Part shown: positions 1 through 64,000 of the stretch, piece by piece | Layout: every line of letters begins with the position of its first letter | Position numbering within the stretch: the first letter of the stretch is position 1 | Source: Acidimicrobiales bacterium | GTDB lineage: Bacteria; Actinomycetota; Acidimicrobiia; Acidimicrobiales; SKKL01 | Direction of reading: 5' to 3' | Assembly (NCBI GenBank): GCA_034521975.1 | Contig: JAXHLR010000006.1 | Span: 248,001-312,000 of the forward strand | DNA: 64,000 nucleotides | Notes under the pieces: model-generated | What the model saw: the letters and a program-made list of their open reading frames with translations, nothing else | Databases searched by the model: none | Told to the model about the DNA's origin: nothing | Position numbers and translations under genes: made by a program

Positions 1-314
1 CAGCAGGCGTCGCGCAGCGCAGTGACATGATCCGGAGACCCGCCGACCGCCAGGTAGATCACCGGGTTGCGGGGCAGGAACGTGTCGAAGGGACCAAGGG
101 TGAGCCTCAACGGGGGGTCGACACCAGCAGCAGCCCGCCGCAGGATCGCCAACGTCTCGGGAACCTCGTCGTCACCGATGTTCACCGGTGGGACGAGGGT
201 GATGTGGGGGGCGATGTAGCTCGGATCGGCTCCGAACGCCCGCCGGAGCCCGTCCACCTCGGGGGCCACCTGCTCGGGCAGGAGCAACGCCACCGCGAGA
301 CGAACCCGTGCCAC
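1..314 (-). CDS. 2'-5' RNA ligase family protein (2H phosphoesterase), 3' part cut by window edge
   Basis: The frame starts at a GTG at 314 and runs off the left edge, so only the first ~104 residues are present. It begins with a hydrophobic strand (VRLAVALLLP) and carries the 2H-phosphoesterase signature H-I-T-L at about residue 46, followed by a strand ending PVIYLAV. The second HxTx motif expected for LigT/ThpR-type enzymes would lie beyond the edge. Family members hydrolyse 2',3'-cyclic phosphates or act on 2'-5' linked RNA ends in the cytoplasm. The gene is divergent from the polyphosphate kinase gene. The family call rests on a single motif plus fold-like hydrophobicity, so the substrate is unknown. 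Confidence 0.7.
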   Translation of the reverse strand, partial: MARVRLAVALLLPEQVAPEVDGLRRAFGADPSYIAPHITLVPPVNIGDDEVPETLAILRRAAAGVDPPLRLTLGPFDTFLPRNPVIYLAVGGSPDHVTALRDAC

Positions 315-376
315 CCGCCGGACGGTAGCACCACGGAGCCGACCACGGATTGCAGCGGTGCGCTAGACACGGGGCG

Positions 377-1186
377 ATGGACACCGAGCGATTCCGTGTA
401 CGCCCCGGGGCGATCGTCGATCTGGCCGACTTCTCACCCGACTCGACCGACGGCTTCGACGGCGAGAAGGACGACGCCAAGGACTGGAGCGACGACATCT
501 CCGAACGTCTCAGCGAGCTCCAGGTGCTGCTCCACGCGACGAAGGCGGCGCGGCTGTTGATCGTGCTCCAGGGCATGGACACCTCGGGCAAGGACAGCAC
601 CACTCGCCGAGTGTTCGACGCCGTCAACCCACTCGGTATCCGGGCAGCCGAGTTCAAGCGTCCGACCGAGGTGGAACTGGCGCGCGACTACCTCTGGCGG
701 GTCAACATGCAGATCCCCAAGGACGGCGAGATCGTCATCTTCAACCGCAGCCACTACGAGGACGTGCTCGTCGTTCGTGTCGAGGATCTCGTTCCCCGTG
801 AGCGATGGGAGAAGCGGTATGGGCACATCGTCGACTTCGAACGACGGCTGACTGACGAGGGCACCATCATCCGCAAGTTCTTCCTGCACATCTCCAAGGA
901 CGAGCAGAAGGAGCGTCTGGAGGAGCGGCTCGAGAACCCCACCAAGCACTGGAAGTTCGAGCACGGCGACCTGCGCACTCGCGAGCGGTGGAACGACTAC
1001 CAGGAGGCCTACCGCGTGATGCTCGAACGGACGAGCACCAACACCGCCCCCTGGTACGTGGTGCCCTCGGACCGCAAGTGGTTCCGCGACCTGTTGGTCG
1101 GCCGGGTCCTGGTCGAGACGCTCGAGCACCTGAACATGGATTGGCCCGAACCCATCAAGGACCTGAGCAAGATCACCATCGACTGA
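377..1186 (+). CDS. ppk2: Class III polyphosphate kinase 2 (polyphosphate:AMP/ADP phosphotransferase)
   Basis: Protein of 269 aa, the usual size for one-domain PPK2. The P-loop GMDTSGKDS lies near residues 66-74 and the Walker B/lid segment FNRSHYEDVLVVRV near 122-135, both diagnostic of PPK2. The later HISKDEQKERL and APWYVVPSDRKW blocks resemble class III enzymes (Meiothermus type), which use polyphosphate to make ADP and ATP from AMP. The ATG at 377, preceded by GGGGCG, was preferred to an ATG nine codons upstream because the family begins near this point. A short hairpin (CTGACC/GGTCAG, 1187-1200) follows the stop codon. Cytoplasmic role in energy and phosphate homeostasis. Confidence 0.92.
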   Translation: MDTERFRVRPGAIVDLADFSPDSTDGFDGEKDDAKDWSDDISERLSELQVLLHATKAARLLIVLQGMDTSGKDSTTRRVFDAVNPLGIRAAEFKRPTEVELARDYLWRVNMQIPKDGEIVIFNRSHYEDVLVVRVEDLVPRERWEKRYGHIVDFERRLTDEGTIIRKFFLHISKDEQKERLEERLENPTKHWKFEHGDLRTRERWNDYQEAYRVMLERTSTNTAPWYVVPSDRKWFRDLLVGRVLVETLEHLNMDWPEPIKDLSKITID

Positions 1187-1265
1187 CTGACCTCGGTCAG
1201 CGGGCGATGAGTGAACCGGGCGCGTTCCGGGCAGGTGAGGGTCACGCGACAGAAAGAGGTGCTTC

Positions 1266-1661
1266 ATGGGACTTGCCGACGTGCTCGCCGACCACCCGAA
1301 CAAGGACACGTTCGATCTGGCCGAGATCACCCGGGCGGTGCAGGCCTGCTTCGAGTGCGCGGCGGGATGCACCGCCTGCGCCGATGCCTGCCTCGCCGGG
1401 GACGACGTGGCCGACATGCGCCGCTGCATCAAGCTCGACCTGATCTGTGCCGAGATCTGCGCGGCGACCGGCCGCGTGCTGAGCGGTCCCGGACCTGGCG
1501 GCGATTCGTGGCGTCAGCTGGTGGAGGTGTGCGCCCGTGCCTGCGCCGAGTCTGCCGAGGAGTGCGGCTCGCACAGCGACGAGCACTGCCAGCGGTGCGC
1601 CGACCTGTGCCGCGAGTGCGAACGGGCCTGCCAACAGCTCCTCGCCGCCGCGTCGGGCTGA
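1266..1661 (+). CDS. Four-helix-bundle copper-binding protein (DUF326-like)
   Basis: A 131-aa protein with 16 cysteines spaced mostly as CxxxC/CxxC on predicted helices (residues 28, 31, 35, 38, 42, 54, 61, 65, 89, 93, 100, 108, 111, 115, 118, 122). This is the pattern of the DUF326/copper-storage family, in which thiolates lining a four-helix bundle hold Cu(I). No signal peptide or Tat motif is visible, so it is probably cytosolic. The start follows an AGAAAGAGG ribosome site. It sits between ppk2 and the convergent TetR gene, without an obvious copper exporter or sensor nearby. The metal is inferred from the family. Confidence 0.8.
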   Translation: MGLADVLADHPNKDTFDLAEITRAVQACFECAAGCTACADACLAGDDVADMRRCIKLDLICAEICAATGRVLSGPGPGGDSWRQLVEVCARACAESAEECGSHSDEHCQRCADLCRECERACQQLLAAASG

Positions 1662-1673
1662 GGCGGCCCGCTC

Positions 1674-2384
1674 TTAAGCCCGTCCGGCGCGGCGCACCGA
1701 CGACGCCTCGGCGCTCGACGAGTCAGACCGCAGACCCTGAAGGCCTCGAAGGATCACGTCCACCACCTCGTCGGCGGCTTCTTTGGGCGAGGAGCAAAGG
1801 GTGGAGATCACTTCGGCTCGTGAAAAGTCGCGACCGACACCAGCCATGACCCTGGCGAGGGCCGCGGTGTCCACCGGGGAGATGTCGCCGCGCTCGATCG
1901 CGAGGTCGAGCAGACACCGTGTGATCCCCACGATGTAGTCGGAGTGCGCTTCGTACATGTCCCTGCCGGCGGGGATCGACGCGAGGTCGCGGGTCACTGC
2001 CGGAGTCACCGAGACGACGGCGACCGTCGCGGCACGCAGGTACGAACGGATCGCGTCGAGCGGGGCCATGTCCTCGTCGAGGGCACTGGCCGCGCGGCGA
2101 CCGACCCGCCAGAGGTTGCGGTCGACCACCATCAGGACCAGCTCGTCGCGGCTGGGTGCGAGCTCGTACAGCGTGCGCAGCGAGCAGCTCAACCGCGACG
2201 CGATCTCAGCCATCGTCAGGTGGGTGAAGCCGTTCTCGAAGAGGCCTCCGAGCTGGTCGAGGATCTCCCGCTGGCGGCTGGTGAGGGCTCGCTCGCGCTC
2301 ACGGTCGAGCAACGGGGCAGGCCGGGGGACCGACTGCAGCCGAGCCTGGAGGTCGGCCCTGGTGGTCGGGGTGCCGGTGCTCAC
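1674..2384 (-). CDS. TetR-family transcriptional regulator of the carboxylase divergon
   Basis: A 236-aa protein with an N-terminal helix-turn-helix of TetR type at about residues 45-90 (FENGFTHLTMAEIASRLS then SLRTLYELAPSRDELV) and an all-helical ligand/dimer domain. The GTG start overlaps the stop of the AtuA-like gene by GTGA, so it is the last gene of a translationally coupled carboxylase operon. In the Pseudomonas acyclic terpene (atu) system the operon also encodes a TetR repressor, AtuR. The perfect palindrome at 7794-7809, at the head of this operon, is the best candidate operator; an acyl-CoA ligand is likely. Regulator identity is clear; target and ligand are inferred. Confidence 0.85.
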   Translation of the reverse strand: MSTGTPTTRADLQARLQSVPRPAPLLDRERERALTSRQREILDQLGGLFENGFTHLTMAEIASRLSCSLRTLYELAPSRDELVLMVVDRNLWRVGRRAASALDEDMAPLDAIRSYLRAATVAVVSVTPAVTRDLASIPAGRDMYEAHSDYIVGITRCLLDLAIERGDISPVDTAALARVMAGVGRDFSRAEVISTLCSSPKEAADEVVDVILRGLQGLRSDSSSAEASSVRRAGRA

Positions 2385-4141
2385 CGAATGAGCACAGCAG
2401 GCAGGTCGACCACGCGGGCCCGGAGCCACTCGCCGAGGCTCTTGGCCTGGCCGTCCTGGCGGGTCGACGCGGCGACCCCTTCTTCGAGCAGCCCCACGAT
2501 CACGAAGTTGAGGGACCGCAGGGCGGGCAACCGGTGACGCTGCACCTCCAGCTCGGCGGTTTCTGCCAGCAACAGCTTCAGCCGGTCGACGGTGAGGAAC
2601 TCGTCGAGCCAGGCCCACGCCTCGTCGCTGCGGACGAACACACCCAGGTTGGCGTTGCCGCCCTTGTCGCCCGAGCGGGCCCCGACCACACGACCGAGTG
2701 CGACACTGACCGTCTCCCCCGCGGGGGCTGGCAAGCTCGGGCCGGGTGCGGGCACGACCTCGACCGAGTCCTGCGGAGCTACCGACTCGATCACGGTCGC
2801 TCCCCCATCGAGCATCCGGACGTGCTGGGGGACCAGCTCGGCGGGGACGAGTGCCGGTCGGTAGACGCCGTAGGGGCTGCCGGCCGACGGGCCACCACCG
2901 ACCGCGAAGAACCCGGGGATGTTGGCCAGCGCCAGCTCGATCATTGCGTTGGACACCGCCCGGCCGACCTTCGACTCGTCGGGATCCTTCACGCTGATCC
3001 GCCACAGCGCCACGGCCTCCTCGTTCGTGGCCGGGTCGGCCTTGTCGGTGCGGACCAGCCTGGTGGTGACGCTCGCGAAGTCCTCGGGCCCGTAGCGGCA
3101 GGCGGCCCAGAACCCGGCCTCGACCACGGCGGCCTTGGCCTCGATGTCGAGCCCGGTGAGCGCGACCCGCAGATCGTTGCGGAACCCCCCGAGCTCGTTC
3201 ATCGCGACCTTCAGGGTCGTCGGCGGTGGTTCGCCCTTGGTGCTGCTGATGCGTACCCGGTCGGGTCCTGCCTCGCTCAGTTCGATGGTGTCGAACCGGG
3301 CGGTCACGTCGGGTCCGAGGTACGCGGGACCGGCGATCTCATAGAGCAGCTGGGAGGTGACCGTCCCGATCGACACCTGACCGCCGGTGCCGTCGTGCTT
3401 GCCGATCACCGTCGAACCGTCGGCGGCCACCTCGGCCCACGGGAAGCCTGGCCTGGTGAGGTCGCCGACCTCGGTGAAGAACGAGTAGTTGCCACCGGTT
3501 GCCTGCGCGCCGCACTCGATGACGTGGCCGGCGACGACCGCGCCGGCCAGCGCGTCCCAGTCGTCGCGCGCCCAGCCGTGGTGCCACGCGGCCGGTCCGC
3601 AGACCACCGCCGCGTCGGTGACCCTGCCGGTGATGACGATGTCGGCCCCCTGGCCGAGGGCGTCGACGATCCCCCAGCAGCCGAGGTAGGCGTTCGCGCT
3701 GATGAACCTGGAGGTGTCGCCGACCGGCTCACCCGTGTCGAGGTTCGCGAGGTCGACACCCGCCTCGATCAGCTCGTCGAGGCGCGGGAGCAGGTTGTCG
3801 CCGCTCACATAGGCGATCTTCGGGGCCAAGCCGAGCCGGTCGGCGACCTCGGCGACCGCCTCGGCGCAGCCGTCGGGGTCGAGCCCACCGGCGTTGGACA
3901 CCACCTTGATGCCCCGATCGAGGCAGGTGCGCATGACCTGCTCCATCTGGGTGACGAAGGTCCGAGCGAAGCCACCGCGAGGCCGTCTGGCCTGGGTGCG
4001 GGCGAGGATCAGCATGGTCAGCTCGGCGAGCCAGTCGCCGGTGAGCACGTCGATGGGGCCGCCCTCGACCATCTCGGCAGCAGCCGAGAGCCGGTCGCCG
4101 TAGAAGCCGGAGCAGTTGGCGATGCGGACCGGATTGGTCAC
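2381..4141 (-). CDS. Acyclic terpene utilisation AtuA family protein (DUF1446), fused to its small C-terminal domain
   Basis: A 586-aa protein. The first ~450 residues are the DUF1446/AtuA domain: N-terminal RIANCSGFYGDR, central NAGGLDPDGCAEAV and GRVTDAAVV. A C-terminal ~100-residue module starts at VALGRVVGARSGDKGGNANLGVFV; it is encoded separately in some bacteria and fused here. AtuA is needed for citronellol/geraniol breakdown in Pseudomonas, but its reaction is not established. The GTG start overlaps the biotin-carboxylase stop and the stop overlaps the TetR start, both by GTGA. Context says it serves the same acyl-CoA carboxylation pathway. Confidence 0.88.
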   Translation of the reverse strand: MTNPVRIANCSGFYGDRLSAAAEMVEGGPIDVLTGDWLAELTMLILARTQARRPRGGFARTFVTQMEQVMRTCLDRGIKVVSNAGGLDPDGCAEAVAEVADRLGLAPKIAYVSGDNLLPRLDELIEAGVDLANLDTGEPVGDTSRFISANAYLGCWGIVDALGQGADIVITGRVTDAAVVCGPAAWHHGWARDDWDALAGAVVAGHVIECGAQATGGNYSFFTEVGDLTRPGFPWAEVAADGSTVIGKHDGTGGQVSIGTVTSQLLYEIAGPAYLGPDVTARFDTIELSEAGPDRVRISSTKGEPPPTTLKVAMNELGGFRNDLRVALTGLDIEAKAAVVEAGFWAACRYGPEDFASVTTRLVRTDKADPATNEEAVALWRISVKDPDESKVGRAVSNAMIELALANIPGFFAVGGGPSAGSPYGVYRPALVPAELVPQHVRMLDGGATVIESVAPQDSVEVVPAPGPSLPAPAGETVSVALGRVVGARSGDKGGNANLGVFVRSDEAWAWLDEFLTVDRLKLLLAETAELEVQRHRLPALRSLNFVIVGLLEEGVAASTRQDGQAKSLGEWLRARVVDLPAVLIR

Positions 4142-6132
4142 GATCCCTCCTCGGGTTGGTCGTCGGTGGCGGTCGCATCGAGCGGTTCGACGGCAAGCAG
4201 CACGTCGCCTCGCTGGACCTGGCTGGCGTCCTGCACGTTGACCTCGGTGACGGTGCTGGCGACAGGCGCGGTGATCGGGTGCTCCATCTTCATCGCTTCG
4301 AGCACGACGAGGACCTGGCCGGCCACCACCTCGTCGCCGACTGCGACGCGCACGTCGCGGACCACCCCCGCCATGGGTGCTTCGAGGCCTCCGGCCGTGG
4401 CGATCGATTCGGGGGCCGAGAACCGGGGGGAGATGTAGAGGGTGACAGTCCCGGACCGGCACTGGACGTGCAGCCGGTCGTCGATGTGGGTGACCCGGCT
4501 GGTGCTGCGATGCCGGTCGACCTCGACGTCGATGGCGTCGAGAGTCCAGCGGTGCACCCGCGCCTCCCCGCCGGAGCCGAGCCGGAACGAGCCGTCGCGC
4601 AGGGACTGGTAGGTGATCTCGACCGTCCGGCTGCCCACGGTGAACATCGTCTTTTGCGCCGGCAAGCGAGCGTTGCGCCAGCCGCTGGGCAGCCCGGCGA
4701 GGACCGGGGTGTTGGCCCGGTTGAGGCCCTGCAACCACAAGGCGGCGACGGTCGCCGCCTTTTCGAGGCCCTGATCGTCGAGGTCCTCGGGCACCGGGTC
4801 GACCCGATCGATGAAGTCGGTCGTGGTGTCACCGGCCAGAAAGGCGGGTTCGCGCAGGGTGGCCGCGAGGAACGACCGGTTCGTGATCATGCCGCCCAGG
4901 TGCAGGCGTTCGAGGGCCAGGGCCAGGCGGCCGGCCGCTTCGGCCCGGGACGGGGCGTGGGCGATGACCTTGGCGAGCATCGGGTCGAACTGCACCCCGA
5001 TCACCGAGCCGGCCTCGACGCCGGTGTCCCAGCGCACCGCAGGTTCGGCCGCGGGTTCGAACGCATCGAGGGTGCCCGCCACCGGCAGGAATCCCGCGGC
5101 GACGTCTTCGGCGTAGAGCCGGGCCTCGACGGCATGCCCGGACCAACCGATGTCGTGCTGCTCGTAGCCGAGCGGCTCGCCGGCCGCGATGCAAAGCTGC
5201 TCGCGAACGAGGTCGAGCCCGGTCACCGCCTCGGTGACCGGATGCTCGACCTGGAGGCGGGTGTTTACCTCGAGGAAGAAGAACTCGCGGGTGGCTTCGT
5301 CGACGAGGAACTCGACGGTGCCTGCCGACTGGTAGCTGAGAGCCCCGGCGAGGGCGAGCGCGGCCTCGCCCATCGCCTGGCGCATGGCCGGGTCGACGAC
5401 CGGCGACGGCGACTCCTCGATGATCTTCTGGTGGCGGCGCTGGATGGAGCACTCGCGCTCGCCGAGGTGCAACAGGTTGCCGTAGCGGTCGCCGAGAATC
5501 TGGATCTCGATGTGGCGGGAACGGGCCACGTAGCGTTCGAGGAAGATCCGGTCGTCGCCGAACGCGCCGGCGGCCTCGCGCTGGGCTGCCGCGACGGCCT
5601 CGTCGAGTTGGGCAGGGGCGTGGACGATTCGCATGCCCTTTCCGCCACCACCGGCGGCGGCCTTCACGAGCAGCGGGTAGCCGATGTCGCCAGCGTCGGC
5701 CACGACGTCGGAGGAGGGGAGCGTCGGGACCCCTGCTTCGACGGCTGCACGCTTGGCGGCGAGCTTGTCGCCCATCGCGTCGATCGCCACAGGCGACGGT
5801 CCGACCCAGAGGAGCCCAGCGTCGATCACCGCTGTGGCAAAGGCACCGCTTTCGGCCAGGAACCCGTAGCCAGGATGGATGGCTCCGGCGCCTGTACTGC
5901 GGGCGGCATCGATGATGGCTCGGGCATCGAGGTACCCGCCCGGGAGTCGTACCGCCTCGTCGGCGTCAGCGACGAAGGGTGCGCCGGCGTCGGCGTCGGA
6001 GTAGACGGCGATGCAGCGCATGCCCATCGATCGCGCGGTCCGAAAGATCCGCCGGGCGATCTCGCCTCGGTTGGCAACGAGCAGCGCGGTGATGGGTGTG
6101 GTGGCCGGTGTGGTGGTCGCTCCCTCGTTCAC
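4138..6132 (-). CDS. Acyl-CoA carboxylase alpha chain (biotin carboxylase plus biotin carboxyl carrier)
   Basis: 664 aa. The N-terminal biotin-carboxylase half starts TALLVANRGEIARRI, has the ATP-grasp glycine loop KAAAGGGGKGMRIV and the active-site block FLEVNTRLQVEHPVTE. The last ~75 residues are a biotinyl domain with AMKM, placing biotin on Lys ~615. This one-chain A/BCCP layout is that of MccA, AtuF/LiuD and actinobacterial acyl-CoA carboxylases. It carboxylates biotin with ATP and bicarbonate for the beta chain encoded just upstream. The GTG start overlaps that gene by GTGA. The substrate (geranyl-, methylcrotonyl- or another acyl-CoA) cannot be told from sequence; the AtuA neighbour favours a branched or isoprenoid acyl-CoA. 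Confidence 0.93.
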   Translation of the reverse strand: MNEGATTTPATTPITALLVANRGEIARRIFRTARSMGMRCIAVYSDADAGAPFVADADEAVRLPGGYLDARAIIDAARSTGAGAIHPGYGFLAESGAFATAVIDAGLLWVGPSPVAIDAMGDKLAAKRAAVEAGVPTLPSSDVVADAGDIGYPLLVKAAAGGGGKGMRIVHAPAQLDEAVAAAQREAAGAFGDDRIFLERYVARSRHIEIQILGDRYGNLLHLGERECSIQRRHQKIIEESPSPVVDPAMRQAMGEAALALAGALSYQSAGTVEFLVDEATREFFFLEVNTRLQVEHPVTEAVTGLDLVREQLCIAAGEPLGYEQHDIGWSGHAVEARLYAEDVAAGFLPVAGTLDAFEPAAEPAVRWDTGVEAGSVIGVQFDPMLAKVIAHAPSRAEAAGRLALALERLHLGGMITNRSFLAATLREPAFLAGDTTTDFIDRVDPVPEDLDDQGLEKAATVAALWLQGLNRANTPVLAGLPSGWRNARLPAQKTMFTVGSRTVEITYQSLRDGSFRLGSGGEARVHRWTLDAIDVEVDRHRSTSRVTHIDDRLHVQCRSGTVTLYISPRFSAPESIATAGGLEAPMAGVVRDVRVAVGDEVVAGQVLVVLEAMKMEHPITAPVASTVTEVNVQDASQVQRGDVLLAVEPLDATATDDQPEEGS

Positions 6133-7781
6133 AGCCGGAACACCCCATAGCTCTCGGTTCCCTCGATCGCCTTGTTGCGCACGACCGAGAGGCAGAGCGC
6201 GAGCACCGTGCGTGTGTCGCGTGGGTCGATGATCCCGTCGTCGCTGATCGCACCGGTGGCTCGGAGTGCGAGCGAGCCCTCCTCCTGGATGGCTTCGACC
6301 ATCTCGGCCACCTTGGTGTCCTCCTCCTCGTCGAAGGGCACACCGTCGCGTGCCGCCTGGCCTCGCCGGACGATCGACATGACCCCGGCGATCTGCTTGG
6401 GGCCCATCACCGCGATCTTGGCCGTCGGCCACAGGAACGTGAAGCGGTTGCCGAACGCCCGGCCAGACATGCCGTAGGTGCCGGCGCCATATGACGACCC
6501 GATGATGACGGTGAGGTGCGGAACCGTCGAGGCGGTCACCGCGTTGATCATCTGTGAGCCCTTCTTGATGATCCCACCGGCCTCGAAGTCGCGTCCGACG
6601 ATGTAGCCGGTGACGTTCTGCAGGAAGAGCAGGGGGACGTCGATCTGGTTGCAGAGCTGGATGAAGTGAGCTGCCTTTTCGGCGGACTCGGGGTAGATCA
6701 CCCCGTTGTTGCCGAGGATCCCGATGGGGTACCCGTGGATCGAGGCCCAGCCGCACACCATCGATCGCCCGTAGCGGGGCTTGAACTCCTCGAAGCGAGA
6801 GCCGTCGACGACCCGGGCGATGACGTCGCGCACGTCGACGGGCTGTTTCAGATCGCGGCTGACGATCCCGAGCAGCTCCTCGGGGTCATAGATCGGGGGA
6901 TCGGGACGAAACGTCGGGTCGGGCCCGGCCTTGCGCCAGTTGAGGTGCTGCACGACCTCGCGGCAGGTGCGCAGCGCGTCGAGCTCGTCGACCGCGTAGT
7001 AGTCGCCGAGGCCGGAGACCTCGGCGTGCAGGTCGGCACCCCCGAGCGTCTCGTCGTCGCTCTCCTCGCCGGTGGCCATCTTCACCAGTGGCGGTCCGGC
7101 GAGGAAGATCTTGGACTGCTCCTTCACCACGATGACGTAGTCGGAGAGGCCCGGCTGGTAGGCGCCACCCGCGGTGGAGGATCCGAAGACCACGGCGATG
7201 GTGGGGATCTCCATCTTGGACAGCTCGATCAGCTCGTAGAAGAAGCGGCCGGTCTCGGCGAAGTGGTCGACCTGAACCCGGCGACCACCTCCATCGCCGC
7301 CACCTTCGGTGTTCACCCGCAGGTCGGCTCCGGCGGACTCGACGAAGCTGACATAGGGCATCCGGTTGTCGCGCGCGATCTCGAGCGCACGGCTCCACTT
7401 CTTCGCGGCGTAGGGGGTGAGCGCCCCCCCGAGCACCGACGGGTCGTTCGCGAGGATCACGCACTCGGTGCCCGCGATGACGCCGATGCCGATGATCATC
7501 CCGCCGCCGATGGTGTACGCCGACTCGTACGCGGCCAGCGGGCTGATCTCAAGGAACGGCGTGTCGGGGTCCAACACGTTGGCGATGCGCTCGCGCACCG
7601 GCAGCTTGCCCCTGGACCGCAGCCGCTCCATCCGGCTCGGCCCCCCGCCGGCTTCGGCCTCGTCAAGCAGCTCGTCGATGACCGCGAGCTGTTCCTGCAT
7701 GTCGGAGCGGTTCTTGGCGAAGTTCTCGCTCGTCGTGTCGAGCGTCGAGCGGATCGGTGCCGCGAGCATCGTCGGGTTCAT
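6129..7781 (-). CDS. Acyl-CoA carboxylase beta chain (carboxyltransferase)
   Basis: 550 aa with both crotonase-like carboxyltransferase halves. N-terminal signs are RERIANVLDPDTPFLEISPLA, an SAGADLR block and GSSTAGGAYQPGLSDYV; C-terminal signs are NNGVIYPESAEKAAHFI, LLFLQNVTGYIVG and SSYGAGTYGMSGRAF. It moves CO2 from carboxybiotin to the acyl-CoA and pairs with the alpha chain. It is first in the leftward operon. The ATG at 7781 has no Shine-Dalgarno (the preceding bases are pyrimidine-rich), while a -10 element ends 7 nt upstream, so the transcript is probably leaderless. Length and motifs match MccB/LiuB/AtuC-type subunits. Confidence 0.93.
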   Translation of the reverse strand: MNPTMLAAPIRSTLDTTSENFAKNRSDMQEQLAVIDELLDEAEAGGGPSRMERLRSRGKLPVRERIANVLDPDTPFLEISPLAAYESAYTIGGGMIIGIGVIAGTECVILANDPSVLGGALTPYAAKKWSRALEIARDNRMPYVSFVESAGADLRVNTEGGGDGGGRRVQVDHFAETGRFFYELIELSKMEIPTIAVVFGSSTAGGAYQPGLSDYVIVVKEQSKIFLAGPPLVKMATGEESDDETLGGADLHAEVSGLGDYYAVDELDALRTCREVVQHLNWRKAGPDPTFRPDPPIYDPEELLGIVSRDLKQPVDVRDVIARVVDGSRFEEFKPRYGRSMVCGWASIHGYPIGILGNNGVIYPESAEKAAHFIQLCNQIDVPLLFLQNVTGYIVGRDFEAGGIIKKGSQMINAVTASTVPHLTVIIGSSYGAGTYGMSGRAFGNRFTFLWPTAKIAVMGPKQIAGVMSIVRRGQAARDGVPFDEEEDTKVAEMVEAIQEEGSLALRATGAISDDGIIDPRDTRTVLALCLSVVRNKAIEGTESYGVFRL

Positions 7782-7787
7782 GAGGAG

Positions 7788-7822
7788 AAGGTATTGCGGT
7801 AATCCGCAAAGGTCAATATTAT
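7788..7822. promoter_or_regulatory. Overlapping divergent promoters with one shared palindromic operator
   Basis: Rightward promoter: -35 TTGCGG (7794-7799), exactly 17 nt, -10 TATTAT (7817-7822), with the enoyl-CoA hydratase ATG 9 nt later. Leftward promoter on the minus strand: -35 TTGACC (7811-7816), exactly 17 nt, -10 TACCTT (7788-7793), with the carboxyltransferase ATG 7 nt later. A perfect inverted repeat, TTGCGG-TAAT-CCGCAA (7794-7809), lies in the leftward spacer and covers the rightward -35. One bound dimer would block both. The only regulator in the unit is the TetR protein at 1674-2384, so this is its likely operator. The elements are read directly from sequence; the binding partner is inferred. 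Confidence 0.75.
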
Positions 7823-7830
7823 CCTGTGGG

Positions 7831-8628
7831 ATGATCACCGACACACCCGACCCCTCGCCCGTGCGGGTCGAGGTCGCTGACGGGGTAGCCACCATCACCC
7901 TGGCCGACCCCGACAACCGCAACACGCTGACCCAGGCGATGATCGGCGCGCTGCTCGACGGGTTGGAGGACGCGAACGCCGACCCATCGGTGCGGGTCAT
8001 CGTGGTCACCAACGATGGCCGGGTCTTTTGCGCAGGCGCCAACCTCAGCGAGCAGTCAGGTGCACAGCCTGGCGCGAAGGGTGCACGCGGCTTTCCCGAG
8101 CTCCTGGGCGCGATCCAGACCTCGCCGACCCCGGTGGTGGGGCGGCTCGACGGGCACGCGGTCGCCGGTGGGGTCGGGCTCGCCGCAGCGCTCGACATCT
8201 CGATCGCCCGCGACGACGTGCTCCTCGGTTTCACCGAGGTTCGCGTCGGGGTGATCCCGGCGATCATCTCGGTGGTCTGTCTTCCCAAGATGCGACGGGG
8301 CGATGCGCTCGAAGCGTTCCTTCGGGGTCGGCGCTTCCCGGCGGCCGAGGCAGCCGAGATCGGCCTCATCAACAGGGCCGTCCCTGCGGCCGAGCTCGAC
8401 GCCGCGGTGGCCGAGGTCGTCGACGACCTGCGGCACGGCGGCCCGAACGCGCTCGCCGGGGCGAAGGCGCTCGTCAACGAGATCCCCTCCTTACCGATCG
8501 ACGAGGCGTTCCGCGTCACAGCGGCCCGTTCATCCGCGCTGTTCGGCACCAACGAGGCCGCCGAGGGGATGGCGGCCTTCCTGGAGAAGCGACGTCCGTC
8601 CTGGGCGCAGGCAGAGGAGGCGACATGA
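7831..8628 (+). CDS. Enoyl-CoA hydratase/isomerase family protein
   Basis: 265-aa crotonase-fold protein. The CoA/oxyanion segment FCAGANLSEQ is followed by DGHAVAGGVGLAAALDIS, and the acidic FTEVRVGVIPA and later AAEIGLINR blocks match hydratases. In the Atu and Liu pathways a dedicated hydratase (AtuE/LiuC) acts on the glutaconyl-CoA made by the carboxylase, which fits its position opposite the carboxylase operon. The ATG at 7831 lies 9 nt after the -10, so the message is probably leaderless. The stop overlaps the next gene as ATGA. Exact substrate unknown. Confidence 0.88.
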   Translation: MITDTPDPSPVRVEVADGVATITLADPDNRNTLTQAMIGALLDGLEDANADPSVRVIVVTNDGRVFCAGANLSEQSGAQPGAKGARGFPELLGAIQTSPTPVVGRLDGHAVAGGVGLAAALDISIARDDVLLGFTEVRVGVIPAIISVVCLPKMRRGDALEAFLRGRRFPAAEAAEIGLINRAVPAAELDAAVAEVVDDLRHGGPNALAGAKALVNEIPSLPIDEAFRVTAARSSALFGTNEAAEGMAAFLEKRRPSWAQAEEAT

Positions 8629-9452
8629 CCGTCGATGTGAAGCGCGTGGCCGCGGATCTTGCCGCGGAGCAGGAGGTGCTCGATGCGGTGGTGTCGGCCC
8701 TCGACGACGACCAGTGGCGCCTCGACACACCGAGTGCCGGCTGGACCATCGCGGATCAGATCGGCCACCTCACCTACTTCGACGGCGTCGCCGCCCAAGC
8801 CATCGAGGACCCGCAAGGCTTCGCCGCCAGTCGCGACGAGCTGATGGCGGCCTCGCTCGACGGCGGCGCGGACGCGGCGGAGGACTTCATGCTCGGCAGG
8901 TACCGCGCCATGGCTCCGCCCGAGCTCCTCGCCGCCTGGCGGGACAACCGCAGCCGCCTCGCCCGTGCTGCCGCGGGACTGAGCGACGGCGACCGGATCG
9001 AGTGGTACGGCCCGTCGATGGGTGCCAAGTCGTTCCTCACCGCCCGGTTGATGGAGACCTGGGCGCACGGCCAGGACGTTCTCGACGCCGCGAGGAGCGC
9101 GGGTGTCCACGCGCGGCGCGAGCCCACCGATCGGCTTCGCCACATCGCGCAGCTCGGTGTGATCACCCGGGCGTGGTCGTACCTCAACCGGGGCCTGGAC
9201 GTGCCCGAGGACGAGGTGCGCGTCGAGTTGGAGGCCCCGTCCGGTGACACCTGGACCTGGGGTCCTGACAACGCGACCGATGTGGTCCGCGGGCCGGCCG
9301 AGGACTTCTGCCTGGTCGTCACCCAGCGCCGCCACCCGCACGACACGCGCCTAGCGGTCCAGGGCGACCTGGCCCGCGACTGGCTCGCTCACGCCCAAGC
9401 CTTCGCCGGTCCACCCACCGAAGGCCCCGTCGCCACCTCCCTACCCGAATGA
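8625..9452 (+). CDS. TIGR03084-family metal-binding protein (DinB/mycothiol-maleylpyruvate isomerase-like)
   Basis: 275 aa. The N-terminal half is a DinB-like four-helix bundle: LDDDQWRLDTPSAGWTIADQ, then IGHLTYFD, and later METWAHGQDVLDA. The conserved histidines probably bind a divalent metal. A C-terminal ~80-residue SCP-like part follows (LEAPSGDTWTWGPDN). Relatives commonly sit beside acyl-CoA carboxylase/AtuA genes in actinomycetes, as here, but no reaction is established. The start is coupled to the hydratase stop by ATGA, so this is the second gene of the rightward transcript. Confidence 0.75.
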   Translation: MTVDVKRVAADLAAEQEVLDAVVSALDDDQWRLDTPSAGWTIADQIGHLTYFDGVAAQAIEDPQGFAASRDELMAASLDGGADAAEDFMLGRYRAMAPPELLAAWRDNRSRLARAAAGLSDGDRIEWYGPSMGAKSFLTARLMETWAHGQDVLDAARSAGVHARREPTDRLRHIAQLGVITRAWSYLNRGLDVPEDEVRVELEAPSGDTWTWGPDNATDVVRGPAEDFCLVVTQRRHPHDTRLAVQGDLARDWLAHAQAFAGPPTEGPVATSLPE

Positions 9453-9459
9453 GGACACC

Positions 9460-10608
9460 ATGCGTACCGACGTGACCGACATGCTCGGCATCGAGTTCCC
9501 GATCTTCGCCTTCTCGCACTGCCGCGACGTGGTCGCTGCGGTGTCGAAGGCCGGCGGTCTCGGGGTCCTCGGTGCCGTGTCGCACACGCCCGAGCAGCTC
9601 GAGATCGACCTCGACTGGATCGAGGCCGAGATCGGCGACCGGCCCTACGGTGTCGACCTCATCGTGCCCGCGAAGTACGCCGGTGACGAGACCGGTGGCT
9701 ACACCATGGACGACGTCCGCGCGCTGATCCCGCCCGCGCACCAGGAGTTCGTCGAAGACATCCTCCGCCGCTACTCGGTCCCCGACCTGCCCGAGGATGA
9801 GGACCCTGGCGGAGCTGGGCTGGACTTCAGCGACAAGGTGCACGTTCCGTTCTCTGCGTCCTCGGCTGGCCCACAGCTCGAGATCACCTTGGCCCATCGT
9901 GCCGCGTTCGTCGCCAACGCGCTGGGCCCGCCTCCGCAGTTCCTCATCGACCGGGTGAAGGAGGAGGGTCGGCTCGTCGGTGCCTTGGCCGGTAAGGCGG
10001 TTCACGCCGAGCGCCACGTCCAGGCCGGTGTCGATATCATCATCGCCCAGGGTTACGAGGCGGGTGGCCATACCGGAGAGATCGGATCCATGGTCCTCAT
10101 CCCCGAGGTGGTCGACGCGGTCGCGCCGGTCCCCGTGCTGGGTGCTGGTGGTATCGGTCGGGGCCGCCAGATGGCCGCGGCGATGGCCCTCGGCGCGCAG
10201 GGCGTGTGGTGCGGTTCGGTCTGGCTCACCACCGACGAAGCCGAGACTCAGCCAGTGGTGAAGGAGAAGATGCTCGTCGCCACCTCCGACGACACGCTGC
10301 GCTCGCGCTCGCTCACCGGCAAGCCCGCCAGGATGCTCAAGTCGGCCTGGACCGAGGAGTGGGAGCGGTCCGACACCCCAGAACCGCTCGGCATGCCGCT
10401 CCAGCCGATCCTGGCGTCGCGTGCGCAGCGGCGCATCAGCCGGGGCGCGTTCACCGCTGGTTCGGATGCTGAGAAGCTAGCCAACTACTTCGTCGGACAG
10501 ATCGTCGGCACCATGAACCAGCGCAAGACCTCGAGCCAGGTGGTGTTCGAGATGCTCGACGAGTTCATCGAGACCGTCGAGCGTCTCGGCCGCCTGCTCG
10601 AGAGCTGA
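9460..10608 (+). CDS. Nitronate monooxygenase / 2-nitropropane dioxygenase-like flavoprotein
   Basis: 382 aa, TIM-barrel FMN enzyme of the NMO/NPD family. It starts DVTDMLGIEFPIFAF, has GVLGAV in the first barrel strands, the phosphate-binding GAGGIGRGRQMAAAMALGAQGV, and the histidine-containing segment QGYEAGGHTGEIGSM that corresponds to the active-site region. The start follows GAGGACACC, 7 nt after the previous stop, so it completes the rightward transcript. NMO-like proteins in CoA-catabolic clusters often have no nitronate role and may act as flavin reductases or isomerases of unsaturated acids. Family call firm, reaction not. Confidence 0.83.
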   Translation: MRTDVTDMLGIEFPIFAFSHCRDVVAAVSKAGGLGVLGAVSHTPEQLEIDLDWIEAEIGDRPYGVDLIVPAKYAGDETGGYTMDDVRALIPPAHQEFVEDILRRYSVPDLPEDEDPGGAGLDFSDKVHVPFSASSAGPQLEITLAHRAAFVANALGPPPQFLIDRVKEEGRLVGALAGKAVHAERHVQAGVDIIIAQGYEAGGHTGEIGSMVLIPEVVDAVAPVPVLGAGGIGRGRQMAAAMALGAQGVWCGSVWLTTDEAETQPVVKEKMLVATSDDTLRSRSLTGKPARMLKSAWTEEWERSDTPEPLGMPLQPILASRAQRRISRGAFTAGSDAEKLANYFVGQIVGTMNQRKTSSQVVFEMLDEFIETVERLGRLLES

Positions 10609-10647
10609 GATCGCCGCCGGGGCCCAGTTGGCTGACGCTTGTCTGGT

Positions 10648-12198
10648 CTACCCGGCCGCGAGGACGGCGTCGATCAGGTGCGGGCCCGGTTCGTTGAACG
10701 CCCGGGCCAGCGCGGTGTTGAGCTCGTCGGCCGTGGTAGCGGTGACCGCGTCGACGCCCATGCTGCGAGCCAGTCCCGCGAAGTCGAGGTCGGGGCGGCT
10801 GAGGTCGAGCATGTCGAGCGCCTTCGGGCCGCCGGCGCCGGCGCCCACCCGGTTGAGCTCCATGTTCAAGATGGCATAGGCCCGGTTGGTGAAGACGATG
10901 GTGGTCACATCGAGCCTCTCACGAGCTTGGGTCCACAACGCCTGGAGCGTGTACATGGCGCTGCCGTCGGCCTCGAGGCACACCACCGGACGATCGGGGC
11001 ACGCCAGGGCGGCTCCGGTGGCGAGGGGGATGCCGATGCCGATCGAGCCGCCGCAGTTGGTCAGCCAGTCGTGAGGCGGGCAGCCGGCGGTGGCTCCTGC
11101 GGTGAACAGGCCCGACGTGTTGGCCTCGTCGGCGACGATGGCCCCTTCGGGCAGCAGCGCCCCGAGGGTGAGCGCGACCGCCTCCGGTGTGAGAGCACCG
11201 CCCGGGAGGTCGGGACGGGCAGCGGCGGGCCGGGTGATGTCGTGGCTGGCGCCGAGGCGGTCGGCGAGGTGGGTCAGCGCCTGGATGGCGTCGTCGCCAC
11301 CTTCGGCGAGCACATGCACCTCACAGCCCTCGGGCACCAGGTCGCTCGGCTTGTCCGGGTAGGCGAAGAACGACACCGGCGAGGGGGCCTCGACGAGGAC
11401 GAGGTGGCGGGTCCCTTCGAGCTGGGCGAGGGCCATCTCGCCGAGGTAGGGGATGCGATCGACCGCTGGGATCCCCGCACCGCGCTGGAGTCGTGCCGGG
11501 AAGGTCTCGGCCATGAGGCGGGCCCCGGTGGCCGCAGCCACCCGCGCCGCGGCGACGAGCCCGTCCTCGCGCGTCGCGCGACCTCCGAGGAGCAGCACGG
11601 CAGGCTCACCGCCGCTCAACGCCTTGGCCACTGCCTCGACGGCGTCGTCCCCGACGATGGATCGAGCCGGTGGCGCCTTGGGTGTTGCGGGGGCGGCACC
11701 TTCGTTCCACGACACGTCGGCGGGCAGCACCAGCGTGGCCACCTGGCCTGGTGGGGTGGAGGCAGCAGCCACTGCATCGGCCGCATCGGTCGCGAGGTGC
11801 TTGGTGCTGGTGCTGCGCCGGTACCAACCCGATACGTTGCGGGCCACTCCCTCGATGTCGGATTGGAGCGGCGCGTCGTAGCGCTCGTGGTAGGTGGCGT
11901 GGTCACCCACGATGTTGACCACTGGCGTGTTGGCCCGCCGGGCGTTGTGCAGGTTGGCCAGGCCGTTGCCGAGACCGGGCCCGAGGTGCAGCAGCGTGGC
12001 GGCCGGGCGGTCGGCCATGCGGCCGTAGCCGTCGGCGGCGCCGGTGATCGCGCCTTCGAACAGGCCGAGCACCGCCCGCATCTCGGTGACGTCATCGAGG
12101 GCGGCGACGAAGTGCATCTCGGAGGTGCCGGGGTTGGTGATGCACACTTCGACCCCGGCGTCGGCGAGGGTGGCGATGAGCGCTCGGGCTCCGTTCAT
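10648..12198 (-). CDS. Thiamine diphosphate enzyme, acetolactate synthase large-subunit-like
   Basis: 516 aa with the three-domain layout of TPP decarboxylases. The catalytic glutamate region is LGLFEGAITGAADGYGRM, the central domain holds AVLLLGGRAT, and the TPP/Mg motif runs from EADGSAMYT to NRAYAIL. It is shorter than true acetolactate synthase (~570 aa) and resembles the acetolactate-synthase-like/benzoylformate decarboxylase branch that condenses or decarboxylates 2-oxoacids. The ATG overlaps the stop of the GlcD-like gene (ATGA), implying a 2-hydroxyacid to 2-oxoacid to decarboxylation pairing, which is inference. Confidence 0.8.
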   Translation of the reverse strand: MNGARALIATLADAGVEVCITNPGTSEMHFVAALDDVTEMRAVLGLFEGAITGAADGYGRMADRPAATLLHLGPGLGNGLANLHNARRANTPVVNIVGDHATYHERYDAPLQSDIEGVARNVSGWYRRSTSTKHLATDAADAVAAASTPPGQVATLVLPADVSWNEGAAPATPKAPPARSIVGDDAVEAVAKALSGGEPAVLLLGGRATREDGLVAAARVAAATGARLMAETFPARLQRGAGIPAVDRIPYLGEMALAQLEGTRHLVLVEAPSPVSFFAYPDKPSDLVPEGCEVHVLAEGGDDAIQALTHLADRLGASHDITRPAAARPDLPGGALTPEAVALTLGALLPEGAIVADEANTSGLFTAGATAGCPPHDWLTNCGGSIGIGIPLATGAALACPDRPVVCLEADGSAMYTLQALWTQARERLDVTTIVFTNRAYAILNMELNRVGAGAGGPKALDMLDLSRPDLDFAGLARSMGVDAVTATTADELNTALARAFNEPGPHLIDAVLAAG

Positions 12199-13448
12199 GC
12201 TGTCTCCTTCCCACCATCGCCGAGGAGCGTGGCCGGGTTCATGATGCCGGTGGGGTCAAAGGCTGCCTTGATGCGGCGCATGAGCGCGACCTTGGCTGGG
12301 TCTTCGAGATCGAGGAAGTAGCTGCGCTTGGCGGTTCCGATGCCGTGCTCTCCGGAGATGGCACCACCGAGCGACAGCCCGATGGAGAACAGCTCGGAGA
12401 GGGTGGCCGAGCGCACCTCGGTGTCGGGCTGGAACACCGAGAGGTGGACGTTGCCGTCACCGGCGTGACCGCACCCGGCGATCAAGGTGCCGGTTCGCTC
12501 GGCCAGGGCGGTCACCTCGGCCATGAACGTGGCGATCGACGCCCTGGGCACCACCACGTCGATGATGTCGTGGGCGCCCGCGGCCTTGGCGAGCCAGAAC
12601 GCCTTCTCGCGGGCTTGGATGAGCTGGGTGCCGCTCGCCGGTGGCAGCACGTACACGTCGATGGCGCCGAGGGTGCTCATCAGCTCGGCAACCGACTGCA
12701 CGTCCTCGTCGAGGCGGTCGGCGTGGTGGTCCTCGAGCATCACGACCAGGTAGGCGAGCGCCGTGTCCTTCACCTCGTCGGAGATGCCCAGGTCCATGCC
12801 GGCCCGGGCGCTCATGGCTGCCAGGGTGCCCTTGTCGATGTACTCGAGGATGAGCGGGTCGACGCCGCTGGTGATGACCTTGGGCACTGCGGTCATGACC
12901 TCGTCGAGGCTGCGGAACGGTGCGAGCAGCGTGGCGGTGTTGGCGGGGCGGGGGTAGACCCGCAGCGTGGCCTCGGTGACCAGCGCCAGGGTTCCCTCAG
13001 AACCGATGATGAGCTGGGTGAGGTCGTAGCCCGTGGAGGACTTCACATAGCGCCCTCCGGTGCGGATGACCTCGCCGCCGGGGAGCACGGCTTCCAGGCC
13101 GAGCACCTGGTGGCGGGTGACACCGTACTTCACGGCGCGCATGCCGCCGGCGTTGGTGGCGACGTTGCCGCCGAGGCTGGCGCTGTACTCACCAGGGAAC
13201 ACCGGGTAGATCAACCCGTGCGCGGCGAGCACGGTGTCGAGCTCTTGGAGGGTGACGCCGGGTTGGACCACCGCCACGTGGTTGTCGGTGTCGACCTCCA
13301 CCACCTCGGCCATGCGTTCGAACGACACCACGATGCCGCCTGCCACCGGGATGGCGGCTCCCGACAACCCTGTGCCGCTGCCCCTGGCGGTGACGGGGAT
13401 GGTGTGCTCGACGGCAAGGCGGAGCACCTCGGCCAAGCCTCGATCCAC
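12195..13448 (-). CDS. FAD-linked oxidase, GlcD/D-lactate dehydrogenase-like, apparently short at the N-terminus
   Basis: 417 aa. The FAD-binding segment IPVTARGSGTGLSGAA begins within the first 20 residues. The C-terminal FAD-oxidase domain has GCGHAGDGNVHLSVF and GEHGIGTAKR. Typical relatives are 450-480 aa with about 40 more residues before this motif. The only usable start is GTG at 13448. In-frame codons upstream (encoding PPVVGRS just before the GTG) look homologous to the family but run into the end of atpC without a start. So the gene seems to have lost its 5' end next to the atp operon; whether it still folds is unclear. It is coupled by ATGA to the TPP enzyme gene. Confidence 0.78.
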   Translation of the reverse strand: MDRGLAEVLRLAVEHTIPVTARGSGTGLSGAAIPVAGGIVVSFERMAEVVEVDTDNHVAVVQPGVTLQELDTVLAAHGLIYPVFPGEYSASLGGNVATNAGGMRAVKYGVTRHQVLGLEAVLPGGEVIRTGGRYVKSSTGYDLTQLIIGSEGTLALVTEATLRVYPRPANTATLLAPFRSLDEVMTAVPKVITSGVDPLILEYIDKGTLAAMSARAGMDLGISDEVKDTALAYLVVMLEDHHADRLDEDVQSVAELMSTLGAIDVYVLPPASGTQLIQAREKAFWLAKAAGAHDIIDVVVPRASIATFMAEVTALAERTGTLIAGCGHAGDGNVHLSVFQPDTEVRSATLSELFSIGLSLGGAISGEHGIGTAKRSYFLDLEDPAKVALMRRIKAAFDPTGIMNPATLLGDGGKETA

Positions 13449-13492
13449 CGATCGACCAACGACCGGTGGATGGCCACCTATCCGCGCGAGTC

Positions 13493-13885
13493 CTAAGCCG
13501 AGAGCCCGCCGGCGACCTGCAGGCGAACACGGGCCCGACGCAGCGCCGCTTCGGCGGTGACATCGTCGAGGTGCTCGCGGTTGGCCTCGACCCGCTCCTC
13601 GGCTGACCTGGCGCGGGCCACGTCGATCTCGCCGGCCATCTCGGCGGCGTCGGAGAGGATCGTGATCCGGTCATAGGCGCACTCGACGAAGCCCTCGTGC
13701 ACCGCCACGGACTCTTCCTTGCCGCCGGGGAACACGATGCGCACCGGGTGGATGGCGAGCGTGCCGATGAAGGGGATGTGCCCGGGTTGAAAGGCGATGT
13801 CGCCACCGGTGGTGCGGGCGATGACCATCTCGGCTTCGCCCGAGAGGAGGATCTTCTCCGGGGAGACGAGCTCGACCTGGAGCAT
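13493..13885 (-). CDS. atpC: F1Fo ATP synthase epsilon subunit
   Basis: 130 aa. An N-terminal beta-sandwich (MLQVELVSPEKILLSGEAEM, GDIAFQPGHIPFIGTL) and a C-terminal helical hairpin rich in A/R/E are as in bacterial epsilon. It is part of the rotor central stalk and inhibits or couples ATP hydrolysis. Last gene of the atp operon, 2 nt after atpD. Confidence 0.95.
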   Translation of the reverse strand: MLQVELVSPEKILLSGEAEMVIARTTGGDIAFQPGHIPFIGTLAIHPVRIVFPGGKEESVAVHEGFVECAYDRITILSDAAEMAGEIDVARARSAEERVEANREHLDDVTAEAALRRARVRLQVAGGLSA

Positions 13886-13887
13886 GA

Positions 13888-16311
<2,424 letters not shown>

Positions 16312-16312
<1 letters not shown>

Positions 16313-17949
16313 CAGTCACCTGCGCCATCGGCTCGCGACACCTCTTCTTCGGGCAGGATGCCTTCGCGACGGCCACCGGCCTGACGTGTCCGGGCTTCGC
16401 CCTGCTCTTCGGCCTCGGGCTCCTCGACATCGAGGACCGAGGGCTGGAACTGGTCGACGAAGGCTTCGACGGCGGCGACGAAGGCGTCCTCGTCGGGGAC
16501 GACGCCGTTGTCACGGACGGCGCTGACGACATCGGCGTGGCGGGACCGGAACCACTCGAGCAGCTCGGACTCGAAGCGCCGGACATCGTCGAGCGGGATC
16601 GGGTCGAGATAGCCGCGGGTGCCGGCGAAGATGCTGATGACCTGCTCCTCGACCGCCATGGGCGAGTTGAGCCCCTGCTTGAGCAGCTCGGTGAGGCGGT
16701 ACCCACGGTCGAGCTGAGCCTGGGACACCGCGTCGAGCTCGGAGCCCAACGAGGCGAACGCCTCGAGCTCGCGGAACTGGGCGAGGTCGCCCTTCATGGT
16801 GCCGACGGCGGTCTTCATGGCCTTGATCTGGGCCGCGCCGCCCACCCGTGACACCGACTGGCCGACGTTGATGGCAGGCCGTACACCGGACTTGAACAGG
16901 TCGTCCTCGAGGAAGATCTGGCCGTCGGTGATGGAGATGACGTTGGTGGGGATGTAGGCGGCGATGTCGCCGGCCTTGGTCTCGATGATCGGCAGCGCGG
17001 TGAGCGACCCGGCACCGAGCTCGTCGGAGAGCTTCGCGGCCCGCTCGAGCAACCGGCTGTGCAGGTAGAACACATCGCCGGGGTAGGCCTCGCGGCCCGG
17101 TGGGCGGCGCAGCAGCAGCGACATCTGGCGGTAGGCCTCGGCCTGCTTGGACAGGTCGTCGTAGATGGCGAGGGCGTGGTCGCCGTGGTCCATCCAGTGC
17201 TGGCCCATGGCGCATCCGGCGTAGGGGGCCAGGTACTTGAACGGCGCAGGGTCCGAGGCGGCCGCGACGACGACCACCGTGTAGTCCATGGCCCCGTGCT
17301 CGTCCAGGGTGGCGACGGTTTGGGCGACGGTGGACGCCTTCTGGCCGATGGCCACGTAGACGCACTTCACACCGAGACCCTTCTGGTTCAGGATCGTGTC
17401 GACCGCGACCGAGGTCTTGCCGGTCTTGCGGTCGCCGATGATGAGCTCTCGCTGGCCACGACCGATGGGGATCATGGCGTCGATGGCCTTGATGCCGGTC
17501 TGCAGCGGCTCGTGCACGGGCTGGCGGCCCATGATGCCGGGGGCCTGGACCTCCATGCGGCGGGTCTCGGGGTCGGCGAGGGCACCCTTGCCGTCGATGG
17601 GTTGCCCGAGGGCGTTCACGACACGTCCGAGCAGCGCGTCGCCGACCGGTACCGACAAGATGTCGCCGGTGGCGCGCACGGTCTGGCCCTCTTGGATCTC
17701 GTCGACCTCGCCGAGCACCACCGAACCGATGGAGTCCTCGTCGAGGTTGAGCGCCAGGCCCAAGCTGCCGTTCTCGAACTGCAGCAGCTCGTTGACCGCT
17801 GCGTTGGGCAGGCCCGACACGCGGGCGATGCCGTCGCCGACCTCGATGACCCGGCCCACCTGGGTGGACTCGAGCGACGGCGCGAACCCTTCGAGGTTGG
17901 ACCGCAGTGCGGCGGCGATGTCGGAGGTGTTGATGGTCAAGTCAGCCAT
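16312..17949 (-). CDS. atpA: F1Fo ATP synthase alpha subunit with charged C-terminal extension
   Basis: 545 aa. The non-catalytic P-loop is [14 protein letters not shown], followed by the [31 protein letters not shown] and [10 protein letters not shown] signatures. The family is normally ~505-515 aa. Here the chain continues for some 30-35 residues after the conserved DQFQPSVLD helix region with an acidic/Arg-rich tail ([16 protein letters not shown]). Alpha-tail extensions are known in some actinobacteria, including mycobacteria, where they restrain ATP hydrolysis; whether this one does is untested. Stop overlaps atpG. Confidence 0.98.
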
Positions 17950-17976
17950 AGGATCTCGTAGATCTCCTGCTCGGGC

Positions 17977-18507
17977 TCAGAATGCTTCGCGAAGCTGGTT
18001 GAGGCGGTGACGGATGCTGCCGTCGATGACGGTGTCTCCGATCTGGGTGACGACCCCGCCCAGGACGCTGGGGTCGACGATGACCTTCACGGTGACGTCG
18101 CGACCGAGGTTGGAGCTGAGCGCCTCGGCCAGTCGCTGCTGCTGGTCCTCGGTCAGTTCGACCGCCGCCCGCACCATGGCCACCTCGCGGCCGCTCTCGT
18201 GGGCGGCGCGCTGGACGAAGGCGTCGATGACGGCGGGGATCTCGTTGGACCGGCCGACGCCGACGAGCAGCGAGATGATGGCGACCGTGGTGGTGTCGGC
18301 AGCCGCACCGAGCAGATCTTCGACGATCTGCTGGCGCCGGGCGGCCGGCACCTGCGGGTCGGCGAGGGCACGCTGCAACTCGTCGGAGCCTTCGAGGGCG
18401 CGGGCCACACGGAACAGCTCGTCTTCGACGCGCGGGGTGTTGCCCTCGATCACGGTCACGGTGAAGATGGCATCGGCGTAGGCCGAGGTGGTCCGGTCTC
18501 CGGCCAT
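17977..18507 (-). CDS. atpH: F1Fo ATP synthase delta subunit (OSCP)
   Basis: 176 aa. Starts TSAYADAIFTVTV, has an N-terminal helical bundle and the C-terminal signature DPSVLGGVVTQIGDTVIDGSIRHRL (shown in part), classical for delta/OSCP. It links the peripheral stalk b subunits to the top of F1. ATG at 18507 was chosen as the family start; the upstream in-frame extension is not homologous. Unlike mycobacteria, delta is a separate protein and not fused to b. Confidence 0.95.
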   Translation of the reverse strand: MAGDRTTSAYADAIFTVTVIEGNTPRVEDELFRVARALEGSDELQRALADPQVPAARRQQIVEDLLGAAADTTTVAIISLLVGVGRSNEIPAVIDAFVQRAAHESGREVAMVRAAVELTEDQQQRLAEALSSNLGRDVTVKVIVDPSVLGGVVTQIGDTVIDGSIRHRLNQLREAF

Positions 18508-18544
18508 CACTGCCTCCCGTCGGGGGTCGGTCGGGAGCGGGTCA

Positions 18545-19243
18545 TCAGTTCCTGGACCCGACCTGGTTGATGTACTCGTCGATGAGACCTCGCTGGGCTT
18601 CGGCGTCGAGGCTGTTGCCGACGACCCGCTCAGCGGCCCCGACGGCCAGGGCGGTGACCTCGCTGCGCAGGTCGGCCAGGGCCTGGGCCTTGATCGACTC
18701 GGCGTCGGACTGGGCCTTGGCCCGGATGTCGGCCGCCTCGGCATCGGCTGCCGCGGTGCGCTCGGAGCGCAAGGCCTCGGCGGCCGCACGGGCCTCCTCG
18801 ATGATCCGGTTGGCCTCACCCTTGGCGTCGGCAAGCGAGGCCTGGTAGCTGGCCTGCTCGGCCTGGGCGTCGGTCTTGGCCTTCTCGGCGGCCTCGAGGT
18901 CGGTGCGGATGCGCTCGGAGCGGTCCTCCATCGACTTGGCCACGGCCGGGTAGGCGAACTTGAGGCCCAGCACCAACAAGATGGCGAAGGCGATCGAGAT
19001 CCAGATCAGCTCGTTGAGCTCGGGGAACACCGGGTTGGGTGCCTCGACGCAGGCCTCGGCCTGGCCCTCGAGCTCGTGCACGATGTCGGATTCGCTCATG
19101 CCGTCGGCACGGAGCTCTTCGGCCTCGAGGGCGACCTCGGCGACACATGAGCCGATGGACTCGGCGGCGTTTGCGGGGGATGCGAACCCGATGCTCGCAA
19201 GCATCAGGACCAGCACCCCCGCGAGGGCGGTACGGATTCGCAC
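18545..19243 (-). CDS. atpF: F1Fo ATP synthase b subunit with cleavable signal peptide and exported N-terminal segment
   Basis: 232 aa from a GTG with AGGAGC upstream. Residues 1-27 form a signal peptide (RIRTALAG, hydrophobic core, SPANAA cleavage site). Residues 28-77 form an acidic exported segment with two cysteines (33 and 65). A single membrane span lies at about 78-98, followed by a long charged coiled coil of Ala/Glu/Arg/Lys that ends VGNSLDAEAQRGLIDEYI. Textbook b subunits begin directly with the membrane helix. The peripheral-stalk role is certain from context and coiled coil; the exported part is unusual. Confidence 0.95.
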   Translation of the reverse strand: MRIRTALAGVLVLMLASIGFASPANAAESIGSCVAEVALEAEELRADGMSESDIVHELEGQAEACVEAPNPVFPELNELIWISIAFAILLVLGLKFAYPAVAKSMEDRSERIRTDLEAAEKAKTDAQAEQASYQASLADAKGEANRIIEEARAAAEALRSERTAAADAEAADIRAKAQSDAESIKAQALADLRSEVTALAVGAAERVVGNSLDAEAQRGLIDEYINQVGSRN

Positions 19244-19259
19244 GATGTGCTCCTGTGCT

Positions 19260-19559
<300 letters not shown>

Positions 19560-19582
19560 CTACCTGATACGGAGATCTCGGG

Positions 19583-19600
19583 CCTGCACCGGGGTGCAGG
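19583..19600 (-). promoter_or_regulatory. Hairpin in the atpB-atpE intergenic region
   Basis: CCTGCACC and GGTGCAGG form a perfect 8-bp inverted repeat separated by two bases, in the middle of the 111-nt gap between atpB and atpE. In transcripts this gives a GC-rich stem of 7 bp with a tetraloop. The c subunit is needed at about tenfold stoichiometry, so a stability or processing element here is plausible. No T-run follows, so a simple terminator is unlikely. Confidence 0.5.
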
Positions 19601-19640
19601 TGAGAACGGGACCCGGAGCCGCACGACCCCGGGGTGTTGG

Positions 19641-20420
19641 CTAGTGCTCGGGGTGGATGGCGCCACCGATGTAGACGCCGGCGAGCACGACGAAGATGTA
19701 GGCCTGCAGGAACGAGGCCAAGGCCTCGAACAGCCACACCCCGACGAGCATGGCGAAGGGGAAGGGGAGGAAGATGGCGTACCACTGCCCGACCCACAGC
19801 GAGGCGGACAGCACCGCGAAGGTGGCCAGCAGGATGTGGCCGGCCATCATGTTGGCGAAGAGTCGCACGGCGTGGCTGAAGGGCCGGATGAGGAAGGTCG
19901 AGACGAACTCGATGGGGGTGACCAGCACGTAGAGCGCCTTGGGCAGACCCGGCGGGAACAGCGAGTTCTTGAGGTAGCCGCCGAGGCCCTGGTGCTTGAC
20001 GCCCTGGAAGTTGAAGATCACCCAGATCAGCAACGCCAGCAGCAATGGGGTGGCCATGCGACCGGTGGCGGGCATCAGGATCGGTGGGATGACCTTGGCG
20101 ATGTTGTTCAAGAAGATGAACAGGAACGTCAGGGTGAGAAACGGCGTCCAGGCGAGACCCGACGGACCCATCGTCTGCAGGACCACGCCGTTGCGGACGA
20201 AGTCGACGACCGACTCGGCGAGGTTCTGCGACCCCGTCGGCACCAACGCCTTCTTGCGCCCGGCGTAGAGGAAGAAGCCGAGGATGAGCAGCACCGCACC
20301 GAGGTTGATCAGCACGACCTTGTTGATGGCCAGCGGGGTGCCCTCGAAGAAGATCTCGGGCCACTCGAAGAGGTGACTGATCGGCGGGAACGCGACTCCG
20401 AACAACACGGTCGTGGTCAC
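19641..20420 (-). CDS. atpB: F1Fo ATP synthase a subunit
   Basis: 259 aa, five to six membrane spans. The proton-channel arginine lies in RPFSHAVRLFANMMAGH; the helix before it (VTPIEFVSTFLIRPFSHAVR, partly shown) and the C-terminal LFEALASFLQAYIF span are typical. The start overlaps the AtpI-like gene by ATGA. It works with the c-ring for ion translocation. Confidence 0.97.
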   Translation of the reverse strand: MTTTVLFGVAFPPISHLFEWPEIFFEGTPLAINKVVLINLGAVLLILGFFLYAGRKKALVPTGSQNLAESVVDFVRNGVVLQTMGPSGLAWTPFLTLTFLFIFLNNIAKVIPPILMPATGRMATPLLLALLIWVIFNFQGVKHQGLGGYLKNSLFPPGLPKALYVLVTPIEFVSTFLIRPFSHAVRLFANMMAGHILLATFAVLSASLWVGQWYAIFLPFPFAMLVGVWLFEALASFLQAYIFVVLAGVYIGGAIHPEH

Positions 20421-20866
20421 TCCTTGGAGGTCTCGAGATCAGGGGCCGGCTTCAGGCCCGGGAACGCCAGCGATGCCGACACGTACTTGGTCTCCCACAG
20501 CAACAGGCCGAGGTGGGTGATGATCAGGGTGAGCCCGAGGGGGACGAGCTCGACCCAGGCGAGGTCTTTGATGGCCAGCACCGCCACGGTGATGAGTCCG
20601 AGGCGGAACAGGTACCCGAACATGGCGACACCGAGCACGAAGGCCACCGAGATCCGGCCGGCCCAGGTGAGCATCGCCGCCGACGCCAGGAAGTTGACCA
20701 CGACGAGGGCGACACCGACGCCGGCCGATGCCGCGCCGTCGAGGCCCCAGATGAGCCCGGAGACCGCGACGAGGGTCGGAGCGAGCCACACGGACCGCTT
20801 GACGAGGTCGATGGCGACATCGGCTTCGGGTGAGGAGGTGTCGTAGCGTTCGGTGATCGTGCTCAT
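20417..20866 (-). CDS. atpI: AtpI-like ATP synthase accessory membrane protein
   Basis: 149 aa with four predicted membrane helices (WLAPTLVAVSGLIWGL, GVGVALVVVNFLASAAML, ISVAFVLGVAMFGYLF, WVELVPLGLTLIITHLGLLL). Position directly before atpB, coupled by ATGA, and topology match subunit I/AtpI proteins that help c-ring assembly or Mg uptake. Sequence similarity in this family is weak, so the call is mainly positional. Confidence 0.7.
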   Translation of the reverse strand: MSTITERYDTSSPEADVAIDLVKRSVWLAPTLVAVSGLIWGLDGAASAGVGVALVVVNFLASAAMLTWAGRISVAFVLGVAMFGYLFRLGLITVAVLAIKDLAWVELVPLGLTLIITHLGLLLWETKYVSASLAFPGLKPAPDLETSKE

Positions 20867-21180
20867 GCGCTCACCTCGGCGTCGGCGGGATCGAGGCTCC
20901 GCTCCCAGCGCGGAGGACGGGGGCCGCGCTCGGCGCGCAGGCTGCGACGGTGGTGGTCGTGGCGTTCCATCTCGATGCCGTAGCGCCAGATGGTGAGACC
21001 GACGACGGTGGCGAAGGCCGCGCCCGCGAGCAGGAGGACGAACAACGGGGCGGTGCCGAGCCAGCGGTCGAGACCGACGCCCACGAGGCCGAACACCGCG
21101 GGGGTGGCGACCAGTTCGAAGGCGATCGACAGACCGTCTCCATAGTTGGTGTTGGGTTGGCTCGGCTGTTCGTGTGTCAC
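20863..21180 (-). CDS. AtpZ/AtpI-like small membrane protein heading the atp operon
   Basis: About 105 aa with two membrane helices (LSIAFELVATPAVFGLVGVGL and APLFVLLLAGAAFATVVGLTIW, shown approximately), a layout found in AtpZ/AtpQ-type proteins. Two adjacent in-frame GTG codons (21183 and 21180) can start it; 21180 gives better spacing from AGAGGA. The basic C-terminal tail is HDHHRRSLRAERG. Stop overlaps the next gene by ATGA. Probably forms an assembly or Mg/Ca factor with the AtpI-like protein. Confidence 0.65.
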   Translation of the reverse strand: MTHEQPSQPNTNYGDGLSIAFELVATPAVFGLVGVGLDRWLGTAPLFVLLLAGAAFATVVGLTIWRYGIEMERHDHHRRSLRAERGPRPPRWERSLDPADAEVSA

Positions 21181-21232
21181 CACATGTCCTCTGCAGGACG
21201 CGTCCGATCGGCGCGCTTGTGAACGATTGCGC

Positions 21233-21261
21233 AATCTACGAAGCGGGCACGGGGGGTGCAA
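21233..21261 (-). promoter_or_regulatory. Probable promoter of the atp operon
   Basis: On the minus strand TTGCAC (21256-21261) and TAGATT (21233-21238) are separated by exactly 17 nt, and lie 50-80 nt before the first atp gene in the 122-nt gap after the sugar-phosphate transferase gene. Spacing and match to a housekeeping sigma promoter are good. No operator-like repeat is seen. Confidence 0.6.
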
Positions 21262-21302
21262 ATCCGAGCACGGTGTTTCGCCCACTCGATGGACCCGGAA
21301 CC

Positions 21303-22496
21303 TTACTCCTCGATGTCGCCGGATTCACCTGTCGCGGTGGCTTCGGCCCGCGCTCGACGCACACCGGGATGGAACAACGTGTAGAGCGCCAGCGCGAGCG
21401 CACCGACGGCGAAGGGCACCTCGGCGTTGCCCTGCCCCGTGTAGGCGGGATAGAGGACGAACCCCGACAACAGCGCGGTCCACGTCCACAGGATGGCCAC
21501 CGCCCGCCACTGGCCGTGCCCGAGGCGAACGAGGCGGTGGTGGAGATGGTCCTTGTCGGCAGCGGTGGGGTCGGACCAACGAACGGCCCGTCTGATGATC
21601 GACGCCGCGGTGTCGAGGATGGGCACCCCGAGGATCACCAGTGGGATGAACAGCGGCGCGTAGAAGAAGAAGGCCTGGCCCGAGAACGGATCGTCGGAGC
21701 GTCCACCGACCGAGATGGTCGATGCTGCCATCAGCAACCCGAGCATCAGCGCGCCGTTGTCGCCCATGAAGATCTTGGCCGGATGCACGTTCCAGGGCAG
21801 GAACCCGATGCACATCCCGGCGACGATCACCGCGACCAGCGGACCCATGTTGGCGCTGGTGATGAGCCCCTCGCCGACCAGCAGGTCCGAGTACAGGAAG
21901 AACGCGACGGCGGCGATGGCGACGATGCCCGCTGCCAGCCCGTCGAGCCCGTCGATGAAGTTGATGGCGTTGGCCATGCCGAGCACCCACACCACGGTCA
22001 GGAGCGCCGAGAGGTCGGGCGACAGCACGAACAGGTCTCCGACCCCGAGCGCCTCGCCGAAGGGCACCCGGAAGTGCAAGATGGTGACACCGGCCAGTGA
22101 GAGGACGCTGGCCGCCAGCACCATCCCCGCCATCTTGGCCGGTGCCGACAATCCGTCGTGGAGGTAGCTCGGCCCACCGATCGACTTGCGGACCTCGTCG
22201 ACCGCACCCACCGCGTGGATGACCAGCACGGCCACGACGAGCCCGAGCGGCTCGGTGGTGGCGCTGAACACGTCGCCGAACGAGCCCATCGCCCACGCCG
22301 TGCCGATCCCGGCGAGAAACCCGGCCAACATGCCGACCCCTCCGAGGGTGGCGGTGGGGACCGCATGGACCCGGCGCTCGTCGGGGGCGTGCAACAGATT
22401 GCGACGCAGTGCGACCTGCCGCCACAGACCGGTGACCACCCCGGTGGTGACCACCGTGACGGCGAGGACGACGCCGTACGCGCCGAAGCCGCTCAC
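21303..22496 (-). CDS. Polyprenyl-phosphate GlcNAc-1-phosphate transferase, WecA/TagO (MraY-like) family
   Basis: 397 aa, about 11 membrane helices. Catalytic cytoplasmic loops are recognisable: HAVGAVDEVRKS, NAINFIDGLDGLAAG (Mg-binding aspartates), PAKIFMGDNGALMLG and the His-rich KDHLHHRLVRLGHG loop that distinguishes WecA/TagO/Rv1302-type from true MraY. It transfers a sugar-1-phosphate from UDP-sugar to undecaprenyl/decaprenyl phosphate for cell-wall polymers (arabinogalactan- or teichoic-type linkage). GTG start 7 nt after rpiB stop. The gene next to atp is likewise rfe/wecA-like in mycobacteria. Confidence 0.88.
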   Translation of the reverse strand: MSGFGAYGVVLAVTVVTTGVVTGLWRQVALRRNLLHAPDERRVHAVPTATLGGVGMLAGFLAGIGTAWAMGSFGDVFSATTEPLGLVVAVLVIHAVGAVDEVRKSIGGPSYLHDGLSAPAKMAGMVLAASVLSLAGVTILHFRVPFGEALGVGDLFVLSPDLSALLTVVWVLGMANAINFIDGLDGLAAGIVAIAAVAFFLYSDLLVGEGLITSANMGPLVAVIVAGMCIGFLPWNVHPAKIFMGDNGALMLGLLMAASTISVGGRSDDPFSGQAFFFYAPLFIPLVILGVPILDTAASIIRRAVRWSDPTAADKDHLHHRLVRLGHGQWRAVAILWTWTALLSGFVLYPAYTGQGNAEVPFAVGALALALYTLFHPGVRRARAEATATGESGDIEE

Positions 22497-22503
22497 CGCG
22501 ACG

Positions 22504-22959
22504 TCACGAGGGCAGCTCCTCCCGCTCGATCTCGGTGATCTGGTCGACCCGCCGCTGATGGCGACCGCCCTCGAACGGGGTGTCCAGCCAGATCTTCACG
22601 ATCTCGTCGGCCAACCCGAACCCCACGATGCGCCCGCCAAGCGACAAGACGTTGGCGTCGTTGTGCTCGCGCGACATCCGGGCGGTGAACAGGTCGTTGC
22701 AGAGCGCGGCCCGCACCCCGCGAACCTTGTTCGCCGCGATCTGCTCACCCTGTCCGCTCCCACCGATGACGATGCCGCGGTCCGCGCGCCCCGCTACGAC
22801 CTCGCGTCCCACGTTGGCGCACACCTCGGGGTAGTCGACCGGGTCCTCGTCGTGGTTGCCGAGATCGTTCACCTCCCAGCCCAGCGCGGCGAGGGTGTCG
22901 AGCAGGTGGCGCTTGAGCGGGTAGCCGGCGTGGTCGTTTCCGATGGCGACGGTGGGCAT
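22504..22959 (-). CDS. rpiB: Ribose-5-phosphate isomerase B
   Basis: 151 aa of the RpiB/LacAB fold: AIGNDHAGYPLKRHL at the N-terminus, YPEVCANVGREV, GIVIGGSGQGEQIAANKVRGV (phosphate/anhydride loop, partly shown) and ARMSREHNDANVLSLGGR. Interconverts ribose-5-P and ribulose-5-P in the pentose phosphate pathway. A -10 TACAAT ends 6 nt before the ATG, with no Shine-Dalgarno, suggesting a leaderless message. First gene upstream of the transferase and atp operon. Confidence 0.93.
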   Translation of the reverse strand: MPTVAIGNDHAGYPLKRHLLDTLAALGWEVNDLGNHDEDPVDYPEVCANVGREVVAGRADRGIVIGGSGQGEQIAANKVRGVRAALCNDLFTARMSREHNDANVLSLGGRIVGFGLADEIVKIWLDTPFEGGRHQRRVDQITEIEREELPS

Positions 22960-22965
22960 GGGGAG

Positions 22966-22971
22966 ATTGTA
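22966..22971 (-). promoter_or_regulatory. -10 element of the rpiB promoter
   Basis: TACAAT on the minus strand lies 6 nt upstream of the rpiB ATG, which places transcription start at or next to the start codon. The region 17-18 nt further upstream (around GGTAAG) is a weak -35. Confidence 0.5.
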
Positions 22972-23018
22972 GTGATGGTCCCCGTGCGCCTTACCATCCC
23001 TGCCGGGAGGAGCCGACC

Positions 23019-24515
23019 ATGACCACAGGACCAGACTCGCTCGACCCCCGCACCCCGGTCATCATCGGTGTGGGCCAGATCGATGTGCCCGAAGGCGAGG
23101 TCGACCCCACCATCGAACCGATCGACCTCGCCGAGTTGGCGGTGCGCACAGCGGCGCGCGACACCGGCAGCGAAGAGATCCTCGCCCATGCCGACGCGGT
23201 GCGGGTGGTGGCGATCCTGTCCTGGCGCTACCCCGACCCTGGTGCGGTCATCGCTGGACGGGTCGGCGCTCCGAGCGCGGCCACCGCCGTGTCGCCGATG
23301 GGCGGCAACAGTCCGCAGATGCTGGTGAACCGCTCGGCGCTCGACATCGCCGCCGGACGCCACGATGTGGTGGTGATCGCCGGGGCCGAGGCCTGGCGCA
23401 CCCGCCAGGCGTTCCGCCGCGACGGCACCAACCCGCCCTGGGCACCCCTGGACGAGTCGACCGCACCGGCGCCCGTGCTCGGCGCGGAGATGGAGATGAG
23501 CCATCCCGCCGAGCTGGCACGGGGCATGGCCATGCCGGTGAACGCCTACCCGATCATCGAGACGGCGGTGCGCTCCAACGCCGGGCGCTCCCCGGCCGAC
23601 CACCTCCACCACATCGGGTCGTTGTGGGCCCGCTTCAGCGATGTGGCTGCCACCAACCCCCATGCCGCCGTGCACGAGCGCTTCTCGGCCGAGCGGCTCA
23701 TCACCCCCGCCGCGGACAACCGGTGGGTCGGCTACCCCTACACGAAGTGGCTGTGTTCGAACGACCGGGTCGACCAGTCGGCGGCGCTGATCATGTGCTC
23801 GGCCGGGCGGGCCGAGGCCCTCGGCGTTCCACGCGAGCGTTGGGTGTTCCCGTGGGCGGGCACCGACACCTCCGAACCAACGATGTCGCTGCGCCAGGAC
23901 CTGGACCGGTCGCCTGCCATTCGCATCGGCGGACGGCGGGCGCTCGAGATGGCCGACCTCGACATCGACGACGTGGCCCACATCGACCTGTACTCGTGCT
24001 TCTCCTCGGCGGTGCAGATCGGCGCGCGCGAGCTGGGAATCGCGCTCGACCGCCAGCTCAGCGTGACAGGGGGGCTCACCTTCGCGGGTGGGCCGCAAAA
24101 CAACTACGTCACCCACTCGATCGCCACCATGGTCGGGGTGCTTCGCGACGACCCCGGGTCGGTCGGGCTCTGCACCGCCAACGGCGGGCTCATCTCCAAG
24201 CACTCGTTCGGGCTCTACTCCACCACCCCGCCTGCTGGCGGGTTCCGCCACGAGTCACCCCAGGCCGAGGTCGACCTCGCACCCCACCGCGACGTGATCA
24301 CCGACCATCACGGGCCTGCGACCATCGAGGCCTACACGGTGATGCACACCCGCGACGGCGAGCCGGCCACGCTCATGGCCGCGGCCCTCACCCCCGACGG
24401 CCACCGGGCCTGGGCCACCAGCGACGACCCCGAGCTGATGGCCCACGCAGTCGCCGAAGAGCTGTGCGGCCGCGAGGCGGCAGTCGAGGACTCCGGTCGG
24501 CTGCGGCTGCCCTGA
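23019..24515 (+). CDS. Thiolase-like acetyl-CoA acetyltransferase family protein lacking the nucleophilic cysteine
   Basis: 498 aa. Thiolase fold signs: TPVIIGVGQIDVP, VNRSALDIAAGRHDVVVIAGAEAW, and the C-terminal half with NYVTHSIATMV and NGGLISKHSFGLYST, where His of the catalytic GHP-like loop is kept. At the position of the active-site Cys (residues ~94-98) the sequence reads MGGNS, so there is no obvious nucleophile. A ~110-residue tail after the thiolase core resembles the OB-fold-like domain of SCP-x relatives. ATG preceded by GGGAGGAG. Similar Cys-less thiolase-like proteins occur in actinobacterial lipid catabolism; the reaction is unknown. Confidence 0.8.
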   Translation: MTTGPDSLDPRTPVIIGVGQIDVPEGEVDPTIEPIDLAELAVRTAARDTGSEEILAHADAVRVVAILSWRYPDPGAVIAGRVGAPSAATAVSPMGGNSPQMLVNRSALDIAAGRHDVVVIAGAEAWRTRQAFRRDGTNPPWAPLDESTAPAPVLGAEMEMSHPAELARGMAMPVNAYPIIETAVRSNAGRSPADHLHHIGSLWARFSDVAATNPHAAVHERFSAERLITPAADNRWVGYPYTKWLCSNDRVDQSAALIMCSAGRAEALGVPRERWVFPWAGTDTSEPTMSLRQDLDRSPAIRIGGRRALEMADLDIDDVAHIDLYSCFSSAVQIGARELGIALDRQLSVTGGLTFAGGPQNNYVTHSIATMVGVLRDDPGSVGLCTANGGLISKHSFGLYSTTPPAGGFRHESPQAEVDLAPHRDVITDHHGPATIEAYTVMHTRDGEPATLMAAALTPDGHRAWATSDDPELMAHAVAEELCGREAAVEDSGRLRLP

Positions 24516-24526
24516 GCAGCGCTCTC

Positions 24527-24937
24527 TCAGCCCCTGAGGCGGGAGTTGAGCAGCTCGAGCACCCGCTCCTTGGCCTTGGGCATGTCGTCGAGCAGCCGGT
24601 GGAACGACTCGCGGTCGAACGCGGCGAGCACCATCGGTGTCTCGGCGACCACGGTGGCGTTGCGCGGAACGTGGCCCACGAGAGCCATCTCGCCCACCAT
24701 CGAACCCTCGTGGAGCGTGGCCACGTGCTCGCCACTGATGTAGACGCCGGCGTCGCCCTCGACGACGACGTAGCAGACGTCGCCCATCCGCCCCTGCTCC
24801 ATGAGCTCGGCGTTGCGCTCGGCATCGACCTCCTGAGCCAGTGCCGCGACCCGTGTCAGCTCATCGGCGTCGAAGTCTCTGAAGAAGCCGACACCGGCGA
24901 GCCACTCGGCGTCACCCTTGCTCTTCCTGCCGAACAT
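24527..24937 (-). CDS. Cyclic nucleotide-binding domain protein
   Basis: 136 aa, essentially one cNMP-binding domain: FFRDFDADELTRVA, EQGRMGDVCYVVVEGDAGVY, and the phosphate-binding cassette EGSMVGEMALVGHVPRNATVVA, where the usual GE.AL..R.ATV pattern is met. No DNA-binding or kinase domain is attached. ATG at 24937, after GGGGGA, was preferred to a longer upstream start. It lies 58 nt after prmC and may be a stand-alone sensor subunit. Confidence 0.85.
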   Translation of the reverse strand: MFGRKSKGDAEWLAGVGFFRDFDADELTRVAALAQEVDAERNAELMEQGRMGDVCYVVVEGDAGVYISGEHVATLHEGSMVGEMALVGHVPRNATVVAETPMVLAAFDRESFHRLLDDMPKAKERVLELLNSRLRG

Positions 24938-24995
24938 CGTTGATCGTCCCCCTGGTCGACTCCTGGCCACTCGGGCCTGCTGTCCGCACTGTAGA

Positions 24996-25892
24996 TCAGC
25001 CCGGGGCACGGGCCACCAACATCCGCAGCCGTCCGCTCAGATCGGGTCGCGCCCTGGCCCCCTCGTAGCCGCTCTCGCGGGCCAGGTCCACGGCGTGGTC
25101 GGCCTGGTCGGGGGCCAGCTCGACCACCAGGCTGGCACCGGGCGCCAGCCAGCCGAGGGCCTCGGGGACGAGGTGCTCGATCGCCTCCAATCCGGTCGGT
25201 CCGGGGATCAGCGCCTCGACCGGTTCCCAGTCGGCCACCTCGGGCGGCAGCGGGTCGTGGGGGGCCACGTACGGGGGGTTGGCGACGATGACCCCGAACC
25301 GGCCCTCGAGGTCGCTCGGCAGCGGTTCGAACCACGAGCCCTCGACGATGCGGACCCGGGTCGCGGCCGTTCCGAGTCCGGCGAGGTTGGCCCGGGCCAC
25401 CGCGGCTGCGCCGGCCGACCGCTCGACCGCCCAGACCTCGACCTGGTCGCGCTCGGCGGCGAAGGACAGGGCGATCGCCCCCGAGCCGGTCCCCAGGTCG
25501 AGCACCGGAGCCGATCGCAGCGACGGATCGGCCACCGTCACCCGGTCGAGCTCGGCCAGCGCCTGCTCGACGACCTCCTCGGTCTCGGGTCGGGGGATGA
25601 GGACCCGCCGGTCGACGAACAGATCGAGGGTGCGGAAGCCCCACTGGCCGACCACGTACTGCAACGGCTCACCGATCAGGCGCCGCTCGAGCATGAGATC
25701 GAAGAAGCCGACGCCGCGCTCGGTGGAGGGCGCGTCGAGCACGAGGGCGTACTCGGCACCGTTGGTCCCGGTTGCTCGCTCGACGATGCGTCGGGCGTCG
25801 ACCCCGGGGGACGCGAACCCGGCCTCGGTCAGGCGGTCGGTGGCCTCGGCCAGCAGATCCCGCCACGGCGTGGTGTCACCACCATCAACCAC
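24996..25892 (-). CDS. prmC: Peptide chain release factor N5-glutamine methyltransferase
   Basis: 298 aa. N-terminal helical release-factor-binding part; the SAM-binding Rossmann fold has PVLDLGTGSGAIALSFA, and the Gln-methyltransferase motif VANPPYV is near residue 200. LIPRPETEEVVEQAL is a PrmC/HemK hallmark. It methylates the GGQ glutamine of release factors RF1/RF2. GTG start, 4 nt after the prfA stop, in the usual prfA-prmC pairing. Confidence 0.95.
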   Translation of the reverse strand: MVDGGDTTPWRDLLAEATDRLTEAGFASPGVDARRIVERATGTNGAEYALVLDAPSTERGVGFFDLMLERRLIGEPLQYVVGQWGFRTLDLFVDRRVLIPRPETEEVVEQALAELDRVTVADPSLRSAPVLDLGTGSGAIALSFAAERDQVEVWAVERSAGAAAVARANLAGLGTAATRVRIVEGSWFEPLPSDLEGRFGVIVANPPYVAPHDPLPPEVADWEPVEALIPGPTGLEAIEHLVPEALGWLAPGASLVVELAPDQADHAVDLARESGYEGARARPDLSGRLRMLVARAPG

Positions 25893-25896
25893 GGGG

Positions 25897-26970
25897 TCAG
25901 CGGCCGGTCTCGTGGTCGCCCAGGCGGCGGGCCCGCTCGTCGGTGATCAGCGCGTCGCTCACGTCGTCGAGCTCGCCCGCCAGGACCTTGTCGAGCTTGT
26001 TGAGCGTCAACTTGATGCGGTGATCCGAGACCCGGTTCTCCTTGAAGTTGTAGGTGCGGATCTTCTCGGAGCGACCACCTCCGCCCACCTGGTCGCGTCG
26101 TTGTCCCGACAGCTCGGCCTCCTGGCGGTCCTGTTCGGCCTTGAGCAGGCGGGACCGCAGGACCTGCAGCGCCTTGGCCCGGTTCTGGATCTGGCTCTTC
26201 TCGTCCTGCATCGCCACGACCACGCCGGTGGGCTTGTGGGTGATCCGCACCGCCGAGTCGGTGGTGTTCACCGACTGACCACCCGGCCCCGACGAGCGGT
26301 AGACGTCGACCTGCAGATCGTTGGGGTCGATCTCGACGTCGACCTCCTCGGCTTCTGGCAGGACCGTGACCGTCGCCGACGACGTGTGCACCCGGCCCTG
26401 TGACTCGGTGACCGGGACCCGCTGCACCCGGTGCACGCCACCCTCGTGCTTGAGCCGGCTCCACACCCCGTCGCCCTTCACCAACACGGTGACCTCGTTG
26501 AACCCGCCCATGTCGGACACGTCGGTGCCGAGCACCTCGAAGGCCCAACCCATCCGCTGGGCGTAGCCCTTGTACATCTCGAACAGGTCGCGGGCGAACA
26601 GATTGGCCTCCTCGCCCCCTTCGGCCCCGCGGATCTCGAGGATGACGTTCTTGTCGTCATTGGGATCCTTGGGGAGCATGAGGCCCCGCAGCTCCTCGGT
26701 GAGCCGCTCGATCTCGGCTTCGGTGGTCTCGGCCTCCGCTCGCGTCTCCGCGCGATCGTCGCCGGATGCCTCGGTGGCCATCTCCCGCAGGACCGAGAGA
26801 TCCTCCTGCAACGAACGCAGCGCACGCGCACGGGTGACGACGGCCTCGAGCTCGCGGTAGCGCCGGGTGAGATCGGTGTAGATGCTCTGATCGGCGATGA
26901 CGGCGGGGTCGGCCAAGCGCGCCTCGAGGTCGTCGAACTCTTGCTCCAGGGACTCCAGACGCTCGAACAC
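25897..26970 (-). CDS. prfA: Peptide chain release factor 1
   Basis: 357 aa, normal length. The stop-codon-recognition tripeptide PVT lies in RVPVTESQGRVHTS, and the peptidyl-tRNA hydrolysis motif GGQ lies in SSGPGGQSVNTTDSAVRI. AEGGEEANLFARDL is also conserved. Recognises UAA/UAG. Sits 9 nt after the preceding hypothetical gene. Confidence 0.97.
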   Translation of the reverse strand: MFERLESLEQEFDDLEARLADPAVIADQSIYTDLTRRYRELEAVVTRARALRSLQEDLSVLREMATEASGDDRAETRAEAETTEAEIERLTEELRGLMLPKDPNDDKNVILEIRGAEGGEEANLFARDLFEMYKGYAQRMGWAFEVLGTDVSDMGGFNEVTVLVKGDGVWSRLKHEGGVHRVQRVPVTESQGRVHTSSATVTVLPEAEEVDVEIDPNDLQVDVYRSSGPGGQSVNTTDSAVRITHKPTGVVVAMQDEKSQIQNRAKALQVLRSRLLKAEQDRQEAELSGQRRDQVGGGGRSEKIRTYNFKENRVSDHRIKLTLNKLDKVLAGELDDVSDALITDERARRLGDHETGR

Positions 26971-26979
26971 CTTCGGAGG

Positions 26980-28002
26980 CTACCTGGACCACTCGGGGTC
27001 GACTTCGACGATCTCGGCCGGGCGGGCGAGCCGGTCGACCAGTTGGCGGGTGACGGGGTGGACGTCGCCGGTGGGGACCACCAGCATCAGGTGAGCGTCG
27101 GGCGCGTGCCAGGCCCGGGTGTCGGCCGCGTCGGGGACGGCGTCGAGGTCGACCCCCACCGATGCGGCCACGACGAGGGCTTCGCCGTCGGCCCGGCGCC
27201 CGAGGGCGGAGGCGATCGCGGTGTCACGCAGGCCGCCACGGGCCCGGGGCCGCTCGACCGCGTCGAGGCGGGTGGCGCCCACCGTCTCGGGTGCGTCGAT
27301 GATCTGGTGTCGCAACCACCGCTCGCGCACCAGACGGTTGACCGGGTGGGGCTCGGCCCCGGGGGCCCGCAACGACCGGATCTGGTCGACCACGCGGGCC
27401 AGAGCCTCGGGCGGAGAGAGATCTCCGTGCAACAGACCGAACGCCTCACGGTCGAAGCGGCCGACACCGACCTCGAGGTGGGCACCACCGTCGTGAACCA
27501 CGACCCTGGCCACCTCCAGGCCGCGGATCTCACCGATGACCTCGCCCTGCTCGACCACGACCTCGAGCCCGGCCTGTCGCAGCAGCAGCACCTGCTCGGC
27601 CGTGTCCGGCGGGGGCACGACGGGCGGTTCGTGGGGAGCAGGCTCGGCTTCGGTGAGCTGGTCGCCGGCGAGCACCCAGATCCGGGGAGCGGGCGCGAAC
27701 AGCTGCGCCTGGCGGGCGAGCACCCCAGGGTCGCGGCGGGTGGCCGCATCGGGGTCGACGATGAGATCGCACGAGACCGCTCCGTGCCGGACGGCCCAGA
27801 CCAGCCCGGCGCCCAACCCGCTGCCGGGGGCGTTGCCCAGGTCGATCACCGCGTGTCGGTCGACCATCGCCGCCGCCCCGTGGTGGGCGAACTCGGCGAA
27901 CGCCCCCGCATCGACCTCGAGGCCCAGGTGATCGCGGGCGAGCGACGCCGTGCGCGCCGCGACCAACGCCGCGCGGCGGTCGTCGCTCAGCGGCACGGTC
28001 AC
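26980..28002 (-). CDS. Conserved hypothetical protein between rpmE and prfA
   Basis: About 340 aa from a GTG at 28002, 22 nt after rpmE and 9 nt before prfA, so almost certainly part of the rho-rpmE-prfA-prmC transcript. Starts TVPLSDDRRAALVAART. Segments such as HAVIDLGNAPGSGLGAGLVWAV, LFAPAPRIWVLAGDQ and a C-terminal VVPTGDVHPVTRQLVDRLAR are well-formed, but I recognise no domain or catalytic motif. The PPPDTAEQ stretch is probably a linker. Codon use is like its neighbours, so it is a real gene. Function unknown. Confidence 0.6.
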   Translation of the reverse strand: MTVPLSDDRRAALVAARTASLARDHLGLEVDAGAFAEFAHHGAAAMVDRHAVIDLGNAPGSGLGAGLVWAVRHGAVSCDLIVDPDAATRRDPGVLARQAQLFAPAPRIWVLAGDQLTEAEPAPHEPPVVPPPDTAEQVLLLRQAGLEVVVEQGEVIGEIRGLEVARVVVHDGGAHLEVGVGRFDREAFGLLHGDLSPPEALARVVDQIRSLRAPGAEPHPVNRLVRERWLRHQIIDAPETVGATRLDAVERPRARGGLRDTAIASALGRRADGEALVVAASVGVDLDAVPDAADTRAWHAPDAHLMLVVPTGDVHPVTRQLVDRLARPAEIVEVDPEWSR

Positions 28003-28024
28003 CGCGTGGAGCTCGCTCGGCGGA

Positions 28025-28234
28025 TCAGCGCTGCTTGCGCCGGCCGTAGCGACGCTCGAAGCGGTCGATGCGACCGCCGGTGTCGACCAGCTTCTGCTTG
28101 CCTGTGTAGAACGGGTGGCACTCGCTGCACAGCTCGACCTTGAGCGACGTGGCGGTGCTGCGGGTGACGAAGGTGGCACCACACGAGCAGTGCACCTCGA
28201 CCTCGTTGTACTCGGGGTGGATGTCGGTCTTCAC
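28025..28234 (-). CDS. rpmE: 50S ribosomal protein L31, zinc-binding form
   Basis: 69 aa. Begins [19 protein letters not shown]; CxC at 16-18 and CSEC at 36-39 give the four zinc ligands of the C+ (zinc) paralogue. [18 protein letters not shown] is the family's central signature. GTG start with GGAGAG upstream. Confidence 0.97.
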
Positions 28235-28296
28235 AGGTGCTCTCCAGGGTCACACGGGGGCATGTGAGTCTGCCAGCTGCGGGCGCGAAACGCTAC

Positions 28297-30099
<1,803 letters not shown>

Positions 30100-30365
30100 C
30101 TGCGTCTCGTTTCTCGTGTTCGGAGGGAGTGGATGGGTGCCGGGTGCGCACCCGACTCAACGATCGACGGCGGGCACACGGTAAAGGTTCAACAGGCGCT
30201 GCTGTCGCCGCCACCAGGATCGGCCACGCGCCACCCGGGGACAGGTCGGGGCAGCAGCGCTGTCGTCGTGCGGCGCATCGGGTCCGACCGGTTGGGCCGC
30301 AGAACCCGTGTCATCACGACCAGCGCCAGCGTATCGGTCGAGGATCGACGACGCACAACCCGTGC
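30100..30365 (-). promoter_or_regulatory. Untranslated leader and promoter region of rho, with a 14-bp palindrome
   Basis: 266 nt without a gene between the phosphotransferase gene stop and the rho start. It contains a perfect 14-bp palindrome, CGGGTGCGCACCCG (30141-30154), some 45 nt before the rho start. No -10/-35 pair stands out. Rho commonly controls its own mRNA through the leader, so this region is the natural place to look, but no attenuator can be shown here. Confidence 0.4.
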
Positions 30366-31448
30366 CTAAGGGCCGGTGAGGAACTCCTCGGCGCCGAGTT
30401 CGAGCGCCTGGGAGGTGTGACGCTCGGCCATGGTGAGAAACATCGCGTCGCCGCGCTCGTCGGCGCGGACGATCATCGACGCGACCACCGCCATCTGCAG
30501 CCCGCTGAAGGCGAACCGTCGGTAGTCGTCCCAGCACTCGTCCCACGAGTAGCCCTCGACCCCGCGTTCGAGCAGCCCCTCGTGGTACCGCCGCACCAGA
30601 TCCTCCTCCACCGTCCTGCGCAGCTCGGGCACCAGTCCGGCACCCAGGAAGTAGGACAGATCCTCTGGTCCGACACCGACGGCCACGGTCTGCCAGTCGA
30701 CCACGGTGACCGCTCGGTCCCCGCCGGCCCCCGCCCCGAACAAGATGTTGTCCAGACGGAAGTCGCCGTGGACGAGGGTGAGCGGACCAGCTCCCCGGCG
30801 ACTCGCCCAGCCCGCCAGGGAGTCACCGAAGCGAGCACCCAGCTCGTGCAGCTCGGTCGACATGCGATCGCCGAAGCGCTCGACGAACCCCGGCCACAGC
30901 GCGGAGTACAGCTCGGCGATCCCACGGGCCGAATCGCCACTCGGCGGAGGCAACCACCCGATGTCGGTCAACGCCGGATCGCCCCACAGGGGGGCGTGCA
31001 ATGCCGGCATCTGATCGACCACCAACACCGCCTCCTCGACCGTGCACCCCGCGATCTGGTCACCCTGTTCGGCGGGAGCGAGATCCTCGAACACCAGGGT
31101 CGACAGACGGGTCTCCTCGTCGAGCTCGACCCGGTGGCAGAACGGGATGGCGATGTCGACCGTGCGGGCGAGGTCGCGGTAGAAGCGCGCCTCCTTCTCG
31201 TAGGTGCCCACCGCGACACCGGTCGCGCGGCTCTTCTCGTCCGGCGACGGGAACTTGGCGACCACGGTGGTCGGAGCGGTCGGCTCACTGCGGTCATAGG
31301 TCAGCGTGAACCGCACGTTGTGGCCCACCTGGCCGGTGCCGACGGGTTCGGCGGTGAACGACACCACCTCGGCGTCGACGACGGCGCCCGAGTCTCGGAG
31401 CGCGCCGGTGAGCCAGCTCGCGTCGACTTCCTCCGGTGTGGTGATCAT
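30366..31448 (-). CDS. Aminoglycoside phosphotransferase-fold kinase (acyl-CoA-dehydrogenase-associated type)
   Basis: 360 aa protein-kinase-like fold. The N-lobe has TVVAKFPSPD, the catalytic loop is LTLVHGDFRLDNILFG and the metal aspartate follows in AVTVVDWQTVAVG. Actinobacterial relatives often sit with lipid or xenobiotic catabolism genes and phosphorylate small hydroxylated molecules; true antibiotic resistance is not implied. ATG follows GGGAGGG. Divergent from the unknown-function gene at 31494 across only 45 bp that hold an inverted repeat. Confidence 0.8.
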   Translation of the reverse strand: MITTPEEVDASWLTGALRDSGAVVDAEVVSFTAEPVGTGQVGHNVRFTLTYDRSEPTAPTTVVAKFPSPDEKSRATGVAVGTYEKEARFYRDLARTVDIAIPFCHRVELDEETRLSTLVFEDLAPAEQGDQIAGCTVEEAVLVVDQMPALHAPLWGDPALTDIGWLPPPSGDSARGIAELYSALWPGFVERFGDRMSTELHELGARFGDSLAGWASRRGAGPLTLVHGDFRLDNILFGAGAGGDRAVTVVDWQTVAVGVGPEDLSYFLGAGLVPELRRTVEEDLVRRYHEGLLERGVEGYSWDECWDDYRRFAFSGLQMAVVASMIVRADERGDAMFLTMAERHTSQALELGAEEFLTGP

Positions 31449-31463
31449 CGGCCCTCCCGGCGG

Positions 31464-31488
31464 GGAGCGTACCGGCCCCGTACGCTCC
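31464..31488. promoter_or_regulatory. 9-bp inverted repeat in a 45-bp divergent intergenic region (candidate operator)
   Basis: GGAGCGTAC (31464-31472) and GTACGCTCC (31480-31488) are perfect inverted copies separated by 7 nt. They fill most of the gap between the divergent phosphotransferase gene and the unknown gene at 31494. Two 9-bp half-sites one and a half turns apart fit a dimeric repressor/activator. No regulator gene is adjacent. Confidence 0.6.
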
Positions 31489-31493
31489 AGGGT

Positions 31494-32615
31494 GTGCTTA
31501 CTCCACTCGACGACTACCCGTTGCATCAGACACCCGAGCCGGTCGCCAACTACGGGTCGCCCAGCCGCAACGCCTACGACCGCTACTTCTTCAACGGGTA
31601 CACACCCGACGGCGATCTGTTCTTCGCCGTGGCCATGGGCCTGTACCCCAACCGACAGGTGATCGACGCGTCGATCTCGGTGCTGGCCGACGGGGTGCAA
31701 CGGTCGTTGCACGCCTCGGGCCGGGCTCCGCTCGACCGGCGCCAGACCGTGGCCGGCCCGATCAGCGTCGAGGTGGTCGAGCCGCTGCGCACCCTCCGCG
31801 TCGTGGTCGACGATCCCGAGCGGGGCTTCAGCGCCGATCTGGTGTTCTCGGCCCGCACCCCGATGGTGGAGGAGCCCCGCTTCACCCACCGGCAGGGCCC
31901 GATGCTGACCTTCGACTACACCCGGATGTCGCAGTGGGGGTCGTGGTCGGGGGCCCTCACCGTCGACGACCAGACCTGGGTCCTGGGCGACATGCAGGTG
32001 TTGGGCACCCGCGACCGCTCGTGGGGCATCCGCCCCGTCGGCGAGCGCGAGGCCGGCGGAGTGCCGGGTCCGGACCCCCAGTTCTTCTGGCTGTGGGCGC
32101 CGATCAACTTCGACGACTGTTGCACCCACTTCGACTCCAACGAGTACCCCGACGGACGACCCTGGCATCGGTTCGCGTCGATCGCTCCCCTGCTGGCCAC
32201 TCCGGGCGCTCCCGCCTCCGGGGCGGAAGAGCCAGCCGAGCCCATGCGCGACGCCAACTGGTCGATCGACTGGGAGCAGGGCACCCGTCGCGCCCGCGCC
32301 GCCACCCTCGAGCTGGTCCCCTGGCGGGGCGAGGTCGAACGAATCGAGCTCGAACCGATCGTCACGTTCCAGATGCTCGGCCTCGGCTACCTGCACCCCG
32401 AGTGGAACCACGCCAACTGGCACGACGAGCTCGCGGTGGGAGACGAGACCTGGACCGTCGTCGACCTCGACCCGCTCGACCCGCGCCACATCCACGTGCA
32501 GCAACTGGTGCGGGCCACCTGGGGAGCGCGCACCGGAATCGGCGTGCTCGAACAGCTCGCCATCGGCCCCCATGAACCCTCGGGTCTCACCGGCCTGTTC
32601 GACGGCGCCCCCTGA
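31494..32615 (+). CDS. Conserved protein of unknown function, probable beta-rich lipocalin/AttH-like fold
   Basis: 373 aa from GTG at 31494. It alternates short beta strands and turns: RNAYDRYFFNGYTPDG, FFAVAMGLYPNRQVID, then VVEPLRTLRVVVDDPERG, SQWGSWSGALTVDD and GTRDRSWGIRPVG. The last reads like the WGxRDHSWGxR block of hydroxyneurosporene-synthase/AttH-type lipocalin domains. No signal peptide or catalytic motif is evident. It is divergently paired with a small-molecule kinase, sharing a potential operator, so the two probably act on one compound. Function otherwise unknown. Confidence 0.65.
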   Translation: MLTPLDDYPLHQTPEPVANYGSPSRNAYDRYFFNGYTPDGDLFFAVAMGLYPNRQVIDASISVLADGVQRSLHASGRAPLDRRQTVAGPISVEVVEPLRTLRVVVDDPERGFSADLVFSARTPMVEEPRFTHRQGPMLTFDYTRMSQWGSWSGALTVDDQTWVLGDMQVLGTRDRSWGIRPVGEREAGGVPGPDPQFFWLWAPINFDDCCTHFDSNEYPDGRPWHRFASIAPLLATPGAPASGAEEPAEPMRDANWSIDWEQGTRRARAATLELVPWRGEVERIELEPIVTFQMLGLGYLHPEWNHANWHDELAVGDETWTVVDLDPLDPRHIHVQQLVRATWGARTGIGVLEQLAIGPHEPSGLTGLFDGAP

Positions 32616-32660
32616 CCCGGCGGCGCGCCAACGAGGCGTCAGGCCCGTCGGGCGCCGATC

Positions 32661-34046
32661 TCAGTGGCGGGCGGTGAACTCGGCCACGTAGGCCTCGACG
32701 GCAGCGAGGTCGTCGGGCAGGTGGTCGAGACGCTCGGGTCGGTCGAACAGGTCGGCCAGGCGGGGCGGGAGGTTGGGGTGCACACCGGTCGCGGCCTCGA
32801 CGGCTTCGGGGAACTTGGCCGGGTCGGCGGTGCCCAGCACCACCATGGGCACCGAGGGATCGACGCGACCGGCGCGGGCGGCCGCCACACCGATGGCGGT
32901 GTGCGGGTCGATCAGCACGCCGGTGGCGTCGAGCACGGCCGAGATCGTCGCCGAGGTCTCGTCGTCGTCGAAGCGGGCGCCACTGAAGGTCTCGGACAAC
33001 CGGTCGAGCAGCTCGATCGGGAAGGTGACGGTGCCCTCGGCCCGGAACTGGGCCATCAAGTCGGCGAGGGCGGCGCCGTCACGCCCGTTGAGCTCGAACA
33101 GGAGCCGCTCGAGGTTGCTCGACACCTGGATGTCCATGGCTGGGCTGATGGTCTCCTCCACCGGTTGCATGGCCATGGTGCCGGTGGCGAAGAAGCGGGT
33201 GAGGATGTCGTTGCTGTTCGACCCCACCACCAGCTGGCGGATCGGGAGCCCCATGCGCATGGCCCCGTAGCCCGAGAACACGTTGCCGAAGTTGCCCGTG
33301 GGAACCGCGAACGACACCGGTCCGCCGCCGAGGCGTCGTTGGGACGTCACGTAGTAGACGGTCTGGGCCATGATCCGAGCGAAGTTGATGGAGTTCACCG
33401 CCGACAGCCGCTGCTGCGAACGGAACGGCTCGTCGGCGAACATCGCCTTGACCAGGTCCTGGCAGTCGTCGAAGGTGCCGTCGATCGAGACGTTGCGGAT
33501 GTTCGGAGCGTCGACGGTGGTCATGAGCCGTCGCTGGACCTCCGACACCCGGCCCTCGGGGTGGAGGATGACCACGTCGATGGCGTCGCGGTCGCGCAAC
33601 GCCTCGATGGCCGCCGATCCGGTGTCGCCCGAGGTGGCACCGATGATGGTGACCCGTTCGCCACGCTCGGCCAGCACGTGATCGAACAAGCGACCGACCA
33701 GTTGCAGGGCCACGTCCTTGAACGCCAGCGTCGGACCGTGGAACAGCTCGGCGAGGTACAGACCGTCGCCGAGGTCGGTGAGAGGTACCACATCGGGATG
33801 GTCGAAGGTGGCGTAGGTGTCGGCGACCATCTGTTCGAAGTCGCCGCGCTCGATGTCGCCCTCGACGAAGGGCCACATCACCGCGACCGCCACGTCGACG
33901 TAGCTGGCCGCGTCGGTGGGCACGTCGAGCCTCGGCCACCGGGCGGGGACGTACAAGCCGCCATCGGAGGCCAGGCCGGTGAGCAGGACGTCGGCGAACC
34001 CCAGCTCGGGGGCAACGCCTCGGGTGCTGAGGTAGCCGAGCCCCAT
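32661..34046 (-). CDS. thrC: Threonine synthase
   Basis: 461 aa fold-type II PLP enzyme of the longer (ThrC class I) type. N-terminal YLSTRGVAPELGFADVLLTG, the PLP lysine in FHGPTLAFKDVALQL, GATSGDTGSAAIEAL binding PLP phosphate, and AVPTGNFGNVFSGY. Converts O-phosphohomoserine to threonine. The ATG at 34046 overlaps the hom stop by one base (TGATG); a TTG directly before it is a less likely start. Last gene of the argS-lysA-hom-thrC series. Confidence 0.96.
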   Translation of the reverse strand: MGLGYLSTRGVAPELGFADVLLTGLASDGGLYVPARWPRLDVPTDAASYVDVAVAVMWPFVEGDIERGDFEQMVADTYATFDHPDVVPLTDLGDGLYLAELFHGPTLAFKDVALQLVGRLFDHVLAERGERVTIIGATSGDTGSAAIEALRDRDAIDVVILHPEGRVSEVQRRLMTTVDAPNIRNVSIDGTFDDCQDLVKAMFADEPFRSQQRLSAVNSINFARIMAQTVYYVTSQRRLGGGPVSFAVPTGNFGNVFSGYGAMRMGLPIRQLVVGSNSNDILTRFFATGTMAMQPVEETISPAMDIQVSSNLERLLFELNGRDGAALADLMAQFRAEGTVTFPIELLDRLSETFSGARFDDDETSATISAVLDATGVLIDPHTAIGVAAARAGRVDPSVPMVVLGTADPAKFPEAVEAATGVHPNLPPRLADLFDRPERLDHLPDDLAAVEAYVAEFTARH

Positions 34047-35347
34047 CAAGACGTCGAACCGGCCACGACCCGAAGGACGCTGGCGACGCGGTCGACGACC
34101 TCGAGGTCGCGCAGGGTCTGCAGGGTGGTCTGCACATCGGCCTCGACGGCCTCGTGGGTGATGAAGACCAAGCGCGCCTCGGCGCCGAGGCCTTCCTGCT
34201 CCATCGAGCGGATGGACACCCCGTGCTCGCCGAACACTCCGGCGACGGTCGCCAGGGCTCCGGGCCGGTCGGCCACCTCGAGGTTGATGTAGTACTCCGA
34301 CGTCAGCATGTCGATGGGGCGGATGACCACTTCGGTGCGACGGGCGATGGTGGCCGCCCGCCCCTGGCCGAGGTTGAGCGCGGCGTCGATGACGTCGCCG
34401 AGCACGGCGCTGGCGGTGGGGGCACCACCGGCGCCGCGGCCATAGAACATGAGGTCACCGACCGCACCGCCCTCGACGAACACCGCGTTGAACGACTCAC
34501 GCACCGAGGCCAGCGGATGACTGACCGGCACCATCGCCGGATGGACCCGCACGGCGAGCTCTTGGCCGTCGCCACCGTCGAAACGCTCGACGATGGCGAG
34601 CAGCTTCACGACATAGCCCAACCGCTCGGCGAAGGCGAGGTCGGCGGGGGTGATGTCGGAGATCCCCTCGCGGTAGACGTCGCCGGCGACCACGTCGGTG
34701 CCGAAGACGATGGAAGCGATGATGGCGGCCTTGGCCCCCGCGTCGTAGCCCTCGATGTCGGCGGTCGGGTCACGCTCGGCGTACCCGAGCTCCTGGGCCT
34801 CTGCCACCGCCTCGCCGAAGGTGATCCAGTCCTCGGCCATGCGGCCGAGGATGTAGTTGGTCGTCCCGTTGACGATGCCCATGACCCGGCCGATGTCCTC
34901 GCCGGCGAGCGACTCGCGCAAGGGGCGGATGAGCGGGATGCCGCCGGCGACCGCCGCTTCGAACAGCAGGTCGACACCGGAATCGGCCGCGGCCTCGTAG
35001 AGCTCGGCACCGAGGTTGGCGAGCAGCTCCTTGTTGGCGGTGATCACCGGCTTTCGGGCCGAGAGTGCGTCGAGGATCAACCCGCGGGCCGGCTCGATGC
35101 CGCCGATGAGCTCGACCACCACGTCGACGTCGGGGTCGACCACGACCTCGGCGGAGTCGTGGGTGAGGATCCCGTCGTCGAACTCGACCGAGCGCTCGCG
35201 CGACAGGTTGTGGACCGCCACCCGGGCGATCTGGAGGTCGATGCCGTAGCGGGCCTCGATCTCGGGGGCCCGCTCCCTGACCAGCGACACGAAGGCGGCG
35301 CCCACGTTGCCGCAACCCAGCAATCCGATTCGTACAGGTCGACTCAT
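34046..35347 (-). CDS. hom: Homoserine dehydrogenase with ACT domain
   Basis: 433 aa. NAD(P)-binding start RIGLLGCGNVGAAFVSLV; catalytic region with KPVITANKELLA, FEAAVAGGIPLIRPL and GIVNGTTNYILGRM; a C-terminal ACT domain from VADRPGALATVAGVFGEHGVS, consistent with threonine feedback. Reduces aspartate semialdehyde to homoserine. ATG at 35347; gap of 65 nt to lysA, then one-base overlap with thrC. Confidence 0.96.
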   Translation of the reverse strand: MSRPVRIGLLGCGNVGAAFVSLVRERAPEIEARYGIDLQIARVAVHNLSRERSVEFDDGILTHDSAEVVVDPDVDVVVELIGGIEPARGLILDALSARKPVITANKELLANLGAELYEAAADSGVDLLFEAAVAGGIPLIRPLRESLAGEDIGRVMGIVNGTTNYILGRMAEDWITFGEAVAEAQELGYAERDPTADIEGYDAGAKAAIIASIVFGTDVVAGDVYREGISDITPADLAFAERLGYVVKLLAIVERFDGGDGQELAVRVHPAMVPVSHPLASVRESFNAVFVEGGAVGDLMFYGRGAGGAPTASAVLGDVIDAALNLGQGRAATIARRTEVVIRPIDMLTSEYYINLEVADRPGALATVAGVFGEHGVSIRSMEQEGLGAEARLVFITHEAVEADVQTTLQTLRDLEVVDRVASVLRVVAGSTS

Positions 35348-35412
35348 GGCCGCCCACGCTACAAGAGCCCCACCCGGGGCCCAGCCACGGGATCCGTCGG
35401 GCCGTGGGCGGC

Positions 35413-36735
35413 TCAGAGATCGAGGCGGAGGAGGTCGTCGTAGGTCTCGCGACGGACGACGAGGCGAGCCTCGCCGTCGCGCACGAACACGACCGGGGGC
35501 CGCAGGATCTTGTTGTAGTTCGAGCCCATCGAATGGCCGTAGGCGCCGGTGACCGGGGTGACCAGCAGGTCGCCGACGGCCAGGTCGTCGGGCACGTAGC
35601 CCTCGCGCACCAAGACGTCGCCCGACTCGCAGTGCTTGCCGACCAAGCGGATCTCGCGGGGTCGGTCGGCACCGACCGCCCGGGGCAGGAACGTCTCGTA
35701 GCCGCTGCCGTAGAGCACCGGACGGGGGTTGTCGCTCATTCCCCCGTCGACCGACACGTAGGTGCGGATTCCGGGCAGCTCCTTGACGGTGCCCACCGTG
35801 TAGGCGGTGACCGCCGCCGCGGCCACGATGGAGCGACCCGGCTCCGCGGTGACCGTGGCGGTGATGCCGGCCTCGACGCAGGCCTGGCGCAGCACGGCAC
35901 CCCACTGGGTGATGGTGGCCGACTCCTCGCCCTCGACGTAGGCGACGCCCAGCCCGCCACCGATCGAGAACTCGGGCAGCCCGAGCGAGTTGACCGTCGG
36001 CGCCAGGGTCTCGATGGCCCGGCGGAACGAGTCGACAGCGAACACCTGGCTCCCGATGTGGACGTGGACGCCCACCAGCTTCAGCGCCGGTGACTCGCCC
36101 GCCCGTTCGATGGCGCGCAGGGCGTCACCGCTGGCGAGGCCGAACCCGAACTTCGAGTCGTCCTGGCCGGTGCGCACGTACTCGTGGGTGTGGGCCTCGA
36201 TGCCGGGGGTGATCCGCAACATGACCGCCGGCACCCGCGCCCCTGCGGCGACCAGCGCTTCGATGCGGTCCATCTCATCGAAGGAGTCGACCACGATGCG
36301 GCCCACGCCGACCTCGAGGGCCAGCGACAGCTCGGGGTGCGACTTGTTGTTGCCGTGGAACACGAGACGGCTGGCCGGTACCCCGCCTGCGAGGGCCACC
36401 CGCATCTCGCCTCCCGTCGCGACGTCGATGCACATGCCCTCGTCGTGCACCAGCTCGGCCATGGCCCGGCACAGGAACGCCTTGGAGGCATAGGCCACCC
36501 CGTCGCCGAAGGCGGCGACGGCCTCGCGGGCCCGGTCACGCAGGTGGACCTCGTCGTAGACGAACAGCGGGGTGCCGAACTCGGCGGCCAGGTCGTCGAG
36601 GCGGCAGCCGCCGATGGCCAGGTAGCCGTCGGGTTCGACGGTGGCGTGGTCGGGCAGCAGGTGGAGGGGGACGGGGCCACGAGCGCCCATCCACGGGCTG
36701 GTGGCTCCCGGACCGGCGGAAGGGGTGGCGGTCAC
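35413..36735 (-). CDS. lysA: Diaminopimelate decarboxylase
   Basis: 440 aa fold-type III PLP decarboxylase. PLP lysine in VAYASKAFLCRAM, HGNNKSHPEL, the GVHVHIGSQV segment, EPGRSIVAAAAV, and the catalytic HCESGDVLV. Makes lysine from meso-diaminopimelate. The GTG start overlaps the argS stop by GTGA; the order argS-lysA is widespread in actinomycetes. Confidence 0.96.
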   Translation of the reverse strand: MTATPSAGPGATSPWMGARGPVPLHLLPDHATVEPDGYLAIGGCRLDDLAAEFGTPLFVYDEVHLRDRAREAVAAFGDGVAYASKAFLCRAMAELVHDEGMCIDVATGGEMRVALAGGVPASRLVFHGNNKSHPELSLALEVGVGRIVVDSFDEMDRIEALVAAGARVPAVMLRITPGIEAHTHEYVRTGQDDSKFGFGLASGDALRAIERAGESPALKLVGVHVHIGSQVFAVDSFRRAIETLAPTVNSLGLPEFSIGGGLGVAYVEGEESATITQWGAVLRQACVEAGITATVTAEPGRSIVAAAAVTAYTVGTVKELPGIRTYVSVDGGMSDNPRPVLYGSGYETFLPRAVGADRPREIRLVGKHCESGDVLVREGYVPDDLAVGDLLVTPVTGAYGHSMGSNYNKILRPPVVFVRDGEARLVVRRETYDDLLRLDL

Positions 36736-38336
36736 ATCTCCTCCGGGGCGGACACACCGAGCAGGTCGAGGGCGACCGCCAAGCCGACCCGCGTCGCCTC
36801 GACCAGCCAGAGGCGGGCCTGGGTCAGCTCGGGTGCGACGCTGTCGCTGATGACGTAGCAGTCGTGGTAGAAGCCGTGGAACGCTCCGGCCAGCTCCCGG
36901 ACCCAGGCTGCGACCCGGTGCGGCGCCCGCTCGTTGGCGGCAACCAGCACCACCTCGGGCAGCTCGGACAGGACCCGTATGATGTCGAGCTCGCGCTCGT
37001 GGGTGAGCAGGGCGAGGTCGGTCGCGCCGAGCTCGGCCCGTTCGATCCCCAGCTCGAGGGCCTTGCGGCCGATCGAGTGGATGCGGGCGTGGGCGTACTG
37101 CACGTAGTACACGGGGTTCTCGGCCGCCTCGGACTTCACGACCGCGTAGTCGAAGGTCATCTTGGTGTCGGGCGACTGCAGCAGGTAGGTGAGGCGCGCG
37201 GCGTCGGCGCCGACCTCGTCGAAGACGTCGCGCAGCTCGATGATGTCGCCGGCGCGCTTGGACAGCTTCACCGGCTCACCGGCGTCGAGGAGGTTGACCA
37301 GCTGGGTGATGCGGCACTCGAGCTCGTCGGGGTCGTGGCCGAGCGCCTGCACCGCGGCCTTCATGCGGGGGACATAGCCGTGGTGGTCGGCACCCCACAC
37401 ATCGATGAGGCGGTCGGCCCGAGCGAACTTGTCGCGGTGGTAGGCGATGTCGGGCAGCACATAGGTGTACTCGCCGTCGGACTTGATGAGCGGACGGTCC
37501 TTGTCGTCGCCGAACTCGGTCGATCGTAGCCAGGTGGCCCCGTCGTGGTCGTAGGCGGCGTCGCGCGAGCGCAGGTCGGCGAGGGTGGCGTCGATGGCGC
37601 CGGCGTCGACCAGGGTGCGCTCGCTGAACCAGGTGTCGAAATGCACGTTCATGCGGGCGAGAGTGTCGCGGTGCTCGGCCAGCGCCCGGGCCTCGCCCCA
37701 CTCGAGGGGGAGGGCGTCGGCGGGCATCTCGGCCGCCCACTCGCGGATGTACTCGCCCTGGTAGCCGCCCTCGGGCACCTCGACGCCGTCGCGGCGCGCA
37801 GCGAGCGACTGGGCGAACTTCTGCATCTGGGTGCCGCGGTCGTTGATGTAGGTCTCGCGTTGCACGGTGTACCCGCAGCGTTCGAGGAGGCGGGCCACCG
37901 AGTCGCCGTAGGCGGCACCCCGGCCGTGGCCGGCGTGGAGGGGGCCGGTGGGGTTGGCCGACACGAACTCGACGTTGACGGAGGTGGCGGTGCCGATGTC
38001 GTGGCGGGCGTAGTCGGTGGCCCCCGCCTCGAGGACCTCGACCAGCACGTCGTGGAGCCACGAGTCGTGGAGGTGGAAGTTGACGAACCCGGGCCCGGCG
38101 ATCTCGACGCTGCGCACGTGGTCGGGCGGGTTGGCGTTGAGGACCTCGGCGATCCGGCCGGCCAGATCACGGGGGTTCCATCCCGCCTGCTTGGCGGTGG
38201 CGAGGGCGACGTTGGTGGACCAGTCGCCGTGCTCGCGGTTGGCCGGTCGTTCGAGATGGACGCGCTCGGGCAGCGGATCGATCTCGAGCGCTCGCAGCGT
38301 GATGCGAACGGCGTCGGCCAAGGCGTCGCGGATCAA
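36732..38336 (-). CDS. argS: Arginyl-tRNA synthetase
   Basis: 534 aa class I synthetase. N-terminal Add-1 domain, then the HIGH-like motif in SANPTGPLHAGHGRGAAYGD (HAGH), a KMSKS-like loop PVKLSKRAGDII, and a C-terminal DALR anticodon domain (YYVQYAHARIHSIGRK). Charges tRNA-Arg; a tRNA-Arg(CCG) gene lies 2.5 kb away. Heads the amino-acid operon. Confidence 0.96.
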   Translation of the reverse strand: MIRDALADAVRITLRALEIDPLPERVHLERPANREHGDWSTNVALATAKQAGWNPRDLAGRIAEVLNANPPDHVRSVEIAGPGFVNFHLHDSWLHDVLVEVLEAGATDYARHDIGTATSVNVEFVSANPTGPLHAGHGRGAAYGDSVARLLERCGYTVQRETYINDRGTQMQKFAQSLAARRDGVEVPEGGYQGEYIREWAAEMPADALPLEWGEARALAEHRDTLARMNVHFDTWFSERTLVDAGAIDATLADLRSRDAAYDHDGATWLRSTEFGDDKDRPLIKSDGEYTYVLPDIAYHRDKFARADRLIDVWGADHHGYVPRMKAAVQALGHDPDELECRITQLVNLLDAGEPVKLSKRAGDIIELRDVFDEVGADAARLTYLLQSPDTKMTFDYAVVKSEAAENPVYYVQYAHARIHSIGRKALELGIERAELGATDLALLTHERELDIIRVLSELPEVVLVAANERAPHRVAAWVRELAGAFHGFYHDCYVISDSVAPELTQARLWLVEATRVGLAVALDLLGVSAPEEM

Positions 38337-38376
38337 CAGGGACCTCTCAGACTGGGGCGGGGGCGAGGCCGTGAGT

Positions 38377-39111
38377 CTAGGGGGCCGATCCCTCAGGGTC
38401 CGACCCGGTTCCGACGTCGCCGACGGTGTCGGGGACGTCGATGAGGTCGCCCAGCGCCTCGGTCAGCGCGGCGAGCCGCGCCTCGAGGACATCCACCCGG
38501 GCTTCGAGCTCGTCGACACGCCCGCCGCCGCGTCCGCCGGTGTCGGTGCCCGCCGCCGAGCTCGGCCCGGCGGCCGCCGCGGCCCTGGCCTCGGCCCCCA
38601 CCTCGACCAGCTGCAGCCAGCGCCGCTCCTTCTGCCCGGGCTGGCGTTCGAGCTGGCGGACCATCGGGGGCTCACGTCCGGCGAGGCGTTCGAGGGTGGC
38701 CTCGACCTCGGCCGGCGACGCGAACGGGTGCAGACGTTCGGTGCGGGCCTTGAGCTCGGCCACGGTCTGGGCACCGCGCAGCAGGAGCACGCAGAGCACC
38801 GCCGACTCGGAATCGTCGAGATGCAGGGCCTCGTGGGCCACGTGGCGGTACTTGGTCACCCGTTCACCGGCACCGGGGTGCACGATCCGGGCCAGGCCCT
38901 TGCCCTTCAGGGCCATCAGCGTGGTCTCGACCAGCTGGGGGTCGTAGTCGACGACCGGGTCACGGTTGGTGCTCTGGTTGCAGGCGGTGGTGAGCGCCTT
39001 GAGCGTCATCGGATAGCTGTCGGGTGTGGTGACCTGCTTCTCCACGAGCACGCCGAGCACCCGGGCCTGCGGGGCGGTCAGTTCCAAGTCGTCGGGTACC
39101 TCGATCACCAC
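38377..39111 (-). CDS. YceH/DUF480 family winged-helix protein
   Basis: About 244 aa. Tandem winged helices: LTAPQARVLGVLVEKQVTTPDSYPMTLKAL (shown in part), NQSTNRDPVVDYD and the second RGAQTVAELKARTERLHPFAS match DUF480/YceH. A C-terminal Ala/Gly linker is followed by a short coiled coil, VDELEARVDVLEARL. Function unknown; probably a DNA-binding or scaffold protein. Two consecutive GTG codons can start it (39111 or 39108); no Shine-Dalgarno. Confidence 0.85.
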   Translation of the reverse strand: MVIEVPDDLELTAPQARVLGVLVEKQVTTPDSYPMTLKALTTACNQSTNRDPVVDYDPQLVETTLMALKGKGLARIVHPGAGERVTKYRHVAHEALHLDDSESAVLCVLLLRGAQTVAELKARTERLHPFASPAEVEATLERLAGREPPMVRQLERQPGQKERRWLQLVEVGAEARAAAAAGPSSAAGTDTGGRGGGRVDELEARVDVLEARLAALTEALGDLIDVPDTVGDVGTGSDPEGSAP

Positions 39112-39167
39112 CGACAGCGTGCCACAACGACGGCTACCCTCAGGCGATCGACAGGGGGAGTGCGACG

Positions 39168-39902
39168 ATGGGTGCATCCATCTCGGCGACGGCGGCACAG
39201 CTGCAACAGATCGCGCTCGAGAGCACCGATGCGCGGGGGTACTTCGCGGCGCTCTACGCCCGGGTGACCAGCCGGATCGGGGCGGCGATCGAGTCCGACC
39301 GGTTCACCGACGGCAAGCACATGGAACAGTTCGCCTGCGCCTTCGCCGACTACTACGTACTCGCGCTCGAGGGCGAGGTGGCGCCACCCCGCTGCTGGCG
39401 TGCGGCCTGGGAGGTGGCCGATGACCACAAGCTGCTGATCGTGCAGCACCTGCTGCTCGGCATCAACGCCCACGTGAACCACGATCTGGCCCTGGCGGTG
39501 GTGGAGGTGGCTGCGCTCCGCGGCGACGTCGGATCCATCCGACCCGACTTCAACGCGGTCAACGAGGTGCTGGCCCAGACCTACGACGAGGTGGTGAGCG
39601 ACCTCGGCCGGGTGTCGCGGTGGGCCACCGCGGCGTCGGCGATCGGTGGTGGCGACGCCTTCAACTTCTCGCTGCGGGTCGCTCGCGAGCAGGCGTGGCG
39701 AGCAGCGATCGAGATGCACACCCTCGACGACAGGGCACTGCGGGAGTACGAGGCCGCGCTCGACACCATGGTGTCGGGCGTCGCGTACCTGATCACCACG
39801 CCTGCGCGCCTCGCCCGACCGGTGGTGTGGCTGGCCCGTCGCTTCGAGGAACGTGACCCGGTGGTCGTCACCCACAGGCTGCTCGGCAAGGCCGAGGCCT
39901 GA
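39168..39902 (+). CDS. DUF5995 family protein
   Basis: 244 aa, mostly helical. Characteristic blocks: YFAALYARVTSRIGAAI, AFADYYVLALEGE, CWRAAWEVADDHKLLIVQHLLLGINAHVNHDL (shown in part), where histidines and Asp could bind metal, and the C-terminal RLARPVVWLARRFEERD. The family is found in actinobacteria without a known function. ATG preceded by AGGGGGAG. Divergent from the DUF480 gene. Confidence 0.75.
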   Translation: MGASISATAAQLQQIALESTDARGYFAALYARVTSRIGAAIESDRFTDGKHMEQFACAFADYYVLALEGEVAPPRCWRAAWEVADDHKLLIVQHLLLGINAHVNHDLALAVVEVAALRGDVGSIRPDFNAVNEVLAQTYDEVVSDLGRVSRWATAASAIGGGDAFNFSLRVAREQAWRAAIEMHTLDDRALREYEAALDTMVSGVAYLITTPARLARPVVWLARRFEERDPVVVTHRLLGKAEA

Positions 39903-39912
39903 TGCCGGTCGC

Positions 39913-40803
39913 TCAGCGCAGGCGGCGGGCGTTGGCGTCGAGCACGGGGGCGTCGGTGTGGAGGAGCTCGGCGAGGACCTCGACACCATCGACCAGTCTC
40001 GGCCCGGGACGGGAGAAGTGGGCGTTGCCGTCGACGGAGTAGAACCGTTCGGCGCCCGCCAGCTCGGGCCGGTCGACCAGCGATGCCGCCTGCTCGGTGG
40101 CGCCGTCGAGATCGAACCCGCAAGGGGCGAAGACGACCACGTCGGGGGCGACCGCGGCGATCTCGTCCCAGGACAAGGGGCGGGACCGATCGCCGGGGTC
40201 GGCCAGCAGACACTCGCCGCCGGCAGCGGCGACCATGTCCGGCACCCAGTGCCCAGCGCTGAAGGGCGGATCGGACCACTCGAGGACCAGTACCCGTGGC
40301 CGGACCAGCGTGGGGGTGCTCCGGCGGACCGCGTCCACCCGCTCACCGAGGTCGGCCATCAGCGCTGCGGCCTCGGCGTCGGTGCCGGTCGCGGCACCGA
40401 CCAGCCCGATCCCGGCGATGACATCGTCGAGGGTCGACGGGTCGAGGGAGAGCACCTCGGCGGTGCAGCCGACCACATCGAGCGCCGCCGTGACGTCGCC
40501 GGACGGCACGGCACAGACCCGGCACAGGTCCTGGGCGAGGATGAGGTCGGGGGCGATCGCCTGGATGCGGTCGCGGTCGAGGGTGTAGATCGACTCGCCC
40601 GCGTCGACCATGGAGCCCACCTCCCGATCGATCGCCCCCGCGTCGCCCGAGCCGTTGGTGGTCAGGTTGGTGCCCGACACGATCGGGACCTGGAGGGCCT
40701 CGACCGGGTGGTCGCACTCGAAGGTGCGACCCTCGAGCTGGTCGCCGAGACCCAGGGCGAACGCGATCTCGGTGGCCGACGGCAGCAGTGACACGATCTT
40801 CAT
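39913..40803 (-). CDS. BtuF/FhuD-like periplasmic-binding-fold protein without signal peptide
   Basis: 296 aa type III substrate-binding fold: KIVSLLPSATEIAFALGLGDQL, EAIYTLDRD-like helix (GESIYTLDRDRIQAI), PDLILAQDLCRVCAV, VLEWSDPPFSAGHWVPDM and VVFAPCGFDL. These are typical of the cobalamin-binding-protein group. There is no lipobox or signal sequence and no transporter gene nearby, so it may be a cytoplasmic corrinoid or metal binder rather than an ABC receptor. ATG at 40803. Confidence 0.78.
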   Translation of the reverse strand: MKIVSLLPSATEIAFALGLGDQLEGRTFECDHPVEALQVPIVSGTNLTTNGSGDAGAIDREVGSMVDAGESIYTLDRDRIQAIAPDLILAQDLCRVCAVPSGDVTAALDVVGCTAEVLSLDPSTLDDVIAGIGLVGAATGTDAEAAALMADLGERVDAVRRSTPTLVRPRVLVLEWSDPPFSAGHWVPDMVAAAGGECLLADPGDRSRPLSWDEIAAVAPDVVVFAPCGFDLDGATEQAASLVDRPELAGAERFYSVDGNAHFSRPGPRLVDGVEVLAELLHTDAPVLDANARRLR

Positions 40804-40876
40804 GTGTCCACTATCGCCGACAGCGGGCCCGGACCGGGACCGTGGCGCGAGGTGGCATACTGGCGCGTCCACACCA

Positions 40877-40948
40877 GCCCTCGTAGCTCAGCGGATAGAG
40901 CATCGGCCTCCGGAGCCGTGTGCGCAGGTTCGAGTCCTGCCGAGGGCG
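40877..40948 (+). tRNA. tRNA-Arg (anticodon CCG)
   Basis: Cloverleaf seen directly. Acceptor GCCCTCG pairs with CGAGGGC; D-arm GCTC/GAGC; anticodon stem TCGGC/GCCGT (one U-U at the base) with loop CTCCGGA giving CCG; T-arm GCAGG-TTCGAGT-CCTGC; discriminator G, no encoded CCA. A CATACT -10-like box lies about 20 nt upstream. Confidence 0.95.
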
Positions 40949-40966
40949 CCCCGCACAACCCCCGAT

Positions 40967-40990
40967 GGGGAACCCGTCTGGGGGTTCCTC
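40967..40990 (+). terminator. Hairpin after tRNA-Arg, likely terminator
   Basis: GGGGAACCC and GGGTTCCTC pair over nine positions (one G-U) around a 6-nt loop, 19 nt past the tRNA end. No T-run follows, as is usual for actinobacterial terminators. It would end the tRNA transcript before the convergent flavoprotein gene. Confidence 0.5.
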
Positions 40991-41032
40991 CGATGTGTGC
41001 CCGCACGGGACGGCACGGTGATCGGTGGCTGG

Positions 41033-41452
41033 TCAGTCCCTCGCCATTCCGTAGATGCGGGTCACGGGCACGCGCACCACGAGTCTCCGGTCGCGCACCA
41101 TCGACGCCCGGTAGTCGTCCCAGTCGGGGTGCTCGCCCCGCATCGCCCGGTACAGGGCCACCAGCTCCTCGACGGTGTCGTCGGCGGGATCGGCCGCCAC
41201 CGGGGAGAGCTCGGCGTCGCCCTCGACGACCGCGTAGGACCAGAAGTCGTCGCTGGTCACGTGCAGGCTCGCCCTGGGGTCGCGCCGCAGGTTCTTGGTC
41301 TTGGCCCTGCCGTCGGTCACCGAGATGCGGACGACATCGTCGGCCACCGCGTAGATGATGTTGGACAGCTGTGGTCGCCCGTCCCGCTTCAAGGTGACCA
41401 GCACCCCCTTCTGGTTCGACTCCAGCAGCCGGCGCAGCGCAGCATCGGACAT
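41033..41452 (-). CDS. PPOX-class F420-dependent oxidoreductase / pyridoxamine oxidase-like
   Basis: 139 aa split-barrel flavin-binding fold: LLESNQKGVLVTLKRDGRPQLSN, RISVTDGRAKTKNLRRDPRASLHV, and the C-terminal RDRRLVVRVPVTRIYG. Length and motifs match the TIGR03618-type PPOX proteins that bind F420 or a flavin. ATG preceded by AGGAGG. Small-molecule substrate unknown. Confidence 0.85.
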   Translation of the reverse strand: MSDAALRRLLESNQKGVLVTLKRDGRPQLSNIIYAVADDVVRISVTDGRAKTKNLRRDPRASLHVTSDDFWSYAVVEGDAELSPVAADPADDTVEELVALYRAMRGEHPDWDDYRASMVRDRRLVVRVPVTRIYGMARD

Positions 41453-41560
41453 GTCGCCCTCCTCATGACGGTCCCGACTCGATGCTATGGGGCGCGGACC
41501 CAAGAGCGCGGCGACGGATTCGGTGGCATGGGCCCGCCCGTCGCGCTCTACGGTGTCGAC

Positions 41561-42352
41561 GTGAACGATGACGCCCTGTACCTGCCCGACGGCGATCACT
41601 TCGTCCCGACCCCGCTCACCACCGGCCCGTGGGACGAGCGGGCCCAGCACGGGGGCGCACCCGCCGCCCTGCTCACCCGCTGCCTCGAGGCGACCGAGAC
41701 GCCCGGTCCGATGTCGATCGCCCGTCTGACCTTCGAGCTGATGCGTCCGGTGCCCCTCAGCCCGCTGCGGGTCACGACCCAGGTGCTGCGCCCCGGGCGC
41801 AAGGTCCAGCTCATCGAGGCGTCGCTGTGGTCCGAGGACACCGAGATGATGCGGGCCACAGCGCTGCGCATCCGCACGGCGGACCTGCCGGTGCCCGAGG
41901 ACACGGTGCCGACAGACCCGCTCCCGCCGGGGCCCGAGCACGGCGAGGTGCTCGAGTTCCCCGCCCAGCGCCACGAGGGACCCACCTTCCACCGCGACGC
42001 CAACGACATCCGCTTCGTCGACGGCGGGTTCGACCGCCCCGGGCCTGCCGCCGCCTGGATCAGGCTCCAGGTCCCGGTCGTGGGCGGCGAGGAGACCCTG
42101 CCGACCGCACGACTCGCCGGCGCAGCCGACTTCGGCAACGGGCTCTCCTGGTCGCTCCCCCGCACCGGATGGATCTTCATCAACCCCGACCTCACCGTGC
42201 ACCTGGTCCGACCGCCGACCGGTGAGTGGGTGTGCCTGAGGTCGATCACCCACCCCGGCCACGACGGCATCGGCCTCGCCGAGAGCGCGCTCTACGACCA
42301 GCGGGGCCGCATCGGCCGGTCGGTGCAGAGCCTGCTGCTCGACCGGCTCTGA
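41561..42352 (+). CDS. Acyl-CoA thioesterase family protein (double hotdog)
   Basis: 263 aa. The PDGDHFVPTPLTTGPWDERAQHGGAPAALL region (shown here for recognition only in pieces: GPWDERAQHGG) is the typical start of actinobacterial thioesterase-like proteins. The first hotdog has RLTFELMRPVPLSPL, and a second hotdog ends LESALYDQRG-like (GLAESALYDQRGRIGRS). GTG at 41561 gives the family N-terminus; an ATG at 41528 would add 11 residues. Hydrolyses acyl-CoA by homology. Confidence 0.78.
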   Translation: MNDDALYLPDGDHFVPTPLTTGPWDERAQHGGAPAALLTRCLEATETPGPMSIARLTFELMRPVPLSPLRVTTQVLRPGRKVQLIEASLWSEDTEMMRATALRIRTADLPVPEDTVPTDPLPPGPEHGEVLEFPAQRHEGPTFHRDANDIRFVDGGFDRPGPAAAWIRLQVPVVGGEETLPTARLAGAADFGNGLSWSLPRTGWIFINPDLTVHLVRPPTGEWVCLRSITHPGHDGIGLAESALYDQRGRIGRSVQSLLLDRL

Positions 42353-42394
42353 CCGCTGAGGTCCCACCGGCTGACATCGACCCGGGGCGGCGGC

Positions 42395-43195
42395 TCAGCC
42401 CACCTGGGTGTGCTGGGCCCCGTCGACCGGCAGCACCACCCCGCTGATGAAGCGGGCCTCGTCTGACGCGAGGAACAGCGCCGCGTAGGCAACGTCCCAG
42501 GCGGTGCCCTGGTGACCCAGCGGCACCCGCCCGGCGCGGGCATCGGCCAGCTGTTCGCGCGGTCGGCCGCTCGCCCGGGCGGCGGCGTCGACCGCCATCG
42601 GGGTATCCATCAACCCCGGCATGATCGCGTTGGCGCGGATGCCGTGGCGGGCGTTGCCCGACGCCAGTGACTGGGTCAGCGCGTTCACGCCCGCCTTCGA
42701 GATCTTGTAGGCGGTGAGGCTGTTGGCCGCCATGATCGCCGCGGTGGACGAGATGTTGACGATCGAGCCGCCACCCTGCTCGCGCATCACCGGCACCACG
42801 TGCTTGCAGGTGAGCCACATGGCCTTGAGGTTCACGTTCATGATCCGGTCCCAGACCTCGGACTCGAGCCGGACCGGGCTGGCGTCGCCCGCGCCGATCC
42901 CCACGTTGTTGTGAAGGATGTCGATGCCGCCGAGCCGCTCCCGGGCCTCGCCCACCAGGCGGACACAGGCGTCCTCGGAGCTGATGTCGGCCTCGATCAC
43001 CTCGGCCCGACCGCCCTCGTCGGTGACCATCTGCGCGGTCTCCTCGGCCGAGTCGGCCCGACGGTCCACCACCGCCACGTGAGCCCCCTCGCGCGCGAAC
43101 ACCAGCGCGGTGGCCCGACCGTTGCCGATGGTCTCGCCCGGGGTCTGCCCCGCCCCGACCACCACTGCCCGCTTGCCGTCGAGACGTCCGGTCAC
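42395..43195 (-). CDS. Short-chain dehydrogenase/reductase
   Basis: 266 aa Rossmann SDR. Nucleotide loop VVVGAGQTPGETIGNGRA (a longer variant of TGxxxGxG), ADISSEDA, HNNVGIG, catalytic Ser in IVNISSTAA and YKISK for Tyr-Lys. The C-terminal SDEARFISGVVLPVDG is standard for NAD(P)-dependent dehydrogenases with a catabolic role. GTG start. Substrate unknown. Confidence 0.9.
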   Translation of the reverse strand: MTGRLDGKRAVVVGAGQTPGETIGNGRATALVFAREGAHVAVVDRRADSAEETAQMVTDEGGRAEVIEADISSEDACVRLVGEARERLGGIDILHNNVGIGAGDASPVRLESEVWDRIMNVNLKAMWLTCKHVVPVMREQGGGSIVNISSTAAIMAANSLTAYKISKAGVNALTQSLASGNARHGIRANAIMPGLMDTPMAVDAAARASGRPREQLADARAGRVPLGHQGTAWDVAYAALFLASDEARFISGVVLPVDGAQHTQVG

Positions 43196-43259
43196 GCCGT
43201 CTTCCCCCCTGCTCGATCCGGCGTCACCCTACGGAGCCTGCGGCGGTAGCGTCCAGCGG

Positions 43260-43796
43260 ATGAACGGGGACCGCGACCACGCCCGGCGCCTGCTGGGCGT
43301 CGACGCCGAAGCCGATGCCGACGAGCTGCGCCAGGCCTACCGGGCCCTGATGCGCCGGCACCACCCCGACATGGCGTCCGACGACCCGGCGGCGACCTCC
43401 CGGGCGGCCGCCCTCGCCAGCGCCTACGCCCTGTTGAGCACGCCCACCACCGAGGCGCCGGCTCCTCCTCCACCACCGGGACCCGACCGCCCGCCGGCGA
43501 CGAGCGTGCGAGCCGACGGAGCGGTCCTTGTCGAGGCTCCCGGCAACGAGACCTTCCTACGGGTGCTCGACGCGCTCGAGACCATCGGTGACGTCACCTA
43601 CCGCGACCGCGCCGGCGGCTACCTCCAGGCGATCGTCCAACCGGCCGACGCCCCGCTGTGCACCATGGTGGTGGCCATCGAGCCTCGCAGCATCGACACC
43701 ATGGTGCTGGTCTCGCTCGACTCGATGGACAGCGAGGCCGCGCCGGAGGTGGACCCGATCCTGCACGAGCTGGCGCGCCGGATCGCCGGAGCCTGA
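43260..43796 (+). CDS. J-domain protein
   Basis: 178 aa. An N-terminal J-domain of about 60 residues (RRLLGVDAEADADELRQAYR then the HPD in RRHHPDMASDD) is followed by a Pro-rich linker and a C-terminal alpha/beta domain (FLRVLDALETIGDVTY, MVVAIEPRSIDTMVLVSLDS). It lacks G/F and zinc regions, so it is a specialised Hsp70 co-chaperone. ATG overlaps nothing; no strong ribosome site. Confidence 0.82.
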   Translation: MNGDRDHARRLLGVDAEADADELRQAYRALMRRHHPDMASDDPAATSRAAALASAYALLSTPTTEAPAPPPPPGPDRPPATSVRADGAVLVEAPGNETFLRVLDALETIGDVTYRDRAGGYLQAIVQPADAPLCTMVVAIEPRSIDTMVLVSLDSMDSEAAPEVDPILHELARRIAGA

Positions 43797-43815
43797 ACGG
43801 GCGACCACACCCGGT

Positions 43816-45315
43816 TCATTCCCGTTCGCGGAGGTGGGACTTCTGGATCTTGCCCGTCCCGCCCTTGGGCAGTTCGTCGACGAACATCCAGTGCTTGGGC
43901 ACCTTGAACCCCGCGAGCCGCTCGCGCACCCACCGGCCGAGCTCGTCCTCCTCGGCGGTCGACCCCGGCCGCAAGGCCACCCATGCCTTCACCGCCTCGC
44001 CCCACCGCTGGTCGGGCACGCCCACGACCGCCACCTCGACCACGTCGGGGTGGGCGGCGATGGCCTTCTCGACCTGGACCGATGACACGTTCTCGCCGCC
44101 GGAGACGATGATGTCCTTCTTGCGGTCGACGATGGTGAGGTACCCGTCGGGATCGACGGTGGCCACATCCCCGGTGCGCAGCCACCCGCCGCGAAGCGCC
44201 TCGGCGGTCTCCTCCGGGCGGTTCCAGTAGCCCTCCATCACGTGGTTCGAGCGGGCGACGATCTCACCGGCGGTCACCCCGTCCCACGGCACCTCCTCGT
44301 CGCGCTCGTCGAAGACCCGCACGTCGGCGCCCAGGATCGGCAGGCCGGTGGTGGCCCGCCTCTCGCGGGACGGTGGCTCGCCCGGCTTGTCGAGCGACCG
44401 GGTGAGGGTGGGCGACGACTCGGTCATCCCGTAGCCGCTGATGGCGATGCAGCCGAACGCCTCCTCGAGCTCGGCCAGCAGCTCGGGACCCGACGGCGCA
44501 CCGCCGACCGAGACCTGGTTCACCGACGAGGTGTCGGTGGTCGCCATCGCGGGATGGTCGAGCAGGGTGCGGGCCATGGTCGGGACGAGGAACAGGCGGG
44601 TGACCGCCTCGGCCTCGATCAGGTGCAGCACCTGCTCAGGGTCGAAGCGGTGCAGCATGATGTGCACCCCGCCGAGCCCGGTCAGGTAGTGCGGTGTCCC
44701 CCATCCGTTGACGTGGAACAGGGGGATCGTGTGCAGCACCACGTCGTCGCCGCCGATGCCGTTGGTGAGCGCCGAGTGGATCGCGTGCAGGTAGAGCGAG
44801 CGGTGGGTGAGCAGCACCCCTTTGGGGTCACCGGTGGAACCGGAGGTGTAGAACAGCTCGGCGACGCTCGACTCGTCGGTGACCGGCGAGTCGAGCAACT
44901 CGTCGGACTGGCGGGCCAGCAGCGCCTCGTACTCGTCGCCGATCAGGACCGTGGGCACTCGATGGTGCGGATCGACCTGGTCCGGGTGCCGGAACAGGAC
45001 CACCGCGCCCGAGTCGTCGAGGCAGAACCGCAGTTCGGGTGCCGACATCCGGATGTTGAGCGGCAGCAGGGTTCCCCCGGCGAGCAGCACCCCGAAGTAG
45101 GCCTCGAGCAGCTCCGAGGTGTTGCCGCACAGCCATGCGACCCGATCGCCGGGAGCGATCCCGATCTCGTCCCGCAGCGCCCGGCCGAGGCGATGACAGC
45201 GCGCAGCGACGTCACGATAGGTGCGGCGAATCTCCCCGTCGACGACACCCACCCGGTCGGGGAACAGGCGCCGGGCGCGTTCGAGCAGGTCGAGGGGCGT
45301 GAGAGGGAGCTCCAT
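43816..45315 (-). CDS. Acyl-CoA synthetase (AMP-forming, ANL superfamily)
   Basis: 499 aa. P-loop FYTSGSTGDPKGVLLTHRS, A4/A5 region ISGYGMTESSPT, TGDVATVDPDGYL, the hinge DRKKDIIVSGGENVSS and the C-terminal adenylation lysine in LPKGGTGKIQKSHL. Activates a carboxylic acid to its CoA thioester via acyl-AMP. The size is that of medium/long-chain fatty or aromatic acid ligases. ATG start; divergent from cobA. Confidence 0.92.
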   Translation of the reverse strand: MELPLTPLDLLERARRLFPDRVGVVDGEIRRTYRDVAARCHRLGRALRDEIGIAPGDRVAWLCGNTSELLEAYFGVLLAGGTLLPLNIRMSAPELRFCLDDSGAVVLFRHPDQVDPHHRVPTVLIGDEYEALLARQSDELLDSPVTDESSVAELFYTSGSTGDPKGVLLTHRSLYLHAIHSALTNGIGGDDVVLHTIPLFHVNGWGTPHYLTGLGGVHIMLHRFDPEQVLHLIEAEAVTRLFLVPTMARTLLDHPAMATTDTSSVNQVSVGGAPSGPELLAELEEAFGCIAISGYGMTESSPTLTRSLDKPGEPPSRERRATTGLPILGADVRVFDERDEEVPWDGVTAGEIVARSNHVMEGYWNRPEETAEALRGGWLRTGDVATVDPDGYLTIVDRKKDIIVSGGENVSSVQVEKAIAAHPDVVEVAVVGVPDQRWGEAVKAWVALRPGSTAEEDELGRWVRERLAGFKVPKHWMFVDELPKGGTGKIQKSHLRERE

Positions 45316-45358
45316 CCGGCAAGAATGGCAGGATGCAGCCGATGGCCGGGACCACTCG

Positions 45359-46072
45359 ATGATCTACCTCGTTGGCGCCGGCCCGGGTGACCCCGGGCTG
45401 CTCACCGTGCGGGGCGCCGATCTGCTCCGCATCTGCGACGCGGTGGTCCACGACCGCCTGGCGGGCAGCGCCATCTTGGACCTGGCGCCGCCCACCGCCG
45501 AGCGGATCAACGTGGGGAAGGCGCCAGGCGAGGTGACCGTCGCCCAGGAGGACATCAACGAGCTGCTCGTCGAACGGGGTCGCGCCGGCCAGGACGTCGT
45601 GCGCCTCAAGGGCGGTGACCCGTTCGTGTTCGCCCGTGGCGGCGAGGAAGCGATGGCGCTCGCCCGCGCCGGCGTGGCCTTCGAGGTGGTGCCGGGGATC
45701 TCGTCGGCGCTGGCCGCGCCCGCTGCTGCGGGGGTTCCGCTCACGCTGCGCCACGAGGTGTTCTCGTTCACCGTCGTCACCGGCCACCAGTCGCCGGGTA
45801 GCGCCAGTCCGGTCGACTGGCGTGCCATCGCCGCCGCCGGAGGCACGATCGTGGTGCTCATGGCGGCGGCGCGCATCGCGAGCATCGCCACCGAGCTGAT
45901 CGAGGGTGGGCTCGCCGCCGACACCCCGGTCACCGCGGTCACCTGGGCCACGACCGACCGGCAGGAGACCACCCGGTCGACCCTTGCCGGGATCGGCGAC
46001 GCCGGGGTCGCGGCGCCGGCCACCTTCATCATCGGGGCCATGGCCGGTCTCGACATCACCGATCCCGGCTGA
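45359..46072 (+). CDS. cobA: Uroporphyrinogen-III C-methyltransferase
   Basis: 237 aa SUMT. Starts IYLVGAGPGDPGLLTVRGADLL, VVHDRL, the SAM-binding VVRLKGGDPFVFARGGEE and VVPGISSALAAPAAAGVPLT (split). Makes precorrin-2 from uroporphyrinogen III for sirohaem or corrinoids. It is a stand-alone methyltransferase, not CysG-like, and no other corrin genes are near. Only 43 nt separate it from the divergent ligase gene. Confidence 0.93.
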   Translation: MIYLVGAGPGDPGLLTVRGADLLRICDAVVHDRLAGSAILDLAPPTAERINVGKAPGEVTVAQEDINELLVERGRAGQDVVRLKGGDPFVFARGGEEAMALARAGVAFEVVPGISSALAAPAAAGVPLTLRHEVFSFTVVTGHQSPGSASPVDWRAIAAAGGTIVVLMAAARIASIATELIEGGLAADTPVTAVTWATTDRQETTRSTLAGIGDAGVAAPATFIIGAMAGLDITDPG

Positions 46073-46108
46073 GCACTGGCAGGATCACCACCGATGCTGG
46101 CGGGCCGG

Positions 46109-47770
46109 TCACGAGCTGCACGACAGCATCGAGCAGCCGACCTTGGTGCGCGCCCACTCGGGCCGGCGCTGGGAGAACCGCTCGCGACCGGGCTGCTCGT
46201 CGTAGGGGTTCCGGAGCGTGTCGTGCAGCTCGTGCAGCAGCGACAGGTCGCCGGCCTCGGCGGCGTCGATCGCCTCCTGGGCGAGGTAGTTGCGGAGCAC
46301 GAACCGCGGGTTGACCGCGTCCATGCGCCGCCGACGCTCGCTGTCGTCGAGACCGCCGGCGACCACCCGGTCTGACCACTGCCGGAGCCAGTCCACCAGC
46401 CCGGTCCGCACCTCGCCGGTGATGGACGCGGGGTCGTACCAGGCATCGGCCAGCGGAGCGAGAAGGTCGTCGTCGCCGACCTCGTCAGGGTCGCCGACCG
46501 GCACCTGGGCCAGATCACGGAAGAAGATCACCTGGTCGATCTCGGCCGAGGTGAGCACGCCGAACAGCGACTCGATCAGGGCCACGTCCGCCGCAGGATC
46601 GTCGCTCGGTCCGCCCCACCCGAGGCGTTCGGCCATCATCGCGAGGTACCGCTCGTGGTAGCGCTCGGCGAAGCGGTCGAGCCGCTCCTGGAGCGGTTCG
46701 GGCTGCTGGGTGAGGGTCACCAGCGCGTTGGCGAACTGCATCAGGTTCCACTGCGCGATCTGGGGTTGCGCGCCGTAGCGATAGCGACGCATCCCGGCGT
46801 CGGTGGTGTTGGGGGTCCACGCCGGATCGAAGTCCTCGAGCCACCCGTAGGGGCCGTAGTCGATGGTGAGCCCGAGCACCGACATGTTGTCGGTGTTGAG
46901 CACCCCGTGGACGAAGCCGACCCGCATCCAGTCGACGACGAGGCTGGCGGTGCGGTCGGCGACCTCGTCGAACCAGGCCGCCACCCGCTCCTCGAACGAG
47001 GCGCCGGTCTCGGCGGCGATGTGGGGAAACTCGAGCTCGAGGGTGGTGTCGATGAGTTGGCGGAGCAGGCTCAGCTCGCCCCGGGAGGCGGGAAGCTCGA
47101 AGGTGCCGAGGCGGGTGAACGACGGGCTGACCCGGCACACCACCGCGCCCGGTTCAGGGGCGGGATGTCCGTCATAGAGCACGTCACGAACGACCTGGTC
47201 GCCGGTGGCCACGAGCGAAAGCGCACGGGTGGTGGGGATGCCCAGGTGGTGCATGGCCTCGCTGCAGAGGTACTCGCGCAGCGATGAGCGCAGCACGGCC
47301 CGGCCGTCGGCGCCACGGGAGTAGGCAGTGGGGCCGGCCCCCTTGAGCTGCAGCGTCTGGTGGTCACCATGGCGGTCGCGGACCTCACCGAGCGAGATGG
47401 CGCGGCCGTCGCCGAGCTGGCCGGCCCAGTTGCCGAACTGGTGGCCGCCGTAGGCCTGGGCGTGAGGGTCGGCGCCGGCCGGCACCCGATTGCCGGAGAA
47501 CACCTGGGCGAAGTCGTCGGAGTCGGCCACGGCCGGATCGAGCCCGAGCAGATCGACGACCTCGGGCGACCAGGCCAGGGTGGTGGGCGCAGCGACCGGT
47601 GTGGGGCGAACCCTGGTGTAGGCCGCGCCCGAGACCTGTCGGGGGCGCACCTCGGTGCTGGGATCGGACGGCAGGGCGCGGGTCCAGCGGTTCGTGAACT
47701 CCAAGTCGTCGAGGTCGGTGATCGCCTCGTCGACCCCGGTTTCGGGACTGGTCGCACCGGTCGTGGTCAT
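46109..47770 (-). CDS. selO: SelO/YdiU protein adenylyltransferase
   Basis: 553 aa pseudokinase-fold AMPylase. DPHAQAYGGHQFGNWAGQLGDG (in part), LKGAGPTAYSRGADGRAVLRSS, GVLNTDNMSVLGLTIDYGPYG and the C-terminal CSMLSCSS, where eukaryotic SelO has selenocysteine and bacteria Cys. It attaches AMP to Ser/Thr/Tyr of redox enzymes under oxidative stress (known for E. coli YdiU/SelO). Follows the SDR gene by 50 nt. Confidence 0.93.
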   Translation of the reverse strand: MTTTGATSPETGVDEAITDLDDLEFTNRWTRALPSDPSTEVRPRQVSGAAYTRVRPTPVAAPTTLAWSPEVVDLLGLDPAVADSDDFAQVFSGNRVPAGADPHAQAYGGHQFGNWAGQLGDGRAISLGEVRDRHGDHQTLQLKGAGPTAYSRGADGRAVLRSSLREYLCSEAMHHLGIPTTRALSLVATGDQVVRDVLYDGHPAPEPGAVVCRVSPSFTRLGTFELPASRGELSLLRQLIDTTLELEFPHIAAETGASFEERVAAWFDEVADRTASLVVDWMRVGFVHGVLNTDNMSVLGLTIDYGPYGWLEDFDPAWTPNTTDAGMRRYRYGAQPQIAQWNLMQFANALVTLTQQPEPLQERLDRFAERYHERYLAMMAERLGWGGPSDDPAADVALIESLFGVLTSAEIDQVIFFRDLAQVPVGDPDEVGDDDLLAPLADAWYDPASITGEVRTGLVDWLRQWSDRVVAGGLDDSERRRRMDAVNPRFVLRNYLAQEAIDAAEAGDLSLLHELHDTLRNPYDEQPGRERFSQRRPEWARTKVGCSMLSCSS

Positions 47771-47820
47771 GCACTCGACGGTATCGGCCTCATCCGACCG
47801 GACCGACCCCCGCCGAGGGC

Positions 47821-48552
47821 TCAGCCGAAGACGTCGGGAGGTACCGGATTGTTCTCCTCGGTGGTCTCGGCTTCGACGAGGGCGACCATGGCGTCGACGA
47901 CCTCGACGGGGTCGCGCTGGTCGGTGGTGACGAAGTCGCGCACCATCTGGAACAGGTCGGTGGTGGGCGCCTGCAGGCTCTTGTCGCCGAACCACTCCCA
48001 CATGGCCTCGGCCATCCGGTCGTTGAACCCCGTCCCGTAGGGCCCGGGGTTGAGGAGGCAGACGTCGATGCCGAGCGGGGCGAGCTCGGCCCGCATCGTC
48101 TTGCCCATGGCCTCGAGCGCGTGCTTGGTCATGGCGTAGGGGCCGGTGGCGGGAGCGGTGATGCGCCCGGCGATGGAAGACACGATGATCACCCGGCCAG
48201 CGCCTCGGGGGATCATGCCGGCGAGCACTCGCTGGGTGATGGCGAGCGTGCCGAACACGTTGACCTCGAAGAGGTGGCGAACGATGTCGATCGGCACATC
48301 GGCCATCGGCCCGAACTGGCCTGCGCCGGCGTTGTCGATCAGGACGTCGATCTCCCAGCCATCGGCCTTGGCGACGTCGTCGGTGGTGATGTCGACCTTC
48401 TCGACCTGGAGCTGGGGGGCCTCGCCACCGAGGGCGTCGGCCTGGTCCTGGGTCTCGGTGGTGGCGATGACGTGGTGGCCACGGTCGGCGAGGGCGAGGG
48501 CGGCGCCCTGGCCGAACCCCGACCCTGCGCCGGTGATGAGCACGGTGGACAT
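47821..48552 (-). CDS. Short-chain dehydrogenase/reductase
   Basis: 243 aa classical SDR: VLITGAGSGFGQGAALALA (TGxxxGxG), DNAGAGQFG, catalytic Ser in IIVSSIAGR and PYAMTKHAL. The C-terminal half has LLNPGPYGTGFNDRM. ATG with AGAGGAG upstream. It lies between the amidase and selO genes on one strand. The substrate is not indicated. Confidence 0.9.
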   Translation of the reverse strand: MSTVLITGAGSGFGQGAALALADRGHHVIATTETQDQADALGGEAPQLQVEKVDITTDDVAKADGWEIDVLIDNAGAGQFGPMADVPIDIVRHLFEVNVFGTLAITQRVLAGMIPRGAGRVIIVSSIAGRITAPATGPYAMTKHALEAMGKTMRAELAPLGIDVCLLNPGPYGTGFNDRMAEAMWEWFGDKSLQAPTTDLFQMVRDFVTTDQRDPVEVVDAMVALVEAETTEENNPVPPDVFG

Positions 48553-48581
48553 GGGGAATCTCCTCTCTGCCAGCCGGTCGG

Positions 48582-49982
48582 CTAGCGGCTCGGCGCCCAG
48601 CGGGGCCAGGGTCGGATCGATTCGAGGATACGGGCCAGCCGCAGCACCACCTCGTCGCCATGACGGCGGCCCATGATCTGCAGCCCGATGGGGAGACCCG
48701 CGACGGTCGTCCCCGCGGGCACCGAGGCGGCCGGACCGCCGGTGAGGTTGGACAGCATCGTGAACGGGGTGGCCATGGCCGGGTCGACGGCGCGGCCGGC
48801 GATCTCGGTCGGGGGAGGACCGTCGGCGGCGAAGGCCGGCACCGCGGTCGTGGGCGTGAGCCACACGTCGACATCGGCGTACATCGCCGCCATGTCGTCC
48901 TGGAGCCGCTGGCGGCGCTGCAGGATCCGGGCGTAGCGGGGCAGGGTCATCGACTCGGTGGTCTCCAGCGCCCGACGGGTGAACATGGTGACGTCGTCGG
49001 CCACACCCGGCCACATGTCGGGTTCGAGGTCGAGCCACAGGTCGACCGCGCCCGAGGACATCCAGACCCGCACGGGATCGGTGAGCCGTGGCTCGGCGTC
49101 CACCCAGCTGAGCCCGGCGGCGTCGGCCAGTGCCATGGCCGCCGCCTCGGTCAGCTCGGCCACCTCGGGGTCGACCACGGCGAACCCCAGGTCCGGCGAC
49201 CACCCCACCCGCAGGCCGCCGACGTCCAGCGTCTCGATCGACGTCTCGTAACCCACCGTCGGAGCAGGCAACGAGTGCCGGTCGCGGTCGTGGGGCCCGG
49301 CCACCACGTCGAGGTGGCGGGCAGCGTCGGCGACGGTCGTCGCGAGGATCCCCAGCACCGAGGTCTCCGATGCCTGAGGGGTGGGGTGCGGCACCCGCCC
49401 ATAGCTCGACTTCATGCCCACCAGACCCGAGAACGACGCGGGGATCCTGATCGACCCGCCACCGTCGCTCGCGGTCGAGATGGGCAACATGCCCGACGCC
49501 ACGGCGGCGGCCGATCCACCCGAGGAGCCGCCGGGGGTGCGGCCGGGGTCCCACGGGTTGCTGGTGGTGCCGGTCGCCTTGTTCCGGGTGAGGCTGAGCG
49601 TGCCGAACTCGGGTGCGGTGGTCTTGCCGACGGGCACGGCACCGGCGGCCCGCATGCGTGCCACGTGCACCGAGTCGGCGACAGCGGGCGGGTGATCACG
49701 GTAGAGCAGCGACCCGTGCCCGGTCGTGTAGCCGGCACAGTCCTCCAGGTCCTTGACCCCGAAGGGCACCCCGGCGAGCGGACCGGGATCTTCGCCTGCC
49801 GCCACGGTGGCGTCGACCGCCTGGGCGGCCTGGCGGGCGAGGGACTCGTCGATCCGTACCCAGGCGTTGAGCGGACCGTTCAACGCGTCGATCCGGGCCA
49901 GCGCGGCGTCGAGCACCTCGACCGCCGAGCGCGACCCGTGCCTGACCGACTCGGCGATCTCCACCGCGCTCTCGTGTTGCAT
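48582..49982 (-). CDS. Amidase (amidase-signature family)
   Basis: 466 aa. Catalytic Lys in GVPFGVKDLEDCAG, cis-Ser and Ser nucleophile in GRTPGGSSGGSAAAVASGM and the DGGGSIRIPASFSGLVGMK block, giving the Ser-cisSer-Lys triad. Hydrolyses amides or aryl esters; not GatA, since no GatB/GatC and lower similarity in the tail. ATG at 49982 with GGGGGA upstream. Confidence 0.9.
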   Translation of the reverse strand: MQHESAVEIAESVRHGSRSAVEVLDAALARIDALNGPLNAWVRIDESLARQAAQAVDATVAAGEDPGPLAGVPFGVKDLEDCAGYTTGHGSLLYRDHPPAVADSVHVARMRAAGAVPVGKTTAPEFGTLSLTRNKATGTTSNPWDPGRTPGGSSGGSAAAVASGMLPISTASDGGGSIRIPASFSGLVGMKSSYGRVPHPTPQASETSVLGILATTVADAARHLDVVAGPHDRDRHSLPAPTVGYETSIETLDVGGLRVGWSPDLGFAVVDPEVAELTEAAAMALADAAGLSWVDAEPRLTDPVRVWMSSGAVDLWLDLEPDMWPGVADDVTMFTRRALETTESMTLPRYARILQRRQRLQDDMAAMYADVDVWLTPTTAVPAFAADGPPPTEIAGRAVDPAMATPFTMLSNLTGGPAASVPAGTTVAGLPIGLQIMGRRHGDEVVLRLARILESIRPWPRWAPSR

Positions 49983-50041
49983 CGCGTCCCCCTCGGTGAC
50001 GTTGGTGCCCCGACGGTACCTGCCTGTGCGACGCTGATCCG

Positions 50042-50632
50042 GTGAACCGGCCCTCCGCACCACCTCGAGCAGCCCGGAGCCGCGCTCCCGGGCCCTTCGC
50101 CCTGCTCGCCGTCACGGTCGCCACGATGTGGATCGCCGAGGGGGCCGACCAGGCCGTGTTCGACGAGCAGCTCGACCAGGCCGGCGTCATTCCCCGTGAG
50201 CTCGACGGGTTGCCCGGCATCGTGTGGGCTCCGTTCCTCCACTACGGGTTCGCGCACCTCGTCGCCAACACGGTTCCGCTGCTGATCCTCGGCGGTCTCG
50301 TGGCGATCAAGGGCGCGACCCGCTTCCTGCAGGTCACCATCGGGGTCATCCTGCTCGGAGGGCTCGGCACCTGGCTGTTCGGCCGCGATGGTGTCCACCT
50401 CGGTGCCAGCGGCGTGGTGTTCGGCTACTTCGGCTACCTGGTCGCCGCCGCCCTCCTGGAGCGCAGGCTCCGCTCGATCGTGCTCGGCCTGATCGCGCTG
50501 GTGCTCTACGGCGGACTCGTGTGGGGTGTGGTTCCCACCACCGAACCGGTGTCGTGGGAAGGACACCTGTCCGGCCTGCTGGCCGGTGTGTACGTGGCCT
50601 GGTCGGTCACCCGACGCGGGCGCCGCCGGTAG
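50042..50632 (+). CDS. Rhomboid-family intramembrane protease
   Basis: 196 aa, six predicted helices. WAPFLHYGFAHLVANTVPLL (HxxxN part), catalytic Ser in HLGASGVVFGYFGYL and catalytic His in WEGHLSGLLAG. A short Arg-rich N-terminus and C-terminus face the cytoplasm. Cleaves membrane proteins; targets unknown. GTG start. Confidence 0.9.
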   Translation: MNRPSAPPRAARSRAPGPFALLAVTVATMWIAEGADQAVFDEQLDQAGVIPRELDGLPGIVWAPFLHYGFAHLVANTVPLLILGGLVAIKGATRFLQVTIGVILLGGLGTWLFGRDGVHLGASGVVFGYFGYLVAAALLERRLRSIVLGLIALVLYGGLVWGVVPTTEPVSWEGHLSGLLAGVYVAWSVTRRGRRR

Positions 50633-50655
50633 CGGGCTCCCAGTAGGCTGGTTCC

Positions 50656-51069
50656 GTGACCGAGCGCAAGCCGTCCGGCATGACCTGGGAGACCTGGATC
50701 GACCGCCAGATCCGCGAGGCCCAGGAGCGGGGCGAGTTCGACGGCCTCAGCACCGCCGGGCAGCCGATCCCCGACCTTCTCGCTCCTCGCGACGAGGACT
50801 GGTGGCACAAGAAGCTGCTGCAGCGCGAAGGGGTCGACACACTTCCCAGGACGTTGCAGGTCCGGCGCCAGCTCGACCGGGCGCTGGCCGACATCGCCGC
50901 GGCCGACGACGAGGGAGCGGTGCGCGACATCGTCGACACCGTCAACCAGGCCATTCTCGAGGTGAACCGAAAGGCGGCGAGCGGTCCTCCCTCCAACCTG
51001 ATGCCACTCGACGTCGAGCGGGTCGTCGCCACCTGGGCTGCCGGGCGGGACGAACACCCGGCCCCGTAG
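50656..51069 (+). CDS. DUF1992 family protein (DnaJC28-type domain)
   Basis: 137 aa. WETWIDRQIREAQERGEFDGLSTAGQPI (in part), EDWWHKKLLQREGVDTLP and the middle helices with TVNQAILEVNRK match DUF1992, which in animals forms the C-terminal part of DnaJC28. No J-domain is attached. GTG start 23 nt after the rhomboid stop. Function unknown. Confidence 0.85.
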   Translation: MTERKPSGMTWETWIDRQIREAQERGEFDGLSTAGQPIPDLLAPRDEDWWHKKLLQREGVDTLPRTLQVRRQLDRALADIAAADDEGAVRDIVDTVNQAILEVNRKAASGPPSNLMPLDVERVVATWAAGRDEHPAP

Positions 51070-51070
51070 C

Positions 51071-52183
51071 TCAGCCGAACTGGGTCTGGTCCTCGTCGTC
51101 CACGTAGCCGACCCCCTCGACCCATCGCGGCGCTCGCTGCGGGGCCGACGGTGGCGACATCGACGACGGCGCCGGTGGCGGTGGCTGCGGTTGGGCGGCC
51201 ACCTGGGCAGTAGCAGGAGCGGGAGCAGGAGCACGTGCGGGAGCCGGAGCGGGCGCAGGAGGCGCAGACGGGGCAGCGGGTGGCGGCGGGGCCGGCGACC
51301 GGGTGGCACCGACCGGTACCGGTTCGTGACGTTGGCGCTCCCGCCTCGGGGCCGGACCGGTGTCTCGGCCGAGCAGCGCACCACCTGCCATCCACAGCAA
51401 CGACAGGACGACCAGGCCGACACCTGCGATGAGTGCGTTGCGGGACGGTTCGATCATGCCACCGGCGGCGACGCCGACGACCGCGCCGAAGATGGCAGCA
51501 GGTCCGGGGAGGAGCAGGTGAGCGAGCTGGGGGAGCACGACCCCCACCAGGAGCCAGAACGCGGCGGCTCCGATCGCCCAGAACCCCACGCGTCGCAGCA
51601 CGCGTGGGCGGTCGTTGGTGAGCACGAAGGCAGCGACGACCAGCCCGACCGCGACCGCGGCGAGCATGGCCACCGCACCGTTGAGCCAGGCGCGGAACCC
51701 TCCCGCGTCGGGCAACCGGTCGGTGGGAAGCGTGACCGGGAGCGACGGCGACTCGGGCACCACGTCGATCAGCTCGGGCCGGAGGTTGACCAGCGCGGTG
51801 CGTGAGGCGCTGGCCATCGCCGCGCCGTCGATGACGATGGGCTCGTCGGGATCGGGGTCCTCCCCCAGGAATCGCTGGTGGGCGCGGATGAGCCCACCGA
51901 CGAGCAGCGCCTCGACCGCCGGGTCGTCGAGGGCACGGTCGGCGGCGGCCACCAGCTCGGATCGGTTGACCGAGACGTTGTCGGGGATGGCCGCCTCGAG
52001 GGCATCGGCCATCGACGAGCGCATCTGCGCCCGTACCTCGCGGTCGTGGTAGATGTCGTCGGCGATCGCTTCCGAGCGACCGGGGTCGAGCAAGGTTCGG
52101 CTCACCGCATACCCCGTCCACGCCAGGGACGCGGCGATGAGTCCGCACGCCACCAGCACTCCCCCGACGAGACGCCGTCCCAT
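51071..52183 (-). CDS. Membrane protein with Pro/Ala-rich C-terminal tail
   Basis: 370 aa. One N-terminal membrane helix (residues ~5-25, LVGGVLVACGLIAASLAW), an extracytoplasmic region of ~135 residues (with SEAIADDIYHDREVRAQMR), three further helices at ~165-255, and a ~90-residue tail dominated by A and P (for example APAPARAPAPAPA), ending in a DDEDQTQFG motif. The pattern resembles actinobacterial membrane anchors with proline tails; no enzyme motif is seen. Confidence 0.65.
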   Translation of the reverse strand: MGRRLVGGVLVACGLIAASLAWTGYAVSRTLLDPGRSEAIADDIYHDREVRAQMRSSMADALEAAIPDNVSVNRSELVAAADRALDDPAVEALLVGGLIRAHQRFLGEDPDPDEPIVIDGAAMASASRTALVNLRPELIDVVPESPSLPVTLPTDRLPDAGGFRAWLNGAVAMLAAVAVGLVVAAFVLTNDRPRVLRRVGFWAIGAAAFWLLVGVVLPQLAHLLLPGPAAIFGAVVGVAAGGMIEPSRNALIAGVGLVVLSLLWMAGGALLGRDTGPAPRRERQRHEPVPVGATRSPAPPPPAAPSAPPAPAPAPARAPAPAPATAQVAAQPQPPPPAPSSMSPPSAPQRAPRWVEGVGYVDDEDQTQFG

Positions 52184-52202
52184 CCCGCCATCTTCGCGCG
52201 GG

Positions 52203-53912
52203 TCAGACCGGATCGAGACCCAATCGAGCGGCAAGGGCCGACCGCAGCGACCCGATGGTGCGTCCCGCCGCGTCGCGGTCGGCGGCCAGGGTCTCGCGGG
52301 TCGTCGGGGCCATGACCTCGAGGTAGAGCTTGGCCTTGGGTTCGGTGCCGCTGGGCCGCACGAGCACCCGGGCCCGGTCGCCCAGCTCGAGCAACACGGC
52401 ATCGGACGGCGGCAGGTCGTCGCCCGAGAGGTAGTCGTGGACCCGGGTGACCGGCATTCCCGCCAGCTCGGTCGGCGCGGCGTGGCGGACGGTCTCCATG
52501 ACCCCCGCCATCTGGCGGCCGGCATCGGGACCGTCGAAGCGAACCGCCCAGGTGTCGGTCACATGCAGTCCGTGCTCGACAGCCAGGTCGTCGAGGCGGT
52601 CGAGCACTGTGCGTCCCTCGTCGGCCAGCATCCCTGCGAGCTCGACGAAGACCACGGCGGCGGTGATGCCGTCCTTGTCGCGAACCTCGGGTGACACCGC
52701 GTAGCCGAGGGCCTCCTCGTACCCGAACACCAGGCGGGACGGGGGATCGGCGCCGTCGGCTGCCCGGGCGATCCACTTGAACCCGGTGAGGGTGTCGACG
52801 TAGCGGACTCCCGTGGCCGCCGCGAGCCGGGAGAGCAGGCGGGACGAGACGATGGTGGTGGCGACCAGCCGGTCGTCGCCGGCGGTGTTGGTCAGGATGT
52901 GGTCGCCGAGCAGCACCCCGATCTCGTTGCCGGTGAGGACCCGCCACACGCCGCGGTCGGGGACCGCGATGCCGAGACGGTCGGCGTCGGGATCGTGGGC
53001 GACGACCAGCGCGGAGCCGACCCGCTCGGCCAGGGCCACGGCGTGGTCGAGCGCACCGGGTTCCTCGGGGTTGGGGAAGGCGACGGTGGGGAAGTCGGGA
53101 TCGGGGTCGACCTGATCGTCCACCTGGACCGGGGACGCGAAGCCCACCCGTTCGAAGGCGGCGACCAGCAGGTCGCGACCGACACCGTGCATCGCGGTGT
53201 ACACGACCGCCACGCCGGGCGCGTCGGGCACGAGCCGGCACCGGGCCACCGCATCGAGGTAGGCGGCGAGGATGGTGGGCCCGACCTGCACGATCGAGTC
53301 GACGTCGGGATCGGCGAGCGGCACCGGTCCACCGGCTGCCACCTCGTCGATGCGGGTGGCGATCTCGGCGTCGACCGGTGGCACGATCTGGGCACCGTCG
53401 CCCAGGTACACCTTGTAACCGTTGTCCTGGGGCGGGTTGTGGCTGGCGGTGACCATGACGCCGGCGTCGGCAGCGAGGTGACCGACGGCGAAGGGGACCA
53501 GTGGCGTCGGGTTCGGACCGGGGAGCACGAGCGCGGTGCCGCCGGCGGCGGCCACCACCCTGGCCGTGTCGTCGGCGAAGTCGCGAGATCCGTAGCGGGC
53601 ATCGCGCCCGATCACCACCCTTGCGCCGGGCGGAAGGTGGGCCATGAGACCAGCGGCGGCGTGTCGGACCACGAGCCGGTTCATGCGGTTCGGTCCGGCG
53701 CCCAGCGCCCCACGCAGCCCAGCGGTTCCGAACTCCAGGCGGGTCCCGAACCGGTCGACGAGCCCATCGCCATCACCGGCCGCGACCAGTTCGCGGACCT
53801 CGGCGCGGGTCACCGGATCGGGATCATCGGCGACCCAGCTCCCGATCCGATCCGCCAGGTGCTCACCCACCAGCGTCGCCGCCTGGCGCCCCACGTTTGC
53901 ACCGTCGTCCAA
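52203..53912 (-). CDS. Phosphoglucomutase/phosphomannomutase
   Basis: 569 aa alpha-D-phosphohexomutase. LEFGTAGLRGALGAGPNRMN, active phosphoserine in VMVTASHNPPQDNGYK, metal loop AHDPDADRLGIAV, sugar loop FGYEEALGYAV and phosphate loop VRPSGTEPKAKLYLE. The longer size fits PGM2/PGM-like and bacterial mixed-specificity mutases. It starts at TTG (53912) with GGACGGAGA upstream. Interconverts hexose-1-P and hexose-6-P for glycogen and wall sugars. Confidence 0.93.
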   Translation of the reverse strand: MDDGANVGRQAATLVGEHLADRIGSWVADDPDPVTRAEVRELVAAGDGDGLVDRFGTRLEFGTAGLRGALGAGPNRMNRLVVRHAAAGLMAHLPPGARVVIGRDARYGSRDFADDTARVVAAAGGTALVLPGPNPTPLVPFAVGHLAADAGVMVTASHNPPQDNGYKVYLGDGAQIVPPVDAEIATRIDEVAAGGPVPLADPDVDSIVQVGPTILAAYLDAVARCRLVPDAPGVAVVYTAMHGVGRDLLVAAFERVGFASPVQVDDQVDPDPDFPTVAFPNPEEPGALDHAVALAERVGSALVVAHDPDADRLGIAVPDRGVWRVLTGNEIGVLLGDHILTNTAGDDRLVATTIVSSRLLSRLAAATGVRYVDTLTGFKWIARAADGADPPSRLVFGYEEALGYAVSPEVRDKDGITAAVVFVELAGMLADEGRTVLDRLDDLAVEHGLHVTDTWAVRFDGPDAGRQMAGVMETVRHAAPTELAGMPVTRVHDYLSGDDLPPSDAVLLELGDRARVLVRPSGTEPKAKLYLEVMAPTTRETLAADRDAAGRTIGSLRSALAARLGLDPV

Positions 53913-53961
53913 ACCGATCTCCGTCCTCGCCTGCCGGCCGGGCGCACCCTATGGTGCCGGC

Positions 53962-54942
53962 ATGTCCAACGACTCCCGCTCCGAGGGGATCTGTGACCAG
54001 ATCCGCGATCGCTGCCGGTGGGTGACCGAACAGGCCGCCCACGTGCACATCGACCACGAGCGACTCGCAGCCTACGCCGCCGAGTTTCCGGTCGACGCCC
54101 TGACCGGGCCCGGCGACGACCCCGGGCGTGAACCCCTCGGCGACCTCGAGTCGACCGCATCGTTCGTCGTCAGCCTCGATGCCATCAACTTCGGCTCGGG
54201 CTGGTTCCCCACGCTCCGCAAGCGGCCCGGCCTCTCGGGCTATCACACGATCGCCACGGGCCTGCGCGAGCACGTCGAGGCGACCGGGCCCCTCACCCCC
54301 GAGCGCCTCACCACCATCGACCGGGCGATGTGCTGTGAGATCTTCGGCCAGGACGACGACGACAGTCCCGCGGCCGAGCTGATGGAGCTGTTCGCGTCGG
54401 CCTTCTCGGACCTGGGAGCGTTCCTGCTCGAACGCTACGACGGTTCGTTCCTCGCCATGATCGAAGATGGCGGCCGATCCGCGGAGCAGATGATCGGGGT
54501 CCTCGCCCAGATCCCGTTCTTCCACGATGTGAGCGAGTACCACGGCGTCGACGTGCCGTTCTACAAGCGGGCCCAGATCACGCCACTCGACCTGTCGATG
54601 GCCTTCGGCGGAACCGGACCCGGCGCGTTCGACGACCTCGACCGGCTGACGATGTTCGCCGACAACCTGGTGCCACACGTCCTGCAGGTCGACGGTGTGC
54701 TGGTGTACGAGCCCGAGCTGCTCGACCGCATCGGTCGCGAGGAGCTCATCGCTCCCGGCACCGACCAGGAGATCGAGATCAGGGCCGGCGGGGTACACGC
54801 CGTGGAGCTGCTGCGCGAAGCGCTCGCCGCCGAGGGCCACCAGGTGATTTCGGCCCAGCTCGACACCTACCTGTGGAACATCGGGGGCGGTCCCCGCTAC
54901 AAGGCCCTCCCCCGGCACCGCACCCGTACCGTCTGCTACTGA
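53962..54942 (+). CDS. Queuosine salvage protein (Qng1/DUF2419-like nucleosidase)
   Basis: 326 aa. Family signatures are SLDAINFGSGWFPTLRKRPG, FYKRAQITPLDLSMAFG, FDDLDRLTMFADNLVPHVLQ and EIEIRAGGVHAVELL. DUF2419 proteins hydrolyse queuosine-5'-phosphate to queuine for salvage. The helical barrel and metal-independent active site (Asp/Asn) are kept as far as visible. ATG at 53962. No queuine tRNA-ribosyltransferase or Q synthesis gene lies in the window. Confidence 0.85.
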   Translation: MSNDSRSEGICDQIRDRCRWVTEQAAHVHIDHERLAAYAAEFPVDALTGPGDDPGREPLGDLESTASFVVSLDAINFGSGWFPTLRKRPGLSGYHTIATGLREHVEATGPLTPERLTTIDRAMCCEIFGQDDDDSPAAELMELFASAFSDLGAFLLERYDGSFLAMIEDGGRSAEQMIGVLAQIPFFHDVSEYHGVDVPFYKRAQITPLDLSMAFGGTGPGAFDDLDRLTMFADNLVPHVLQVDGVLVYEPELLDRIGREELIAPGTDQEIEIRAGGVHAVELLREALAAEGHQVISAQLDTYLWNIGGGPRYKALPRHRTRTVCY

Positions 54943-54961
54943 CCGGGTCGATTGAGCCGAG

Positions 54962-55801
54962 TCAGAGACGTTCGATCAGCTGGCGGATGACCGAGATCAT
55001 GCGGGGCCCGGCCTCCTTGCCCGCGTCGAGCACCTCCTGGTGGTCGAGCGGCTCGCCGCTGACGCCGGCGGCCAGGTTGGTCACCAGTGACAGCCCGAGC
55101 ACGTCGGCTCCGAGGTGGCGGGCGGCGATGGCCTCGAGGGCGGTCGACATGCCGGCCAGGTCGGCGCCGAGGGTGCGCAGCATCCTGATCTCGGCCGGGG
55201 TCTCGAAGTGTGGGCCACCGAGCGCGGCGTAGACGCCCTCGGCGAGACTGGGGTCGACCTGGCGCGCCAGCTCCCGCAGTCGAGGGGTGTACAGATCGGT
55301 GAGATCGACGAAGCGGGAGGCGTAGGGCTCGGGCGGCAGCTCACCGGTGAGCGGCGACCGTCCCGTGAGGTTGATGTGGTCGGAGATGAGGACCCCGGAC
55401 CCGACCCCGTTGTCGGGGTTGATCGATCCCGCGGCGTTGGTGAGGATCACGGTGCCGCAACCGGCCATGATCGCGCTTCGCACCGCGTGCACGACCGTCG
55501 TCGGATCGTGGCCCTCGTAGAGGTGGACCCGTCCGAGGAACAGCAGCACCCGTCGGGACCCGACCCACATCGAGTGGATGGTGCCGCGGTGACCCTCCAC
55601 CGTGGAGGCGGCGAAGCCTGCGATCTCGGAGGTCAGCATCTGGTTGTCGACCTCGCCCAGCCCGATCGACGCCTCGGCCCAGCCCGACCCGAGGACGACC
55701 GCCACGTCGTGGGAGCCTCCCCCGGCGCGCGACTGGATCTCGAGCGCGGCGCCCTCGGCCACACGGAACGGGTCGGACTCGGCGTCGAACATGGCGGTCA
55801 T
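54962..55801 (-). CDS. Purine nucleoside phosphorylase (trimeric type)
   Basis: 279 aa. VAVVLGSGWAEAS (phosphate loop), FLGRVHLYEGHDP, TNAAGSINPDNGVG, YAALGGPHFETPAEIRMLRTLGAD (in part) and MSTALEAIAARH are the trimeric PNP signatures. Phosphorolysis of guanosine/inosine to base and ribose-1-P. ATG at 55801; a second in-frame ATG at 55792 is possible. Overlaps nothing. Confidence 0.93.
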   Translation of the reverse strand: MTAMFDAESDPFRVAEGAALEIQSRAGGGSHDVAVVLGSGWAEASIGLGEVDNQMLTSEIAGFAASTVEGHRGTIHSMWVGSRRVLLFLGRVHLYEGHDPTTVVHAVRSAIMAGCGTVILTNAAGSINPDNGVGSGVLISDHINLTGRSPLTGELPPEPYASRFVDLTDLYTPRLRELARQVDPSLAEGVYAALGGPHFETPAEIRMLRTLGADLAGMSTALEAIAARHLGADVLGLSLVTNLAAGVSGEPLDHQEVLDAGKEAGPRMISVIRQLIERL

Positions 55802-55805
55802 CGTC

Positions 55806-56120
55806 TCAGCCCGGGGCGTGGCGTGCCAGGACCGAGGCCACGCCATGGGCGATGGCGGTCACCGCGGCAGCGGTCTGGTGGTCGATGGCGCCGTTCTCGT
55901 AGTTGTTGCGGGCCAGGTCGACCAGCAGGCTCATGTAGGCCAACCCGTGGTAGGTCGCCCACTCGTCGGCCGCCGGGTCGATGCGGTACTCGCCGAGCTG
56001 GTCGACCACGAACGACGAGAAGGCGTCGAAGTCGGCTCGGGTCTCGTCATCGACCGTTGCCAGCTCGTCGCGCAGGCGGGCGACGGTGTCACCGGTGAGG
56101 GTCCAGTCGGGCGAGCTCAT
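55806..56120 (-). CDS. Small hypothetical protein upstream of purine nucleoside phosphorylase
   Basis: 104 aa, helical. SSPDWTLTGDTVARLRDEL, VVDQLGEYRIDPAADEWATYHGLAYMSLLVDLARNNY (shown in part) and AVTAIAHGVASVLARH. No known domain. It precedes PNP by 4 nt on the same strand, so it is likely co-transcribed. GTG at 56126 or ATG at 56120 can start it. Confidence 0.6.
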   Translation of the reverse strand: MSSPDWTLTGDTVARLRDELATVDDETRADFDAFSSFVVDQLGEYRIDPAADEWATYHGLAYMSLLVDLARNNYENGAIDHQTAAAVTAIAHGVASVLARHAPG

Positions 56121-56143
56121 CCCCACAGGGTAGGTTCAGGTCC

Positions 56144-56797
56144 ATGGCCGTGACGCTGACCGAGCTGATCATCGGCGACGAACCCGAGGCGTGGGAAGCG
56201 GCGGGGTTCTCGGTCGATGGCGACCGCACCACGCTCGGGTCGGTGCAGGTGCGGTTCGCTCCCGGCCGCGAACGTGGCGTTCACCGATGGACCCTGGCGG
56301 GGCTCGACGACGGCTTCACCGGCGATCTCGACGGCCTCGCCACCACCGCGGCGCCCAACCCACCCACCAGCGATCCGGCAATCGTCGAGCACCCGAACGG
56401 CACGGTGGCGCTCGACCATCTCGTGGTGGCGACGCCCGACCTCGACCGGTCGATCGGCGCCCTCGAAGCCGCCGGCCTCGAAGCTCGCCGCACCCGCGAG
56501 GCGGGAACCGCCGATGCGCCCCGCCGTCAGGTGTTCTTCTGGTTGGGCGAGCCCATCCTCGAACTGGTGGGGCCACCCGAACCCCGCGGTGACGGACCGG
56601 CCACCATCTGGGGCCTGGCCTGCACCGTGGCCGACATCGACGCCACCGCAGCCGAGCTCGGCGACCGGGTGGGACGGGTCAAGGACGCGGTCCAATCCGG
56701 CCGGCGCATCACCACCCTCCGCCACCGCGACCTCGACATCTCGGTCCCGATCGCGTTCATGTCCGCCCACGTCCCCGCAGGAGCATCCGATGGTTGA
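56144..56797 (+). CDS. VOC-superfamily (glyoxalase-like) protein
   Basis: 217 aa with the paired beta-alpha-beta-beta-beta modules of the vicinal-oxygen-chelate fold. The clearest is ALDHLVVATPDLDRSIGALEAAGLEARR; a metal-type Glu lies in EPILELVGPPEP. The first half is degenerate. Divergent from the PNP transcript. Stop overlaps the next gene's TTG start as TTGA. Confidence 0.75.
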   Translation: MAVTLTELIIGDEPEAWEAAGFSVDGDRTTLGSVQVRFAPGRERGVHRWTLAGLDDGFTGDLDGLATTAAPNPPTSDPAIVEHPNGTVALDHLVVATPDLDRSIGALEAAGLEARRTREAGTADAPRRQVFFWLGEPILELVGPPEPRGDGPATIWGLACTVADIDATAAELGDRVGRVKDAVQSGRRITTLRHRDLDISVPIAFMSAHVPAGASDG

Positions 56798-57399
56798 CCC
56801 GCGTGCTTGACCACGTCTTCACCGACGCCATCGGTGCGTTGCGCGACGCCCTGGAACGGGCACTCCTCGAACGCCAGGCCTTCGAGGAGCGGTTCCAAGC
56901 CGACGTGCTGCTCGGCGACCTCACCTGGGAGACCTCCTACGGGCTTCCGGGCGAGGGATCGCCACCACGGGTTCGGGCCGATCTCACCCTCGACTGGCCC
57001 ACCTGGGCCCAGAGCGCCTACCGGTCCTGGTACATCGGCGAGGACATGGACGAAGGACCACGGATCGAGATCGAGATCGTGCTGCGGGTCCAGCGCCTGG
57101 CCCACGTCCCATCCCCCGAGGTCGTGCTGGCCGCCCTGCCCAAGCACAGCCCCACGATCGGCGGCGAGCAGCTGATCCGACGCGGGCCCACGGTCGAGAC
57201 CTCCTACGCCGAAGACCTCGACCAACCCTCGCACGCCATCGAGGTGTCCTACGAGGGGAGCTACGAGCTGGACGAGAACAGCCTCGAGGACGGGTCGATC
57301 CTCGACACCCACTTCGGCGCGATGGGCGGCTGGATCTCCTCGACGCTGGTGCGTCTGGGCGACCTCAAGTTCGAGTTCCTCGCCACCGACGACGACTGA
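56794..57399 (+). CDS. Hypothetical protein, beta-rich, coupled to the VOC gene
   Basis: 201 aa from a TTG that overlaps the VOC stop; a GTG three codons later is an alternative. LDHVFTDAIGALRDALERAL is helical, then strands DLTWETSYGLP, IEIEIVLRVQRLAH, and SILDTHFGAMGGWI. No recognised domain. Codon use matches the core chromosome, so it marks the left side of the accessory region that follows. Confidence 0.6.
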   Translation: MTRVLDHVFTDAIGALRDALERALLERQAFEERFQADVLLGDLTWETSYGLPGEGSPPRVRADLTLDWPTWAQSAYRSWYIGEDMDEGPRIEIEIVLRVQRLAHVPSPEVVLAALPKHSPTIGGEQLIRRGPTVETSYAEDLDQPSHAIEVSYEGSYELDENSLEDGSILDTHFGAMGGWISSTLVRLGDLKFEFLATDDD

Positions 57400-57521
57400 G
57401 GTCACCCGCCCGAGGCTCTTCAGCGGCAGCGTCATCGACGACGATCATCGCCGGAACATCACCACAACCCATCGACCCCATGAGTTGGTTCACTACCAAC
57501 CGGATCTCCCGCGTCGAAGTC

Positions 57522-57573
57522 TGGACCTACCCCGGGTTGATATCTAGATGTCTGTCAACCCGGGGTAGGTCCA
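57522..57573. terminator. Perfect 19-bp inverted repeat at the end of the Rhs fragment
   Basis: TGGACCTACCCCGGGTTGA (57522-57540) and its exact inverse TCAACCCGGGGTAGGTCCA (57555-57573) flank a 14-nt loop. The minus-strand Rhs frame ends inside it: its TGA is the first three bases of the right arm on the plus strand. A 19-bp stem is far beyond chance. It most likely terminates transcription (no T-run on either side) or protects RNA ends; a recombination role is possible. Confidence 0.75.
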
Positions 57574-58217
57574 AAGCCAGCGGCGGCGGCGGCTTGGTCC
57601 GCGCAGTTGCGGTCGCGGGTGGGGTCGGGAACCTCGGGTGGGATCGCTCGGGGATCATCGTCGGAGTCCTCATTGCGTTCAGGGGAGTCACCGCGCAGGT
57701 CCTGCAACATGGCGATCAGGACGCCGCCAAAGGCCAATCCTACTGTGATGCCGAGAATCGCGATCTCCCGTTCGGTGAGACGCCGTGGGATCGTCCGGAC
57801 GAGAGCGTCCTCGACGAGCGTCCCGGTGGGGTCGGTCCAGGTGGTGGGGTTGTTGGCTACGTAGGTGTAGTGGTTGTAGCCACCGGTGCCGGGGGCTCCG
57901 GGCTGTATGGGGTCTCGGGTGGTGAATCGTCCGAGTCCGGGGTCGAGTTGGCGGGCTCGGAGGTGGATCAGCCCGGTGGGGTCGTGGATGCCGCCGGTGT
58001 AGCCGAAGCTGTCCCAGCCGCTGGTGAGGGCCCCGAAAGCCCGGTAGTCGATGCTCGCGGTGGCGGCGCCGGTAGTGTCGGTGTGGGCTCGGATCGAGCC
58101 GAGCGCATCGGCATGGGCCCAGGTGTCGCCGGTGGTGAGCAGTTGGGCGTCGGGTCCCCAGGTGTGGGCTTGGCCGTCGTCGATGAACCGGGCGCTGGCA
58201 CTCGCCGCGGACCACTT
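57555..58217 (-). pseudogene. Orphan Rhs core/C-terminal fragment
   Basis: 220 in-frame codons with no start. Residues ~35-132 are the Rhs repeat-associated core: ADALGSIRAHTDTTG, YTGGIHDPTGLIHLRARQLDP (in part), GRFTTRDPI, YTYVANNPTTWTDPTG. After the DPTG junction comes an 88-residue variable tail with one membrane-like helix (REIAILGITVGLAFGGVLIA) and an acidic Pro-rich end GFGPTPG. There is no immunity-like gene behind it. The preceding codons merge with the stop of an upstream small gene once IS21 is removed. Such headless Rhs ends are typical displaced cassettes. Confidence 0.75.
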
Positions 58218-58224
58218 CAGCAGC

Positions 58225-58320
58225 TGTCGGCGGCCATGAGATCCTGCCCGGAGGCGGCCAGGTAGCTGCCCGGGTGTGGCCACCAGTTCTGCCCACTGGT
58301 GGCCAGTGGTTTTGCCCCTT
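58225..58320. repeat. Left IS21 end with transposase-binding repeats
   Basis: Repeats of the unit TGCCCGGnGGTGGCCAGTGGTT (variants at ~58244, ~58267 and ~58290) and a 10-bp inverted pair GGCCACCAGT/ACTGGTGGCC (58278-58304). These match the units at the right end and are the expected multiple IstA binding sites. Confidence 0.75.
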
Positions 58321-58415
58321 GTTGATGTCGGTTGCCTGTCGGGGTCCGCCCGGTGGGTGCTCCTCCTGGTTCGACTGGTCGGTGCGAACCGAGACCGGCC
58401 GACCAGGAGGAGCAT

Positions 58416-59897
58416 GTGAAGTCTTACGAGGAAGTCATGGAGATTCTTGAAGCATTCGATCTGACGCGCAGTTTCCGAGACGCGGCTGAGCTGGTGGGGT
58501 GTTCGCATCACACCGTGGCGGAGTGGGTCGCCAAGCGCGACTCGGGTGGGTTGCCGGTGCCGGGTGAGGCGATCGAGCGCCCGAAGTTGATCGATCCGTT
58601 CCTGGGCAAGGTCGAGGAGTGGGTGGAACGCTCGGAGGGCAAGATCCGCGCTGATGTGGTGTTCGACCGGCTGGTGGCGGTGGGTTTCGACGGGTCGGCG
58701 CGCACGGTGCGCCGAGCGGTCGCGGGGGCCAAGGCCAGCTACAAGCGGGGCAACCGGCGGGTGTATCGGCCCTGGATCCCCGAGCCTGGTATGTGGGCGC
58801 AGTGGGACTGGGGGGCGGGCCCAACGATCGGGGGTCGGGCCACGAACTTGTTCTGTGGGTGGTTCGGGTGGTCGCGGTTTCGGGTGGTGATCCCGACCTG
58901 GGACCGGACGCTGCCCACTGTGGTCGGTTGTTTGGATCGGGCGATGCGCGCCGCGGGTGGGGCGCCGACCTACTGGCTGACCGACAACGAAAAGACGGTC
59001 ACGGTCGATCACGTGGCGGGGGTGGCGGTCCGCAACCCGGCGATCGTTGCTGCTGGGCATCATTACGGGGTCACGATCGCGACGTGTGTGCCGTTCGATC
59101 CCGAGTCCAAGGGCGGTTCGGAGGCCACGGTTCGGATCGCGAAGGCTGATCTGGTTCCGACCGACGCGAACCTGCGGGCCGAGTACCGGGACTGGGCCGA
59201 GCTGGTCGATGCGTGCGACGCGTTCACCGTCGAGGTCAACAACCGGGCGCACCGGGCGACTCGGCGGGCACCGGTCGAGATGCTCGCTGAGGAACAACAC
59301 CATCTGCACCGGCTGCCCGATGTTGGCTACACCGCGGTGTTCGGCCAGACCCGGCGGGTGTCGTGGTCAGCGACGATCAGCTACGGCGGGGTCACCTACT
59401 CGGTTCCACACACCCTTGCCGATGAGACGGTGTGGGTCCGTGTCGACGGCGACGAGTTGGTCGCCACCCACCTCGCGGGGCGTGGCGCGACCGAAGTCGC
59501 CCGCCACCGGTTGTCGACCCCGGGGCACCCGATGATCGACGATGCCCACTACCCACCCCGACCCGCCGGGCCCCTGGGTCGTGAACCAAAGCCCACCAAC
59601 CCTGCCGAGACCGCGTTCTTGGCGCTCGGCGACGGGGCACGGACCTGGCTCATCGAGGCCGGCGCCACCGGCGCGTCGAGAGTCAAGGCCAAGATGGCTG
59701 ACGCCGTCGAGCTCGCGGCGCTGCACGGGGTCGAACGGGTCGACTGGGCGCTGGGCCAGGCCGCCACCTTCGGGCGTTTCGGCGATGGTGACACCGCTTC
59801 GATCCTGGCTGCTCACCCTCCTGGCGACACCCACCGCGCCGGCGACGAGCACTCGCTCCAAGACCGCACCTCGGGATGGGAAGGGTTCGGCCAATGA
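58416..59897 (+). CDS. istA: IS21-family transposase IstA
   Basis: 493 aa from GTG (AGGAGG upstream). N-terminal helix-turn-helix (RSFRDAAELVGCSHHTVAEW), rve-type catalytic core with first Asp in WAQWDWGAG, second Asp in WLTDNEKTVT and Glu in ESKGGSEATVRI, then a C-terminal beta domain. It cuts and joins the element ends. Full length, no frameshift, so probably functional. Stop overlaps the next gene by ATGA. Confidence 0.93.
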   Translation: MKSYEEVMEILEAFDLTRSFRDAAELVGCSHHTVAEWVAKRDSGGLPVPGEAIERPKLIDPFLGKVEEWVERSEGKIRADVVFDRLVAVGFDGSARTVRRAVAGAKASYKRGNRRVYRPWIPEPGMWAQWDWGAGPTIGGRATNLFCGWFGWSRFRVVIPTWDRTLPTVVGCLDRAMRAAGGAPTYWLTDNEKTVTVDHVAGVAVRNPAIVAAGHHYGVTIATCVPFDPESKGGSEATVRIAKADLVPTDANLRAEYRDWAELVDACDAFTVEVNNRAHRATRRAPVEMLAEEQHHLHRLPDVGYTAVFGQTRRVSWSATISYGGVTYSVPHTLADETVWVRVDGDELVATHLAGRGATEVARHRLSTPGHPMIDDAHYPPRPAGPLGREPKPTNPAETAFLALGDGARTWLIEAGATGASRVKAKMADAVELAALHGVERVDWALGQAATFGRFGDGDTASILAAHPPGDTHRAGDEHSLQDRTSGWEGFGQ

Positions 59898-60136
59898 CCA
59901 CCGCGAACAACAACCCCATCGACGCGGCGGACCTGGTCGAGCTCGGCGAGTTCTGCGGGTTCCTCCACGACTGGATCGCCACCGATCCCGACACCCTCGC
60001 CCCGTCGCTTCGACGGTTCAGCTTCGGGCTGTTCAGCCTCGAAGAGATCGCTGGTGACCTCGACCGCTTCGCCTGGCTCCTCAACCCCAACGACCCCGGC
60101 GGCCGCAAGACCCTGGCAGAGGAGGACCACCAATGA
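59894..60136 (+). CDS. Small IS21 accessory protein between istA and istB
   Basis: 80 aa, acidic and helical (DAADLVELGEFCGFLHDWIATD, FSFGLFSLEEIAGDLDRFAWLL). Coupled by ATGA to both istA and istB, so it is a genuine third gene of the element. Most IS21 members have only istA and istB. I do not recognise a domain. Confidence 0.7.
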   Translation: MTTANNNPIDAADLVELGEFCGFLHDWIATDPDTLAPSLRRFSFGLFSLEEIAGDLDRFAWLLNPNDPGGRKTLAEEDHQ

Positions 60137-60906
60137 CCGCCCCGTCTGTCCCGGTCGTCGACGAAGTCATCGACCTGTTGCGCCAGCTGCGGTTGCCGCA
60201 CATGCGCCGCCACGCTCCCGACGTGTTGGCCACCGCCAAGGCGCAGCGCTGGGAACCAGCCGAAGCGATCCGGGCCCTGCTCGCCGAAGAGCTCGCCGGG
60301 CGTCAAGCCTCATCTGTGGGAACCCGCCGCAAAGCCGCCGGGTTCCCCACCGGCAAGACCTTCGACGGCTGGGACGAGACCACCTCATCGATCCCCGCGC
60401 CGACCCAACGGTCGCTACGCACCCTCGAATGGATCGGCCACCACGAGAACCTCGTCGTGTGCGGCCCATCAGGCACCGGCAAGTCCCACCTCCTCGAAGC
60501 GCTCGGCCACCAAGCCGTCGACGCCGGGGCACACGTGCTGTGGTTCTCCCTCGAGAGCCTCGGCGCCCTGTTCCGCCGCCACCGCGCCGATGACACCACC
60601 AGCCGGGCCATCCGCAAGATCATGCGCGCCGACCTGATCTGCATCGACGACATCGGACTACTACCGGTCACCACCGAGACCGCCGAAGCGCTCTACCGCG
60701 TCGTCGACGCCGCCTACGAACGACGAGCCATCGCCCTGTCATCGAACCTGCACCCCGCCGGGTTCGACGAACTCATGCCCAAAACCATCGCCAACGCCAC
60801 CGTCGACCGGCTCCTACACCACGCCCACGTCGTGATGACCACCGGCGACTCGATCCGGCTCACCCAAGCCACCACCGGCAAGGGGGTGAAGCCCCTCGCC
60901 CCATAA
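60133..60906 (+). CDS. istB: IS21-family ATP-binding helper IstB
   Basis: 257 aa AAA+ ATPase. Walker A CGPSGTGKSHLLEALG, Walker B DLICIDDIGLLP, sensor 1 IALSSNLHP. N-terminal helical domain LLRQLRLPHMRRH. It assembles on target DNA and recruits IstA. Complete, ATGA-coupled to the small gene. The operon ends 99 nt before the right tip. Confidence 0.93.
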   Translation: MTAPSVPVVDEVIDLLRQLRLPHMRRHAPDVLATAKAQRWEPAEAIRALLAEELAGRQASSVGTRRKAAGFPTGKTFDGWDETTSSIPAPTQRSLRTLEWIGHHENLVVCGPSGTGKSHLLEALGHQAVDAGAHVLWFSLESLGALFRRHRADDTTSRAIRKIMRADLICIDDIGLLPVTTETAEALYRVVDAAYERRAIALSSNLHPAGFDELMPKTIANATVDRLLHHAHVVMTTGDSIRLTQATTGKGVKPLAP

Positions 60907-60907
60907 C

Positions 60908-61005
60908 CCCCGGGCAGAACCACTGGCCACCACCGGGCAACTCCGATGGCCACCACCGGGCAGAACCACTGACCACCCCCGGGCAGATCCAACTGGCCAT
61001 TGACA
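60908..61005. repeat. Right IS21 end with transposase-binding repeats
   Basis: On the minus strand four spaced copies of CTGCCCGG(G/T)GGTGG followed by (C/T)CAGTGGTT-like sequence occur within ~90 nt (near 60910, 60932, 60955 and 60978). They match the left-end units. The terminal bases are TGTC. Confidence 0.75.
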
Positions 61006-61203
61006 AGCAGCGAAGGATCTCAACACAAGTCCAAGCCCGGGTGGTAGAACCCGCCATCCCGTCTAGCGCCCAAGACACGAACTGCACCGATCCTGGTGGT
61101 GATGCGTCGGGGACAATATCGACATCCTCGACTGGGAACTCAAGCAGGAACGCCCGGTAGCTGCGTAAGGTGTCGACCTCATCCCGCGGGTGAAGACTGC
61201 TAG
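61006..61203 (-). pseudogene. Middle/3' part of a small gene broken by IS1182 and IS21
   Basis: On the minus strand this stretch continues the frame of 62982-63295 after IS1182 removal. Codons read SSLHPRDEVDTLRSYRAFLL, EFPVEDVDIVPDASPPGSVQ, FVSWALDGMAGSTTRAW and end TCVEILRC then TGA; the TGA uses the last base of the IS21 target copy plus two bases beyond the element. It carries many A/T third positions, unlike the core chromosome. No ribosome site, so not expressed as it stands. Function of the intact gene unknown; position suggests an immunity protein. Confidence 0.8.
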
Positions 61204-62981
61204 GAGTCTGCTGAGCAATCGGGGGCGAGGGGGCTCGATTCGCGATGTTGGTTCGGATCGGGTGGACTGTGGGGATGCAGGGATCGTCTCGCTTGGATCG
61301 TGAGCTGCTGGATGCAGCGGCGCTGTGTTCGCATCTACTCGGTGAGGGGTCGGTGCACGCGTTCTTGGCTGAGCACCGTCACCGGTTGTTCCCCGATGAG
61401 ATGTTCGTGGACCTGTTCCCGACGAAGCGGGGTCGGCCGTCGGTGCCTGCTGATGTGGTTGCCACGGTGATGGTTCTGCAGGCGTTGGAGGGCCTGTCAG
61501 ATCGAGAGGCGGTCCGCCAGCTCGAGACGAACATCGCGTGGAAGGCGGCGACAGGGCTGGCGTTGACCGACGAAGCGTTCCACTCGACGGTGCTGGTGTT
61601 GTGGCGCAACAAGTTGAACGCGTCGGACCGCCCGAAGCGGATCTTTGAAGCGGTCGCCACCTTGATGGACGAGTCCAGGGTTCTCGCTGGCAAGACCCGC
61701 CGGGCGTTGGACTCAACGGTGCTGGATGACGCGGTGGCCCGCCAGGACACGATCACGATGATCGCTACCCAGATCCGTCGGGTCCGCAAGCTGGTTCCCG
61801 AACTCGGGTCGGTGTGGGTCCGCGAGCACAACTTGGAGCCGGGCCGGCCGCCGTGTGACTGGGACGACCCCGCCGATCGCGACCGCCTGGTGTCTGAGCT
61901 GGTCGATGATGCCAACGAGTTGGTGTGGGCCGCCGAGGACCTCGTCGAAGACGGTCTCGAGCTCACCGAGAAGCAGGCTGATGCGGTGGCGTTGTTGGCC
62001 CTGGTCGCGGGCCAAGACGTCGAACCCGGCGACCGGCCCGGTCAGTGGCGCATCACCCGGGGCACCGCCACCGACCGGGTCATCTCGACCGTGGACCCCG
62101 AAGCCCGCCACGCGCACAAGACCCGGTCGTCCTACCGCGACGGCTACAAGGCCCACGTCGCCGCCGAGCCCGACACCGGGCTCATCACCGCGTGTGATCT
62201 GGGCCCCGGCAACGCCGCCGACACCGACGCCGCCCCCGATCTGGTTGCGGATGAACCAGCAGGCACCGAGGTCCTCGGCGACTCCGCCTACGGATCGGGC
62301 GAGTTCCGCGACCACCTCAAGACCCACGACATGACCGCGGTGATCAAGCCCCCACCGCTACGCCCCGCCACCGTGGGCGGCTACACCCTCGACGACTTCA
62401 CCATCGACCTCGACGCCAGAACCGTGACCTGTCCCGAAGACATCACCGTCACCATCACCACCTCCGGTTCGGCCCGATTCGGCACCCACTGCACCACCTG
62501 CCCGGTCCGGGGCCGCTGCACCACCGCCACACGCGGGCGGGTCATCAAACTGCACCCCCATCATCGGCAGCTCGCTGCCGCCCGAGCCCAGGCCGGCACC
62601 GACGACTTCGACACCGTCTACCGGCAACACCGGCCGATGATCGAACGCAGCATTGCCTGGCTGGTCAAGAACAACCACCGACGGCTCCGCTACCGAGGGA
62701 TCCAACGCAACCAGCTCGGCTGGTCACTGCGATGCGCGGCGGTGAACCTCAAACGACTCCTCGCGCTCGGCCTCACCCACAACAGCGGCTGGACCATCGC
62801 CCCAACGACCTGAGCGCCGGTCCTGAGCCGCTCCAGGCTCCCAACGCACCCTCGCCGAGCGACCCGCCAGCTCATCGCCCCCCACCACACGGCTCAACCA
62901 ACCGATCCAGCTCGACACCGCGCCCGAACCCAGCGTCGCTCCCGCCAGCACACCTGCCAAGCGCCGTTGCTCAGCAGACTC
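61204..62981 (+). mobile_element. IS1182-family insertion sequence, complete
   Basis: 1.78 kb with perfect 15-bp terminal inverted repeats, GAGTCTGCTGAGCAA at 61204-61218 and its inverse at 62967-62981. It is flanked on both sides by CTAG (61200-61203 and 62982-62985). CTAG is itself palindromic, but the interrupted gene keeps its frame only if one CTAG copy is removed with the element, so CTAG is the target duplication. One transposase gene inside. Confidence 0.9.
61245..62813 (+). CDS. IS1182-family transposase
   Basis: 522 aa DDE transposase. N-terminal DUF772-type domain (DEMFVDLFPTKRGRPSVPADV in part; LQALEGLSDREAVRQLETN), first Asp in TRRALDSTVLDDAV, second Asp in EVLGDSAYGSGEF, a Cys cluster CTTCPVRGRC, and the C1 signature RPMIERSIAWLVKNNHRRLRY with Glu. 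ATG at 61245; a second ATG at 61275 is possible. Full length. The 153 nt between its stop and the right repeat hold nothing. Confidence 0.93.
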   Translation: MLVRIGWTVGMQGSSRLDRELLDAAALCSHLLGEGSVHAFLAEHRHRLFPDEMFVDLFPTKRGRPSVPADVVATVMVLQALEGLSDREAVRQLETNIAWKAATGLALTDEAFHSTVLVLWRNKLNASDRPKRIFEAVATLMDESRVLAGKTRRALDSTVLDDAVARQDTITMIATQIRRVRKLVPELGSVWVREHNLEPGRPPCDWDDPADRDRLVSELVDDANELVWAAEDLVEDGLELTEKQADAVALLALVAGQDVEPGDRPGQWRITRGTATDRVISTVDPEARHAHKTRSSYRDGYKAHVAAEPDTGLITACDLGPGNAADTDAAPDLVADEPAGTEVLGDSAYGSGEFRDHLKTHDMTAVIKPPPLRPATVGGYTLDDFTIDLDARTVTCPEDITVTITTSGSARFGTHCTTCPVRGRCTTATRGRVIKLHPHHRQLAAARAQAGTDDFDTVYRQHRPMIERSIAWLVKNNHRRLRYRGIQRNQLGWSLRCAAVNLKRLLALGLTHNSGWTIAPTT

Positions 62982-63295
62982 CTAGAGCGCCATGTTTCTG
63001 CTGCCTTGAGATAGCGCTCCACCTCACTGATGTCCATGAACATGACCGATGCTCGACCAGTCCACTGATCGAGTCCGGCATAGTCCATGATGAAGAATCG
63101 ACGGACACGGTCGACCTGGTGCTCAACTCGAACCCAAGGGAACTCCACCACGCCTTGGGAGTCCGTGGGACCAACAAGGATGATGTGATGATTCTTCGCG
63201 GCCATGTAGAGCCTGACCATCAGCCAAGCCGACTCAACGGGGCGTCCGTCCCCATTCGAAACTGAGAAGGACATCGCCGATGGAGTCGGTGTCAT
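62982..63295 (-). pseudogene. 5' part of a small gene interrupted by IS1182
   Basis: ATG at 63295 overlaps the stop of the preceding toxin-like tail as ATGA. About 104 codons: MSFSVSNGDGRPVESAWLMV, VGPTDSQGVVEFPWVRVE, FFIMDYAGLDQW, ASVMFMDISEVERYLKAAE, then the CTAG junction. The beginning resembles a small beta-sandwich (DGRPV.. and DSQGVVEF turns). With the downstream piece at 61006-61203 the intact protein is 169 aa. Position and coupling fit an immunity gene for the tail before it; no family recognised. Confidence 0.75.
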
Positions 63296-63462
63296 GGTCG
63301 GAGCCGATCAACGCGGATCACGCGAAGCTCGTCTGGGGTGAGAAGTTCCACATCAGCGCCATCCTCGATGTTGCCTCCGTAGCACCACTGCCCACCAGTC
63401 GGATCGCCGAACAGCTCGGCACCTACCAGCTGGCAGGCATCAGGCTGGGGACACCACCCTTC
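63292..63462 (-). pseudogene. Toxin-like C-terminal remnant without start codon
   Basis: 56 in-frame codons after an in-frame TGA, ending ELLTPDELRVIRVDRLRP and a TGA that overlaps the next ATG (ATGA). Middle part AELFGDPTGGQWCYGG. There is no start codon and the 74 nt before it, back to the upstream gene, are frame-broken. This looks like the 3' end of a larger exported protein left after deletion or recombination. Family unknown. Confidence 0.5.
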
Positions 63463-63536
63463 TCAGTTCAACAGCTGCCGGGGCAGCCTCCATGTGCCTC
63501 ATCTTGGGACGCGCCGCCTATGCCGAACTGGCAATC

Positions 63537-63779
63537 TCAGGCCAGATCAAGGTCTGACGGATCAACGAGGAACTCCTGCAGCACCTCTTCCCTCGTGACC
63601 GGCTCAAGCAGCGGTGGGCCCCCACCATGCATCTCACTATGAGGGAACGACATCCGCCACAGTTGGCCGGTCTTGTCATCGATGAACACTGTAATCCACC
63701 GAAGGTCATCGTTGACAAGCTCGCGTAGGTGCTTGGCCATCTCCTGCGCATCGCGCCCCATTACCGGCTCGATGCTCAT
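63537..63779 (-). CDS. Small immunity-like protein (possibly Imm27-type)
   Basis: 80 aa. SIEPVMGRDAQEMAKHLREL is helical; LRWITVFIDDKTGQLWRMSF and PHSEMHGGGPPLL follow. The LW..(Y/F)P.SE.HGGGPP pattern is what I recall from Imm27-type immunity proteins; this is memory, not a search. ATG overlaps the stop of the toxin-like tail (ATGA), the usual coupling for toxin-immunity pairs. Codon use is lower in GC than the core. Confidence 0.6.
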   Translation of the reverse strand: MSIEPVMGRDAQEMAKHLRELVNDDLRWITVFIDDKTGQLWRMSFPHSEMHGGGPPLLEPVTREEVLQEFLVDPSDLDLA

Positions 63780-64000
63780 GACACTGCCCTTCGAGTGACA
63801 TTCGAGAGTTCTGACACTCTGTAGTTTGGCACGACATACTCCTGCAAGCCGCCAGCAGTCTGGCCTCCAGGCACGAAGCCAGGATTCTCGCGGAAGACCG
63901 GACATGCCAAACCAGGCGGTGTGTCGAACTCGAGCATTTCGAAAGGACCTTCCACAAGCTGACCCGAGGCATCAAGCATTGTCAACGCCACGGCAACATC
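63776..64000 (-). CDS. C-terminus of a probable polymorphic toxin, cut by window edge
   Basis: 74 in-frame codons enter from the right edge: LTMLDASGQLVEGPFEML, EFDTPPGLACPVFRENPGFV, PGGQTAGGLQEYVVPNYR, ending NVTRRAVS. The Gly-rich PGG-TAGG then EYVVPN closing segment is reminiscent of toxin-domain ends, but I cannot name a family. It is translationally coupled to the immunity-like gene. Whether the upstream part is an Rhs/YD-repeat protein cannot be seen here. Confidence 0.5.
   Translation of the reverse strand, partial: DVAVALTMLDASGQLVEGPFEMLEFDTPPGLACPVFRENPGFVPGGQTAGGLQEYVVPNYRVSELSNVTRRAVS

Follow-up and report, generated by a model that had tools for sequence, protein, structure and literature searches.

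The 49-bp gap between two opposed operons in the window (the whole 64,000-nt stretch of DNA that was analyzed) is best read as an autoregulated TetR switch, in which TetR bound to a dyad at 7798-7823 would exclude RNA polymerase from the overlapping promoters of both operons, and we place the probability of this reading at about 0.78. The anatomy of the gap, the conservation of the dyad, its co-occurrence with the TetR gene and the conserved leaderless geometry of the leftward promoter can all be read directly from the sequences. The switch is of an ordinary kind for TetR; its operator family is new relative to the literature searched, in that a search thin on subscription-journal papers found no description of a GGTAA/TTACC TetR operator family. 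The dyad thus offers a concrete operator candidate for a TetR group that spans three phyla and takes in uncultured Acidimicrobiia and marine bacteria of the SAR86 type, in which regulation is little known, and it links that operator to a pathway with AtuA and acyl-CoA carboxylase whose substrate is uncertain.

Two opposed operons and the promoters between them

The leftward operon runs in the order carboxyltransferase, biotin carboxylase/carrier, AtuA-family protein and TetR, with each gene overlapping the next by 4 bp, and the hydratase, TIGR03084-like and nitronate monooxygenase genes are read rightward from the other side of the gap (Table 1). Among named relatives, those closest to the carboxylase come mostly from Acidimicrobiia metagenome assemblies, and a related carboxylase is used in branched-chain amino acid utilization. 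The first-pass annotation had considered these genes to be a catabolic unit encoding TetR as its own likely regulator, a proposal that the present analysis supports. The TetR protein is all-helical in its AlphaFold model (pLDDT 91.5) and its best Foldseek folds were TetR-family proteins, at modest TM-scores (~0.5-0.66, query-normalised); the N-terminal helix-turn-helix (HTH) and all-helical ligand domain predicted by the model are those of the TetR family. Beyond the unit, ORF translations indicated a thiamine-diphosphate-type enzyme and an FAD-linked oxidase on the minus strand at 10648-13448, situated between the unit and an ordinary group of minus-strand ATP synthase genes (13493-20420).

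Table 1. Coordinates of genes, promoter elements and candidate operator sites (positions in the window unless a locus is named)
Feature	Position	Strand	Basis or remark
TetR-family regulator, last gene of leftward operon	1674-2384	-	4-bp overlap; PF00440, E 5.8e-4, below Pfam cut-off
AtuA-family protein	2381-4141	-	4-bp overlap; PF07287, E 2e-161
Biotin carboxylase / biotin carrier subunit	4138-6132	-	4-bp overlap with carboxyltransferase gene; PF00289, PF02786, PF02785, PF00364
Acyl-CoA carboxylase carboxyltransferase subunit	6129-7781	-	PF01039, E 2e-128
Leftward -10 TACCTT	7793-7788	-	direct reading; 17 nt after -35, 6 nt before ATG 7781
Leftward -35 TTGACC (plus-strand GGTCAA)	7811-7816	-	direct reading
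Rightward -35 TTGCGG	7794-7799	+	direct reading; TTGCGG also in L118
Rightward -10 TATTAT	7817-7822	+	direct reading; 17 nt after -35, 8 nt before ATG 7831
Palindrome TTGCGG-TAAT-CCGCAA	7794-7809		present, judged coincidental; palindromic in arms only
Predicted TetR operator, wide dyad GGTAA-N16-TTATC (consensus GGTAA-N16-TTACC)	7798-7823		9/10 matches; 0.0002 of shuffles
Half-site GGTAA by leftward promoter	7798-7802	+	TTACC (minus strand) invariant, 27/27 aligned sites
Second half-site GATAA	7819-7823	-	position conserved; overlaps rightward -10; 4/5 matches here
Enoyl-CoA hydratase	7831-8628	+	PF00378, E 8e-47
TIGR03084 / mycothiol maleylpyruvate isomerase-like protein	8625-9452	+	TIGR03084, E 1.6e-93
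Nitronate monooxygenase-family protein	9460-10608	+	PF03060, E 8e-54
GGTAC-N16-GTACC site, L159	1329-1354		SRRTLY TetR; last half-site base changed
GGTAC-N16-GTACC site, L164	9592-9617		SRRTLY TetR; last half-site base changed
GGTAC-N16-GTACC site, L166	1281-1306		SRRTLY TetR; last half-site base changed

Direct reading placed both promoters inside the 49 bp that separate the leftward start codon (7781) from the rightward one (7831). The hexamers, the 17-nt spacers and the divergent overlap were exactly as the first-pass annotation had described them, with 7788-7822 being the correct span for the hexamers, and the short distances from each -10 to its ATG (8 nt on the right, 6 nt on the left) agree with its further suggestion that both promoters are placed for leaderless transcription. 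In dinucleotide shuffles of the gap, a TTG.../TAnnnT promoter at a leaderless distance turned up on the right side in 0.4% and on the left side in 0.9%, and never on both at once (0/5000), for a pattern that was framed only after the site had been seen. A strict sigma-70 consensus scan reported neither promoter, and TTGCGG matches the -35 consensus in its TTG alone. In leaderless promoters of actinobacteria, transcription begins at the start codon itself and the centre of a TAnnnT lies 7-12 bp ahead of that point. Leaderless messages are common in this group; in M. tuberculosis 22-26% of genes have them, according to how they are counted (PMC3898074). That geometry is present on both sides of the gap, with the starts themselves being predicted positions, and is kept on the left in orthologs.

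The two sides differ in how widely their geometry is shared. On the carboxylase side, TAnnnT lies 6-9 nt ahead of the start in 27 hand-picked actinobacterial orthologs, and TTGAC or TTG occupies the place of the leftward -35 in most hand-picked actinobacterial loci. In an unselected ortholog set, a leaderless -10 was found in most actinobacterial loci and was absent from several; it was also absent from several orthologs whose operon has no TetR gene (TetR-) and generally from the proteobacterial ones. Most actinobacterial orthologs therefore keep the leaderless geometry of the carboxylase side. The hydratase side has it in this genome and in two species from one related genus (L118 and L148), which keep TTGCGG-N17-TGTTAT-N8-ATG with the same spacings as the rightward promoter. 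The case for that promoter, with its poor -35, comes only from this genome and those two species.

A wide dyad and a smaller palindrome

The first-pass annotation had named TTGCGG-TAAT-CCGCAA as the operator on which one TetR dimer would shut both promoters. In favor of this idea, its perfect 6-bp arms lie over the rightward -35 and in the leftward spacer, the exact sequence is found once in the 3.3-Mb genome, and its 16 bp would suit a single dimer, for which operators of 15-17 bp are reported (PMC4150764). Set against this, ~4% of shuffles contain a perfect palindrome with 6-bp arms and a loop of 0-8, so the palindrome by itself is weak evidence, and comparison with relatives spoke against it. 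In none of the relatives examined, not even the closest, are the arms intact (0-4 of 6 positions pair), and TTGCGG-N4-CCGCAA is not kept upstream of orthologous carboxylase genes. In L118 and L148, of which the carboxylase is 85-86% identical and the divergent gene the same, TTGCGGTAATCTTCAG replaces the palindrome and one arm is lost, yet the wide dyad, TTGACC and the promoter spacings are retained. The palindrome was thus rejected as the operator on grounds of conservation, and we judge it very unlikely that a dimer on it controls both promoters. The real site appears instead to be the wider conserved dyad, with the small palindrome a coincidence inside it; a striking palindrome in a single sequence can mislead, and here cross-genome comparison exchanged a 16-bp candidate for an overlapping one of 26 bp.

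In Acidimicrobiia, Myxococcota and SAR86-type gammaproteobacteria, the dyad GGTAA-N16-TTACC recurs ahead of orthologous carboxylase operons, with its half-site centres 21 bp apart. Read on the minus strand, the copy in the window is GATAA-TATTGACCTTTGCGGA-TTACC, of which the right half falls inside the palindrome and the left half over the rightward -10. The right half lies within the spacer of the leftward promoter and overlaps the rightward -35, so that the dyad as a whole spans the leftward promoter's -35 and spacer as well as both rightward hexamers. Across the 27 aligned sites the left half is nearly as constant as the invariant TTACC, and conservation extends to a T located three bases inside the left half. 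Part of this conservation could reflect promoter constraint, because the dyad contains the leftward -35.

The left half-site reads GATAA in place of GGTAA in six loci, namely the window (7819-7823), L118, L148, L156, L022 and L124. GATAA was found in 4/4 loci that have a divergent start 7-8 nt beyond the half-site, and the G-to-A deviation supplies, on the other strand, the final T of the rightward -10, as if the half-site doubled as a -10. We regard this pattern as suggestive only, because two further GATAA loci have no such near start and three of the four near-start loci are close relatives. It bears on the possibility that the leftward promoter alone is real, in which case the hydratase arm would have its promoter somewhere else and the rightward hexamers would be a side effect of the operator half-sites. 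That TTGCGG makes a poor -35, that TATTAT overlaps a half-site, and that most relatives either place the hydratase farther along the main operon or have more distant divergent starts would all fit such an arrangement. However, TTGCGG-N17-TRTTAT-N8-ATG is retained in two species of a related genus, the half-site has turned to GATAA where a divergent start is 7-8 nt away, and a promoter any further upstream would fall inside the carboxylase gene. We consider a solitary leftward promoter unlikely, although it deserves some weight, and prefer two overlapping promoters. In six other loci from Myxococcota and gammaproteobacterial-type genomes (L028, L030, L032, L040, L042 and L044) the dyad likewise sits between divergent genes; the nearest divergent ORF there starts 4-32 nt past the half-site, and the divergent partners differ (hydratase, TIGR03084-like).

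Association of the dyad with the TetR gene

In order to compare operons with and without a TetR gene (TetR+ and TetR-), 150 bp was searched in a strict, automated and deduplicated count, in which a dyad of at least 9/10 matches was found in 23/27 TetR+ operons (25/27 if N17 is allowed) versus 0/19 TetR- operons (Fisher p = 4e-9, with loci taken as independent, which is only approximately true given their relatedness). The two TetR+ exceptions were L035, which has a 10/10 dyad farther upstream than the 150 bp searched, and L158, which has the variant AGTAA-N16-TTACT. In the first locus set, 21/23 TetR+ operons carried an N16 dyad of at least 9/10, the remaining two had an N17 dyad at 10/10, and none of the 24 TetR- operons had one. 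When spacers of 4-26 were scanned, the peak was at 16 alone, with no other length anywhere near it. Among relatives' genomes, all five with a close TetR ortholog have the dyad, one of these duplicating a locus already counted, and the others were all below 9/10. A class-wide search added further TetR+ loci, with the dyad present in all but one (L158) where the carboxylase start was covered. Some of this co-occurrence could be phylogenetic, because the presence of TetR and of the dyad could both mark one operon lineage.

The same comparisons bear on whether the dyad is real but read by another regulator, with the linked TetR acting elsewhere or through a different site, as might be imagined given that some catabolic units are under unlinked regulators. 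We find this very unlikely: the dyad accompanies the TetR gene, and is absent where that gene is absent, in three phyla, and the genome-wide scan revealed no other convincing dyad. The scan returned one further 1-mismatch site, which is chance level (a control pattern also gave 1), and a wider regulon was rejected on that basis. In addition, 26 orthologs spanning actinobacteria and SAR86-type bacteria all have SLRTLY as their HTH motif, as expected if all of them read one same half-site. Where the HTH reads SRRTLY, in a TetR type farther removed, GGTAC-N16-GTACC stands near the gene in three loci at the same spacing (Table 1), two of them adjoining a similar carboxylase/AtuA cluster. The linked TetR thus remains the favored reader of the dyad.

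No GGTAC-N16-GTACC was present in the DNA fetched for two other SRRTLY loci, nor any GGTAC- or GGTAA-type N16 site in that fetched for four loci with distant TetRs (L160, L161, L163 and L165). In L162, the TetR of the distant group (SLRTLYEIA) has a different upstream dyad, TTAAT-N18-ATTAA, at 9543-9570. A bolder generalization, which is possible but which we hold as doubtful, is that an operator code GGTAN-N16-NTACC is common to Acidimicrobiia, Myxococcota and SAR86-type bacteria, that the choice between GGTAA and GGTAC, at the last half-site base, depends on one recognition-helix residue (SLRTLY versus SRRTLY), and that the half-site here also serves a second leaderless promoter as its -10, such that one site and one polymerase choice would govern both arms.

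The proposed switch beside known systems

In the switch as we envisage it, a single acyl-CoA catabolic unit would have its two opposed operons driven by promoters that overlap almost fully, and both messages would, judging by promoter placement, have 5' ends at or very near their start codons. TetR, made from the last gene of the leftward operon, would bind 7798-7823 and repress. Since the leftward -35 and spacer and both rightward hexamers lie under the dyad, its occupancy should keep RNA polymerase off both promoters, and the two promoters should also sterically exclude each other's polymerase. Release of TetR would most likely fall to a pathway intermediate, probably an acyl-CoA thioester given the nature of the pathway. 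Of the earlier proposal that one site shuts both arms, the single site survives, as the one predicted operator overlaps both promoters; the palindrome named for it does not.

That a single dimer would suffice, as also proposed, is doubtful. TetR operators that take a dimer of dimers measure 28 bp (QacR), 32 bp (CgmR), 31 bp (Ms6564) and 22 bp (CprB), compared with 15-17 bp for single dimers (PMC4150764). The conserved 26-bp core exceeds the ~20 bp above which the dimer-of-dimers mode is expected, and at 26-28 bp the operator here fits the QacR-type subclass and not the single-dimer one. The length of the dyad therefore suggests by analogy that two TetR dimers probably sit on it, as for QacR, CgmR and CprB, although the half-site sequence differs from those of QacR-type operators.

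The closest parallel in gene content is the acyclic terpene utilization (atu) cluster of Pseudomonas, which likewise combines a TetR repressor (AtuR / RdmA) and its adjacent gene with AtuA, a two-subunit carboxylase (geranyl-CoA there) and an enoyl-CoA-type hydratase (PMC9973270). The position of the regulator gene differs: atuR and atuA diverge in Pseudomonas, and the TetR gene here ends the operon. AtuR binds two 13-bp inverted repeats, AGCAAGCGCTTGG and CCAAGCGCTTGCT, ~40 bp apart (PMC9973270). There was no match to AGCAAGCGCTTGG within 3 mismatches in the 49-bp gap; the nearest, at 7102, has 3 mismatches and falls within a gene, and an AtuR-type operator was rejected as absent from the gap. 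LiuQ, which together with the MerR-type LiuR regulates branched-chain amino acid utilization in proteobacteria, is a TetR like the regulator here and has been reported from betaproteobacteria only (PMC5343134).

For the promoters, the bidirectional acrA/acrR promoter of E. coli offers a comparison, in that AcrR, also of the TetR family, represses both RNAs, so that one such regulator serves two divergent promoters that can compete for polymerase (PMC12825309). There the two promoters share a -10 and their starts are 10-23 bp apart, whereas here complete promoters interlock, the predicted starts are ~48 bp apart and both messages are apparently leaderless. With separate -10 elements at 7788-7793 and 7817-7822, the gap falls outside the E. 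coli definition of a bidirectional promoter; in promoters of that class, competition has an effect only if one of the two sides is highly active (PMC12825309). If our reading is correct, two leaderless promoters that are probably not usable at once, under one repressor, would make this gap a compact natural case of polymerase competition.

Follow-up and report, generated by a model that had tools for sequence, protein, structure and literature searches.

The 45-bp gap between two divergent start codons on an Acidimicrobiales contig raises the question of what a palindrome does in so small a space. The gap occupies positions 31449-31493 of the analysed stretch of 64,000 nucleotides (referred to as the window) and is bounded by the ATG of a minus-strand kinase gene (31446-31448) and the GTG of a plus-strand gene for a lyase-like protein (31494-31496); both starts were taken from reading frames and orthologue alignments rather than from gene-finder output. 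As an earlier reading of this DNA, made without database searches (the sequence-only reading), had noted, the gap holds a perfect 9-N7-9 inverted repeat (GGAGCGTAC-CGGCCCC-GTACGCTCC, 31464-31488, no strand), which covers 25 of the 45 bases. A repeat with 9-bp arms is ordinary somewhere in a GC-rich window of this kind: counting perfect repeats with arms of at least 9 and loops of 3-20 over the whole 64 kb gave 18 that are distinct by position (29 rows if nested ones are included), and ten Markov-1 simulations of the window gave 11-26 rows with a mean of 16. Within one 45-base upstream stretch arms of 9 are rare, arising in 2 of 960 shuffles. The strongest repeat found in the window lies at 57522-57573 (19-bp perfect arms, 14-nt loop, TGGACCTACCCCGGGTTGA); its arm has one further exact copy on contig 4 of the genome, an ORF from 58332 resembles an IS21-type transposase by eye, with an RHS-like reading frame overlapping the interval that separates this ORF from the repeat.

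Each arm of the repeat in the gap contains the hexamer TACGCT, oriented outward, and this hexamer is of the TANNNT type known as the actinobacterial -10 element and the signal of leaderless genes (PMC3160421, PMC3898074, as far as the portions cited here go). The copy in the right arm (31481-31486, plus strand) ends 7 nt 5' of the GTG of the lyase gene. In a 304-kb sample of the same genome, consisting of the window and 12 further stretches with predicted genes, TANNNT is found 6-8 nt 5' of the start codon in 28 of 154 genes (12, 10 and 6 genes at 6, 7 and 8 nt), while the other distances between 0 and 44 nt account for 0-2 genes each; the gene finder is crude, and at the pair locus it missed the kinase gene and set the lyase start too far upstream. 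The same spacing recurs in orthologues of the lyase gene, where 18 of 48 distinct upstream stretches (54 rows minus repeated sequences) carry TANNNT at 6-8 nt, 13 of them at exactly 7; of the 30 that do not, some sit behind a kinase gene. By a rough binomial estimate that ignores relatedness and uses a range of 6-8 nt picked post hoc, both peaks, in the genome and among the orthologues, are far above chance. The right arm thus has the TANNNT spacing of an actinobacterial leaderless promoter, from which a leaderless mRNA would start at or beside the GTG. A classical sigma-70 promoter with a -35 element was not found in 31300-31650; for M. tuberculosis, the part of PMC3898074 considered here reports no conserved -35 and calls divergent promoters in close juxtaposition common. 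Our literature search returned no paper on leaderless promoters in Acidimicrobiia.

The left arm carries the corresponding element of the kinase gene (31466-31471, minus strand). Read on that strand, 7 nt separate TACGCT from GGGAGGGCCG-ATG, so that a transcript starting 7 nt 3' of the hexamer would have a leader of 10 nt (31449-31458, minus strand), most of it the Shine-Dalgarno-like run GGGAGGG. The left -10 would accordingly produce a kinase mRNA with a short leader that includes a ribosome-binding sequence, and the GGGAGGG leader is also kept in a genome of the same genus (G003). The distance from the left -10 to the kinase start is 17, 16 and 21 nt in three genomes of the family and 8 nt in the fourth; distances of 9-24 nt are rare in the sample (3 of 154 genes), a point against reading the left hexamer as a -10 element.

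Conservation was assessed in all four genomes that we reached in the taxonomic family, a small sample comprising the genome of the window (G000) and three relatives (G001, G002 and G003). All four have the divergent kinase/lyase pair, with gaps of 45 bp in G000 and G003, about 154 bp in G001 and 63 bp in G002. In the order G000, G003, G001 and G002, the kinase-side hexamers are TACGCT, TAACGT, TAGCGT and TAGCGT, and the lyase-side hexamers TACGCT, TACGCT, TACCGT and TACGGT; the T, the A and the final T of both are therefore kept in every genome, whereas the inverted repeat is confined to G000. The sequence-only reading had named a lack of conservation between orthologous pairs as what would refute its proposal, and the repeat does lack it; what is conserved is the two -10 elements. 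The gaps of G000 and G003 are of equal length and identical at 28 of 45 positions. Both have the same right hexamer, the left one is TACGCT in G000 and TAACGT, with a 1-bp shift, in G003, and around the same axis 11 of 14 positions are complementary in G000 and 3 of 14 in G003. In the 48 distinct stretches upstream of the lyase orthologues, arms otherwise reach 6 at most, and with a different sequence.

These observations weigh on two further explanations. The repeat could be a chance palindrome with neither arm functional and the promoters elsewhere, in keeping with the 18 distinct repeats of equal strength in the window; but the spacing of TANNNT to the lyase start recurs in distant orthologues and both hexamers are kept throughout the family, and we regard this explanation as very unlikely. 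It could alternatively act as an RNA hairpin, be it a terminator, an attenuator or a mask of the ribosome site, since any transcript that included it would form a GC-rich stem of 9 bp closed by a loop of 7 nt. The repeat, however, lies upstream of both predicted transcription starts and would be absent from both main mRNAs, it is not conserved, and no terminator-like T run is present in 31300-31650, all of which makes a hairpin function exceedingly improbable.

A more serious alternative is that an unlinked repressor, of the TetR type or similarly dimeric, uses the repeat as its operator, covers both -10 elements and silences both genes. The size and placement of the repeat would fit a TetR-type repressor, the genome has 23 TetR_N matches, and in M. 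tuberculosis the TetR-family repressor Rv3167c is described as repressing the Rv3168-Rv3169 operon by binding a palindrome that lies between this operon and the repressor's gene (PMC5340868, in the part cited here). What chiefly still speaks for an operator is that the symmetry extends 3 bases beyond the hexamers. Against it stands the absence of the repeat from the other three genomes of the family despite the equal arrangement of the genes. A search for the 25-bp pattern elsewhere, which the sequence-only reading had suggested making near regulator genes, gave no second copy in the genome at up to 3 mismatches. Across 298 genomes of the order, two sites matched with at most 1 mismatch, namely the site itself and one in G003 that we treat as chance because it sits inside a coding frame (PlsY-like by eye); a search of viral contigs gave one exact match, on a contig of 8,950 bases. 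The genome-wide search for regulators covered the TetR family, and no TetR_N match above the cut-off was found, either up to 10 kb from the pair in G000 and G002 or on the pair-bearing contigs of G001 and G003, which are about 17-18 kb long. Nor is there a regulator gene adjoining the pair among the flanking genes, which encode RF-1, Rho, threonine synthase, homoserine dehydrogenase, a decarboxylase-fold enzyme, ArgRS and one protein without a Pfam match. Taken together, the repeat is probably not an operator, and we consider that explanation unlikely. The pair itself is embedded in a housekeeping run (25897-38336), in which the decarboxylase-fold enzyme is of the PLP type.

The extent of symmetry to be expected from two -10 elements was estimated within the genome. 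Comparing the 28 leaderless -10 sites with one another gave 378 pairs; the hexamer is identical in 26 of them, and in 5 the identity extends over 9 or more contiguous bases with the hexamer among them. A weight-matrix estimate puts the figure at 0.4%. Given two -10 elements, the extra symmetry is thus a coincidence of roughly 1 in 100; where a genome has many divergent pairs, such a coincidence is acceptable. The same genome also contains a second compact divergent pair (L100, 17579/17621) whose gap of 41 bp accommodates -10 elements 8 and 6 nt from the two starts, with no such repeat; the gene finder listed 13 divergent pairs, with the true kinase/lyase pair absent among them. Two promoters therefore fit a gap this small, and the argument that 45 bp leave no room for them is not supported, nor is the proposal of a single control site governing both genes, as the arms match two separate -10 elements. 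We consider it likely that the inverted repeat is made up of two outward-facing -10 elements, 9 bp apart, whose neighbouring bases happen to coincide, and that the products of the two genes act in sequence. With overlapping polymerase footprints, the two promoters are probably mutually exclusive at any instant, an arrangement that would couple the kinase and lyase genes without a dedicated regulator. The regulatory element itself is ordinary actinobacterial promoter anatomy, and it serves as a warning for GC-rich actinobacteria that back-to-back -10 elements can mimic an operator palindrome. The two genes matter more than the element between them.

The right gene (31494-32615, plus strand) encodes a protein of 373 aa from the GTG that belongs to the Rv3169 family, matching NF053593 over the entire profile (1-351 of 351) with 379 bits against a cut-off of 150. 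It is a homologue of the solved 25-phosphosteroid lyase, a name that we take from the PDB titles: PDB 9fzn is matched with an E-value of 1.5e-44 by single sequence and 1.5e-74 by profile, the profile match spanning positions 2-317 of 369, and motifs such as RNxYDRY and RDRSWGxRPVGE are common to both proteins. The fold is shared as well, as the AlphaFold model (pLDDT 88.9) superimposes on 9g4c with a TM-score of 0.82 and 28% identity over the whole model. According to its title, 9g4c holds phosphate and desmost-1,4-diene-3-one, the latter being the alkene product of the 25-hydroxysteroid pathway as outlined in the cited part of PMC8449060. Elimination of phosphate from a 25-phosphosteroid by the window protein is a prediction from homology and modelled fold. 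The sequence-only reading was right about a beta-rich protein next to a divergently transcribed kinase; its description of the unit as uncharacterised is only partly apt, given a named family and a solved relative.

The left gene (30366-31448, minus strand) encodes a kinase of 360 aa from the ATG with the APH/EcKL (ecdysteroid kinase-like) fold. Its best Pfam match is EcKL with 59.5 bits, followed by APH with 46.1 bits, and the AlphaFold model (pLDDT 94.4) retrieved APH/choline-kinase-fold kinases throughout among the 50 Foldseek matches listed; a single-sequence phmmer search against the PDB gave no match at 0.001. An assignment as 25-hydroxysteroid kinase (25-HSK) was rejected, since 9fsg is reached by profile with an E-value of 0.059, behind 13 other sequences, and by fold at rank 28 among the Foldseek matches listed with 14% identity; 25-HSK is no nearer to the window kinase than other kinases of the APH fold are. 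The window kinase is likewise not a close relative of Rv3168, a kinase-like protein, as 3ats, which we take to be Rv3168, is matched by profile with an E-value of only 0.0018. A second match to EcKL-type kinases in the same genome (L087, 1501-1764, contig 8) outscores the window kinase against the EcKL model.

The kinase and the lyase family tend to occur together. In the 298 genomes of the order, the lyase family is present in 87 of the 92 genomes with a close kinase homologue, compared with 80 of the 206 without (cut-offs 1e-60 for the kinase and 1e-3 for the lyase, relatedness ignored). The two genes are adjacent in at least 14 of the 87 (4 divergent, 5 with the kinase upstream of the lyase, 4 in the reverse order and 1 convergent), a lower bound because adjacency was read by hand among the matches listed. 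In a separate set of 24 lyase loci from named genomes, 6 have a neighbouring kinase match, one of them a divergent pair with a longer gap in an Acidobacteriota MAG; two of the 6 (L003 and L004) apparently coincide with the pair-bearing contigs of G001 and G003. Most lyase genes have no such kinase nearby, a point against an obligatory pair. The proposal of a two-gene detoxification or catabolic unit holds up insofar as a metabolic unit is likely, with the pairing recurring in several gene orders, and fails with regard to shared control by the repeat.

Our best guess for the chemistry, by analogy with Sterolibacterium denitrificans, is a two-enzyme, ATP-dependent dehydration in which the kinase would phosphorylate an alcohol and the lyase would then eliminate the phosphate to leave an alkene. 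In that organism the dehydration of a tertiary alcohol consumes ATP and takes two enzymes, a 25-hydroxysteroid kinase and a lyase, with the lyase unknown or putative in the cited parts of the two papers (PMC8449060, PMC11061730); the 2021 paper, in its cited part, found no lyase candidate near the kinase gene (PMC8449060). Nothing in our analysis indicates a steroid as the substrate here. We would extend the idea tentatively, at somewhat less than even chances, to the whole Rv3169 family including M. tuberculosis Rv3169, whose members might be phosphoester lyases that work with various APH-fold kinases in ATP-driven dehydration of alcohols; the window pair would then be a module of this kind that differs from the steroid system in kinase subfamily and substrate. 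The structure of 25-phosphosteroid lyase hands this widespread family a testable chemistry, and the repeated presence of a kinase beside it, in several gene orders, suggests that hydroxyl removal by two enzymes is a general route.

Among known systems, ACAD11 offers one parallel: it transfers phosphate to a hydroxyacyl group and afterwards removes it by elimination, and part of its N-terminal third (PDB 8v3u, 8v3v) is matched by the profile of the window kinase, but it is a single fused protein with an acyl-CoA dehydrogenase domain in place of an Rv3169-type lyase. With regard to the promoters, the locus resembles actinobacterial leaderless promoters as described in the cited parts of PMC3160421 and PMC3898074 in its TANNNT element, the lack of a recognisable -35 and the distance of about 7 nt to the start codon, and it shares with closely juxtaposed divergent promoters in the same sources the proximity of the two -10 elements; unlike in those, both hexamers and their flanks are identical here and form a perfect 9-bp repeat, and the starts are predicted ones. 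In the bidirectional promoters of E. coli, promoter symmetry likewise gives divergent transcription with competing polymerases, and the two directions share -10 bases, with starts mostly 18 bp apart and 10 and 23 bp also common (PMC12825309, in the part cited here). The window locus is not a shared-element promoter of this type, as its hexamers are separate (31466-31471 and 31481-31486) and the predicted starts would be about 34 bp apart. The M. tuberculosis Rv3168-Rv3169 operon has the name-giving member of the lyase family beside Rv3168 and adjoins a TetR repressor gene (PMC5340868, same part), whereas the window genes are divergent with no regulator adjacent. The system of Sterolibacterium denitrificans (25-HSK/25-PSL; PDB 9fzn, 9g4c, 9fsg) provides the same combination of an APH-fold kinase with a lyase that matches in both sequence and fold; it differs in that the kinase and lyase genes are neighbours in the window and in that the window kinase is not specifically near 25-HSK.
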